Part shown: positions 1-64,000 of the stretch, one piece after another
Position numbering within the stretch: position 1 is the first letter of the stretch
Layout: each line of letters opens with the position of its first letter
NCBI RefSeq assembly: GCF_020520425.1
Contig: NC_079487.1
Location: forward strand, 109,712,141-109,776,140
DNA from: Spinacia oleracea
Taxonomy: Eukaryota; Streptophyta; Magnoliopsida; Caryophyllales; Amaranthaceae
Reading direction: 5' to 3'
Length of the DNA: 64,000 bases
Made by a program: the position numbers and the translations under genes
The notes under the pieces: model-generated
The model's input: only the letters and a program-made list of their open reading frames with translations
What the model was told of the DNA's origin: nothing
The model's database searches: none

Positions 1-1250
1 TCGCACAACCAATTTCATGTTGAGCCTCCCTTCGCCTCAAACGCCTCAGAGGCGCGCGCCCGCGCAAAATGTGGTGCGCCCGCACCCAAGTCAGATCTGG
101 TTTTTGCCCATTTTCTCTCACTCATCGGTGCGCCCACACCCAATGCGGGTGCGCCCTTGAAGATCCTCGTTTGTGCGCCTGCACCTCTTTGGCGCGCCCG
201 CACCCTTGTCCGGATTCGAAATATTTACTTTTCTTTTGTTCTTTTTCGGGAAAGGGTATAAATACCCCATCTTCCCCACTTTTAGAATTCATTCATTTAT
301 TGCTCTTAGTTTTTAGGGTTTTTAGAGAGATAAACACTTAGATAATCTTATTGCTTTGGTATCCAACTTCAATTTGTAGAATTCTTTGAAGCTTCAAGTA
401 ATTTTTTTCCTCTTTTCTCTTGTCCTTTGAATTTCGTTCTTCAACTTGTTTCTCTTTGTTATTTTTGTTGATGTTTTTCATACCCATAATTCCCACTACA
501 CGCTTGTTTGATTTTGGTAATTTCTTTGAATTTTGCTCAATTATGGTGGTTCTTTGTTTGAATTTCAAACTTAGCTTGTTGTTCCCTTTTATGGCTTGTG
601 AGTAGTTACTTGCTAGTGTTAGGGGGGAAGCTTGGGAATGAATTAGGGGACTTTAGAAGGGAATTCATGTTGATGTTGTGATTAAATTGTGATTTGATGA
701 TAAGGATTTCCATGTCTAGTTAGATTAGTAGTCGCGAATGCTAATTCTATTTAGTTGATTGGAATGCTTCATGTTAGTTTGGCAAGAAATTGTGAATTAG
801 TATGAGCATGTGGATAAACTAGTTCTAATTGTTAGTCACTTAGTCTAGGGGTCATGCGAAAGCTCTCCCTCGGATTAGGCAACTTAATGCATTCTATCCG
901 AGAGGTGGTGAATGCAATATTTCCGGTTTTCCCCTAATTATCATGTCTTTGCAACATCTTAGTGATTGAATCTTTGTCCTCCCCTAATAAGCCCAAGCGG
1001 AACCCCAATTCCCCTAGCTCTTTCCCTATTGATCAACTTGTTAATTAGCGTAGAATTGCTAGATAGTATAATCCAATTTACTCTCCTCTTCTAAGCTAGC
1101 TTGATTTTGTTAAACTCGTTCTCACCGTTCTCTTGGGACGATCCCGAACTTACCGCTATAATCAATATAGTTGGTTAGTTAGGTGTTTCTATAAATTTTG
1201 TTTGATTAGGTGGTTTTCGTATAACGACGCAAAAATCTCTTGTCAGACCC
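1..1250 (+). mobile_element. LTR-retrotransposon fragment, probably Ty3/gypsy (Athila/Tat-like)
   Basis: GC-rich stretch with repeated 'gcgcccgcaccc' words, then a TATA-like 'gggtataaatacccc' near 255-270, a T-rich leader with 'agggtttttagaga', and near 1130-1160 a 'cttgggacgatcccgaactt' phrase of the kind seen around LTR and leader regions of plant Athila/Tat elements. No coding domain is visible and the element runs off the left edge. A fossil fragment; family assignment is tentative. Confidence 0.4.
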
Positions 1251-1326
1251 CCTCTCCCCATATATTTATGTGATTTGTATAAACGGGAATATCAGTACTT
1301 GGTGGACTTCGAAGAGGGAATATCAG

Positions 1327-2684
1327 TGAAGGAAATAATGCCCTTGGTCCAAGTATGCATTCAATGTTAAGTCTAATAAATGCGGTTCAGTATTAATTTT
1401 AATAATTCAGTGAGATCAAGTGAGCTGAATGCCTAGCTAGAGGCCGCTTCAGTTCAAGTGGAATTAATGATATTAATCCACAGCTTACTCTTGACTGAAC
1501 CCGTAGGGTCACACAAATAGTACGTAAACGGATCAAGTATTTAATGGCATTAAATACTCTATCTATGAATATTCGGAATCGACGGATCTTGGTTTCAGTG
1601 GGAGCTGAGATCGTCACAAGCAAGAAATGAATACTCCGGAAACGATGATATTGCCGGAAACGGAAATATGGATCGTATCGGAAATATAAATATTATCCAA
1701 GTCGTAGATGTTGCCAGAAACGGAAACATGGTGCGTATCGGAAAATATTATCGGAAATGGAAATATTGCCGGAATCGGAAATATTGCCGGAAACGGAAAT
1801 ATTGTCAGAATCGGAAATATTATCGGAATCGGAAAATAGTTCCGGAAACGGAAATATTAAATATTTGTTCGAAACGGAAATTAATCTGGAATCGGAAATA
1901 TTAAATATTGTTCGTATCGGAAATGAATTCCGGAACCAGGAATTTAATCGGAAGCGTATCGTACGAATAAGCATCGGACGAGGCCTGCCGGACGAAGGCC
2001 CAGCAAGAAGCCAGGCCATCGCCCAGCAAGCAAAGACGCGCGCCAACGCCCAGCCCAAGGCAGCGCCAGGCCCACCGCAAGGCAGGCCCAGCGCGCCAAG
2101 GCAAGGCTGCCCAGCGTGGGCCGAGCGCACGCGTGCGGGCGCCCTCGTGGCTCCGTGCGTGTGTGTGTTCGTGTCCATGCACAATTCCTAAATCTATTAG
2201 GATTTGGTGTATGATTAAATTCCTATTCCTATTAGGATTATTTAATTAATTAGAGTCCTTGTAGGATTCTAAGTTTAATTAAATCGTATCCTACTAGGAT
2301 TCCAATTCCCTTTCCAAACCTCTATAAATAAGGTCCTAGGGTCATAATTTATAAACACGATTGAAGTATTCAAAGGGTAAGTTTTTGAAAGAAAAATCAG
2401 CCATACACTTGCAAACACAATAGCCGAAATTCCTAGTAACCTTAAGGGCGATTCTAGTTGGTCTAACTCGAGGCGGATCCGGACGTACTGTGGACTATCT
2501 ACGGAGGGACGACATTTGGAGTCCTAAAGACTTGTTCTTGTTCGGTTCGGGCGCAGCTAGGGAGGGCACGCTACAAAGTGTATGCTCCTAAATTATGTTA
2601 AATGATTATGTGTAAATAATATGTTTCCTGGCATTAAGGTTTTCCGCATGATTTATGTTTTGTCATATGTATCATAACCTAACA
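1327..2684 (+). mobile_element. Solo LTR of a Ty1/Copia element, with 5-bp target duplication
   Basis: A 1358-bp segment starting TGAAGG and ending TAACA, flanked on both sides by ATCAG (1322-1326 and 2685-2689). There is no internal coding region, so this is one LTR left after recombination between two. It holds a TATA-like 'tctataaata' at 2321-2330 and a GC-rich block at 1980-2165. The insertion sits inside the LINE and is therefore younger than it. The family resembles long-LTR plant Copia elements; no age can be given from a single LTR. Confidence 0.8.
1640..1925. repeat. Short tandem array inside the solo LTR
   Basis: About a dozen imperfect copies of a 15-18 bp unit of the kind 'ccggaatcggaaatatt'. 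The array makes an open frame on both strands that has no protein meaning. It belongs to the LTR U3-like part. Confidence 0.8.
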
Positions 2685-4632
2685 ATCAGTACTTGGTGGA
2701 CCGTATAAACGGGAAGTTGCCAGGTTGGAAGGCTAGAATGGTGTCTTTGGCGGGCCGAGCCACCTTGGTCCAATCATCAATAAGCTCCATGGCATACTAT
2801 GCTATGCAAACCACTAAAATCCCAAGAACTACCTGTGATGAAATCGATAGGGTGTCCAGGAGATTCATGTGGGGAGGTAGTGAAGAGCAACGTGGAGTTC
2901 ACCTAGTTTCTTGGGACACAGTGACAAAAGATAAGGTTGACGGAGGTTTGGGAATTCGTTCCATGAGGCAAGCCAATGTCGCGTTTCTCACCAAACTTGG
3001 ATGGAGAGTCTTAGCAGAACCGAATACGCTATGGTCAAGGGTATTGCGGCATAAATACTGTGACGGAAGATGTGACCTTGACATGTTTAAACACAAACAA
3101 GGTTCATCTAATGCGTGGCGGGGAATGGTTGACAATATAGATATACTTCGGCAGGGTGTGGGGATCGCTTTAGGTAATGGAGGTAAAACGTTCTTCTGAC
3201 ATCATCGATGGATAGGGAAGAAGCCTCTACTGGAATCAGCAACAAAGGAACCACCTTTAAACCTGCAAGATGTCACAGTTCAAGAAATGTGGGACACGGA
3301 ACAGGGTTGGAGGTGGGAGGATTTTGCTGAATTTCTACCTCACAAGATACTGTAGGAAATTGATTCCTATGAATTAATAGAAGATGCAGAGGCTATTGAT
3401 AAAGTGTTCTGGTCTAGAACGAATTCGGGTACCTTTACCATTAAATCGGCGCTGAAGATTATTCGAGGGGAGCTTGATGTGGGAGCTACAGAGCATTGGA
3501 ATTTTATGTGGAAAATACCTATACCGCAAAGAATTCGATTTTTTTTATGGTTGGTCCTGCATAATAGGATTATGACCAACGCTAATTGATTTATTCGCAA
3601 GCTCACAGACGACCCACGCTGCCTTGTGTGTGGTGAGGTCAAGGAGAACATAGACCATGTGCTTCGCCGCTGCCCCATTGCTACACTGGTATGGCGTAAG
3701 TTTCCAGGAATTAATGACCATGAAATCTTCAGTGGGTCAGTGAATCAATGGATAATTCGCAACACAAAGCCTGACCCAATGCGAGATGAGAATTGGGTAA
3801 TTGTCTTCTGTACCACTCTCTAATGGATATGGAAGTGGAGGTGCAGTAGATGCTTTGGGAGACAACCTGAAATCCCAGTTGATCAATTGGGGTTTATTAT
3901 GGCCAAGGTGGGGCTAATAGTTCAAGCAATGCAAAGGTCTGTAGGGGAAGAAAGGAAAGGCATGCGGCCTGTGCAAAAGATTGGAGTTAGTTGGGTTAAA
4001 CTAAATACGGATGGAACCTCGAAAGGGTGTCCAGGACAAGCTGGCGCAGGAGGTATTATTCGTGGGAGCTGCGGTAGAAGCATTGGTATGTATGCAACGA
4101 ATTGTGGTATTGCATCAAGTACTAGGGCTGAATTCTTGGCTGTTTTGAAGGGTTTGGCATTGGCTTGGAACACGGGGCAACGGAAGGTTGTCTTGGAGGT
4201 AGACTCAGTGGTAGTAGTGTGTACCCTGCTAGGAGAAGATATACCTAGCTCTCTATATTATCACATCATACGTAGGTGCAAAGAAATGATCTCGAAGCAA
4301 GCGTGGGTTGTAGAGGTACAACATTGCTATAGCGAAGCTAACCGGGCTGCCGATTGGTTAGCCAACTATGGTGTGGGCCTTAATCCCAAGCTTGGTATCA
4401 TGGAAGCGGCTCCCCCGAGTCTTTGAGCCATTTTATTGAAGGATCTAAGTGGAATAACATTGCTGCGAAAAGTTCCCGCAGTTGCAGCATGAAGAACGAA
4501 GGGATATGGTGTAGCTTAGGCCTTTTGTTTTGTTTTCTTAGTTTTGATGTTTCTGCTTTTTCTTTTGTTTTCTCTTGGTTTTGCTTTTTGATTAATCTAT
4601 TGGGCTAAGCCCGTCTTCTTCACCAAAAAAAA

Positions 4633-5909
4633 TATATATATTAACTTTGACTCTCTTTTTACACATACATAAAAAATTAAATATTATCATATAAAAAAAT
4701 GGTGGATTAGTCTCAATGTCTACTTTTCAAATTATGAAAAAAGTTATTTTACTAATAGATAATTAAAAATATTAACGGTCAAAGTTGTACGTTGATAAAT
4801 GTGAAAGTCAAAGTGGTGCACACTTTATAAGATAAGCCAAACGTGAAAACACTATTTTCTTTTTGTTAACATTGTTCATGGTTCATTCAAATTTCTTTCT
4901 CGTAGGTGGAGGCGTGGAGCTAAAGATGGTTGTGAGTCGAACCTTGTGAGGCCCGACCGACACAGAAAAAGGCCAGCCCGACCCGAGCACCAAGTCAGGG
5001 CCAAAACTGAGCCGCATTTTTTTTAAAAAAATACGACAATGCACGAGCACGACACGACTCGACCCAACACGACAAAAATCGCTAAATTTAGTAAAATCAG
5101 ACTTAGTCACAACGGCTCATGGGCCCAAACCCTCTTTTAAAATTGACCCAGCCCAACCTGATTCAGAGTGGGCCTTGCATGGGCGGGACCCATTATAATA
5201 TCGTCGCAAAGCCCAACATGGCCCGGACCACAACCATGTTTAGGTGGAGCCGTGGAGCCATTTAAAGTAGTTCCATACAAAAAGACAAATTCGTCACGCG
5301 AGTGAGTCAACATAATGAAACCAAACCAAATAATGATGTCTGACTTCTTTTTACCCAGTCTTCATCTCAACGTATCATCCAATTCTGCACATCACTTTCT
5401 TCATCCATTCTCATTTCTGATTAATTTCTCTAATTTCTTTGAAATTTTCCAATTAGAAAACTACAAGTGTAACTTCCTTCCACCATTATTCCTTGTTTGT
5501 TTATCTCAAATTCAGAAATTCTACCCTCAAGTCAACTCCTCTCTTTCAAAAAGTCTCCCCCCTAGCGCCATTTCCTACCCCCCTCCCATAATCAACTAAC
5601 ATTCTCTCTCCAAATACACCTTTATCAATTATTTTCATCACTCTGCTTTTTTCCTCAGTGACCTTTCATTTTAAGGGTATGCATGTAAGTTACTCGGTAC
5701 CAAGTCAAAAGTTTGAACCTTTAACAGTTGCCAATTGGGTATTTTTCTGAATTCTTCTTCTTTTTGGAAATTTTGAGATAAAAAGGGTTTCTTGTGGAAT
5801 TGGAGCTGGTTTTAAAGACTGGGTCAAAACCCAGAATTTTTCTGGGGCAGTTTTTTGTTGAATTTTCGGTGAATATGTTTGGTGTTTAGTGAAAGAGAGA
5901 TTAAAGAAA
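4633..5909 (+). promoter_or_regulatory. Spacer, promoter and 5' leader of the receptor pseudokinase gene
   Basis: AT-rich to about 4870, then a 'gcccgaccc / gcccaac' low-complexity stretch at 4940-5230 that looks like a decayed repeat. From about 5290 the DNA turns CT-rich (many 'ctttctt', 'ctctctcc' words to 5640), as is common in plant promoters and leaders. No clear TATA box was chosen. The leader probably includes 5640-5909 immediately before the ATG. Confidence 0.4.
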
Positions 5910-8900
5910 ATGAATGATTATTGGTGGACCAATGTGTTCTTAACATGGAGTATACTGCTTTTTATTGGGATTTTCCAGCTTAATTCCTTCTTTTGTTGGT
6001 CTCTTAATCACGAAGGTATGTAAATCTATCAACCTTTTTAGTTTTGAATGACATTGTTACTGTAAATTCTGGGAATTCAATTACAGTTTTAGACTTATTT
6101 AAGTACACAAGTTCTTCTTTTGTTGGTCTCTTAATCATGAAGGTATGTAAATCTATGAGCTATAACAAGAATTAGATTAGATGATGAAGTGATATTCTTT
6201 TCTGAAAATGTTGATGATGTTTTTTGGGTGGTAAAAACAGGAATTGCTTTGCTTAAGTTTAGAGAGAAAGTGGTGAATGATCCATATGGAGCATTGACAA
6301 GTTGGAAGCAGGAAAATGGAGAAGCAAACCCCTGTTCATGGTTTGGAATTGGTTGTGTTGGTGGCCATGTTGTTTCCCTGTGAGTCCATTCATTATCTCT
6401 TTCCCCTCTTCCTTTTGATTTATGATTTTCTTTCTAAATTTCGCGACATGATTTTTAACACTGTTTTGTAAATGATGTTGTTGATATGATTATGGTTTGC
6501 TTGTTCTAAGAAAGTTTGTGAAATGTGAGGGGAAAAAAAAAGATGAAAGGTACAATATACTGTAGCATTTTTGAGAAATTGGGTTGATTTCTTGAACATT
6601 TTAGGGTTTGTTTTATTCACCCGATTCTCACTTATCTAACTTTTTTTGAACTTAATAGAACTTGTTTTAATTGTAAATTGTACTTGGATATCCCTTAATT
6701 TTCCTGAACATATCTTATCCGAACTTATTGTCCCTGAAATGAGTGGAAACGAGGTGAACAAAATAGTTACCTTATGTCTGAAGGTGTGTTCTTTTCCCCC
6801 GAATCCCACTTATCCAGACTTATGAACTACAGAGTATTAGCTTATGTGAACTTATCCCTTATACGAAGTATGTTATTGTAGTTGTAAATTGAACATGGAA
6901 ACCCTATGGCTCTTATACAAACTTAATTGAGCTTATTTTCTTTATATGAACTTCTGAGTTTTTCCTGTAATAAATGAAAATAAGGTGAGGAGCCTCACTT
7001 ATCATCAAAACTGGCAATGCACTAATCCCTTAGAAAACTAGTGACCTACAATCTGAAATACTCCGTATGTGCATTGGTACGTACAAATTAGTACAGTGGT
7101 AGTGATCTGCGTTCCTGTATCCATTCTAAGGACCAAAATTGTACCACAAATTAGGTAACATTGTGTATCATTATATTGTCACTGCTAGTTCATATGTTGA
7201 TGATTTTTGCTGGGAATTCGTTTTTGTTTTTTTACTTTCCATATGTTGATTATGTCCTAAGCTGCGGTAAAATTTTCAGGAACTTGAAAAATCTTTGTCT
7301 TGAAGGAACACTAGCTCCAGAACTTCAGCATCTGTTGTACATAAAGACCATGTAAGAATATATTACACCATATGAAGGCCATTGCACTTCCGAATAAATT
7401 CCTTATACTATATGTAATTTTGTTCTCTCTTTTCTTGCATTTATGTCACTCTGAAGTCTTTTGCAGCATATTAAGGAACAATTCGTTTTCTGGATTCATT
7501 CCTGGAGAATACAGAAACTTAAATGAATTGGAGTTGCTAGACTTGGGTTACAATAGTTTTTGTGAACCAATTCGACATGACTTTGAACACAACATTCAAA
7601 TCCTGTAAGTTACTGCAACATTTTGGCATATATATACACATCAGGTGATTTTCTCGTGTCGTTATGTTCCCACCTTTATTTGATCTGCAGTTCATTCGAG
7701 AACAATGGACTACCCTGCCACATATCTCCTGATCTAAAAGATACAACACGTCCTGAAGTTGAAGATAATAACCAGTTGAGTGCTTCTGTGGAAGTACCAC
7801 TCTATCCGAGGTAACGTGGGACATTTTAGGGGACTATAGGGATATCTTAAGTTTTTAATAAGTCATTTACCTACAAGCAAATTCCTCTGGCAATATATCA
7901 AAGCCCTTGCATAAAAAGTACCCTTGAATTGAACTGCTTAGCTTAACCATATTCTAGATTAAGGCTCCGTTGGTAGGGTGTAAATCGTTTTCATGGAAAA
8001 GATTTTCCCCCTTTCAATCATTTTACGTTGTTTGGTTTGGCAAGATATGAAAAACAATTTTCCATAACTCCCTCAAAGGTGGAAATACCTTTTCCATTTG
8101 AAAGGGAGGAAAACCACTTTTCCATCTTTCCTCCTTACCTCCCTCTCCCTTCTTCCCCTCAATCTTCACCACCTTCTCCCAATTTCCTTTAAGGAAACAA
8201 ACAAAGGAAAACTAGTTTGGAATTGTGTTTTCCCTTGGAAAATGTTTTCCATGGAAAATCATTTTACACTGAAAACGTTTTACACCATACCAAACGGAGC
8301 CTAAACAAGTTGAAATAGTGTTTTCTTTGGTGAAGTTCTAATGAGAAAGATGCTGTAAACCTTAGGCACAACGATCATTCGAGGATACTTCAGGATCGAC
8401 ATCAGAGTAGAACTGAAGGCTCTACTAGGCAACCAATTACAACTGACGAGACACATGCAGCTACATCTCCAGATGGACGGGCTTCACCTTTTGAGCCACG
8501 TCCGTCACCCCCTGCATCCCCAGAACCTGATTTTTTTGACATTCCAGGACGTAATGTGACGAATGAATCCCAACCACCACCAACACTACCACAGCCTCCC
8601 CCTCCTCGATCTTCTCCACGAGCTGCTAGACCAAGGGGAAATCTATTGATAATAGTGGCGGGAACAGTGGGTGGATTCATCGCTTTGATTTTGGTTGGTT
8701 TATTACTATTCCTCTTGAGGGGCAACAGGATCAGAAAGGCAACAGGGTTGAGTGGACAACTTAAGAGAGCATTTGTTGCAGGTTTTTAAGTTTTATCTTC
8801 TTATTTTATCTGCTTTTTTTATTGACAAGAAGAACGTTCAAAGAATCTTAATTGTGGATAAATTTATGCTAGGTAATGACAGATCAGATGGACTCAACAG

Positions 8901-11641
8901 TGATAAACCAAGTTTTATTGAAGGTTAGTACTCAGTATTGGAGTTACATTCCATATTTTATATCAACTTTTAGGTTATTTCTTCCTTCAAAAGAACTAAT
9001 CATGTGGAGGATATTGTTTGCTACTTACTTTCACTAATTTTGCACAAAAGATAAAAGGGGAACAATGCGGGCTTCTTAATCCGTAGTACCTACTAGTCTA
9101 GACTAGCTAAGAATAGGGCTACATACATTCAAACTTCTCTGAATCCTTCCAACAACAGGATCTAGACTAAGTACTAGGTAGTTACACTTACTGTTGGTAT
9201 TCAGCAGCATGTTGAACTGCTAACAATGCTACTGTTTTAGGTTTCTGCATCTGATAAATCCTTCCTCCGTTTCTTTTTATCTGCAACACTTTGTTTTTCA
9301 TGTTTTCAAATGCATAGCTTGAACAATTAATATCTTTAATTATCAATTAGTAAAAATTAAAAAAAATTGATATTCAAAAAAATTGCATTAAGACGAATCT
9401 AACAAGATCCCACATAAATATGTTTTTCCTTAAGTATAGATCATCAAAGATAAACAACATGGAGTATGTTGAATAGTGCAAAAAGCAAAGTGTTGCAAGT
9501 AAAAAGAAACGGAGGAAGTACATTACTAGGGTACTATAAGTTATAATTCCTGCCTCTGATGATTAATCGCGAACCATTTCTTCTTCTCTTTCTTTTGTGT
9601 TCTTTGAATGCATATTTTTTACATTTACATTTCCATGCCTAAAAGCTTGATCATTAAGAATTTCCATTGCAGGGATGCCAAATCTGAAGAGGTCTGAGCT
9701 TGTAACTGCTTGTGAAGATTTCAGCAATGTCATTGGATCGTCATCTATTGGTACCATATACAAGGGAACATTTTCTAATGGAGTTGAAATTGCCGCTATA
9801 TCTCTTGTTGCAACTTCCGCCAAGGACTGGTCCAGGAATCTGGAAACACAATTCAGGAAGAAGGTAATAGCTTAAAGTGAAAGACTTATAAACATTTATC
9901 TTGAAATGAAATGCTGCTGAATTGATGTTGTTCCCTTTTTTCCCCTAATCCAGATCGAGACTTTATCAAAGGTGAACCACAAAAATTTTGTTAACATTTT
10001 AGGTTATTGTGAGGAAGAGGAGCCATTCACTAGAATGATGGTATTTGAATATGCTCCAAATGGCTCACTCTTCGAGCATTTGCATGGTGAGTATATAATA
10101 GTCATCCCCTTTTATTCATGTACTTAAACAGTTAAACCTACCTGATAGAGTATAAAACTAATCTTGGGGCTTCAACCGTCAGCTTAAGCTTTTGGTTGAG
10201 TTGGTCCTTTGACATTGTAAGAAACATCACAGATTGACTGAAGGACATAACGAGGATGTTGAATAAATGTTACCCTAAAGAGACCACTCAGACCAGGCAT
10301 TTATTTAAAACATTTATTTGATAAACAGTCCATGCTAGATTAGCAACTGATTCAGGTGTAAATTAACATGAAACGGACAATTCTTGGACCTAATAAGTTC
10401 AGATAGGATTATGTATTTATGCTGCTAATCCAAACATTGCTTCTTTTTTTTTTTTTTTTTTTCTGTTACTTGTATGGCATAAAAAGTTAAAGAAGTACAA
10501 ACCTCTGGATTCATAACATATATAAAAACAAGTACCATTTAGGCTCTGTTTGTTTTGACTGAAAAATACCTTTCCGGAAAATGATTTTTCCATTTTCTTT
10601 TGTTTGTTTTGTTAAGGATGGAAAACAATTTTCCCAAAGGTGGAAAATAACTTTATCTAGAGGAAAACCAACTTTCCTTTGGAAAAGAAGGAATGCCACA
10701 TTTTCCACTCTAATCCCTTACATTTCTTTTGCTCTCCTCTCATTTCCCCTTCTGTGTTCTTTTTCTTTATAATTTTTCTTGTAAGGAAACAAACAAAGGA
10801 AAACTACTTTCCGTTAATATTTTCCCTTGAAAATTGTTCTCCATGGATTTTCCTTTGAAAATGTTTTCCGTTCTGTTTAAAACAAACAGAGCCTTAGAAA
10901 GAGGGGAAACCGAGAGAGAGATTATTCATGTTAAACTATGTGGAATACGGATTAAAGAACTTGGTAGAATTACGATCATGCATGTAATATTTCTGTTTCC
11001 TGAATGATTTTATGATCCTGTGGGTTTCTTTTTTTGCAGTAAGGGAAGCTGAGCATTTAGATTGGAGAATGCGATTGAGGGTTATAATGGGAATGGCATA
11101 CTGCCTTGAGCACATGCACCAACTAACACCACCAGTAACTCATCCAAACCTAAACTCATCAGCTGTAAACCTCTCTGAAGATTATGCTGCAAAAATTTCA
11201 GATTTCTGTTTCTGGAACGAAGTGGCTGCTCCACGAGTGCAGCCTTTAGCCATTGGCATGAGCGGCTTAAGTATAACATCAGTTAGCCCCGAGAGTAATG
11301 TCTACAGCTTCGGCTTATTGCTTCTAGAGATAATGACTGGCCGAATTCCTCTTTCTTTAGAGAACAACTCAATTGACAATTGGGTATCAGAGTATATGAG
11401 TGGGGAGCAACCACTGCAAGAAATGGTTGACCCTATGTTAAGGAGTTTCAAAGCCGAACAGCTTGATCAGATTAGCGAGGTTACAAGAAAATGCCTTCAT
11501 TCTGAACAACATAGACCGACAATGATAGAAGTTACTGCAAGATTGAAGGAAATAACAGGTGTTATTCAAGATAAAGCTGTACCGCGATTCTCTTCCCTTT
11601 GGTGGACGGAGCTTGATACTCGTTCTGTAAATGGAACCTAG
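5910..11641 (+). CDS. MRH1-type LRR receptor-like pseudokinase, 10 exons, 655 aa
   Basis: Exons by GT/AG and frame: 5910-6015, 6241-6379, 7280-7351, 7467-7604, 7691-7810, 8366-8781, 8873-8923, 9673-9863, 9954-10086, 11040-11641; they join into 1968 nt with no break. Residues 1-35 hold a hydrophobic signal segment; 36-81 are an LRRNT domain (GIALLKFREKV, NPCSWFGIGC); 82-150 are about two LRRs (72-bp and 138-bp exons). A Pro-rich outer stalk runs at 230-280, a membrane helix at 284-309 and a kinase-like domain at 350-630. The kinase core is degenerate: the Gly loop reads IGSSSIGTIY, the VAIK lysine is absent (IAAIS, 387-391), HRD is HPN (490-492) and DFG is DFC (510-512). It should act as a membrane scaffold and not as an enzyme. 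Closest known group: MRH1 and At2g40270-like inactive RLKs, linked to root-hair growth. Start chosen as the first ATG giving a signal segment. Confidence 0.9.
7963..8301. mobile_element. Tourist-like (PIF/Harbinger) MITE in intron 5
   Basis: Ends GGCTCCGTTTGG-like and its inverse (ccaaacggagcc), flanked by TAA at 7960-7962 and 8302-8304. 339 bp, no coding capacity. The inner segment 'aaggaaacaaacaaaggaaaac' type sequence is shared with the MITE at 10542-10893, so the two are one family. Confidence 0.8.
9261..9518. mobile_element. Stowaway-like MITE in intron 7
   Basis: Inverted ends 'cttcctccgtttctttttat' and its complement near 9500-9518, about 258 bp. The right end is followed by the expected TA-type context; the left TA is not clear. 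Interior shares the 'caagatcccacat' word with other Stowaway-like copies in the window. Confidence 0.7.
10542..10893. mobile_element. Tourist-like MITE in intron 9
   Basis: Starts GGCTCTGTTTGTTTT and ends with the inverse AAAACAAACAGAGCC; flanked by TTA at 10539-10541 and 10894-10896. 352 bp. Same family as 7963-8301 by shared interior words. Confidence 0.85.
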
Positions 11642-11888
11642 AAAGTTATATTTATAGTTCAGTGTTTTCGAGTGTTTTTGCTGGTTGTATGTATGTATCC
11701 CGAAGTATACAGCAGTCATGTGTTTTTATCACTTGCTTGTTATGTATAGTTTGTGAGCGTAATGTCTATGAAGTACACTTGATGGTTCCATTTTGCCTTA
11801 ATTATCAGAACTCAGAAGTTCTATCTTTTTTCAAACAAAAATGTCTCTGTGATTGTTGTCTGAATTTGGGTCTCCAAATTCTGATTTA

Positions 11889-12045
11889 AGCTCTGTTGTG
11901 TTAGACTTATTTCAGACAAAAAAAGTTTGGATAAGTTCATTTAAGTTCAGAAAAATTCAGATAATACAAGTTCAGATAATACAAGTCCAGAAAAACCATT
12001 TTTTCAGACATTTTCACACACAAATAAGTTGAATAGAACAGAGCC
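11889..12045. mobile_element. Small MITE with 'gttcagataa' subterminal words
   Basis: Inverted ends 'agctctgttgtgttagact' and 'aataagttgaatagaacagagcc'. The interior repeats 'agttcagataatacaag'. No clear target duplication on the right. It sits 250 bp after the receptor gene stop; 11642-11888 is that gene's 3' flank. Related to the element at 51937-52219. Confidence 0.65.
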
Positions 12046-12231
12046 CCGGGAAAATTCTTGTATCAGACGGTGAACCTTTCCACAGATTTGTTAGCAAAGA
12101 TCAAGTGCCATCGCCGAAACTCTGTATTATTCATAGAGATACAGAGCACCTATTTGAAATGTCTTGTATTCAGATAAATTTTGGGGTTGACTTTCAAGGG
12201 AAAGATTCCATAACTTAGTACATTGTCTCAT

Positions 12232-12339
12232 TTTTTTTTTTTGGTGCAAATGAGCCACAAGGGCGGGGATGAGAATCGATCCCAGGATCACCTGGAACCG
12301 GGATGAAAGCTCTAACCAACTGAGCTATCCATCACTCTC
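12232..12339 (-). mobile_element. tRNA-derived SINE with 16-bp target duplication
   Basis: Read on the minus strand: a box-A-like 'tagctcagttggttagagc', a box-B-like 'gggatcgattc', then a short body and an A tail (the T run at 12232-12241). It is flanked by TAGTACATTGTCTCAT at 12216-12231 and TAGTACGTTGTCTCAT at 12340-12355, one mismatch in 16. These are direct signs of a SINE inserted by target-primed reverse transcription. It is not a tRNA gene: no acceptor stem can be paired. Confidence 0.85.
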
Positions 12340-12355
12340 TAGTACGTTGTCTCAT

Positions 12356-13003
12356 ACTTCCTTTAGAAACTTACATGGAACCTAGAGTGGAAAACAGGCC
12401 CTTTAGTTCGGCTTCGGTTTGTATCAATTTGGATCGAGTCAATTTAGGCAATAAGTCATACATTTAATATAGGGGTTTACTTAATATAAAAAATTAATCA
12501 GTATTAGTCATATTTATATTAGAGTATTATATGATAGTTCGGGTTAGGTAATTGGGTACATGTACATGTCATTTTACTAGGTCTAATTAAACCCAGACAT
12601 TCTACAACAGCAGAATTCAAGAAATCACTGATTAATCCCAAAAACTAATGAAATTACCTGATACTAAAGTTAAGAGAATGTTTCTATGAGTATTATAAAA
12701 ATATTAATCAAATTCCATATTATGGACCTCACGTCAACTACCACTCCTTTGTTTTTTGTTGACCTTCTCCTTCTTCCTGCAGGCTGCAGTAGTTGCCTGC
12801 ATGTCTGAAGTCAATTTTCTGAATTTAAAATCACAGTAAACACTGAACCTTAATTAGTAGCACCCACGTACGTTGAACCATTATTCACATCATCAACATA
12901 TGCCATTACTTATAAATACCCTCCATTAATCCCTTTACTCCTAAAACAAAAACATAACCCAATTTCCTCAAAACCCTGAAAACAAAAAAACAGAAGAAAA
13001 AAA
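12356..13003 (+). promoter_or_regulatory. Promoter and leader of the Ole e 1 / AGP-like gene
   Basis: AT-rich upstream sequence with a good TATA box, 'tataaata' at 12911-12918, 86 bp before the ATG. The leader 12945-13003 is A-rich and ends 'gaagaaaaaaaatggc', a favourable plant start context. Confidence 0.7.
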
Positions 13004-13558
13004 ATGGCAAGAACCCTGAATTTGTTTCTGTTATCAGTTCTGTTCCTAGGTTTGCCATTCCCTTACGCAAGCGCGAATGCATATGAAACGCAAAAGAGTT
13101 CGTACCCAAAACCATACGCACCACAAAAGATGGAAACAGATGTGGTTGTAGAAGGGATGGTCTACTGTCAGAGCTGCAAGTACTCAGGATCATGGTCTTT
13201 CGAAGAAGCTAAGCCCATTGATGGTGCTATAATCAGTGTTATTTGCAGGAATCACAGGGACAAAGTAAGCTACTACAAGGCCTTCACTACCTCTAAAGAA
13301 GGCTACTTCTATGCTCAACTTACTGGATTTTCAATGAAGAATCCAATTCTGGATCATCCCCTTCAGGCTTGTGTAGTGAAGCTGGTTTCTTCCCCTATTG
13401 ACAGCTGTGATGTCTTCACTAACATCAACTATGGTGTCAATGGAGCTCATCTTCGGTTTGAGAAGAAGAAGATTATGACAAAGAATTACAAAGCTGCCAT
13501 CTATGCTGCTGGCCCCTTGGCTTTCCGCCCTGAAGATTGTACTCCTGACCAATACTGA
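13004..13558 (+). CDS. PRPL1: Secreted Pollen Ole e 1 / non-classical AGP-like protein, 184 aa, single exon
   Basis: Residues 1-25 are a signal peptide ending at ASANA, so the product is exported to the cell wall. A short Pro/Lys-containing linker (KSSYPKPYAPQK, 31-42) leads into a Pollen_Ole_e_1 / PAC domain (about 45-160) with six cysteines at 55, 58, 81, 123, 135 and 179. The motif GMVYCQSCKYSG is typical of the domain start. The family binds or organises wall polymers; the exact job of this member cannot be read from sequence. Size and one-exon structure fit Arabidopsis PRPL1/MOP10 (At5g05500), a root-hair elongation protein, and the next two genes support that match by order. The symbol rests on this synteny and should be checked. 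Convergent with the BMF3-like gene, 310 bp between stops. TATA box at 12911. Confidence 0.85.
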   Translation: MARTLNLFLLSVLFLGLPFPYASANAYETQKSSYPKPYAPQKMETDVVVEGMVYCQSCKYSGSWSFEEAKPIDGAIISVICRNHRDKVSYYKAFTTSKEGYFYAQLTGFSMKNPILDHPLQACVVKLVSSPIDSCDVFTNINYGVNGAHLRFEKKKIMTKNYKAAIYAAGPLAFRPEDCTPDQY

Positions 13559-13868
13559 TTTTTTTCGAAACACCTCTATACTTAATTTTTGTGTATTTCT
13601 TCTGTGATTTTTGTAGGTTCTTGTCTAAATATGAGAGCCATTTGACTGTTCTTGAATCAAGTTATTAAGTATTAACATTTCTCTTTGCCTTCATAAATTT
13701 CTGATGATCCAAAAAAACCAATTAATATTTGTTTATAAAACAAAGTAATGAACAAAAGAGTAGAATAGAATATCAATCCATTGATTTCAAATTTGACCGT
13801 TTGAGGAAGGCGGCACCAGAGGGTGTCCAATACAACAACAAAATATTAACCCCTAAAATGAAGCATGC
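13559..13868. other. Convergent 3' ends of the Ole e 1 gene and the BMF3-like gene
   Basis: 310 bp between two stop codons on opposite strands, AT-rich, no repeat seen. It must hold both polyadenylation regions, so overlapping 3' transcripts are possible. Confidence 0.6.
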
Positions 13869-16800
13869 CTAAAAATCCAGAGGCATTTTGAAGAGGTTAT
13901 TTATATCATCCATAGCTTCTCTTGTAAAGATCGTTGGTTCATGTTGTAAATCGTGGTTATTTTTGCTTGAAAACTTTTGTGGAGGTAGTTGTGGACCTTC
14001 CGAAGTATTAAATTCATCATCTGCAAGTATTGAAAACCCACCAAAATCATTTTTACCTGAGGCAGCTGTTGCTTGTGCCTGTCTTTTCCTTCTGGTGGTC
14101 CTGACAAAATCTATTGGCTTCCCAAACATGCCATTGATATCTTCCATAGCTTCTTTAAGGTTAACGGTTGGTTCCACCAACCCGTGGTGGCAGATATTTT
14201 CCACCTCTGGATCATCTAGAATAGCTGAACCAACAAATCTATGAACAACTGTGTCCTCCCTAAATTTGGTTCTGGTTTTTCTAGATGATTTCTCCACTTT
14301 CATCTCATTGGAAGACCCTGATAGGTGATCTCGAGGCCTTAAAAACACAAATGCATCGACTCTTGAAGAAGATGATGGGGAACCATCTGTTAATGTTTGA
14401 GACTCACTTGGTTCCGAATCATTGTTTGACTCATCATCAACAAATATCTTGAATGGTTCTTGGGGAGGCTGCTCTGTTTTATTTTGTGGCACTTGAAAAT
14501 TTTCCTTGTCGTTTTGATTACTTGATCTAACTACATTATCTTGATTATCATCATCAATAAACACCTCAAGTACAGTGCTTCTGCTTTGATCTACCTTGGG
14601 TTTCTCTCTATGTGTTCTTCGAACAGCATTTGCAGTCTCAATAGGTTCTTTAAACATGCTATTTATTGCATTCATGGCCTCTTTCATGTTTATGGTAGGT
14701 TCTACGAGGCCATGATGACAGGCATCTTCTGTTTCAGATCTTCCAACAATTGCAGAATCCACGAACTTGGTCACAACAGAATCATCTCTGTATAACTTGC
14801 TTTCAGCACCTTTCTTTACCATATTTTGTGGACAATCGGTTAATATGCTCCTAGAATTGACAGGCTGTTTCTTAAAGGAAGATTTCTTGATCAAGGGTAC
14901 TTCAGAATTTCCATTAACCTTGCATAAATTTTCTTTATTCTCCCCAGAGCTGCAAGTTGGGCCAGTAGTGAAAGAAATTGACAAAGGTCTCTTAGTTCTC
15001 CTCTCCCCACACTGTATCAAATAGTGAGTAAAACAGTAAAGGACTTTGGTTCCTTAAGTGTAGAACTGTTAAAAGTTTAAGAATAGAGTTGGAGAAGTAA
15101 CCTGAAGTCTCTTATTCATGTGCCGTTTCATCCGTTGTATAAACTGTTCATATGATTTCTCCAATTCACCAAAAGGTTCTGCAAGGCTTCACAGAAGTTC
15201 AGAGAACGTAAGTAAATATAACTCTGTTGCACAAAAAAACCGTCATACTCAAACATCATATGAACAAATGATCCCATGTTTTATGCCTAACATAGACCAT
15301 GTAATTTCATACATAACCCTCTAACAATACCCAGAATATACAAGCACACCAATAAGCTGAGAATACATGGATACTGAAGAATCTTAGATTATAAGCTCCA
15401 CAGATATCGAAACCAGTGACTGAGAAATTATTAGCAAATACTCTTTTATCTCAGTTGATTTCTTCAGTCTCGTATTGAGATTCAAAATCAGCTATTACGT
15501 GAAGTGTAAATATCCCAAGGCATGGGACTATGGGAGACCGTATTCAGTCAATAAACATGTCACTTATCTGTTGTAGTAAATTGAACGGAACAATAATTTG
15601 TGTGTTACCTAGAATTCACCATGACGGTCTTATTATTTTGTTTCAAATAGGCACAGATTTCTTTGAAAGAACCATCCCAAGGCATGGGACTATGGGAGAC
15701 CGTATTCAGTCAATAAACATGTCACTTATCTGTTGTAGTAAATTGAACGGAACAATAATTTGTGTGTTACCTAGAATTCACCATGACGGTCTTATTATTT
15801 TGTTTCAAATAGGCACAGATTTCTTTGAAAGAACCATCCGACTATCAAGTATATAATGAATAAGCTAATTGCAAATATGATCAAACATCTCTAAATCAAA
15901 CACAAGACTTTTACTTTGAGACAGAAGACAGTATTCCTTTCTATATAGTTCCATTAGATTGGGCGTAAAATGGTTTCCTACACATTTTGATTAGCAGAAT
16001 GATATAAGATACTAAAGGGGTCGGAACAAATCTTCCCATAACTTCAAATTTTAGAAGCCTAGTTTGTTCTTTTCTCAAAACAAAGGATTTGCTTCAGATA
16101 AGTTCAGCTTAGGGCTCATACATTCTGACACATTCAGTTTGGGAAACCAAGTTCAGAAAAGTTTAACTCGAGGTGGACAAGTCAACTTTTTAGTTTCAGA
16201 TCTAACAAGTCCAATAAGTTCTATGAAAGGGTACTAAATTACTCCAATAAGCTCAAACATAATCAGTAGCCCAAAAAAACTCAAAAAAGTGCTGATTTTC
16301 CTCTCATTCATATCCAAACTCCAACCTAAATGTGTCCAATAAGTTCTTAGGATCTGTTATTCTGAAAACAAATAAGCTCGAAATCGGAACAGTTCAGGAA
16401 ACTAACCATATTTCTTCTTCCATGAGTAAAAAGCCAACAATAAAATCTCCAATTTTTCCACCCCACTAAGGCATTAACTATTAATAACCACAAATTAGCA
16501 ACAAATACCCTCTAGGGTTTCAACCAAAACCACATTTTCAACAGCAAAGAAAACCCAAATTGTTGAAGTAAACCACAAGCTAACATTACACAGCTACAAT
16601 CTCTATATACAATACTTTTCCCCTTAAATAATTGCAATTGAAGTCTTGAAATTGGACAAAGAAATTCACTGCAACTTACTTTTGAACCCCCAAAAGATAC
16701 ATTTTTTCAGCATCATCAAATTTTTTAATCTTCTCATAATAAAGCGCATACGCCTGATAAAATAGACACCGCTTCTTCCCAATCTTCTTCGTCTCCATAG

Positions 16801-17258
16801 TCCGCAACAACGCTTTCGGATCATCTACATAATCCATCTACACCCCACAATTCAAACCCTAAATCAATAAAAACAAAAATTCACAAATTCATGAAATCAA
16901 AAAAATCAAGAAAGATAGAAAAATAATCACCAATTGCAACCAAATGCGGAGGTATCGGAGGTCATTGCGGTAGCGGCGATCGGAATCGAAAGTCTTGGCG
17001 CATTTCTGAAGGAATCGAGGGAGCTTCTCTTTGAGGAGGTGGTGTGGTAAAGTTTCTTTCATTTTTCGAACTCCGCTGCAATTGATTTCACGAAAGTGTG
17101 ACAGAGTTAGTGAACATTATGGAGAAAGAAAAGAGAGAGGAGAGAGAAAGAGAGAGAGGGAATTACCTGAGCCATGGAAAAAGAGGGTCGTTGCCGGAGT
17201 AAGATTTGATTTCGGAGATTAGAGATGTGAAGAGATCGTTGTGATTTGTGCTCGCCAT
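13869..17258 (-). CDS. BMF3: MAD3/BUB1-related spindle checkpoint protein, BMF3 type, 540 aa, 5 exons
   Basis: Exons on the minus strand: 17258-17167, 17075-16931, 16837-16680, 15186-15102, 15011-13869; 1623 nt in one frame. Residues 1-160 form the Mad3_BUB1_I (TPR-like) domain, with DRRYRNDLRYLRIWLQL, KIGKKRCLFYQAYALYYE and SYEQFIQRMKRHMNKRLQ. There is no kinase domain. The tail has two KEN boxes (186-188 and 329-331) and ABBA-like motifs LEVFIDDD (308-315) and FKIFVDDE (347-354), with a weaker FSILADDE (486-493). A module ending CHHGLVEPTxNxKEAMxxINxMF occurs at 237-284 and 413-462, and in short form at 518-540. The family delays anaphase by binding and inhibiting APC/C-CDC20. Lack of a KEN box before the TPR domain favours BMF3 over BMF2. 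Intron 3 (1.5 kb) carries a tandem duplication. Confidence 0.88.
15512..15837. repeat. Perfect 162-bp tandem duplication in BMF3 intron 3
   Basis: The 162-bp unit starting 'atcccaaggcatgggactat' at 15512 is repeated at 15674 with no difference that I can see. It creates a repeated open frame on the plus strand (MGDRIQSINMSLICC twice) with no known meaning. The exon 3 to exon 4 join does not need it. Either very recent or an assembly duplication. Confidence 0.9.
16040..16400. repeat. Decayed repeat with 'aagttcag' words in BMF3 intron 3
   Basis: Many 'ataagttcag', 'aagttcaga' and 'aataagctc' words, as in the small MITEs at 11889-12045 and 51937-52219. Ends are not clear and no target duplication was found. 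Probably an old member of that group. Confidence 0.35.
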
Positions 17259-17957
17259 TTTTGTGAAATTGCAGAGCTTGTGGAGGGGGGAGGGGGGGAA
17301 GTGAGTGACGAAGAAGAGGAAAGTGAAAATTTAAATTTTGATGAGCGGCGCCTAGCCGTTGAGTGCTTTTGTGGCCATCGGGATAGCTTAAATACGGAGC
17401 ATTGAGACCCGACAAAATTGTTAGCTTGACGTTATCACCTTCGAGGAAGTATAATTCAATATGTGATATGTATTTTAAGACAAATGATAAATGATTAAAT
17501 AGGTTAAAGATAAATGTTAAAGGACAAAATTAATACATATCACCCTACTAAATGATAAAATAGGTTAGAGACAAATGCTAAAGGACAAAATCAATATTTT
17601 TTTAAAATAACATCCGTTTTTAAAAATGACATCGGATTTTAAAAAATGGCATCTGTTTTTGAAAAATGGCATTTGTTATTTGAAAAATGGCACTTGTTTT
17701 AATATTTGTTTTATCCTATTTTGTCGTTTAGTGGGGTGATATGTATCTTAAAATACATATCAGATATTGGCCTCTCCGCCCTCTATAAACTTGTATCCCA
17801 CGCCGGTTGGCATTGTTTCATTGATTTTCACGACGTATACATGCTCTCTCAACTTTTAAATTAGTTTGTACTCGTGTTAATGTACGAGATTTCTATAAAA
17901 TTAGAAAGCTAATGACAAAAAAACAATAATTTTTATTTTCATAAATCATTCATATTA
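17259..17957. promoter_or_regulatory. Upstream region of BMF3 with a small MITE-like repeat
   Basis: 17259-17448 and 17773-17957 are the host spacer next to the BMF3 start. Between them, about 17449-17772, lies an inverted-repeat segment: 'atatgtattttaaga' near 17460 and its inverse near 17745, with 'ttgtcgtttagtggggtgatatg' type sequence near the right end and a run of 'aaaatggcatttgtt' words inside. A second member lies at 49232-49515. Confidence 0.6.
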
Positions 17958-18139
17958 GGGAGCGTTTGGTTGGGGGTTTTCAGGAAAGGAAATGATGGGT
18001 TTCATTCCATTTGTTGTTGTTTGTTTGGTGATTTTTGTCATTTCCTTTATCCTATTTTCTTTTTCACTTACCCCAAATCCCTCTACAATGATACCCTACC
18101 ACCCTAAGGTTTTCCATTCTCTTTCCCTCGACCACTCTC

Positions 18140-18207
18140 TTTTCATAATAAATAATGAATAATAAATAATCAATAATAAATTATAAATTATAATTATAAA
18201 TCATAAA

Positions 18208-18248
<41 letters not shown>

Positions 18249-18320
18249 TATTTATTATTATTAGTTATTAATTAATAATTAATAATTAATAATTAATAAT
18301 TAATTATTTATTATTATTAT
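18140..18320. repeat. TTA/TAA microsatellite
   Basis: A run of 'tta' triplets around 18209-18250, flanked by 'aataatt' and 'aataataaat' repeats. Simple sequence within the Harbinger's left arm. Confidence 0.9.
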
Positions 18321-19131
18321 CTGCTCTCCACTACTTCGTTTCCACAACCGCCCACCTCGCCACTACCTTTGTTTTGTCCGACAATGATGGGCCATCATGA
18401 CCACCTCTAACAACACCAGATCGCCTTCAATAATTATGAAGTTATGTTGTAGAAGTCTATAATTAAAAGTAAAACCACAAACATATTCAAGTTTAATTCT
18501 GAAATTGAATTTCATATACTTCGTATGTTTCATAGATACACTTTTGAATCGCATTACAATAATCAAACTATATACAAACATGATATGGTATTATCTTAAC
18601 CCAAATGTAGTCTTCGTGAATTGCATTTTCTTTGTGTTTGAGCTCCAAATCATCTCCTGACTCTCTTCCCAGATTAAAATAAAAAAATTAACTCACAAAA
18701 AACAATAAACAAACATTCGAAACTAATCAACAAGAGGACAAACTCATTGAGATAAACACAACCAATAAAGTAAGAAAAGTATTAAAATTGTGGCAACAAG
18801 ATCTAACATAAAAGGGTAGCGCATAACTAGCTAAATCAAATATAAAGACAATATTCAAACAAACAAGAATATGAACAAATCAAAATTCATATTTCAAAAC
18901 TCTTACCTAATTTTTCTACATCGATCAAATTGACTACAATCCATCCAAATTAAGAGACGAAAATCTAATTTGTCCATTAAAATCAGAACATCCACTTCCC
19001 CTTTTTCTCTCTCCTCTCAACAGATCTCTAAAAAGAGCAATGGATGGAGACCAATAAGAGATAAAATGACTATTGAAATGTATACCTTCTTGTTGTCGAA
19101 GATCTCAGCAAACCCCCCATTAAAATTCGGC
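18321..19131. other. Left arm of the Harbinger, no gene seen
   Basis: AT-rich, no open frame with a recognisable product. The missing N-terminal exon of the transposase is not visible here. Confidence 0.5.
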
Positions 19132-19134
19132 ATG

Positions 19135-22100
19135 CACTAGTACAAAAAAGGTATGTTGCTTCACCTTAAATGCATCGAACCCAAACTTGTTTGAAGCATT
19201 AAGTAACATTTTCTTCGATACTATTTTTCGGATTGAAGCTTTTGATAGATTTTGAAATTCTATCAAATATATTGCATGGAACCTAATAAAATTTGAAGCA
19301 ATTAAATATGAAATTAAACCGCCAAAATATTAAAATTTCCGCCAAAAATTAAACGCTTCGAGCCTATTTGAAAACGATGTAAAATAGTCGTTGATTTTAG
19401 GACAGCTAACTGCTCAAGCCCAATTGAGTTGTACTGTTGGACATAAGAATGATCGATTCGCCTCAGATCAAAACCACTAAACCCACGACCTCCATTACTC
19501 TCCCTTTCTAAAAAAAACAAAAAAATCCAAATGAAGAACAACCTCCATTACTCTCGAGCGTTTAACAACCTCCATTTCTCTCCACTTCTCTCCACATCTC
19601 CAGTCATAGAACACCAAAAATCTGTGCAAGATAACTCAATCAGGAAACATAAATCAGATAAACCAACCAAAATATAATACCCACCATAGTTGCCGCCTAA
19701 CAAGCTGTTGCTTTCACATCAATCGGTTCTTCACTCAAAAATTCATTACAATTGAAAGGTTAGTTGCTCTATCTATTTAATTTTCTACAATTTATGAAGT
19801 AATTATTTGGTATTGTGAGTTTCATGTAAATGATTTTTGGAAAAAGAAAATCAATAAAGTTGCATGATTGCATGACTAGTGTTGTTAATGAACTTGTAAA
19901 GGATGTAATAGTTATATTTTTTTTCGTGCAATATGTTTAGGGTCTTATACGAAAAATACAAGAACTTGAGTGTTGACTAGATCTCATTCATGTGTCAAGA
20001 ATTGATTTCAGCAACTACATTGCATTTAAGTTCAAAGAACACAGATGAAGTATGTGAATACATGTCAAGAGTAATGAAAGAAGCTTCTGAAAACAATCAA
20101 AAGATCCTAGCCCCATATCATCAGAATTGAAGTAAGATAATCTCTCTAATGAAAATACGTTTTATGCTGCCTTAATTTCCTTCTTTTACGAAAGTTTATT
20201 TTCTTATCTTGGTTAGAACAATACTAGCTGCTTTGTTTGTTCTGTGTTCGACACTTTTGGCATCTATCTGTATTCTTGCATGTCATATAGTCGCATATCC
20301 CGCAGTCATACAATATCTATATTTGAGAAACCCTCTTCATATAGTTTCCTATTAGTACTCACATTTTAAGATTTTCTGATTTTAATGATATACAACAAAA
20401 ATTTGCTTCATTACATCTTAGTTTTATATCCACAACATCCTTACAAGTGAACCTTCATGCAATTTTTATGCCAAAAGAGACTCCTTACCTCGACACCTTT
20501 TCATGAAGCTTTTCAAGCGCTATAGTGCATATTGTTATTGACAACTATACATGCTGCACAATTTTCTTTCTTTTCACATTGAAACCCACTAGAAAATGTT
20601 ATAGGTCATATACCATATAGATGGCTGAAGCCTTTTATTGATATTGAAACATACTAAGATAACTTTCATCAGTTTATCTAGATGTTATCATTGGAACGAT
20701 CCATACAAGGTGGTGGTGGTGATTATCGTTGTTTCCCTTGTTAGGGACATTACCAGGAATATAGAAGGTCAATAATTATGTCATTAATAATTAAGCTCAT
20801 TATAAAGGTACGACTTTGCACAACTAGGGTGCAGTAGCCTCAGGGTTCCAACAACTATAACCTAAAATCAGTTCAGGGTGCATCTTTCAAGATCTGTAAA
20901 TAGTAATCCTGTATAAAGGGCATTTGATGGTTTAAAATTCTGCACATAGTTTTAAACTACAGGCCTAGTTCAGTTCATATGAAGTCAACAACGACATATT
21001 CTTCTTTAAGTTCTATCAGTAATGGAAGTATCTAGTTTTGTATCATATGATTTGCACGGGTCATGTTTTCTTAATCAATTTTTAAAAGGTGTTGATCAGA
21101 AGTTGAAGAAACAATGAACTTAAGTGGTTGAGAATTTATTGAATGAGACTTTAGGAATGTTAATTTTTCGTTTTATTAATTCAGATAAGGTAAGATTGGT
21201 TTGTATGTTAAAAACATTCGAATAGAAAGAGAGTATTAAAGGAGTAACAAGTGGCAATCGATGCAAGTTGACATCCCACGACCCTTGTTTAAAAATAAAA
21301 CATTGCAAGAAATCTTACATGTTTATCCTTCAAGCATCCTTTAATCCTTCTAACAAAACAAATTATAGAATGTAGTAATTGATAAGTTTGTTAACAAATA
21401 AATTTGACTCCTATGCCCCAAGTGTTGCATACCCTTCATCATATAAAACCTAGTTAAAATTGACATTCTTGTTATTATTTATGATTTCTTTTTTCAATAT
21501 AAACAATATCTAATCTTGTTCCTGGTTTATTAAACATGTAGCTATCATTGGGTTCTTCTTGTGATTTAACCAATCATAAATACAATTCACGTATTTGATT
21601 CCATTAAGAAGAAACGTAGCCTAGCAATAAGATCTGTATTAGGTAGAGTGTGGATATTATACGTCAAGGTTCATGTTTGACATAGTCCATTAATGGAAAG
21701 TGAAGATCTATTCAAATTACAATTTCTTTCAAACTTATTTAAGTAGATGATCTGTTTATATATTAGATATGTTAACATTGATTTTTCTATATTTATATAT
21801 TTCTTGCAGGATTTAAAGACGAATAGGCCTTATATTAATGGACAAATGCGTGAAGTTTTAACTTGAAGGCTCAATACATTTTGGACTTTGTATTCTCCAA
21901 AAGTCTAGTACTTTGTTAGAAAAACTACTATTACTAGATATTAAGACATTTATGTATAATCGTTACAGGTGCCTACCCTTGTAGTTTTATTTGTTTTTAT
22001 ATATTTTGATATTTTTTACAATTTATGACATATATGTTTTAGGATGATTTTATGGATTTGGAATGGTTTAATGATTTTGTAGTGGTTACGGTTGTTGTGG

Positions 22101-22584
22101 TAGTTGAATTTTTTTGTTGTTGTGATTGCTTGCTATTGGAAAAACTGGTAAGCGCTTCGGAGATAGATGATGGTACTGTGGTGTACTAAATTGCCTCATT
22201 GGTTATGGAGGAGTTATTCAATTCCCTCTTTTTGAAATATTTTTAAAAATTTAAAAGTCGCACATATTGCTAAGGGCTTATGCTTGAGACCAAAGAAATT
22301 ACTTCAATCAATTGATTTGAATAATCCATAAGTTTGAAGCAACTGAAACTTTTAATGCTTCGAATAATTGATAGGCGCGAAGCAATTGCTAGTACGTTTT
22401 AATAGTTGTTACAATCAAATGCTTCGAAATATTGGTAGGTGTAATGCAATAGTAATCTTAATTGCTTTGCACTTGCTCGAAGCAATTGGATACTTTCAAA
22501 TGCTTCAAGTCTATTTGCTTCGCACTTAATACGAATCAATAACCCCTTTTAGGTTCGAAGCAATATCCCCTTTTTGTACTAGTG
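19135..22584. mobile_element. Non-autonomous CACTA transposon, 3450 bp, inside the Harbinger
   Basis: Starts CACTAGTACAAAAAAGG and ends with the inverse CCCCTTTTTGTACTAGTG; flanked by ATG at 19132-19134 and 22585-22587, the 3-bp duplication expected for CACTA. The subterminal zones carry repeated 'gcttcgaa' and 'gaagcaatt' words (strong at 22280-22560), as binding sites for a CACTA transposase do. No transposase and no recognisable captured gene was found in the middle; only short frames occur. It must depend on a helper elsewhere. Confidence 0.9.
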
Positions 22585-22782
22585 ATGGTGGGGGTTAGCA
22601 GTGGTGTTGGGTGGAAGGAGAAATGGGGGCTGGAAAAGGAGCTGGTGGTTGGTGGAAGTGGTGTAGAGTAGTTGAAAATGCTTCGAAGTATATAAACACT
22701 TAAAAAATATATTTCCTTATTAATTAAGAAATGGAAATATTTTATTATAACTAATGAACTTGTCTATTTTTATAATTGTAGA

Positions 22783-23572
22783 GTTGCTTAGGAGCTCTAG
22801 ATGACACATTCATTAAAGTACATATACCAAATGAGGAGAGAGGAAGGTATCGAACAAGAAAAGGAAACCTTGCAATGAATGTCTTAGGCGTTTGTAATCC
22901 CAATATGGAATTTATTTTTGTATTGTCCGGATGGGAGGGATCTGCACATGATAGACGTATTTTACGAGATGCAATTTCTAGGCCTAATGGTTTTAAAGTA
23001 CCTCAAGGTAAATCATTAATTAAAAATTTACCGTTAAAATGACTAGACTTATTATAATTTATTAGTAACGGTTTCATTTTGTTGTATTTCAAGGTTGTTA
23101 CTATCTAGTAGATGCCGGCTACACTAACTGTGAGGGGTTTCTTGCACCATAAAGAAGGCATCGTTACCACTTGAAAGAATGGGGTGATCGACAACCAACA
23201 AGTCAGAGGAATACTTCAATATGAAACATTCTAGAGCTAGGAATGTAATTGAGAGAACTTTTGGCGTGTTGAAAGGGAGATGGGCAATTCTTAAAAGTCC
23301 TTCATTTTTCTCAACCCGCACTCAGGGTCGTATTGTTATAGCTTGTGGTTTATTGCACAATCTTATTCGAAAGTACATGCCTACAAATTTTGAGGTTGAT
23401 GAGTCATCAGATAAGAGTGAATATGAGGAGGAGGATGATGGTATAGGTGATGATCGAGGTTGAATACATTACCCAAGTTCGGCCATCGGATGCTTGGACT
23501 GCTTTTAGGAATAATTTAGACAAACTTCATTTAATGCTTGGAGAGCTAGACACAATAATGAAACATGATTAA
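22783..23572 (+). pseudogene. Harbinger DDE transposase (HARBI1/PIF type), 5'-truncated and broken
   Basis: Two exons: 22783-23007 and 23094-23572. The first shows [13 protein letters not shown] (first catalytic Asp region), [26 protein letters not shown]; the second starts GCYYLVDAGYTN (second Asp) and reaches VIERTFGVLKGRWAIL (Glu). This is the DDE_Tnp_4 core that cuts and joins transposon ends. The N-terminal part before GALD is absent, an in-frame TAA follows GFLAP near 23150, a frameshift lies near 23218, and another near 23450 separates the tail (PSDAWTAFRNNLDKLHLML). It cannot make a working enzyme. Confidence 0.85.
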
Positions 23573-23739
23573 TATATACTAGTTGATGTTACTTTGTTTT
23601 GTTTATCCTTGTGATTGGTATGGTTGGACATGATATTTGTATTTCAATGTTGAATTAATATTCATGTTAATTTTCCTATGCAACAATCCAATTTATAATA
23701 TTTTTTGGGGTTATGTATTATTTTATATTATTGATTAGG

Positions 23740-24760
23740 ATGGATGTCAATGGTCAAATTTCTCAAAGTGGAAGGGGAAAGAATAACCGCTTATGGAAAA
23801 AGGAGGAGGAAAAGGCTCTGATCGATTGTTTGTTGGAGTTGAGTTGTGACCTGCAATGGAAAGGAGAATGATGATTTAAGAATGAATATTTGAATCAATT
23901 GGAACATATGTTGAACACTAAGTTCCCAGGTTGTGGTTTAAAGGTTATTCCTCACATTGAATCAAAGTTCAAATGGTTCAAAGACAAATATGCAGTAGTT
24001 TCTGAAATGGTGAATAAGACATCTGGTTTTCAGTGGGATGATCAACCTAATATGATACAATGTGAGAGACAAGCTTATGAAGATTTTTGCAAGGTAATTG
24101 GTCTCCCATTTCTTTCCTTTTTTGAGTTTTTTTTTCTGCTTACATTTTACTAGTTCTAATATAATATTTTATTATGTTTTCTTAGACTCATCCTAAAGCC
24201 GGAGGATTGTGGAAGACTCCTTTCCCTTATCTTAACAAGCTAGATGACATTTTTGGCATCGACCGAGCTAACGACCTTGCATCTGAGTTGCCAGAGGACT
24301 CTATCCACAATCTTGAAAAAGAGACTATTCGTCTTAGTGATAGTGACGATGAAAGTGTTTTGATCTCAATCACCTATTTTAGCTACAAATGATTCTCAAA
24401 CACAACCTCCTCCTGGCAAGAGAATGAAGAAGGAAAAGACTCCAAAAAGTAATGATAAGAGGAGAACTTCTCAGTTTGAAAATTTAACAACTGTTCCTAA
24501 TATGACTATTGGATTCACATGATTTATGAAGGATATGAATAGTCACCTAGCAACCATTGCAACTGCTATGAGTACAACACAAGAACGTGAGCAGGAGGTA
24601 GTTGCACAAAAGAGGATGCTACTTTCTGAGATTGGGAGTCTGCCTGGAATTACACAATATGAAGTTATAAGAGCTGCAAGTTTGTTTTCATCAAATCCTA
24701 GGCAAATGGAGATTTTCTTTTGAAGTCCCGATGATGAATGGAAGACAGGAGTGGTGCTGA
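23740..24760 (+). pseudogene. Harbinger-associated Myb/SANT-like protein, broken
   Basis: Starts at ATG 23740 (MDVNGQISQSGRG) and enters a Myb/SANT-like domain (LWKKEEEKALIDCLLEL ... IESKFKWFKDKYAVVSEM ... DFCK), then an intron (24094-24184) and a tail exon with GGLWKTPFPYLNKLDDIFG, ending in a helical ITQYEVIRAASLFSSNPRQMEIFF segment. Two stops lie near 23871-23877, and further stops occur near 24390, 24520 and 24721. In this superfamily the protein binds transposon ends and carries the transposase to the nucleus. This copy is dead. Confidence 0.8.
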
Positions 24761-25202
24761 CCTTCTGAGCCGTCATGCTAGTTGATTAATTAATGGTTGA
24801 ATTTTGGTAAGTAGAATTTTGGGTAATAAGTTGTAGAATGTTGAATTGGTAATTTTCATATACAATGGTTGACGTTTTGTAGCTTTATTTTTATTTTATT
24901 TTAACAATATGGTTTGTGCTTTTGAGTTTTGAATATTCATTAATGGCATTCTGAATGTCGTGTTAATTTTAATTCTTTCTAAAATTTATACGAAATTTAT
25001 ATAATGTTGCATTAGGAATGTTATTAATTAAAATAGATAAAAGTAAAATAGATTAGATTTCATTCCTCATCCCTATAAAATTTGAACCAAACAATAAGTA
25101 AAGGGATGAGATTCATTCCAGAACTGAATCAAATACAAAGTACATGGTATGTGGATTCAAGTTCCAACCCTATGACACCTTGATTTCATTCCTTATTCCA
25201 AT

Positions 25203-25756
25203 TAGGGATGGAAATGGGTGGGATTTGGATCGGGTGGAGCATCACCCGCATCCATCCGCTCCACCCGGTCCATCCGTCACCCGCTTTACTCATCACCCGC
25301 ATTCCGTCCATCCATCACCCGCGAGTGAACCGGGTGGATCGGGTGATATTCGGGTGAAAATCATAAACCACTAAAAAATCACCACCTAATAATATGCATA
25401 ATTATTAACCAAAAGAAAAAAAATTATATACCTTCATTCATCTCCGAAACATATAATTATTTATTATTACGCATAACTTATAACTAAAAAAAACAAGTAC
25501 TAACTTTAATGAGTAATGGATTTATCAACACATTTTATGTCTAAAGATAAATATAAATAATATATTTAAAATAAACGAGTGATGGTTTGGGTGGTAAACG
25601 GATGATGGATCGGGTGATGGATAAAAAAACATCACCCGCATCCATCACCCGCTTCACCCATCACCCGCTTTTTATCCATTTAATTCAGATTTTCATCCGT
25701 TTAATTATACCCAATGACCGGGTTCGTGGATCATCCACTGAATATTTTCATCCCTA
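25203..25756. mobile_element. hAT MITE, 554 bp, inside the Harbinger right arm
   Basis: Ends TAGGGATGGAAATGG and the inverse TTTTCATCCCTA; flanked by ATTCCAAT at 25195-25202 and 25757-25764, an 8-bp duplication as expected for hAT. The interior is rich in 'catcacccgc' and 'cgggtgatgg' words. Same size and same end type as the MITE at 42999-43551. Confidence 0.88.
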
Positions 25757-25793
25757 ATTCCAATTCCATACCAGTTGGGGAACCAAACGTCCT

Positions 25794-25988
25794 GGAAAAT
25801 CTTCTCTAAGAAAAAGGAGAACAAAAAAAAGCACAATATTGGGCGAAATGCGTTGAACTTGTAAGCAAGTGTAGAAGAGGCCGTAAATTCTCGCTGTCAC
25901 TTCCAGTCTTCCGCTTCACGCCACCACAGCCACCACAGCCACCACCGCCTTCCCCAATTCCATCCTCTCTTTTTCTCTCTCTTTAACA
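25794..25988 (+). promoter_or_regulatory. Immediate upstream region of SAM50
   Basis: Only 195 bp separate the Harbinger right end from the SAM50 start codon. The last part (25900-25988) is a C-rich and CT-rich leader. Any further promoter sequence must be within or beyond the transposon, 17259-17957 on the far side. Confidence 0.6.
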
Positions 25989-28900
25989 ATGGCAGTCATA
26001 ACCAAAGAACCCAGCCACCCACCACCAACCACCGAGAGCAACCCTATCTCCACCAATGGCGACGCCGGAGACGAGCCAGAAGCAGAAGAAAACGACAACG
26101 ATGAAGAAGAAGACGTAGATGAAGCTGACGAGGAGGAAGAGGAATTCGAATCTCCAGCGACGGAAGCATCTAACATCGGTATAACTAAGGAAAAAATGAC
26201 GAAGTTCGCGAATCGATTGAGTTCCGAACCGATTGCGCTAAGAGTTCACGATGTGATTATCAAGGGGAATATCAAAACTAAGGATTCTGTAATTGAAGCA
26301 GAGATTTTGAATGACCTAAAACGAGCTTCTACGCTTCAGGAGATCGTTCAAGCTACCGCAATCGCTAATGCAAAGCTTCGGCAGCTTGATATTTTCGATT
26401 CGGTTAACTTTACCATTGATTCCGGCCCGAAAGAGTTGCCGGGTACTGCGAATCTTGTTATCGAGGTTACGGAGACGAAGAACCCTCTCACTGGTGAAAT
26501 TGGTTTGTTCACTAAGCCTGGGGTAAACTTCTTTTGATCACATTTTGATTTTGTTCTTTGAATTTGTTATTTCTGTCAATTGCATAGTGCTTCAAAAAAT
26601 TGCTGATTTGACTTTTGGAAGTTGTTTGATTGTGTTATTGAAATTGTACTGCTTCTATGAAAATGTTGTAAATTATGAGAAGCTAACCGAATTTGGGGCA
26701 ACGATAGGGTATGAGTGTCGAATTGTGGTTGAACGCAGGTATCGGCTTGGAATGTTGATCCTTTCATACAAAACCTGTCAGAAGAGTACATTTATATAAT
26801 TATATAAATTACAAGGCTTAGGATCATTGATTGTAAGTTTATAACATTAGGACTTTGAATGTGGGTTTGATTGATTTTGACTGATAAACTCGTAAACGCT
26901 ATGGAGACTTGTGATGCTGTTGAGGTGCAATATCACTGGAATGCTTAATTTCTATATAGTATAAATAAGGGGCTATGGACTTCAGCTTTGCTTAGAAAAA
27001 ATAGTTTTCAGGTGCCGCGATATAGTTTGCTTTTATAGGTTATCAAATTAGTTGCTTAAAAGTTGTGTTCGGTAGAACTAGCTACTGGATTAGTAAACCT
27101 CCCAAATTACAATGGGTAGCTTTTCTAAAACACTAATTCCGCCATTGAAACCTTCGTAGAAATTTTACTTTAGCAAACAGGGGTTTCAACCGTTGAGTCA
27201 AAACTCTAGAAGTTCAGGAAAAAAAATCATCGTCAAACTGGGACTTGTTTTATATCTTTTAAGTATTTGGCAGGAGGTAGTGGGAGTATGCATAAATTAG
27301 TTGTCATGAGTAGTGTTGTAATCAAAACCTCGGAGAATGACTATTGGATGATTTAATGTGTTTCGTACCATAAACCAGGAGAATTTTGCAGTTTTAAATT
27401 TTTAATACGTCTATTTGGCTTAGAGTTATTAATCACTTGGACGGTATATGATTGAATTCTCCTGATACTGAACAGCTGTTGAATGCTTTGTGGAAATGTA
27501 GTTGCAGTGAGTTGGGTTTTGAGATTTGATGTTGAATATTTTTTGGGTTTCCGTAAGAGAAATTTTGTGTATATATAATTACAGAAACTCTTACCTATAC
27601 GGTAGAAAAAAAGCCGTAATAGGTCCTTCGGTGTAGCATTTTTTAATGTATGTCAACAGTTTTAGGTTCCTTACCGTCTCTCTGTATACCGTAATACCCT
27701 ATACATCATCTTCTATATCTGAAGATGACATCAGGACTGAAGTTGTATCTCCTGTAATAATTTGATAGAAGAGAGCTTGAGATTCCCACTGCAATTTTGC
27801 TTATAGAGGTCAAGATATAAGCAACCTCTCTGGCAAATAAAGGGGCAGTTTCTTGTACTGTACTAAAAGATTAGATAATTATATGAAAGGATTTCAAGAC
27901 CTGACCATTGTATTCTTCATAGGACTTCTAAAACTGTTTTTGGTTAAGACCTCAAGGCTGAAAAAGTATATTTCAGTAGACCTGCACAAAAACAAATCTT
28001 GTGTGTTGTCTCAAGTCAGATACCAGAATTAAGCATATGGATGCATTATTCATCCATAAAGACCAGTATCTTTACAGAATATGGGGACGTGTGGGATCTG
28101 CTCAATGATTTGGAAACTGGGCAGGTCGACTCGGGAATGGTCCAACTAGAAACTGGCAAATAGTCCGGTTCTCTTTACTAATATAGGGAAAAAATTGACA
28201 AGACAACTAGAATTTTAGGTTGAAACAAGGTGTACCTACTACCTAGTTATATAATTGCATATCTTCCGTAAAAGAGGACAGCCCACACTAATTTATGACA
28301 AAGATGAGAAGTTGGTCATACAATATGATGTCACCGGCAAGTCTGCTAGAGTGCTAGATTGAAGGCTGGCAAAGGTGATGCAGGATGACGGGGACCTGTT
28401 CGATTGAGAGAGTCAGAGAGATCTTTCAAGGATGTGAGCAAGTTTCAGCTTATAGGGAAAAATATTAGCTGTTATCATTAGCAGGATAAACAGGTTAAAA
28501 AAAAAATTGTTACTGATTTGTGGTTTGCACATGCTATGGACCTAGAAGCTATTTTCTAATCCTATAGAGTCATTTGGTCAAGGGCATTAGAATCAGTGCA
28601 GAAGTAAATTGTAACTGCTGAAATTATCAGCTTTGTAACAACTCTCTGTTAACTTTTATTTTTAAGGGGTAGTGCTTTCCATATTAAGATGTATTATATG
28701 GATTTATGGGGTAGTTGTAGGCCTTGTAGCCTTATATTAAGATATATTATATGGATTTATAGTACTCTCATTCTCCATATTAAGATGTATTATATGGATT
28801 TATGGATAGTTGTAGCCTTATATTTGGTATAGAAAATACTCCGTAAAAACTTGATTTCATCTTGGTATTTCAAATGTTCAACTCTGCATTACAAAAAACT

Positions 28901-31900
28901 CCCATAAGTGGGGAGACAAAGTTCATTTAAAAGGGAAAATGTCTTCACTAAAAGTAGAATTTGAACTTATTACAGATCTAATTAAAGGAATTTGCAAGTA
29001 TGAAAATAAAATAAAGCTTAAATTTTTTAAGATGGAGGCTAAGGCTCAGATATAGAGGAGAGGAGTTTGGTTTGAGGTGAACTCCTGCTTCCTATGTAAA
29101 GTATAGTCCATACCCTGTAGTGCTAAATCGTAAATTTCAGCTGTCCCCTTTATAGCTGAAACTTATTGTTACTTGCTACAAAACTGCAAGGGTAGAATCA
29201 ACCATCAACTTATTTGAAAATTGAGTTCTGGCATGCCATCAGAATTTGACAGAATTTTGAAAAATAATCTGAAGAAGGTTACAATATTTTTCGGATACCC
29301 GATAATGGTATGTGTGATTATTATTCCTTGATTATGGTGGGTGTACTGTATGCGTTTTGCTTACCATTTTGCTTATAGGTTCAAACAAACGGAGAGGCAT
29401 TTAAATTTGATGGTATGTGATATGAATAGGATCACAGCAGTTAACATTTTTTATGCCTTTGACACACTTATTCCATTTGTTTACATAGAGGTATTATTTT
29501 TCTTCCATCATTGACTTCTGCTGTTGATATACTTGTGTGATGTTGCTAAATCTGAAAATCGTTTTTATAGGCTAGATCATGGTCCCTCGAAGGAGGTTTG
29601 AAGCTGAAGAATCTGTTGGGTTATGCTGATGTTTGGGACGGATCTGTATCTTATGGATGGGATCAGACAACAGAGGTTAGTGCTGGGGTTGCACTTCCCA
29701 GATTCAGACATTTGCCTTCTCCTGTGTTTGCTCGAGCATCTCTACTCTCTCAAGACTGGCTAAAGTTCTCCTCATACAAAGAACAAGCATTAGGCTTTGG
29801 TCTTGGTTTACTATCTACTAGGAATCACGAATTGGTATACAATTTGACATGGCGTACCTTGACAGATCCATCACAAACGGCTGGTGAATCAGTAAGGAGA
29901 CAGCTGGGGCATAGTTTATTGTCCTCACTGAAATACACATTTAAAATTGATAAGAGGAACTCATCTTTGAGGCCTACTCGGGGATATGCTTTTAGTTTGA
30001 CTACTTTATTAGCCGGCCTTAATCCGGATAGTCGGAGTGCACGCTTCCTGCGGCAGGTATGTGTTATTCTTGTACAGATTCCTGGGATTGTTGTTTGTAT
30101 GAGTTCGAGTTGATTCAAGTTATAATATTATAAATCTTTATGTACATTTAAGCATCTTGTTTCCTGCTCCCCTATAATTAATTCTGGTTCCACATTTGGA
30201 GCTGCTTTGACTGGATCAATCCTAGTTAGTGATATAAAGTCGTACAAATATTACTTTAAGGCTTTGATTTTGTCCTGCCATTCCCATTCCCATTCCCATT
30301 CCCATTCCCATGCCCTTGCTCTTTTTTATGTATTATCGATCAGGTGCTGTCCCTAATCGGTATTAGACTTGTGTCTGCACTTCAAGTGGACAAGGATGCT
30401 TTGTCATCAATCTTTAAATATAATATAAGGAGTACATCCTCCTTGTTAATAAAAAAGGGTAACGCAAACTCGTTTCTTATGAATCCTAAACTTTGACAAT
30501 CTCTATTGTGAGGGTAATATTGATTCATTGGGTTGCATCAACCAGTTCTTTCTTCTCATTCGTTGCCTGATGGGTTGGTGATTTTTTTTTTAATCTTTTC
30601 CTTTGCATATACCAATGTGAAGTCTATTTCTGGACTTTTGATGGCCTATAGAAACTTTTGATGTACTTGATAGGTTAGATTTTTCCTTTACCAGCCCGAA
30701 GTGTATTTCTGGACTTTTGATAGCCTACAGAACTTCATATCCCTGCACCTGTCAATATTTTACTTGGTGAATGGATGAGAGGCTTAAGTAACAATTTTTT
30801 TTTGTTATCCTTGGGAATGAACTTTTAGCAATTCTATGAAATTCCTCTGTAACACTATGTTGGTTATTCAAGGACTTGGTTTGTAGACACCCATGGTATC
30901 TCTTAATGAGTTAATGGCCTCATGCACTCATTTTGTTCTTGAAACTCAATATTGAGTTGCTCTGGGGAAAACTTTAGCATATAAGGTAATAGGCTTCATG
31001 GACCTAGTCCTTTAATTCATAGAAAGGCTCGAGATTTCTTTCGGTATGAGGGATTTGTTTATCTTCTAAGGTCTTTGATTTAGTTGTATACCTGGGTATC
31101 TGACTCCGATAGTGGAACCTATCATTTGTTTGCTTTTGTCAGTGACATTTGGGTAGTTGATGTCTATGCCAATTTTACTAACTTGAATACTCGTAATATC
31201 GAGTGGACTATTTAGAGTAAATTGTTCCTATGATAAGAGTATAGACAATTATAGTGCATTAGGTTACTATTTACCATATCTTTCATGATTTGTCAACTTT
31301 GTTTCTTGTCCACTCTACAACCCAGCTGCTTTGATAGATTTGGTCGATCTGTGAATTATGAGCTGGAGCCATTTTAAGTTGATTTTATCAGATCTGCTGT
31401 TCAAGACAATTCTAAGTCAGCTATTTTGCTTATAATATCCTCAACAGGAGTGTGATTTCCGTTACGCACTGCCATTGGGATTTTATCACGCTGCACTTAA
31501 TCTTGGGGTCTCTGTTGGTCTTATTTTTCCATGGGGAAGGGGATTCTTGGATAGACCATCATCTCTGCCTGATAGATTCTTTCTGGGTGGCAATACTTCA
31601 CCAGTTTGTTCATTGGGAGGGCCAAGTTCAGTGTTGGGATTTAAGTGCCGAGGGCTTGGACCTACTGAACCACGGAGGCAAACTAGAGATAAACCTGATG
31701 GTGATTCCGAAGTTGCTGCTTCTGAGAGGGATGCTCTTGGTGGAGATCTTGCTGTCTCTGCATTTGCAGACCTTTCATTCGATCTTCCACTGAGAATTCT
31801 CAAGGAAGCTGGGATCCATGCTCATGTCTTTGCTTCAACTGGTAACCTTGTCAAATTAACAGAGAATGAGTGGCGCAAATTTTCGCCCAAGAGTTTCATG

Positions 31901-32212
31901 CAGTCATTTCGAACTACTGTTGGATGTGGGGTCATTATTCCCACAAAACTATTCCGTATGGAGGTTAGTATGTTTCTCCAAATGATTACCAATGTGAGAA
32001 ATAGATATAAATAAAAGCTCAATCCTTTTTATGGCAGAATGCAGTAGTTCTAATACCTTCATCTTCAGTTTTTCCACATTTCTTATAGCTTAAATGATCT
32101 TAAACTTGCTTTCTTTCTCATTGAACAGGTTAATTATTGTCATATTGTGAGGCAGTTTGAGCATGATCATGGAAAAACTGGTGTGCAGTTCAGCTTTTCT
32201 TCTCCATTTTGA
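25989..32212 (+). CDS. SAM50: SAM50/TOB55, Omp85-family insertase of the mitochondrial outer membrane, 539 aa
   Basis: Exons 25989-26522, 29571-30056, 31448-31963, 32129-32212; every intron is phase 0, 1620 nt in one frame. Residues 1-60 are very acidic; a single POTRA domain lies at about 84-163 (LRVHDVIIKGNIKTKDSV ... LVIEVTE). The Omp85 beta-barrel (Bac_surface_Ag) fills 180-539, with WSLEGGLKLKNLLGYAD, LRPTRGYAFSL, the loop-6 region LGFKCRGLGP, and a last strand carrying KTGVQFSF (528-535), a fit to the mitochondrial beta-signal. The protein folds beta-barrel proteins such as VDAC and TOM40 into the outer membrane. Length is usual for plants. Start: first ATG, downstream of a CT-rich leader. 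It is divergent from BMF3; a transposon nest separates them. Confidence 0.92.
26523..29570 (+). other. Intron 1 of SAM50, 3.05 kb
   Basis: No further exon is needed, since GLFTKPG joins ARSWSLEGG in phase 0. A local repeat lies at 28660-28830: three copies of 'tattaagatgtattatatggatttat'-type sequence separated by 'gtagttgtagcctt'. No other element with clear ends was seen. Confidence 0.7.
30057..31447 (+). other. Intron 2 of SAM50 with a CCCATT microsatellite
   Basis: A CCCATT hexamer run of about five to six copies occurs at 30278-30312. 'tatttctggacttttgat' occurs twice near 30625 and 30705, a small duplication. Otherwise AT-rich intron sequence. Confidence 0.75.
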
Positions 32213-33350
32213 ACATCGGAAAGAAGTTGAGATTCTTTTGGCATTTCAATATTGTACAAACTTCCCTAACTTCTTTTTGCACCGTGATTTTGACACTGAA
32301 AACTTGTCTTTAGACCGAGAATGCAGTCGAGTGCTTTCTCCAAGCAGGGAAATGAGAAAAATTGTTGCATTTTGTTATAAAACTAATTCATGAATAAAAG
32401 AATGTTGCTATGGAATCTTGAATTTCTTAGGGATCCCTATGCATTCAGGGTTCTTGTCTTCCTGTTGCAGCTACCTAGTTAGGTTTTCCTACTAAAATTC
32501 AGTCCTATTTGTCTAGAATTGACTTCCAACTTACTGTTGGCAGCCATGGCAGATCATTCTGAAGGATATTCTGTTCCAATAGGTTTAGCCAAAATTTGTC
32601 ATTTACCCTTTACCTCCATTAGTTTAACTTTTGGTTTTTGGACTGAGAATCTCAAATTATTATTGGTATTTTGAGTAAGAAATACTCAATATAGGTGATT
32701 TTTGGCAGATAATTATGCAAAGTTAGATGTTTTCAAGAGATTTGGATTTTGGACCTTTGATGATTATTGATTTATTATTGCTGTTTTGGGTGTAAAAAAC
32801 TTAAAAACATACCAATAGGTGTGGAAAGCTGTTGACTGCTGGTTTGACATCCCAGGTTGTAGTATTTGATTTTTGTGTTCATGTACAGCTCAGGAATGAA
32901 ATTTCCTTTAAACTGGAAACTGGAATTGGACCAGGCAACATGGGTTTGCATTTACCAGGTAAAGAGAAATGTTAAAAATCCTTATTCCAGGAAATAGCTG
33001 ATTATTAGAGACAGCGTGTTGTTTTAACTGAAGGTTCTGCTAGAAAGGGTTCCAATATTTTCCGTATGAGTTATCAAAATAATTACTCATATTAGACACC
33101 CAATGGCCTGTTTGGTATCGTATTTTGTTTTCAGTTTTCTGTTTTTAAAAAAACTAAAAATCAAAAACCAAAAACCAAATATGAAAATAACATAAAATAG
33201 TTTTCGGTTTTTTTGTTGCCAGTTTTCAAATTAACACAATTATGATTATTTTTGTTCATGAAACAATCCAAGTCTTATGATACAACCTAAACACCAAAAA
33301 TTGAAAACTATTGGTGACAACGAAAATAATCCGATTTTGTTTTAATTGAG
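32213..33350. other. Downstream of SAM50, no gene seen
   Basis: 32213-33100 is 3' flank with no clear feature. 33110-33345 begins 'ggcctgtttggtatcg' and is rich in 'aaaaacc' and 'gttttcagtttt' words, as one end of a MITE would be; its other end was not found. Confidence 0.4.
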
Positions 33351-33352
33351 TA

Positions 33353-33938
33353 CTCCCTCCGTCCCGGAATACTCGACCCGGTTTGACCGGCACAGAGTTT
33401 AAGGAACTTGAATTGACTTATTTAATTTAATAGGTAGTAGTTGATAGTGGGTATTATTTTAATGTAATTAGTGGGAGGTGGGTTAAGAGGTGGGGTTGGG
33501 GGAGAGTAGAGGTTGAATTTTTAATTATTTTTTGTATGGAGTAGGGGGTAGGTGGGTTAATAGGGGTGGAGTGAGAAATAATACTTCCTCAATTCTTTAT
33601 TAAATGACACAATTTTTTTGTCACGTTTGCCAATGCAATATTTCAACCATTAATACCTTTTATTATTAATGGTTAAAAATTATAAAAGTTTGATATTATA
33701 AAACTATAGGATGAGACGATTATAACAAGACCCCACATGACTATATTTTTTGTTAAGTATAAATCACAATTGATGGTCAAAGTATATTATATGAATAGTG
33801 CCAAAAGTACAATTGTGTCATTTAAAAAAGGATGGAGGAAGTATAATATTGTTAGAATATTTCCATTTTTAAAAACAGGCCAAGTATTAAGGGACGGCCC
33901 GATAAGGAAAACAGGTCAAGTATTCCGGGACGGGGGAG
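33353..33938. mobile_element. Stowaway-like MITE (outer)
   Basis: Ends CTCCCTCCGTCCCGGAATAC and the inverse 'gtattccgggacgggggag', flanked by TA at 33351-33352 and 33939-33940. A second MITE sits inside it. Confidence 0.85.
33584..33841. mobile_element. Stowaway-like MITE nested in the previous one
   Basis: Ends CTTCCTCAATTC and the inverse 'aaggatggaggaag', with inner mirrored 'aatgacacaatt' / 'aattgtgtcattt'. TA at 33582-33583 and 33842-33843. 258 bp. Confidence 0.8.
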
Positions 33939-33940
33939 TA

Positions 33941-34437
33941 TATATTATTCATTTCAATTTCATACTCGTTTCTTTTCCTCCATGATTCACCCTTCGTATT
34001 CCTATACATATGTACGTTTCGTTTCTCCAGGTTTATCTTTTCTCAAATTGAAATCGACATAATATATTGATTGGCAAATCAAGAATAAGTTAGTTAGTCT
34101 TATTATAAGTATGTTTTGTCGTGGTATTGAGCTTGAAAATTAAATTAAGAGCAACTTATCAAGTTAAGAAGGTAACACTCAACTAAATGCGTCAAACACG
34201 CAAAGAAGAACAAGAATACTTTAATTTCAGACAAACAAAAGACTACGATGCATGCAATTATTATTAAATATCGTTAATTAATATTTTGGGTATGATATTA
34301 TTCCCATCTGCTATCACATCATTCTTGCATATGCATGCTCTGATACTGTGGTAAACTCTACAAATTTGGACCCTATTTTTGGTTATTTATTTATTTGGTG
34401 GACCATCTATAGAATAAAATTACAATCATTTATGTAG
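33941..34437. other. Spacer, no feature seen
   Basis: AT-rich sequence between two MITEs, without an open frame of note. Confidence 0.5.
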
Positions 34438-34439
34438 TA

Positions 34440-35545
34440 CACCCTCTGTTCCAGAATACTCGCACCGGTTCGAGTCGACACGCTTGCCAATGCACAACCA
34501 GGGGCGGATCTATTTAGTTCCCAAGGGGTCCAAAGGGACCCCTATTATTTTTGGAAAAAGCCTATAAAATTGATGTTGGGTAATTAATTGCACTTGAAAT
34601 ATTTAAGTTATAACCTGGGTTCGAATCCAAGTAACGGGAGGCTAAATATGATTTTTAATCCCCTTCTTTTTTGTCTTTTACTTGTCCTTAGTTGATCATC
34701 TAAATTCCTCATGTTTACTTTTTCTCCTTTTCCTTTTACAAGTTGTTTTTCCGTCATTCCTTTTTAAATTTTTTTTTACCTATAATGGTTCATGATTTTG
34801 CTTTTACAAAAAAAAAAAGTATTGTTATTTTTTCTTCAAAAAAGTTTTGCAATTTCCTTAACATATACTTCTAATAATGTATTTTTATACTCCACTTTTA
34901 TAGAATTATAGTTGCATTTTTCTTAGACTTGGAGACTTAATCAATTCCTTCGTATATAATAGCATAATGCCCCATAAGCGTTAAGAATGATGTTCCTTTT
35001 TCTTATTAGTGTTTTCGTGTGCCATTTGTTCAGTGACAATTATTATAATAAAGTAAATCTCTTTCAAATTATGATAAACTCGTTTTTTTCATTTTAAAAT
35101 TGAAATTGCGCCAAATTATTGTTGTAATTTGAACTAAGTGTTGAGTTTTATTGTTATGAAAAACCAAAATTAAAGATCATAAATCCTCCACGTATTTTAT
35201 TATAACGTTTTTAATATTTCGTCTACTTATCTCTCAACTTTAACCCCCTAAAATGAGAAAATATTATAAATTATAAAGCAAATAAAAAAAAAGTTTGGAC
35301 CCCATTTATAAATTCCTGGGTCCGCCCCTGTGCACAACTTTAACCACCAATATCTTTAACTACATATTATAAAAACTTATGAAGTATTAATATTTTGAAA
35401 ATATATGTTAAGATGAAGCCAACAATATATTACTTCGTATATGCTAACTTTTGTTCTCATATACTAGAAATAAAATAGGGTCAAAGTGAATTATGTGAAT
35501 AGTGCAAAAAGTCAAACCGGTGTGTGTATTCCGGGACGGAGGGAG
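34440..35545. mobile_element. Stowaway-like MITE split by a hAT element
   Basis: Left end 'caccctctgttccagaatac', right end inverse of CTCCCTCCGTCCCGGAATAC; TA at 34438-34439 and 35546-35547. Without the hAT insertion it would be about 266 bp. Its halves match the intact copy at 50769-51020 ('cttgccaatgcacaac', 'ataaaatagggtcaaagt'). Confidence 0.85.
34499..35330. mobile_element. Non-autonomous hAT element, 832 bp
   Basis: Ends CAGGGGCGGATC and the inverse GGGTCCGCCCCTG; perfect 8-bp target duplication TGCACAAC at 34491-34498 and 35331-35338. No transposase frame. Inserted in a Stowaway-like MITE. Confidence 0.88.
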
Positions 35546-35661
35546 TACACCGATCCGTATGGTCTAACGGCCACAAATTAATGTGAAACGTTGATACCTA
35601 ATCGGCTAATTTCATGTATTTGAGAATGGTACTCCGTACGTCATTTGATATCCAACACTAA

Positions 35662-35835
35662 GGCCTGTTCTTTTTGGCTTAATTTCAGTTTCAAGACTTA
35701 TTTAGCAGTTCAGTTCAGTTCAGCTCAGGAGCATTTAGTTCAGTTCAGTTCAGTTCAGTTCAGGAGCATTCGGTTCAGTTCAATTCAGTTCAATTCAGTT
35801 CAGTTCAGTTCAGTTCAGCTCTAAAGAACAGGGCC
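35662..35835. mobile_element. Tourist-like MITE filled with a CAGTT array
   Basis: Ends GGCCTGTTCTTT and the inverse AAAGAACAGGGCC, flanked by TAA at 35659-35661 and 35836-35838. The centre is a run of 'cagtt' pentamers with two 'caggagcatt' interruptions. Confidence 0.8.
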
Positions 35836-35838
35836 TAA

Positions 35839-36284
35839 TTAACATAGCGGAGTAAGATGAACACACATAATCCAATACAGTGTATACATTTAAATATTAA
35901 TTAATCAATCGATGATATACACACAAATTAAACATGAATTCACAAACCTAATACGTAGGAAAAGTTACTCCGTAAAGAGATGAAATATCAATAAATAGGA
36001 AAAATAATGACGGCTTGCTCTCTAGACGAACAAGTTGTTATTTAGTTATTTAGAATATATAAGTGGGGATTTAGTTTAGTTGGAAAAGTTTTCATGGAAG
36101 AGGTGGTACCCAGTGGGATCGAATCTCTCATTTGTCGATCTTGTTTTTTGTGACTTTCTCTACACCAAAAAATAGAGTAGATTATGATGACACCGCATTG
36201 GCATGCATTATGCATAATTAATTACCCCACCCTCAATTTCCACTGTTTTATTTATATCAGTTCTAAATTGCATACTACTCTGTA
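35839..36284 (+). mobile_element. Spacer with a possible tRNA-derived SINE at about 36062-36172
   Basis: Within this stretch 36062-36172 reads 'ggggatttagtttagttgga' (box-A-like) and 'gtgggatcgaatctctc' (box-B-like), ending in 'caccaaaaaa'. This is the form of a plant SINE on the plus strand. No target duplication could be matched. The rest of the spacer shows nothing. Confidence 0.45.
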
Positions 36285-36612
36285 CCTCCGTTTCAAAATG
36301 ATCTTTACACAGGGTGTTTTAGTCCGTTTAGTAATATGATTTAAACATTGGGTTTCCATTTAATAATATTATTTACACTTTGCTTTTTGAACATGGAAAA
36401 TTACTATCTTACCCCACAACATTTACAACGTTTCACTCACTTTCTCTTATTTTAAACATTTTTTCCTTACACCCATCCACCCTTTTACACATCTATCTTA
36501 ATTGCTTTATCCTTGTTTTATTATATTTACTCTACTTCTTACACATTTTTCCTAATTTTTTTTTAAAATATTTGTGCAAAGAGTAACCGTAAAGATCATT
36601 TTGAAACGGAGG
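36285..36612. mobile_element. Stowaway-like MITE
   Basis: Ends CCTCCGTTTCAAAATGATC and its inverse, with 'tttacac'/'gtaaagatc' inward; TA at 36283-36284 and 36613-36614. Confidence 0.85.
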
Positions 36613-36628
36613 TAGTAAATAGGTAGTA

Positions 36629-36883
36629 CTTCCTCCGTTTCAAAAAGATCTTTACACTTACTATTTGCACGGACTCCGGTGCAATGTTTGACCGTTAATA
36701 TATCCAATTTTGTATGGAAAAAGTTTATAAAAATTTAATATTCTCAAAATGAATAACGAGACCAATCTAACAAGATCTTACATGTAACATTTTGATGTAT
36801 ATAATAGTGGGAATTTACGGTCAAAGTTTTCATACTTTGGACACATTTTCCAAAGCGTAAAGAACTTTCTGAAACGGAGGTAG
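36629..36883. mobile_element. Stowaway-like MITE, second of a pair
   Basis: Ends CTTCCTCCGTTTCAAAAAG and the inverse 'ctttctgaaacggaggtag'; TA at 36627-36628 and 36884-36885. It lies 16 bp after the previous one. Confidence 0.8.
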
Positions 36884-36962
36884 TACATTTTATTACTCCG
36901 TAATATTTTACTGCATAATTCGTATATTTTGCAAAACATTAATGTCTTGGCTTCCAACGAAG

Positions 36963-37950
36963 CCCTTCGTCCGTTTCAAAAATGATCTTAATTTACACTT
37001 TTTGTTTTAATCCGTTTTATAATGTTCTTTACATTGCAATTTATACTATTTTTTAACGGAAGGTTTTTCAATGGCTACGGTAAAAGGATAGCCATTGTAA
37101 TTATTTTCAATCCTAACCCTTAAGTTTTTGGAGATTAATCTTGTCCATCCAATTGTTTGACTTAAGATTTTTCAAAAAGATAATTTGTCTTTTTTTGAAA
37201 TCACACAAAATTTTTAAAAAAAAAAAAAAAAAAATTAAAAAACAAGTGAATAACTGCATTTATACGCTGAAGAAACTGCTTTAACCTCCAGAATATTGCA
37301 TCTCCATTGATGCATTTCCAAATATCTCCATAACTCCATTAATAATCTGCACCTTCTTTAATTTTTCTACCACTATTTTCTTTTCTCTTCCTCATTCTAC
37401 CCTGTTTTTGAAATCGTCAATTTCTTTTACGCTATTCGTGAAATCAGAATAATGTTTTGATCCAAAATTAAAAAATAATTAGGATTTTGAATCACATAAA
37501 TAAGAATCGAAGCAAGGAAAAGATGGAGAAGAACTCGATTGTTTACCATAACCCTTATTTACACAAACAAAAAAAGAACGAAGGAACTGATTTTTATTTT
37601 TATTCCTTAAAATATTTAAATACAAAGTAATTTTTTTTAATATGAAGTCAATCTAATTAATGGTCCTGATTTAATATTAGAAATTCAACGGTTCTGATCA
37701 AAAAACAATAGCGGCTACATATTTAATGTAGTCATTGTAAAATCATCCTTTTTTAACATGAAAATTTAGTTACCTTTCTTAACCCACAACATTTACAATT
37801 TCTCTCAATTTATTCATTTTCTATGTTTTTACATATTTGTCTTATTTTATCTATATTTTATTATATTTATCCATCTTTTTATTGCACTTCCTTTTTTGTC
37901 TTAATATTTATGTAAATAGTAACTGTAAAAATCATTATAAAGCGGAGGTA
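36963..37950. mobile_element. Stowaway-like MITE with a larger insertion
   Basis: Left end 'cccttcgtccgtttcaaaaa', right end 'ataaagcggaggta'. The middle, about 37065-37745, is unlike the family and has weak inverted ends ('caatggctac' and 'gtagtcattg'), so another element seems to be inserted. Boundaries approximate. Confidence 0.5.
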
Positions 37951-38371
37951 ATAGTTGTTAAGCATGCCTCATCTGTACGAGTATATAGTACTAGTCTTAT
38001 ATGCACGCGATGCGTGCGGGAGTATACATGTAAAAATTAAAATCGTATTATTACAACTAATCATCACAAACAATACGCAAGAAAAAAACTATTCACAAAA
38101 TTCATCTAAAAAAAATTAGACATCATTGAAAGTATTCGAAGAAATTTATTTCTTATTTAAAAACGTATTATGTACGCACATATGGCTTCTGAGTCATGAC
38201 TAATCTCTATAATAGGCTAAGACCCTATTATGTTGGAAGTTTGGAACGAAATAATCTAAACTAAACTAATTCAAGTATAGTTAATTGAATTGAAATGAAC
38301 AGTACATATCACAAATTAAACTGAACTTTCCAAAAAAAACATAATAATCAATTTTATCCTCTTCCTTGAAA

Positions 38372-38953
38372 GAGTTGGGCTTTTTTGAAAGCAGCAATGC
38401 AGACTTGTAGGCTTGAATGTCCAATATCCACAAACACAATGTTAATTGGGTCATTTTCAGGAAGATATGTCTTGTAGATTCCCTAAGCCAATGCATTATC
38501 CGTGGTTTAATGAATCAATCTCAAAGGATGCAATCCAGCAATTGTAGTTGCATCTATGATAGCTCTTTTGCAGATCAGTGAAGTTGGGATTCCAATGCAG
38601 CAATCAACAACTGTTGCATTCAAATTTTTTCTGCTATTTGGTTTCTCCCAGGCACCTTGATCAAGGAAATTCCATCAGGACCTCAATTACCTTGAATGGC
38701 ATGGATTTGAGACTCCTTTGCAGCTCATGATCAGAAAAATGCCGACTTATTAATCTTTTAATCTGGGAAATAGTGGTTTTGGGGGCTCATCATTGCTGAT
38801 GTAGCTCCAGCTGTCCCAATAAACCGCTGCTTGTCACCAAAGCAAACAATTGATGGCGTTTCCCGCTTTGATTGATCATTAAGAACAACATCAATTCCTC
38901 TTTGCCAAAATCAAACCCAACCACAATCATCTTTAAAGCAACACGCGGTCAAC
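38372..38953 (-). pseudogene. Fragment of an HSP110-class HSP70 gene (HSP70-14/15 like) in the Helitron
   Basis: A splice acceptor 'cttttcag' at 38954 is followed by a short leader and ATG at 38930. Broken frames then read MIVVGFDFG, RGIDVVLNDQSKRETPSIVC, GDKQRFIGTAGATSAMMSPK, SQIKRLISRHFSDHELQRSL, VDCCIGIP, DATTIAGLHPLRLIHET, and finally GIYKTYLPENDPINIVFVDI with QVCIAAFKKAQL. These follow the N-terminal half of the ATPase domain of plant HSP110-type HSP70 proteins in order. Several frameshifts and an internal loss (the GEIRAFTPTQV region) make it non-functional. No introns interrupt the coding part, while a 5' leader intron seems kept, so the fragment came in as DNA or from a gene with few introns here. 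Confidence 0.8.
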
Positions 38954-40699
38954 CTGAAAAGAACAAAATGCATAGGTGTCAGGTCTTTCGTATAATTCAC
39001 TAATCCACACTAAACTATAACATGACGGGAATAAATCCACACTAAAACTATAACATGATGGGAATAAATGCAGTTTCCTAGAATCAAATGTCAACGCACA
39101 TAATACATGCAGATCATTTAAAAAAAATAACACAGCTTGTTACTTCTTAAAAATATAAAGCATCGCGTGCTGGGTTATATTGTGTGCTGGTTTATAATTG
39201 TGTGCTAGACCTATTCCTTCAACACCAGCAACATTACAATTTCTATCTTATAAAAGCATATGCATAGCTATTTGTCCTACTAATGAAATTTATAAGTTTT
39301 ATCTCTATCTTATAAAAGCATATGAAGCTAAGTTTTATCCTCTTCCTTGAATGTTTTTGGAAGAGTGCAATAGCTTATGTAATAGAAATAACTAAGTTGT
39401 TTGCTTGAAAAACATGGAACTAATGTCCATAACAACCTTAACCCCAAAGTAGAGGAAGGAACTTCCCAGACTGCCACCTTTCATGTCATCTGTTTTATCA
39501 AAAAGTAAAAGATATAGACTGTTGGACCATTCCATTCATTACCTTCATCTCAACTTCTCCCCTACTTGGTAGCTCTAAACCACAAAGCCAATATCCAGTT
39601 TAAGAAAAGGACTACTACTCCTCTTTCGCCTATTTCTCTAACCCCCAATTTTTGCAAGAGACAATCTGTCCAATGTCCATCACCTAGCCAATATAAATAA
39701 GTGCAATATACTACAATAGTCATGTTAGACGTTTATGCTTGGTAAAGTACCTATGAAAGTGGCATTATCAAATTTCAAATAGAAACAAAGACAGAAATAA
39801 TAACAATGCTTGTATGCCTCCAACTCCACGTGCCGCGGCCCTAGGATCATCTAGGCCACGCTGAATCACCCAACAAACTCTATATACACTAAATTAGATA
39901 ACATATTGAACCAAAATTCTACCAGCAACAACTACATAGGTGAGACTCACATTTAGTTTAAATGCATAAATCAAAAACCATTTAAGGAAATACATATAAC
40001 AGATTACTTTTCGTCATCTCATTAGACTGTGGTGATATCACAAATTGTTCTCGAGAACTAATGAGAACAATAATTTTAAAGCTAGGTTAGCCATCTGTTA
40101 AAGCTAGAAAAATCTGGTGATATCACAGAAAATGAGTGTGAGTCTGACAACTAATCTATTTTTCTCATTAGTTTACACATTTTCTAACTATTGTGTATTC
40201 GCAATATAAACTATTAGATTACATTGACCGTTCATTTAAGGAAATACATCCAAATTTGGAGTTCCATCTCATAATTAACTAATTGAGCAAAAATCAAAAG
40301 CCATGATTACCCAACATGCCTAAACAAAAACCAGTAGCTTAGTAGCACTACAACAACCTGTGTTCAGCATAATTAACCATCAAACAAAGCTGCAAAAAAC
40401 GTGTAAACTTTTTCAAAAGATAAAAGCTCCAGAAGCATGACGGAAAGCTTCATCCAACTGCTAGTTCACAAACATAAGGATTCAATAGACCAAATTGTAA
40501 CAGAGTAAGAGCTCTTAACATTCAGAAATCAGAACTCTAGCCTAGACCCTAACATTAGCTAGGAGGGATCCTAAGTGTGAGGTCCAAGGATAATCTGATA
40601 TTAGAATTGAAGGAGAATAAGACCCTCGGAGAGAAATTCCAAAATCTCTATTACATAAAGAAAAAAGAGAGAGTACTGAATTAAATTCAAAATTCATAC

Positions 40700-40781
40700 C
40701 TTGTACTCGTAAGTATCATCAACGTAATTCTTAGAGTACTGGATCTGACCCTCTAACTCCACCGCAATTGGGAATTTAAGT
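40700..40781 (-). pseudogene. First coding exon of a CKS1 gene captured by the Helitron
   Basis: Between a 'gcag' acceptor (40782) and a GTATG donor (40699) the minus strand reads ELEGQIQYSKNYVDDTYEYK. This matches the start of plant CKS1, the small cyclin-dependent kinase regulatory subunit (GQIQYS-KY-DDTYEY). The usual start Met before GQIQYS is replaced by Glu, and the exon ends right after YEY(R/K), where the CKS1 intron is expected. The following exon (HVVLPPEV ...) was not found in the element. Ancestral exon edge kept, so capture was at the DNA level. Confidence 0.8.
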
Positions 40782-41308
40782 CTGCAATACACAAAATCCC
40801 ATTCATTTTACAAATTGCTATATATCCTAATTTCATATTGATCAGCTAAAAAATCATAAACTCAAAGTAATTGGGTTTTTTTTAAGAGATACCCATATGA
40901 GAAAATGAATCAAATTGACCGAATACATGAAGAATTAGAAATAAGAATATAATTTTTTTTTTCATTTGAGTGACAAAAGATTGTATTTTTCAATCAAATT
41001 AGCAATTAAAAAAAACGGTAAGAGGATATTCATAGTTTCATACCTGATGAAGAAGTCATTGCCTATGTAAAAACTTCACCCAATAAAAAAATTCCAACTA
41101 CATAACACGAAATTGACATAAGTAAAGCAAAATTGAAACCCTAATTAAAACCCTAATTAATCGAAAATAAGAAATTGGGAAACTCAACTGGTTAGATGAT
41201 GATGAGGGTTTCGTTTTTGAAGAGATTCAACTTGAAAAGGGTCGATAGATGCCGCCTCCTTCTCCATCTCCACCAATTGATGATTAGAAAACCTCAATAA
41301 CACAAAGA

Positions 41309-41684
41309 TCAAACGAATAAGAACATAAGATTTAATCCGAATTTACCGAATCTTTTAGTGTGGAGGTTTTTCTTTTTTTCGAGAACTTTGAAGTTACTGG
41401 GGTGATAGAGTTGCTTCGTTTGCTCCTTTTCTTTTTCCTTTTCTCTCCTCCCTTTTCCATCGCCTCTTCTGGCAGTAGCAGCGAAACCTCGAGGACGGCG
41501 GTTGATTTGCGGTTGCGGTTGTGGCGGAGAATGAGATGTATTGGTGGGAATTTGAGTGGACGAAATTGTTAACGTTAGGGTTTGGGATTTGAAAGGGAAA
41601 CCCAAATGTAGCGGTGGAGGGAGTAGCGAGTGAACGACGAAGGGCTTGAGAGTGAAAGATAAAAGGGTGTTTTAGTCTTTTCAT
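41309..41684 (-). other. Unrecognised open stretch at the Helitron 5' end
   Basis: Two overlapping minus-strand frames are open here, one starting MKRLKHPFIFHSQALRR and one starting MGFPFKSQTLTLTISS. Neither matches a family I know. It may be the 5' leader of the captured CKS1 gene or part of a third captured gene. A downstream frame near 41273-41190 reads MEKEAASIDPFQVESLQ before a possible donor. Confidence 0.35.
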
Positions 41685-41743
41685 GGGGACACGAAAAGTG
41701 TTATTACCGAAATGCCCTCAGCTGTTCCTTTATATAATAGAGA

Positions 41744-42079
41744 TATACGTGTAGTTGATAATGCATGTGTTATTAGAACTTATAATTAAGTATTCAAAAA
41801 AATTAGAAGTATAGAGGAAAAGACAGACATACCTATTGTAAAGAGATACGAAGATCCGCATAAATAGGGTCACGTATTTTTAAACTACAAAGGTGTAAAT
41901 TAGAAGTTGGCAGGGGAGAAAAATATGAGAAAAAATAACAAAATGACAATGGAACGTACTGTTGGGAGTTGACTTTACAGCTTGTTTGATCAACACTGAA
42001 TCTCACTTACCAACGAATTATTCTTCAAAGTTGCATGTTTTTTTCAGCTATGTCATCAAGCTAAATCATTTATTCTGGT
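41744..42079. other. Spacer, no feature seen
   Basis: AT-rich, no gene or clear repeat between the Helitron and the next element. Confidence 0.5.
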
Positions 42080-42120
42080 CCTGTTTGATTAGGAGTTGTT
42101 AGCTGTTAGCTGATAGCTGG

Positions 42121-42288
42121 TGTTAGACAATATTATGTAAATAATATTGTTACATAATTAGCCTTGTAAATATATTACGCTTAGTATTGTAATTATAGTA
42201 GGTATCTCTGTAACCCTAGTATACCGATACTATATATTCTGTGAATAATCAATACCAAGCCTTCAAGGCAGTATTCCTCCATCTATCA
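42121..42288 (+). repeat. Left LTR of the Copia element
   Basis: 168 bp, TGTTAGACAA to CTATCA, with a 'ctatatattctgtg' TATA-like stretch. Matches the right LTR at 46377-46544 base for base as far as I can read. Confidence 0.92.
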
Positions 42289-42998
42289 TGGTATCAGCCT
42301 AAAACCCTAAACCACCGCAACCCTAATCTTCTCTCTCCTAATCTCTCCCATACATCTCTTCTACAGACGCCATGGCTAAGGATGACGAAACACCAAAATC
42401 CTCTCCCGTTTTTCACCCTGCTCTCGGCGTCACCAACATCACGAACCTTGTTAAACTGACGCTCGACGTCAATCAGGTTCAGTATACTCCCTGGGTTACT
42501 CTCTTCCGCAACACCGCAAAGGCATATCACGTGTTTGACCATATTGATCCTACGGTCCCTCGACCAATGGACATCGATGACAGCTTGTGGGAACGCCTTG
42601 ATGCAATTGCACTTCAATGGATATACGGTACAATTACTACTGACCTTCTCTTCAAAGTTCTGGATGACAACGCAACGGCTATGGTGGTTTGGGATCGCTT
42701 GCGTAAACTTTTTCAGAACAACAAGGGCACCCGCGTCGTGCACCTGGAAAACCAATTTGGTAACACTCGTTTACAGGATTTCTCGACCCTCGACGAGTAT
42801 TGTCAGGCCTTGAGGACCATTTCGGTCCAACTTGCTTCCCTAGGCCATCCTGTATCAGAAGAACGTCTAGTCCTTCAACTCGTTGCCCGCCTCACTGATG
42901 AATATAAGACCATTGCCACCATTATTCAACAATCTGTTCCTCTCCCGTCGTTTGAAGAAGCCTGCGACAGTCTAGACTTGGATCGCCGGAGTCGCGAC

Positions 42999-43551
42999 TA
43001 GGGATGGCAACGGGTAGGATCTGGACCGGATCCTATAGGATCCAGATCCAGATCCGTTTTTTAGGCAAGGATCCAAATCCTACCCGGATCCGCTGGGTAA
43101 TGAATTTGAGGATCCAGATCCAGATCCAACGGATCCTACGGATCTGGGTCCAAAACGGATCCAAAACGGATCCTAACTTATTTTTTCATCAAACGACCTT
43201 AATTTTCATTTTAACCTTAAAACGATAAAACTTCAATAACAACGCTATTTGTCCATACAAGCATTCACTAAAATAAAATTTAACAAATCCAACATAAATA
43301 ATATTAAAAGTTCAATAATACTACAATTCTTAAGTCTTTATTTTTATATTTTTATATATATTTTTTATAAACAAGGGTAAATGGATCCGGATCCGGGTAA
43401 TGACTTAGGACCCGATCCAGATCCGTTTTTAAAACCAAGGATCCATATCCTACCCGGATCCGTCGGGTCCAAAAATTGAGGATCCAGATCCGTTGAAAAC
43501 GGATCTGGATCCACGGATCCGGGTCGGGTCCATTACCCACTGCCATCCCTA
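42999..43551. mobile_element. hAT MITE, 553 bp, inserted in the Copia gag region
   Basis: Ends TAGGGATGGCAACGGG and the inverse 'ccactgccatcccta'; perfect 8-bp duplication GTCGCGAC at 42991-42998 and 43552-43559. Interior full of 'ggatccggatccgggt' and 'cagatccagatcc' words. It is the same kind and size as 25203-25756. Confidence 0.92.
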
Positions 43552-46376
43552 GTCGCGACCATTCCATGCGCAGTGACGGAAAATCGTCAGCCACCGTTCT
43601 CGTTGCTCAAGCTGACTCGACGCCTCCTAACACTCACCATTCTCACTCTAACAATGGGGGTAAGGGAGGCCGGGGAAACAAAAATTACAAGGGGAAGAAC
43701 AAGTGGAATAATAATTCAGGCAACAAGGGTGGCGGACACGGCAGGGACAATCACGGCGGCAATGGCCGTGGCAATAATCAGCAGCAAACATTCCCCATGG
43801 TTCCTTATTACTGGGCTGCTCCTTATTCTTATCCACCTTGCCCTTATCCAACTCAACCACAAGGAGGATGGAGACCACAACAGGCCCAAGCTGGAATATT
43901 GGGCCCAGGCCCACGTCCTTCTCAGCAAAGTCAGCAGGTCTTTTTGACAAATGGGTATGGCTATCAACCTTATGGGAGTGGATTTCAGCCCACGGAACTT
44001 CCCCAATTCTTTAATGCAATGAATATACAGCAGCCCGATGATAATTGGTATATGGATACCGGTGCTACTTCTCACCTCATGAACAATTCAGGTATAAATT
44101 CCTCTGTTGTTAATTGGCGCAATTTAAATTCATATATTATGGTTGGTGATGGCACAAAAATACCAGTTAGCGGTTCGGGCTCTACCACATTTCCTGCACC
44201 CCTACCTCCCCTATCTCTCAAAAATATTCTATATGCTCCTAACATCATTAAAAATCTCATTTCTGTCCGACAATTTACATCTGATAATTCTGTCTCTGTT
44301 GAATTTGACCCTCTTGGTTTTTCTGTGAAGGACCTACGGACGGGGGCGATTTTGACCAGGTGCAATAGTGTGGGAAATCTATATCCAGTGTCTTCTACTA
44401 CCTCCTCTCCTACCTCTTCCTCAACATTTGCTGCTCTTTCACCAGATATTTGGCACAACCGTTTGGGACACCCGGGCACTCCCATCATTAGTTTTCTTAA
44501 GAAAAACAAGTTTATTCAATGTAATAAGGAAAATAGTTCCACCATTTGTTATGGTTGTCAAATGGGAAAACATTGTCGTCTCCCTTTTTCTAGCTCTCAT
44601 AATAGAACATATGCACCTTTTGATATAATACATACTGATCTTTTCACTTATCCTATTAATAGTCACACTGGTTTTCGTTATTACTTGGTTTTCCTTGATG
44701 ATTTTTCCCATTACACATGGGTCTTTCCACTTAAATCGAAAACAAGTGTATACTCCACATTCGTGCATTTTCATTCATATGTTCGAACTCAGTTCGGTCT
44801 CTCCATTAAATCTTTACAATGCGACAATGGACGTGAATACGATAATGACAGCTTTATTCTTTTTGGTAAACTTAATGGCATGATTTGGAGACACTCTTGC
44901 CCCAACACCTCTTCTCAAAATGGCAAAGCCGAACGTATGATTAGAACGATTAATAACATCTCCCGTTCTCTTCTGTTCCATGCCTCTCTTCCACCCTCCT
45001 TTTGGGTTGAATCCCTCAACATGGCTGTCTATCTTTTAAATATTCGCCCCACTCGCCTTCTAAATTTTCTTACACCCGTTCACGTGTTATTCAATAAATC
45101 ACCTTCTTATGATCATCTCCGTACCTTCGGGTGTCTATGCTACCCAAATCTATCGGCCACCTCCCCTCACAAAATGAGTCCACGCTCTACCCCGTGTGTC
45201 TTCCTTGGGTACCCAACTTCTCATCGGGGTTACCGGTGTTTAGACATCGGAACCAAGAAAATCATAATCTCTCGGCACGTTGTGTTTGATGAGTCTAAGT
45301 TTCCACATTCCTCTCACTACACTCCAAAAGCCAAAGATTTTGAGTTTCTATCTTCCCTAAATGAACCCATTATACCCCCTTTCCTTATTTACTCTACCCA
45401 TAGTCCAAATCAGGCCCACACTCCACCTCTTAGGCCTCATGGGCAGAATAGCCCACCTGTGACAAATGGGTCAGATCAAACCGCCACTAGTCACGTGCGG
45501 GCTACCCATGAACCTGATTCCCTTACACACGGTTCAGCAGCTCCTCCTTTGAGCCCAATACAATTCAGCGCCACACCTTCCACCCCTTTGGGCCATGCGT
45601 CTAGGCCCAATTCCCCTATTATGGATCCTAATTCTTCCATTCTCTCTTCTGGACCAAACAGTGGCTCCCTACCACTCCCATCCACAATCTCGCATGCACC
45701 TACTGCACAATCTTCCCCTATGCGCACTCGATCTCAGCATGGAATCTACAAACCAAATTCCAAATATGCCAACTATGCTCTCAACACCATCTCTACACCA
45801 AAAATATCACCCTTACCCCGTTCTCACCTCACTGCCCTCAAGGGCACTCTTGATTTTGGCATGCACTTCTCCTCTACGCCATCTTCCGGTATTGTCTCGT
45901 ACACGGACGCGGACTGGGGCGGCTGCCCCGATACCCGACGTTCCACCTCCGGGTTTTGCATCTTTCTTGGTGACAATCTTATTTCCTGGTCGTCTAAACG
46001 GCAAGCTACTCTTTCCCGGTCTAGTGCCGAAGCTGAATATCGTGGGGTCGCGAATGTTGTTGCTGAGACTTCATGGATACGCAACCTGTTGCTCGAGCTC
46101 CATTGCCCCTTGAAATCTGCAACTGTTGTCTACTGCGATAATATAAGTGCCATCTACATGTCTCACAATCCAGTGCAACATCAACGCACAAAGCACGTAG
46201 AGATGGACATTCACTTTGTGCGTGAGAAAGTGGCTCTTGGCCACGTCCGTGTGCTCCACGTCCCCTCTTCCTTTCAGTACGCTGACGTATTTACTAAGGG
46301 TCTCCCTCAACCATTATTCGTGGATTTCCGTTCCAGTCTAACCGCCCGTCCTCCTCCCGCTCCGACTGAGGGGGTG

Positions 46377-46544
46377 TGTTAGACAATATTATGTAAATAA
46401 TATTGTTACATAATTAGCCTTGTAAATATATTACGCTTAGTATTGTAATTATAGTAGGTATCTCTGTAACCCTAGTATACCGATACTATATATTCTGTGA
46501 ATAATCAATACCAAGCCTTCAAGGCAGTATTCCTCCATCTATCA
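46377..46544 (+). repeat. Right LTR of the Copia element
   Basis: 168 bp, same as the left LTR. Preceded by 'gactgagggggtg', the polypurine tract. Confidence 0.92.
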
Positions 46545-47006
46545 GCTGGTTTGATTAACTGTTAGCGGTTAGCTGTTTGCATTAGCTGATTTGACTAGCT
46601 GGTTACATTGGCTGTTTGTGTAAAAGTGTTTGGTAAATTAGCTGATAGCTGTTAGCTGTTTATTATGTAAAATAACCATTAAAGACGTTGACATGCTTTG
46701 TTTCTTATTAATATTAGACAAATATGTTATTGTGTTAATTTTTTCTCTCTATATTTTTCTAATAAACTTTGACTAAATAAAATAAATTTTTTTTTTTTAA
46801 AAAAATTATTCTTTAATTAATTTTTTTAATAATATATATTTTTCAAATAGATAAATATTAATAATGAAATTTTAAGCATGATTGCAATATACTTCAATGG
46901 CTTCAAAGTATTTATATAAAATTTATTACAACAAAAAACGAATCTAGTAAATATGGTGAAATAAAAAAGAAAGTGCGAGTAATATTTTTAGGAGAAAAAT
47001 ATGTAC

Positions 47007-47328
47007 CAAAAGGTCTTGCGCGCACAAGGTGTACAATAAATTTATTGTACACCAAGATAATTTTAATCCATTTTTTTGTAACTTTAATCTAGTTTTGATT
47101 AACTTTTATATTAGTAAAAAAAATTGAGAGATAAACATAAAGGGTAAGATAATTAATTTTATACATTATTAGTGATTTTGAAGAAATAAGTTTTACTAAA
47201 ATAAAAAAAATTATCACTAAAAAATAAATAGCTTTTACATATATAAGCCTAACTTTTAAGCATTTTGAATTAACTTTTATTCCGGTGTACAATATTTATT
47301 GTACACCCCTTGTAAATAAGAATTTGTG
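47007..47328. mobile_element. Mutator-type MITE, copy 1
   Basis: Starts CAAAAGGTCTTGCGCGCACA and ends AATAAGAATTTGTG; 9-bp target duplication AATATGTAC at 46998-47006 and 47329-47337. Inner mirrored 'ggtgtacaata' motifs near both ends. 322 bp. Copy 2 lies at 56763-57089. Confidence 0.85.
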
Positions 47329-47600
47329 AATATGTACCAAGGTTGATAGTGGTTGTAATAATAAGCAATAGTAGGACAAAATAGTCATTTTCATCCACTT
47401 TCTCAAACCTCTAATTGCAAAAAGCTCCTATATTGAGCTTTTTCAAAAATTAGCTTTTTCACCCCAAAACTCTCTTCCAATCCTCTCCTAACCAAACACT
47501 CCCAATTAGCTTTTTCTAAAAGTCAAACCTCTAATTCACCCCAAAAAGCTCTTTTTTCCTCAAACCTCTCCTAACCAAACACCCCCTCTAATTTTCTATA

Positions 47601-48775
47601 GGCATGTTTGGATGGAAAGTAATGTACGAAGTATAAAGGGATAATGAAAATCAAACTAAAAAAATACTGAGATAATTGAAGATGTTGACGAGGGGATGAT
47701 CGAAGTGATGGCAAAGAGAATAAGTTAGTGTTAGTAAGAAGAAAAGAAAAGGAAAGGAAAGGGGAATAGTTACCCGGCCTCATTACGGGGATAATAGTTA
47801 CTCACCATCCCATTATCCCATTAGGGTAACTATTACTTTCAGGGCACGCTTGAATTGAGTGTAATGGATTATGGGGGTAATAAAGTCAAACCACCATAAT
47901 AAAAGGACAATGAAGGTGAATTGAGGTGGTTACAAGGGGAGCGGTGAGATGGTATTGTGATGAGAAGTTGTGGTAGTGGTGGTGTTGTGAGGAGAAGGGA
48001 GGAAGGGGGAAGTAATGACCCCCAAATGAGGGTAATAATCACCCTAGTGAGATGGTGGGTAACTATTCCCCCCATGATGAGGGTATTTGTTCCCCTTTCC
48101 TTTTTATTTTCTTCTTGCCAACACTAGCTTGTTCCCTTTGCTACCACTTCATCCCCTCATCATCACATTCAATTACCTTAGTTTGACTTTATTACCCCTT
48201 TAATACATTACCATCAATCCAAGCATGCCCTCAGGGGTAATACATTTCCCCTTCCTCCCTTCTCCTCACAAGACCGGCCACCAATTTTCATCATAAGAGC
48301 ATGCACATTGGTTGTCTCTTTAAAAAAGCTCTTGAAGGGTTTTCCGACCACTCTCTCTGTACTCCTATCTTTATACAAGAAACACTCAAGAATGCATTCC
48401 TAAAAACACTCAACATTGGTTGGTTCCTCAAATCTCCAATCTCTTTTTTACCATTTGGTGGTCCATAATTAAATGTCTTTTTAACCAAAGTTATTATTCA
48501 CTTTTTAATGTTACTCCCCACTTTTCAACAAGAATCAACTCTTGGAGGGCTCTTGGGCAAGAGCTACCTTGAATTAGCTCTCCATAAAGAGCCACTTAAG
48601 ATCCCCTCAAGAACCACTCAAGAGCTACAATGTTGGCCAAGATATAGTTCTTGTTGAAGAGCTATACTTCGAGAGCTACTTGGAGAGTCACTCCAAGAGC
48701 CATGATGTACATGCTCAAAGGTGGTTTGACCTTTATTACACTCTTAATCCATTACACCTAATCCAAACATGCATT
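47601..48775. mobile_element. Cluster of nested inverted-repeat elements
   Basis: Outer ends 'ggcatgtttggat' (47601) and 'atccaaacatgc' (48762). A second pair, 'cagggcacgcttgaattg' (47840) and 'caatccaagcatgccct' (about 48216-48232), lies inside, and a third element at 48297-48716 follows. 'gggtaataaagtcaaac' and its inverse also mirror each other. No coding part. Confidence 0.5.
48297..48716. mobile_element. MITE with GAGCATG ends
   Basis: Ends GAGCATGCACATTGG and the inverse 'catgatgtacatgctc'; the interior repeats 'aagagctac' and 'aagagcca'. 420 bp. No sure target duplication. Confidence 0.65.
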
Positions 48776-49062
48776 AAGTTACTCGATTACTTTTACTTTA
48801 TTCTATCCCACGTAATTCCTCTGTTCCTACTTGTTTGCCCATGCTCCAAATATGCTTTATTAAGGATAGGGTGGGTAGAATTAAGAAGAGACAAAAATGG
48901 ATACCAAATATAGTTAATGTGAGAGTAAAAATCGTGGTCCTTAATGGAATAATTTTTGGGGACAGACCAAAATAACAAATGGGGCAAACAAAAAGGAGCA
49001 GAGGGAGTACTCATTACTATTTCGTATAGTATTTAATTGGGGCTTGTAAACAATACGGAGTA

Positions 49063-49755
49063 CTCCCTTCATCCCGGAATACTCGCCCCGATTAGACCGA
49101 CACTGAGTTCAAGACAATTTAATTGATTTATTATTTAATTGGGTGGTAGTTGATAGTTGAATTTTTTTTAATATAGTTAGTGAGAAATGTGTCAACCTTT
49201 TGAGGGGATAGGGGGTGGATGGAGGGCGGCGTGCCCTATATCAGATATGTTTTTACAATATATATCACCCCACTAAACGACAAAATAGGGATAAAACAAG
49301 CATTAAAACATGTGCCATTTTTCAAAGAACATATGCCAAAAAAGCATATGCCATTTTGGAAAATGGATGCCATTTTTCAAAAATCGATGCCATTTTTCAA
49401 AAACGAATGTCATTTTCCAAAGAAAATTGATTTTGTTCTTTAGCGTTTGTCTTTAGCCTATTTTGTCGTTTAGTGGGGTAATATGTTTTTGTAAAAATAT
49501 ATCTGAGATGGATTTATACTTTCTCGGATGGGGGTGTATGGGACCACAAAATAAATCGTGAGGGGAGGGAGGTGGGGGTGGGGGTACGTTGAATTTTTTA
49601 ATATTTTTTTTAGAAAGTAGGCATATATGTGGGTCCATTAATTGAAAAAAATGATATAATATTAGTAAAATTATATCATTTATAGAAACAGAGTGAGTAT
49701 TAAGAGACGAATTTATAAGAAAAGTGGAGCGAGTATTATGGGAATGATGGGGTGA
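49063..49755. mobile_element. Stowaway-like MITE with a second MITE inside
   Basis: Left end CTCCCTTCATCCCGGAATAC after TA at 49061-49062; right end decayed near 'gcgagtattatgggaatg' (49729-49750). The insert at 49232-49515 is listed apart. 48776-49062 before it is AT-rich spacer. Confidence 0.6.
49232..49515. mobile_element. MITE, same family as 17449-17772
   Basis: Mirrored ends 'atatcagatatgtttttaca' and 'tgtaaaaatatatctgaga', with 'caccccactaaacgacaaaa' and its inverse inward, and 'atgccatttttcaaaaa' repeats in the centre. Confidence 0.7.
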
Positions 49756-50163
49756 TTGTTTGTGTAAAGCCCAATATATTTTACACACTCCCTAGAAAAA
49801 ATATATATATGCTAATATTTTAAAACACAACTAACTTTTGAGCCCGTTAAGAGAATGGGCAGTTGTATAGTAGTTGTTTAGATGTCTTTTGAAGTTTTTA
49901 ATTAGTGAGTACTTGTGATTTTTGGTAATATATGAATTAGATAGAGGTGTAATTTGAAGGTTGAAAAAATATAAAAATTATATGTTGAATAAATACTGGA
50001 TGTTAAAGGGGTGGAGTGAAAGAGACTAATGAGTATATTAGACTATTAATAACTTGATGTTGAATAAGGAAAATGGAGTGGAAGAGGCATTAGAAGTTGT
50101 AAATCATAGAAACAATAAAGAAAAATTGGGAAAAAAACAAAATAAAATGATGGGTGAAAGGAG
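49756..50163. other. Spacer, no gene seen
   Basis: AT-rich, no open frame of note and no clear element ends. Confidence 0.45.
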
Positions 50164-50553
50164 AGATGCCACATAATCTATGGTGTTCCTTTTTAAATAC
50201 TAGGTATAGACTAGGTATAGAAGAGATGCCACATGGTTTCTAATAATGAGATGCCACATAATCTATGGTGTTCATTTTAAAATACTAGGAATAGATGTTT
50301 TATTTGCCATGTGTCCACTTCTTAATTTTCTCTTTTTTTCTTTTTCAAATTGATTTACCCTTGAATTCTAATTCCAGTTATTAAAAAAAGTCTCTTTATA
50401 TTTTTCATTAATAATGTAATTCATAACATCTTATTTCATCAAGGGTAGAATAAATTGATTAGTTCATTGTCCCTACAACTTCTATATCATCGTACACCAT
50501 AATTTAGATTTGATTAAAACATATAACCGTGCATAACACAGGCTTAAAACTAG
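50164..50553 (+). mobile_element. Helitron ends: a 3' terminus and duplicated 5'-like termini
   Basis: 50527-50553 reads a loose hairpin 'ccgtgcataacacagg' then CTTAAAACTAG followed by T, the form of a Helitron 3' end on the plus strand. At 50164-50207 and 50251-50295 two copies of 'gatgccacataatctatggt' and 'aaatactagg' resemble the complement of Helitron 5' ends. The pieces face in ways that do not make one simple element, so two or more decayed Helitrons overlap here. Confidence 0.5.
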
Positions 50554-50768
50554 TTACATAAAAAAACTCATTGTTTTAATTTGTATAGTTATTAGTCTAG
50601 GAGATGTCCCAAAATGTTGCATGTAGTTCGAGTTTTTTTTATTTATTTTTATTTCAAATTCACTTATAAATTTTATTATATATGCATAAAATTGGTATAC
50701 AAAAATGTTACACACTTACACATATATTGAATTACAAATTCGGCACACATTTTGGATGAAAAACCATA

Positions 50769-51020
50769 CTCCCACCGTCCCTTAATACTCGACCTATTTT
50801 GACCGTACACGCTTGCCAATGCACAACTTTGACCATCAATTTCTTTAACTATATATTATAAAAACTTATACAAATATTAATATTTTGAAACTATATATTA
50901 AGATGAAGCCAACAATATATTATATACTAACATTTATTCTCATATACTAGAAATAAAATAGGGTCAAAGTAAATAATGCAAAAAAGTCAAACTAGGTCGA
51001 GTAGTAAGGGAGGGAGGGAG
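50769..51020. mobile_element. Stowaway-like MITE, uninterrupted
   Basis: Ends CTCCCACCGTCCCTTAATAC and the inverse 'gtagtaagggagggagggag'; TA at 50767-50768 and 51021-51022. 252 bp. Close relative of the split copy at 34440-35545. Confidence 0.88.
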
Positions 51021-51191
51021 TATTTGATTAGCTAAAGAAAAGCGCAAAACCAATTCTTCATATTCTTCTCTCAATTAATTTCACAGTTTTATGTTTGATC
51101 TGAATAACTTCCTATGTTTTAGTAAATAAGTTGAACAATAATTTAGACAATATTTGTTATCGCAAATTGTTACTCAAAGATATAAATTTAA

Positions 51192-51577
51192 GGCAAATTT
51201 GTCAAAAACTACCTTATAAAATATGATTTTTGCGAAAAACTACCTTACAAAAAAAATGTTGTAATAAACTACCTTATAAAAAATTTATGTTGTAAGATAC
51301 TACCTTTTCCCGAATTATGAACGTTTGATCGAAATTTCGGGATTGACTTTACCATATATATGTCACGTGCCATTTAATTACGTCTTTCCCGTTAGATGTC
51401 GCGTAATATGCACCTAGTAAAGTCAACGTCGTAATTTTAAATCAATGCTCATAATATGGCCAAAGGTAGTATCTTACAACATAAAAATTTTATAAGGTAG
51501 TTTATTACAACATTTTTTTTATAAGGTAGTTTTTCGCAAAAATCATATTTTATAAGGTAGTTTTTGACAAATTTGCC
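51192..51577. mobile_element. Foldback MITE with about 117-bp inverted ends, Mutator type
   Basis: Starts GGCAAATTTGTCAAAAACTA; the right end is its inverse, and the match runs inward for about 117 bp with only a few differences. Flanked by TAAATTTAA at 51183-51191 and 51578-51586 (9 bp). 386 bp total, with a 150-bp middle. Confidence 0.88.
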
Positions 51578-51936
51578 TAAATTTAATTAGGCATTAAAAT
51601 TTTACACTACGTACATTTACACGAATAACTTTTCTCTTTTTTAATTGCTTAGCTTTCATAGTCATAAATTCAATATATTTGATTTTGTTTTATTTATTTG
51701 ATGTTAGGAAAATTTGTGTTTTACCACTTTTTTTTTTTTTTTGAACTTGTGTTTTAGCATCTAAATATCTCAAACTTTTATTTTACCACTTAAAAATAAA
51801 AAATGATAAAGAAAATAATTTTACCACTTTTTTTATATATAATTCACAATCTCTACTACTTTCATGCAGCAAGCAATTCAAAAAGTCAAAAATTGAAAAG
51901 ATAATTTACTAAAACTATTCACACATGCAATATTTA

Positions 51937-52219
51937 GGCTCCGTTCTATTCGACTTATTTTGTCTGAAATTATATTTTATATCTTAAATTCTTAACTTAT
52001 CTAAACTAGAGTGGACTTATTATATCTGAAAAAAACTTATTTTGTCTGAAATAAACTTATTTGTGTATGAAAATTAAATGTCTGGAAAAAAAAAACTTAT
52101 TTTTGTTGAACTTGTATTATCTGAATTTATCTGAGCTTACTTGAACTTGTCTAAATTTAATTGAACTTATCTGAACTTAACTGAACTTATTTTGTTAATA
52201 AGTCGAACATAACAGAGTC
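51937..52219. mobile_element. Tourist-like MITE with 'cttatctgaactta' subterminal words
   Basis: Starts GGCTCCGTTCTATTCGACTT and ends with the inverse 'aagtcgaacataacagagtc'; TTA at 51934-51936 and 52220-52222. Confidence 0.8.
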
Positions 52220-52296
52220 TTAATAGCGAGAATATCCCAAATTAATACAATAAAAAAAAGTTAAACATAATATTTCAATTTCTCAATTCAAGCAAT

Positions 52297-52849
52297 CCGT
52301 GGACTATGGACCGTGGTGCACATAGAAAATGGTGCACCAAAAGAACATATGTGCATAAACAAAAGAACATGACACTACGGCAAAAGAACATGCGATATAA
52401 TATTTCACTTTTTTGTTAAAAAAATAATATATTATTTTACTATTTATTAAAAACATAAAATAAAAATATACTCATGTTCTTTTCTCGTAACTAGATGTTC
52501 TTTCAATTATATACTAGTGTTTTTAAGGTGCACCATGCTCACTGTGCACCATGGTCCACCTTCTAAATTGCGCTTCCGTGGACTATGGACCATGGTGCAC
52601 ATAGAGCATGGTGCACCATGTGCACCAAAAGAACACATGTGCATAAACAAAAGATCATGACACTACGACCAAAGAACATGCAATATAATGTTTTACTTTT
52701 TTGTTATAAAAAATCACAATTTATTAAAAATATAAAAAAATATATGTCGATGTTCTTTTTACGTAACCATATGTTCTTTTAATTATACACTAATGTTCTC
52801 AAGGTGCACCATGCTCTATGTGCACCATGGTCCACCTTCTAAATTGCGG
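52297..52849. repeat. Two MITE-like units in tandem, about 279 bp each
   Basis: Unit 1 (52297-52575) and unit 2 (52576-52849) each start CCGTGGACTATGGACC and end 'ccatggtccaccttctaaattgcg'-like. Each unit has mirrored 'ggtgcacatag' / 'ctatgtgcacc' ends and 'aaaagaaca' inside. Both show the same junction word 'ttctaaattgcg'. Confidence 0.85.
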
Positions 52850-53925
52850 GCAATAGACAAGGCGGATGCTATCTCCGTAGTTTCTTTTAGTATTTGCAAG
52901 TGCTTTGTATTAGTTAGTAGAGCTCTTTGTAATTTGCAAACTCTTTATTTTAATGCTTATGTCAAAAAAAAATATATGTTAAGCTCCACTTTGCTTGAAT
53001 CGATTGTGATTGAACCAAGTTCAAACTCAATCATACTCCGTAAATAATACTACATTTATTTTAAAATAATGGCCGGTTACACTTTATATTTTCACGCTTG
53101 CCAATGTAAATATTTAGATATTAATTAATATCTCTAATTTGTATTCGTAAAAAAAATAATATTCCGAAAGTACATATCGAGAAGAATCAAACAAGATCTC
53201 ACACGACTATATTTTTCTTTACGCATAAATCACAAATGATAGTCAAATTGAAATTTGTAAATAGTATCAAAAGTTAAAGTGTTTCCATTAATATGAAATG
53301 AAGAGAGCACGTATGTATTATATTTCCTGAGGCTAATAATTTTCCATACTTGAGAGGTGTAGAATTAGTGAAAAATATATTGAGTCATAAACAAAGAAAT
53401 CACAAGAAAGAATATCTATTTAATCATACAGCTTTAATTTACTTGGACGGCTCTTTTTAACCCCCAGGATGCCCGTGATTAAAATTACAAAATATGTGTA
53501 TGAATTTTCTTTTTGTGTAATTAATTATTTGTTGAGCCAATAATAATAAAAGTCATAAATTTGGGCATGCAAATTCATTAAATTGAATTATAGAAGAATT
53601 AAAAGGCAATACATGCACGAGTGCAGAATATAATTTCTATGTTTTTATTTCGTTTCATGCGAATGTCTTTTAATTTACTTTTGTTATTTAATTTAACTTT
53701 TGGAGACTCTTTCGGTCAAAAGTCAACTACATAGATCATTGCATTCTTGCCAACATAGACTTTACCGCACGACTTCGGAATTTTTACAAAACATTTGTGC
53801 TGTCTATCCGTTTACACACAACCGTCAACCATCCATGATATATAATCATCCGTTCTCTAAATATCTTACAATATTTACGTTAAATATTTGACCATTTATT
53901 GCGATTCGTACATATAAAAAATTAT
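52850..53925. other. AT-rich spacer with a decayed Stowaway-like piece
   Basis: 53065-53300 has 'cacgcttgccaatg' and 'caagatctcacacgactata', words from inside Stowaway-like MITEs, but no clean ends. The rest shows nothing. Confidence 0.45.
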
Positions 53926-53927
53926 AC

Positions 53928-54211
53928 TCCCTCCGTCCCAGATTAGTTGTTATACTTTCTTTTTCCGTCCGTCCCAGATTAGTTGTTACACTTCTAAATT
54001 AGAAATGACCCCACAATTATTATATTGTCTCTCTCTTCCCACTACTTTTTTTTTTGTCCCCACACCCTCTCTCATTCAATTAAAAAAATACGTCATTAAC
54101 TCCTATCACATCTACTTTTTCAATAAAATAACAATTGATAACCAAACAACCACTTATCACCTAAAACTTTGTGCAAAGGTAAGTGTAACAACTAATCTGA
54201 GACGGAGAGAG
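53928..54211. mobile_element. Stowaway-like MITE
   Basis: Starts CTCCCTCCGTCCCAGATTAG and ends with the inverse 'ctaatctgagacggagagag'; TA at 53926-53927 and 54212-54213. The left end word is repeated once at 53970 ('ccgtcccagattagttgtta'). Confidence 0.88.
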
Positions 54212-54392
54212 TAATTATTATACGAAAATGATAAATGTCGCAACATGCGACCTTTAAGCCGTGTCACAGTGGTGACATGACACGCCTATGTGTCATAAAT
54301 GTATTTGGAAATTAAGATATTTAGATTATGTAACCAATTATACATGTTACACAAAAAGTAGGAAAATCTTAATATTCTAATTTACAAATTGA

Positions 54393-56654
54393 CACTACTA
54401 CAAAAAAGGGCATAGAGTACTGTTGAAATACACTTTATAAAACGCCTCAGAGGCGTTCTCCAACTCAGCGCACTATAAAGTTTATAATACGGGTAAAAGA
54501 AGCGTTTTATATACCTAGTTATAAAGTACAGTGATAAGAGATAAGCGTCCTCTATTCTCTTCCTAAAATTAGAAAATGAAGGAGGAATATAGAACGGTTA
54601 ACGTACATAACCGTCTCCTATACTCTATAATAAAGCGCCCCTTATATACATAAACGTCCTCTATTCTTCCTATTGAATATTGAGATACAGAACATCTTCC
54701 GTACATAGGCGTACTATATACTTCATGCTTAATATTAAGATAGCAAGCTGTTTCGGGTTAGGGTTCGGAAGTGCCCAGTCTTCCCACTTTCACGTGTTCT
54801 AATACCAATTGTTATTAAGTAATAGATTATGTAAATAAACTAAATATGTAAAGCATATATTATGCATGTCATCTAATTATGGGTAGTATAGAATCAGTAG
54901 ACTTAGCATATCATCAGCCCATGATTTACGCCATGATCAACGTCATAATTAGGCTAGAATATTGCTGAAGATTTACACTTGTATTTTGCATATATATTCC
55001 TATTCTATGAATAAAGAAGAATATGGAGTTATCACTTCTATCATTAACATTTAATTTAACACTTTGAAATTACAATTATAACACTTTGAAATTAAAATCA
55101 TCAAAATATTACAAACTTACAAAAATTAACATAAATGATTATAAGTTAGATTGTTAGAGTATACAATTTCAAAGAACAATTTAATTATAAAATAAGAACC
55201 CTTATGGCACACACTAAACGACCAACATCCGAAATCACCATCTTCGCTACGACCCGGAAACAACTTAAACCTGAAATCATTAGCAAGAAAAAAAAGGTTA
55301 GACCAAAAGAGTGATTTGTGATAAACAAGTACGAAGTACTTTGTACATTTATTTAATTGAATCACAAAAAGGAATATTAACAAATTATTCAGTTCTTAGA
55401 TGATCGGACATGCCTGAATCAAAATAAAAACTAGCTGTTTCTGAAATATGCTAGCACAATTGATCATAAATATCACAAATTTTAAACAATGAACTCAAAG
55501 AAAATAAAGTAGTGCACCATTAAAATCAAGTCAAACACCATTAACAGTCCATTTATAACTCTGAAAACAAATTAAACATCATAAAAACCCATTTGAAACA
55601 AACAAGAACCCAAATTAAAAAGCAACGAAAAATCAAATCAGAGAAAGAGGGCATACTTTCAGATATCTTGAAGTTTGTTTGTTCCTAATTATACGAGGAT
55701 TAATCCCCATAAGAAAACCATTAACTTGCATTTGCAACCCATTATGTAAGATCTGATTCCTAACCCATTAACATCCTTCGTTGTTGTCGAAACCCTTTCA
55801 ACAGATTTTCGCCTAATGTCCGAATTTCAAACACACGAGATGAAGAAAATGCGAACAAAATTCTGAAAAACAAAAACAAAATAAGATCAATATTAGTGCT
55901 TAATTAATTTTACAGAAAAAAACATTTGAGATTCAAAAATGTACATCGAGAAGTAGAAAATTTTGAGAAAATTCTGGAATGAACATCAAACTACTTCAAT
56001 AACAAAAAATTAGAAGCATGAAAATAGTGGAACTAAAAAAAATCAGATCAAGTTGCAATTCAGAAGTATTTGGTTGTACTTGCATGTGATTAACAATTGA
56101 TGATGATCTTAAATGACGATCTGAGGTTCATGAGGGAGACTTTGAAAGCTAGATCTGAAGAAACGGAAAGAAAAAAAACAGGTGCGAAGGAAGACAGAGA
56201 TGACAGTGCAAGGATGAAGAAAGTAATTGAAGAAAACTGTGGAGGCAAAATGAGGTGTGTTGGACTGTTGGGGGCCTAGGGGGCTAGGGTTTTGATAAAA
56301 ATAAAGGGAAGCACTTTGGAATTAAAGTTGTCCATAATCCTTTTTAAAAAAATAAGATGGCCACAAAAATTTTAAGCGTGAGAACTAAAACGTTTAAAAT
56401 AGTCCTATAGTCCTATAATATTAGCGGAAATTTATGAAATAGGGAATAGAGTACGGTTTGGGTGGATAACGTCCTATATTCAAAATATTTAATTTAAAAA
56501 AAGGAATAGAGAACAGTGGGCAGTCAAATGCGTTTCCTTGATTTTAATTCAGGAAACGGTTTTCTCACTTAACCGCTTTCTATTCTATAGAGGACGGTCG
56601 TGTCGTCGAGGCGTTTAATATCTTGTGTTTCCTTTTCCCAATTTTGTAGTAGTG
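54393..56654. mobile_element. Non-autonomous CACTA transposon, 2262 bp
   Basis: Starts CACTACTACAAAAAAGGGC and ends 'cccaattttgtagtagtg'; 3-bp duplication TGA at 54390-54392 and 56655-56657. Subterminal zones carry 'aacgcctcagaggcgttc' and related 'gcgttttata' and 'gaggcgttt' words. The middle (55126-56279) has gene-like texture: a minus-strand stretch near 55180-55275 reads FKLFPGRSEDGDFGCW after a 'tttcag', and a plus-strand frame starts at 56097. Neither is a product I recognise. Confidence 0.88.
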
Positions 56655-56762
56655 TGAATAATGTAATTTTTTATTTCAGAAAAATATTTCTAATTTGTAT
56701 AGGAAATAAGAAAAAAAATACTTTTAATTATTTATATGATATAGGAAATTAAAATAAAAAAT

Positions 56763-57089
56763 CAAAAGGTCTTGCGTGCACAAGTTGTACAATAAATTTA
56801 TTGTACACCAACATAACTTTAATCTAGTTTTCTCTAACTTTTACTCAGTTTTCTCTAACTTTTATACTATTACAAAAAAAGTTAATAGATAAACATTTTA
56901 AAGTGTTAAATGATTAATTTTATACATTATTAGTGATTTTGAATAAATATTTTTTATTAAAATGAAAATTTTTATTACTAAAAAGTAGATAACTTTTACC
57001 TATATAATGGTGACTTTTAAGCATTTTACGTCAACTTTAACTTCGGTGTACAATATTTATCGTACACCTCATGTAAATAAGAATTTGTG
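56763..57089. mobile_element. Mutator-type MITE, copy 2
   Basis: Starts CAAAAGGTCTTGCGTGCACA and ends AATAAGAATTTGTG; 9-bp duplication ATAAAAAAT at 56754-56762 and 57090-57098. 327 bp. Clear relative of 47007-47328. Confidence 0.85.
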
Positions 57090-57098
57090 ATAAAAAAT

Positions 57099-58651
57099 AC
57101 ATTTACTAATTTATACTTAGAAAATAAAAAACACAGTACATTACAAAAAGGTATTACTGTCTACGTATGCTACGTATGCCGGAATTACATAATCAACTTG
57201 ATATACGTACAGGCCTATTAATACTATACCTCAAAGCTTATCCATTCTACTTGCGATCTTAATTTTTTTGTAATTTCTATGCCGATCTATCTTCATCTAA
57301 AATAAGCTAGGCGATATTAAGTTTCGTCTGAATGAATGAATTGTTTGGTTTTTAAAAAAAAATCAGATTAATTCATTGATAAAAAGTCATACGGCATCTT
57401 CTAAATTGTTTGATTTAATTGATGGTTATGTCATAATTTAATTTGAAGTTTACAATAAATTAAGTTATTCAATAAGTGTTTGGGACAAGTTGAATTAATA
57501 CTCAAGTGTTAAATTCATGGAAAAAAGGGGTAAAGCCTACATTTAAGTATAAGGAGTTTACTACGGAATAATTTAAATAAAGACGAAATACGTAGCATAT
57601 AAAGACGAATAGTTTAATTGCACAAAATATATTACTAGATTATACGTATAGAGAATAGTTTATTAAGCTAAATATTTTTAAACTAGTAATATATTTTGCT
57701 TTTATTAAGCTAAATATAGTTCGTATTAAACTAGTAATATATTTTATGCCTGAATTACTAGATTACTAGACGAATAGTTTAATTACTAGATTATAAAAAA
57801 TACAGTACATTACAAAAAGGAAATATATAAATATAATAAATATTTGTTTCCTTCTTTTGTATCGACTGCTTTATTTATATATTTTCATAGTAAAAATATT
57901 GAATTGATAGTAAAAAGAATTTGATGACGTGTATCCTACATGGCACCTATTTGTACCTATGAAATGTCGACACGTAAGATTGCGACAATATTTTGTTGTC
58001 GCAACTTGCGACCTATATCATCATCCATTATTATATCGATAAATATTTTCTAAATATCAATAGTTTATGAAAATTATTAGTTGCACTCAAGGGTATTTTT
58101 TATGCCTATAGGCGGTCCCTCTCACATTTTCTCGTCACATATAAGGGGAAAATATGAGAGGATACACCGTATACCTGGATGCACATAATATGTTCTAAAT
58201 TGCATATAATTTTTGTTTAATCGGACAAAAGGTGACATAGGTTACACAATCAACAACAAACATGGTACCGTCACTGACAAGTATTTCGCATCCCACTCGT
58301 CAAAATTCCCCTTCTACTCTATTTTCAGCATCTCAATCATCTGATTTTTCAGCTAACATTGCATTATTACATACTAATCCATTTTTATTTTCATTTTCAT
58401 TTTCATTTTCATTTTCTAGAGCTTTCTGCCTCATGTTTATTAGTTTATGGTCCGAACGAGTATCACAGGACATTACAAATCAGTGAAATTATCGAAAAAT
58501 TAACTAAAATTAAGTATTTTTTAAAAAAATTAGTGAAATATTAACTAAAATTAGATATATATATTTTTTTGGCAAGTGGGGTCACGCGACTCCATTAAAC
58601 TCCCTCCCTAGTCACGGTTACAAATTACTACGTATCTGTAGTATATTATAC
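57099..58651. other. AT-rich spacer, no gene
   Basis: Contains 'cagtacattacaaaaagg' twice (near 57134 and 57802) and several 'gaatagtttaatt' / 'ctagattat' repeats at 57600-57790. A TTTTCA-type microsatellite lies at 58382-58416. Short frames only. Confidence 0.5.
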
Positions 58652-59724
58652 ATTTTTTTTTTTTTATAAAGTAAGAAAAGGAACTTAGGTACCCCTTCGC
58701 ACAAGGGTGTAGCCTAAGTAGTCACTCTGAACAATTTCATCTAACTTAGGGCTGGAGTTCGGGGAAATACACATAGGATTACAAATAAGATGACCTACAT
58801 TAGCAATCCAATCGGCTGCTCTGTTTGCTTCTCTGTATATGTGATTGATGTGAGCTGAGTCAAAACGCTGAAGGAGAATCTTGCTGTCATGAATAATGTT
58901 TTGTAGTTTCCAAGGGGGCTTCCAAGTACCTTTTAAAGAGTTAATCACTAGAAGATTATCTCCTTCGATGTGAATATCCTTTATACCTAGTCTTATAGCT
59001 TCTTGGATTCCTTTGTGTAGGGCCAGGGCTTCAGCCATATAGACTTGAGAGTTGCCGAAATTGAAAGCCTTAGCCTCGATAGCAGTCCCGGTGCTGCTTC
59101 TGATAATGATTCCTCCTGCTGCTGACGAAGATTTGCGAGAACCATCGAAGTTAAGTTTGAAGGCGCCTGTGGGAGGCGGAAACCACCTCACAAGGATGGT
59201 GGATGGAGTGGAGGATTGGTTAGGAGTAGTAGAATGAGTGGTGAAATGGGTACCTCTAAGTTGGTGAGAGTCAATAAGGATTCTGAATTCCCATTCTTTA
59301 AAGGTATTGAGGGCTCTGAAGAAACAGCGGCAAGTAGAGACCTTAGTATTGGAGAAGACTAAGGCATTACGTTCCTTCCAGATAATCCAGCATAGGTTGA
59401 TGAATTTGCGAAGAGCAACCTGATTTCGTCTGAGGTAGTCTAGAGTTTTGAAAAAATCGATCATCGGGAAGGTGAAATCTAGCCAGTTTTTGGTGAGTCT
59501 GTGGGTCCAGACATTTTTTGAGTGTTCACAATGGAGGAAAAGGTGGTCTAAATTTTCGCTAGCTTGATTACATCTTGGGCAGCAATTTGTAGGAATGATT
59601 TTTCTATGGAAAAGCGTTTCATAATTTGGAAGACTTTTATGACAGATTTGCCAAAGGAAAAATTTCAGTTTCGGAGCTAAATTAAGCTTCCAGATCCATC
59701 TAACACTAGTGGAAAAAGGGTCAT

Positions 59725-60075
59725 TTGCATCGCACTTTTAAGCACATTTGCGTCGCACATCGTGCGTGGCAAAAGCTCTCGACGCAAATGACTAAAAGTC
59801 ATTTGCGTCGCACATTTGTGCGACGCAAATGAACCTTATTTGCGTCGCACATTTAGCAAATGTGCGTTGCAAATGACTTTTCAGCACCATGCCTGAAAAG
59901 TCATTTGCAACGCACATTAGCTAAATGTGCGACGCAAATGACTTTTCAGCACCATGCCTAAAAAGTCATTTGCAACGCACATTAGCTAAATGTGCGACGC
60001 AAATGACTTTTAGGCGAAAAAAAAAAAGTCATTTGCCACGCACATTAGCTAAATGTGCGTTGCAAATGACTTTTT
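59725..60075. repeat. Left subterminal palindromic repeats of the CACTA
   Basis: Several copies of 'gtcatttgcgacgcacattt'-type units in both orientations, many as near-perfect hairpins such as 'cgcacattagctaaatgtgcg'. A matching zone at 63484-63775 uses 'cgcagatttgtaaatctgcg' instead, so the two ends differ in the hairpin core. Confidence 0.9.
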
Positions 60076-60269
60076 TTTTAAAAAAAAAATTCGTTTTTTA
60101 ATATTTTAGTTACAACCCAATAAAAGGCAAATTCACCATAGATCACCCAACATGTTGATAACCTAACTACACTTTTAACATAAAAGTTTAAGTGAACCAT
60201 AAACGAATGAGGCCCAAGATATCATTCAAGCAGATGAAAAAAACTCCATTGTCAGACCAAAATCAAACA

Positions 60270-60878
60270 AATTACAGCGTTCGTGCGACACTAAGACAAA
60301 CAGGGAGGACTTCTCCTGGACGCTTCAAAATTTCAATTACCAAATCAATTTGAGAGTTGAGATCATGCTTGGATAAGCAACTTCCCATGACACACGTAGC
60401 ACGCAGCGTCAGCGTCAGCGTATTCAAAGACAAATGAGGGAACCATTCAAGAGTCCCAAGAGCAAGATCAAAGGCGACAATTCTCACAAGTTTAGCGGAT
60501 TGAAGAGCAATTGTTACCGAGTTTGTTTCCCTTTCTCAAGTTTTAACTTTTCAGTTCTCCTACAATAAAAATTTAGAAATTCATTAATTATCTGAACAGC
60601 TTGTTTTCAGTCTCAAGAAATGATTCAAACCTACCCAGATCAACAAAAAAACTAACATTAGGTTCATATTTCTCACTAACTGCGCCACCTTTTTGTTTCT
60701 GGAATTGGATGTACCGCAATGTGCTTGCAAAGAAAGCTTCAGCAGCAGAATCTGTTGCCGCATTATCACTTTGCATCTCTGTAGTAATTAATTCCATTAG
60801 ATCCTGGATTGTATTGACGGTGATTTGGTTGTTTCCCTTCTCAAAAACAGTTAACATCTGCAAAGAGCACATATTCAC
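60270..60878 (-). pseudogene. Captured fragment of an unidentified host gene in the CACTA
   Basis: Two open stretches with exon-like ends on the minus strand. The first (about 60862-60588, after a 'tttgcag') reads MLTVFEKGNNQITVNTIQDL, AATDSAAEAFFASTLRYIQF, KYEPNVSFFVDLGRFESFLE. The second (about 60510-60272) reads QSAKLVRIVAFDLALGTLEW, GSCLSKHDLNSQIDLVIEIL, RPGEVLPVCLSVARTL. Both look like helical protein sequence from a real gene, but I do not recognise the family. Order and orientation agree with the GPAT9 exons upstream. Confidence 0.5.
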
Positions 60879-62252
60879 AGCATAACAAGCCTTCCATTAG
60901 TATTGTATATTCTTCTTCCATTCTTTATTACAGCAACATAATCTCCAAGAGACGTAAGTTCAAAATTACAACTTACGCTTTAGTCCAACTCTGAATCTAC
61001 ATAGATTCAGATTTTAGGATTGGTTATCCAAGTCACATAAAAAGACAAGTCCCATACCAATTTAGTATGTAGTCTCCCGACTCTAAGAAATAGATCGATT
61101 CAGTGGCAGCTAACATCTAAGAAGAAGTACCACAAACTCTTACAAGCAACATACCAAAGTGAATGCCATAAATTTTGAATCAAATCCCATACTTGCATCA
61201 GATTTCCAAGAACATCAATATATGAAAGAGCTACTGCAAACTACAACAAAGCCTCATAGGAACGCTGAACAAACAAACTCAGACCCTAACTTTCCAAAGA
61301 AAAACCCATCCAAATTCTACTAGTAAACCAATTAAAAAGAATAGTTGAAAGCTAACCATCAAAAGAACTTATATTACTAAGAATTGGACATGGAAAACAA
61401 TTGAAAAAGTCTTACTTATTTCAAAAAGTAACAAAGAATGTTACAGAGTTCACTACTGGACACTGGGACAGTCCGCAATTATGCATATTTGTACTAGTGT
61501 TTGTTAGCCTTGAAATTTTGGATTATATGACGAGGATAGAAGACAAATTCAGTACATATTAGCAAAGGTGTACCTGAATATCATAGGCAGGTTCAGGGCG
61601 GAAGGTTCAGGGCAATGAACCGGCAAAAACCAATAAGACTTGAGTATGTGTTAGGGTCCCTGATGAGTTTTCTCCAAACCATGATCAGTATCAGCCTTGT
61701 CATGACGCTAGCAGGAGGCATGTTTCAGCTTCTTATCATGTGCACGAGGTCCCATAAACTGTCACGAAACAGAGAAGCATTATGTTACCATTAGTTTTTG
61801 AGTAACAAACATACAAAGACATGTTCAGGATTCAGAAAAATAGCAACATTAGTGGATATTATATAGAGCAACAGACGATGAACTAACTTGCTGCACTAAA
61901 CACAAAACTTCAGCACAATTTTGAGAATATATAGAGCAGCGTCATGTGACCTGAATCCATGGCAGCAGTACTATTGGTACTCAGAAACAGCAGCTAAGAA
62001 CAACAGACAACCAAATACAATAAAGGATCACCCCAACTCTGAACAAGTATCTTAAAATACTACCCGTTTCCTCTCCACAAAAGAGTTACAAAGAACGAGC
62101 TAACTCGGCTTCTTTGATTATCAACACATGTATACACTTGAATTATAGGCCAATGTTACAGTAGAACACATAGAAGTACACTCAAGTAAACGATTAGGCA
62201 AATTAAGTCCAATGACTCCGTAGATATAATTGGCGGGGGGGGGGTGGCTTAC

Positions 62253-62567
62253 TTGCTCTCTGTGAACCTAGGGCTAGGGCGTAAGCACTTCAGGTAGCCA
62301 TCCCAAGGAACCTTTTTCAGGCCTGCTCTATGAGAGATCATGTCTCTGACCCTGCAAAAAGAAATAGATACAATAGGCAACAAATTGATCCGGTATCCAA
62401 CATAACATGTCTATAAAAATGTACCAGAGAGAGAAATATTCATTCACCTCTCGGCAAATTCGATGGGAGTCTCTCCAGGTTTTATTGTTTGGGGCTCTAG
62501 ATACCAAACATCACAAACAACGGCCCAAGATGTCATTAGCTGAAGCAGGTGTGTATTAAATGACTCC
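62253..62567 (-). pseudogene. Two C-terminal exons of a GPAT9-like acyltransferase captured by the CACTA
   Basis: Exon 62567-62448 reads ESFNTHLLQLMTSWAVVCDV and WYLEPQTIKPGETPIEFAER. After a 96-bp intron, exon 62351-62253 continues in frame as VRDMISHRAGLKKVPWDGYL and KCLRPSPRFTESK, ending at a GTAAG donor. This follows plant GPAT9, the ER glycerol-3-phosphate acyltransferase of seed-oil and membrane lipid synthesis, close to its C-terminus. The catalytic N-terminal part (HX4D region) is not in the element and the last short exon was not found. The kept intron and reading frame show recent DNA-level capture; it may be transcribed, but not as an enzyme. Confidence 0.82.
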
Positions 62568-63483
62568 CTGCATATACATAGTTCAGAATTTCCCCAAGAT
62601 AACCAGACATTCAAAAGAGCAAAGCTATCAAAGATTACCAAACAAATTTTCAGCATGAATTTTTATGTTATCCAATCCACACAACGAGAAACTATTTTAT
62701 TATATGCTCTGGATAATCAAATAAACAAATTAAACAGAAGACTAGTGAATACATGTATTCCATGATAAATCTGTAGAGTAGAAAATTAGAATATGTAATT
62801 AATCTCTTTTAATTAAATGTAAAATTAACAAATCTAGCAATTCAACAGCAATATAAAAAAAAGGTCACAGTACATCAAATTCAATTCAACACTTAATTTA
62901 TCATCAAATTCAAATCAATCACTTAATTTATCATCAAATGCACAGGCGCACAACGAAACTCATATAAAAAATTGAAAAAAAATACTTGAATTCACAAACT
63001 AACCAACATAACTAAACCACAAATTCATATTAAAAAAATTCAGAGCAAATTAATTAAACATGGAAATCAAGATAGGACATAGAATATACCTGAGCATCAA
63101 GGTAGCCAAGGACGGGCGACGAGTTAAACTAGAGCTCCAACACCAACAATTCGTGATCCAGTAGTGTGGTGTGTTTCACAACCTTAAAAAACTAAGCCTT
63201 TCTGCTTCAGGATGTAACCTTTCTCCCCGCGCCGAAACCTAGGGTTTCGCCCCTCTTCCCATTTTCGCAGAGCTCGAATTTTCAGAATAAATAGAAAGGG
63301 GCGGCTTGGTGAGAGAAGACTTCGAATGGATAAGGTTGATTCTGAATTTTTGAAGGTGAGATGGGAGGTGTTGGAGTTCTGGCAATGGAGATTTGGAAAG
63401 GAGGAGGAGAGAGAAGGAGAGGAGGCGAAAAATTTGTTCGACCTGGATCTATGCGAGAAAATAAATGAAAAAATATAAAAGGG
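62568..63483 (-). other. Interior of the CACTA upstream of the GPAT9 exons
   Basis: AT-rich intron-like DNA to about 63090, then a GT-rich splice-donor context at 63091 ('ctcag' followed by GTATA on the minus strand) after a leader-like segment. 63185-63460 is C/T-rich on the minus strand with 'aaacctagggtttcg', as in a plant promoter and 5' leader. It probably supplied the 5' end of one of the captured genes. Confidence 0.4.
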
Positions 63484-64000
63484 TCACTTGCGTTGTTCAA
63501 TTATACGCGTGTGTCATTTGCATCGCAGATTTGTAAATCTGCGTGGCAAATGACTCTAGGATGCTCCTAGAGTCATTTGCCACGCAGATTTGTAAATCTG
63601 CGACGCACTTGATTGAGTCATTTGCCTCGCAGCTTTGTTAATCTGCGATGCAAATGACTCTGGGGGGCATCCTAGAGTCATTTGCCTCGCAGTTTAACAA
63701 AGCTGCGACGCAAATGAGTAAATTTTATGCTAAAATTTGTTATTTGCATCACATGTTCAGAATGGCGTGGCAAATGCGGGGATGCAAATAAGCCTTTTTC
63801 CACTAGTGTAAACTTCCATTTGTCGTCAGTTTTGGGGAGGTCGTGAGCAAGCCAGGTTGCAGATTTAACTGAAAAGTCCCCAGAGTTTGTGCAGCCCCAG
63901 ATAGGAATATCCTGAAGGTTGTTCACAGGAATAGGAATCCCTCTAATCAATTGGACCGCATCAGGAGGAAGAACTGAATGTAACTTTGCAATATCCCAGT

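Follow-up and report, generated by a model that had tools for sequence, protein, structure and literature searches.

The 3753-bp segment between positions 37991 and 41743 of the window, by which we mean the whole 64-kb stretch of DNA analysed, is very probably an ordinary non-autonomous plant Helitron carrying host gene pieces that would have been taken up before the element inserted here. It is bounded by paired termini on one strand and lies between an A and a T. The limits given in the original prediction are right, and the element reads 5' to 3' on the minus strand, from its 5' end at 41743 to its 3' end at 37991. One of the host pieces is the broken beginning of an HSP110-class chaperone gene; the other is a short exon that probably comes from CKS1.

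Termini and orientation of the Helitron

On the minus strand, the 5' boundary of the element is A^TCTCTATTATATAAAG at 41743, which provides the 5' TC. The 5' terminus (41727-41743, minus) is preceded by the A at 41744, and the junction with the flank reads tacacgtatA^TCTCTATTATATAAAGG. The 3' terminus (37991-38017, minus) is formed by the hairpin GCACGC-ATC-GCGTGC, with a GC-rich stem of 6 bp and a loop of 3 nt, followed by the 8-nt spacer ATATAAGA, by CTAG and then by the T at 37990. The element thus ends with a CTRR sequence that has a GC-rich hairpin 8 nt upstream of it. An exact search of the 64-kb window found each terminus only once, and no second 3' end of this kind was detected in the window at up to three mismatches. 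When both termini were compared, the outer ends proved not to be complementary, so that they hold no terminal inverted repeat (TIR), and comparison of both flanks revealed no target duplication common to them. Insertion between A and T without a target-site duplication (TSD) and without a TIR is the canonical behaviour of a Helitron. Joined without the element, the flanks would read TACACGTATA^TACTATATAC on the minus strand, which is the predicted uninterrupted site.

Canonical Helitrons are described in PMC6591975 as having a 5'-TC, a CTRR-3', an AT insertion site and a GC-rich hairpin of 16-20 nt that lies 10-15 nt before the 3' end. The ends observed here match this description except for the hairpin, which is 15 nt long. 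The textbook ends that had been predicted (TC start, 6-bp stem, CTAG, A/T site) are therefore borne out, apart from this slightly short hairpin. A six-frame Pfam scan of the element at E values up to 1 gave no match to RepHel, the mark of an autonomous element, and we thus take the Helitron as non-autonomous.

We evaluated the ends by searching for a strict form of both termini on the same strand, namely ATCTCTAYTA at the 5' side, and at the 3' side CTAGT preceded by a stem of 6 bp or more whose GC content is 80% or higher. Although modelled on plant Helitrons, these criteria were chosen after the element had been seen. A single strict pair is present in the window, while none of 400 dinucleotide shuffles contained any pair within 20 kb. 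With looser criteria, a pair appeared by chance in 32 of 60 shuffled windows, and our confidence in the ends therefore comes from the strict form. Folding of the last 50 nt as single-stranded DNA predicts this same hairpin, at -6.9 kcal/mol (z -2.26); 5 of 200 shuffles did as well. With RNA parameters, the energies of the two ends, taken over their outer 60 nt, are nearly the same (-9.6 and -9.7 kcal/mol), so that fold energy by itself gives no evidence of orientation. As judged from its ends, a Helitron bearing host fragments is well supported.

Captured HSP110-class and CKS-like pieces

The original prediction placed in the element the N-terminal ATPase part of an HSP110-class chaperone, and the searches agree with it. 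A pseudo-exon at 38372-38953 (minus) follows a TTTTCAG acceptor-like sequence and comprises a short leader and an ATG at 38930. Homology to the N-terminal ATPase part extends from 38930 to 38372 on the minus strand. It was found in three frames, with Pfam HSP70 (PF00012) E values of 5.4e-14, 1.6e-07 and 3.2e-06, and covers positions 18-63, 43-91 and 125-208 of the 599 of the profile. The class was determined with the best piece, an 86-residue query carrying X at its two stops: it scores 56 bits against yeast Sse1 and 54 against human HSP105, as compared with 24 against bovine Hsp70. This difference of about 30 bits makes it clear that the fragment resembles the HSP110 class. The HSP piece is decayed. 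Since the homology occupies three frames, the stretch must contain at least two frameshifts, and its longest block holds two in-frame stops. From the ATG at 38930, 46 residues can be read before two stops; by eye, only some 12 at the beginning resemble the start of an HSP110 protein.

The second piece is an 82-nt probable exon at 40700-40781 (minus), preceded by TTGCAG, which is acceptor-like, and followed by the donor-like AAG^GTATGA. It contains 17 CKS-like residues, encoded at 40750-40700 (minus). Its identity with CKS1, which had been claimed from the start, is plausible insofar as all matches are to this one family, but judged blind these matches are not significant, with E values of 0.07 to 0.5. 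The Pfam profile PF01111 gave E values of 0.07 and 0.12, that is 13.7 and 13.0 bits, below the 27-bit cut-off curated for the CKS domain; the query is a single short exon. We consider it probable from these residues that 40781-40700 is a CKS1 exon, and it would then be the first coding exon of the gene. A fortuitous resemblance of 17 residues, which would leave the HSP110 piece as the sole captured gene, is fairly unlikely. The E values and the score of 13.7 against a cut-off of 27 bits are what such a resemblance would give, but CKS is the only Pfam family matching the peptide, and all five matches obtained with it in the PDB (E 0.34 to 0.5) are CKS/suc1 proteins. Moreover, the alignment begins at position 1 of the profile and stops at the donor-like GT. 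The initial observation is only partly confirmed, since the assignment to CKS1 is probable rather than firm. Its statement that both pieces stand in the same sense is correct: the CKS and HSP pieces follow the orientation of the Helitron, on the minus strand.

Apart from HSP70 and CKS, the six-frame Pfam scan (E up to 1) returned only YxzE (E 0.29) and DUF2172 (E 0.049), both sub-threshold and taken as chance matches. A third captured gene was considered at 41184-41700 (minus), where the sequence resembles by eye a leader or transit peptide, and was rejected as two peptides of this region had no Pfam match. A peptide from about 39830 likewise had no Pfam match. Rfam at gathering thresholds and ARAGORN detected nothing in the window. 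Helitron patterns and sequence found no match in prokaryote, viral and plasmid collections, a result that is uninformative on the copy number in the host.

Probable origin of the element and fate of its cargo

According to the origin that we favour, the Helitron would have been mobilised by RepHel supplied in trans from an autonomous relative and copied by a rolling-circle (peel-and-paste) mechanism from its TC end to its CTAG end, before inserting between A and T. By then, host DNA would already have entered its interior, either at once or stepwise. The captured DNA would consist of the 5' part of an HSP110-type gene and probably of the first coding exon of CKS1, both with adjoining intron-like or leader sequence. 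Both pieces look like the 5' parts of genes: the HSP110 piece retains a leader and a start codon, and the CKS1 piece would correspond to a first coding exon.

In order to examine the coding capacity of the element, we read fusions of the CKS exon to the HSP stretch in three frames, both as such and with a short exon-like piece upstream of the CKS exon (41062-41044). No in-frame ATG precedes the CKS residues, either within the CKS exon or in the short piece. When spliced at the TTTTCAG acceptor of the HSP stretch, the CKS frame continues as VDRVLL and then ends at a stop, 6 codons after the junction and still ahead of the HSP ATG. None of the splice forms read allows read-through from CKS into the HSP frame, and a CKS-HSP coding fusion was rejected. 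The lack of an ATG, the early stop and the broken HSP frame together exclude a fusion protein for these splice forms.

This leaves the possibility that the element yields non-coding RNA, either a chimera of CKS1 and HSP110 or small RNAs acting on the parent genes, which we regard as unlikely. Both pieces lie in sense to the Helitron and have splice-site-like borders, chimeric Helitron transcripts are reported in maize (PMC4528327), and captured fragments in maize elements are presented as siRNA reservoirs in PMC13317346. The exclusion of a coding fusion in the splice forms read weighs against this possibility. Its most specific version is highly improbable: a spliced non-coding RNA starting from the Helitron 5' end would join the CKS1 and HSP110 exons and tune both parents, directly or via small RNAs. 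If true, such an RNA would link cell-cycle and chaperone expression.

One feature of the element does not fit a single, simple Helitron. At 40644-40663 on the plus strand, the 5'-end motif recurs facing inward, with 18 of 20 nt complementary to the 5' end of the Helitron. The two copies form a 20-nt inverted repeat of 90% identity: its arm at 41725-41744 is the Helitron 5' end itself, its arm at 40644 shows A^TC, as a Helitron 5' end on the plus strand would, and the CKS exon lies between them. At up to two mismatches, the 17-nt 5' motif turned up in 3 of 100 shuffled windows, a mean of 0.03, and in none of 500 shuffles of the Helitron itself, so that the copy at 40644 is unlikely to have arisen by chance. 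At up to three mismatches, four 5'-like motifs are found in the window, three of them inside the Helitron, against 0.38 expected. Besides the exact 5' end, these are three motifs with two or three mismatches, two of which are internal to the element; those with three mismatches lie on the plus strand at 39302-39318 (inside the Helitron) and at 56577-56593. The copy at 40644 could be what is left of the end of another Helitron, which makes a single, simple history of capture slightly less likely.

Another reading assigns part or all of the fragments to a different element nested in the Helitron or mistaken for it: a TIR element of the Pack type, or a second Helitron running in the opposite direction. 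The inverted repeat brackets the CKS exon, its motif exceeds chance expectation (0.03 per shuffled window) and the arm at 40644 has the right form for a plus-strand Helitron 5' end. However, no TSD-like repeat of at least 3 nt was found at the outer edges of the arms with 4 nt of slack, the Helitron's own ends show neither TIR nor duplication, and the plus strand of the whole window holds no strict Helitron 3' end. This explanation is thus very unlikely. Its Pack-MULE variant finds no support: Pack-MULEs and other Pack-type TIR elements are defined by terminal inverted repeats and a target-site duplication, and here the Helitron ends have neither, while the internal 20-nt arms have no TSD.

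Exact repeats inside the element could be filler DNA from break repair, but this reading was not retained. The Helitron contains exact repeats of 21, 19 and 17 nt, where the longest in 300 shuffles of it measured 15 nt. These 17-21-nt repeats are not diagnostic, as repeats of such lengths are common elsewhere in the window. Among 16 tiles of 3753 bases covering positions 1 to 60048, we left out tile 37531, which is mostly Helitron; an exact repeat of at least 16 nt occurs in 14 of the 15 others, and a repeat of at least 21 nt in 9 of the 15. Tile 41284, one of these 15, overlaps the last 460 bases of the Helitron.

Comparison with known Helitrons and surroundings in the window

The combination of CKS1 with HSP70 had been noted as an unfamiliar one. 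The pairing is in itself unremarkable, since the capture of several gene fragments is well described in plant Helitrons, and such elements reportedly draw on many donors. In Brassica napus, PMC11986588 reports that 35.25% of gene-capturing Helitrons hold at least two fragments, that 73.26% of captured exons are UTRs and that captured pieces average 230 bp. The present element likewise carries several fragments, and its pieces from 5' parts fit the UTR majority. It differs in that the donors were identified in Brassica napus and not here, and in that its HSP piece measures about 580 bp. Maize Helitrons with gene fragments also contain several fragments per element, which PMC3288121 explains by stepwise capture inferred from related copies. 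The size of 3.75 kb is close to the maize mean of 4616 bp given in PMC2575219; the same paper indicates that capture occurs in Arabidopsis and rice but involves few genes, with mean Helitron lengths of 950 and 441 bp.

Literature searches combining Helitron with CKS1 and "gene fragments", or with "cyclin-dependent kinase regulatory subunit", returned nothing. Among the papers retrieved for Helitron and HSP70, no title or abstract beginning mentions a plant Helitron capturing an HSP110 gene, and "heat shock" was not found in the searched passages of the main text of PMC6544945. The Helitron at 37991-41743 constitutes one bounded example of a plant Helitron with host gene pieces, apparently the 5' parts of genes, and leaves the understanding of Helitrons unchanged. 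For annotation, its HSP70 and CKS1 pieces should not be called genes.

A Copia-type LTR element lies at 42121-46544, at a distance of 377 bp from the Helitron. Its LTRs (42121-42288 and 46377-46544) are identical over 168 bp and it is flanked by a 5-bp duplication, GCTGG, which indicates a young insertion. A frame of 961 codons in this element contains gag-pre-integrase, integrase and SH3-like domains, and no reverse-transcriptase match was found in it at E values up to 0.01. A second Helitron-like 3' end lies at 52514-52517 (minus), with a 7-bp stem and CTAG^T, a form expected 0.01 times per shuffled window, in surroundings rich in GTGCAC and CCATGG. The lone 5'-like candidate for it up to position 64000 has two mismatches and does not start with TC.

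RNase H-like (RVT_3) remnants, probably of LINE origin, are present at 3824-4423 and 58688-59737, one of them with a zf-RVT domain, and the window also contains a Pollen Ole e 1-like protein and plant-type retroelements. Along with the POTRA and Omp85 exons at 25887-32014, such contents suggest that the window comes from a flowering plant. At 15512-15839, an exact repeat of 166 nt recurs with a spacing of 162 bp, and an open reading frame runs through both copies. POTRA and Omp85 stretches at 25887-32014 belong to an outer-envelope protein gene, which we take to be of the OEP80/SAM50 kind.
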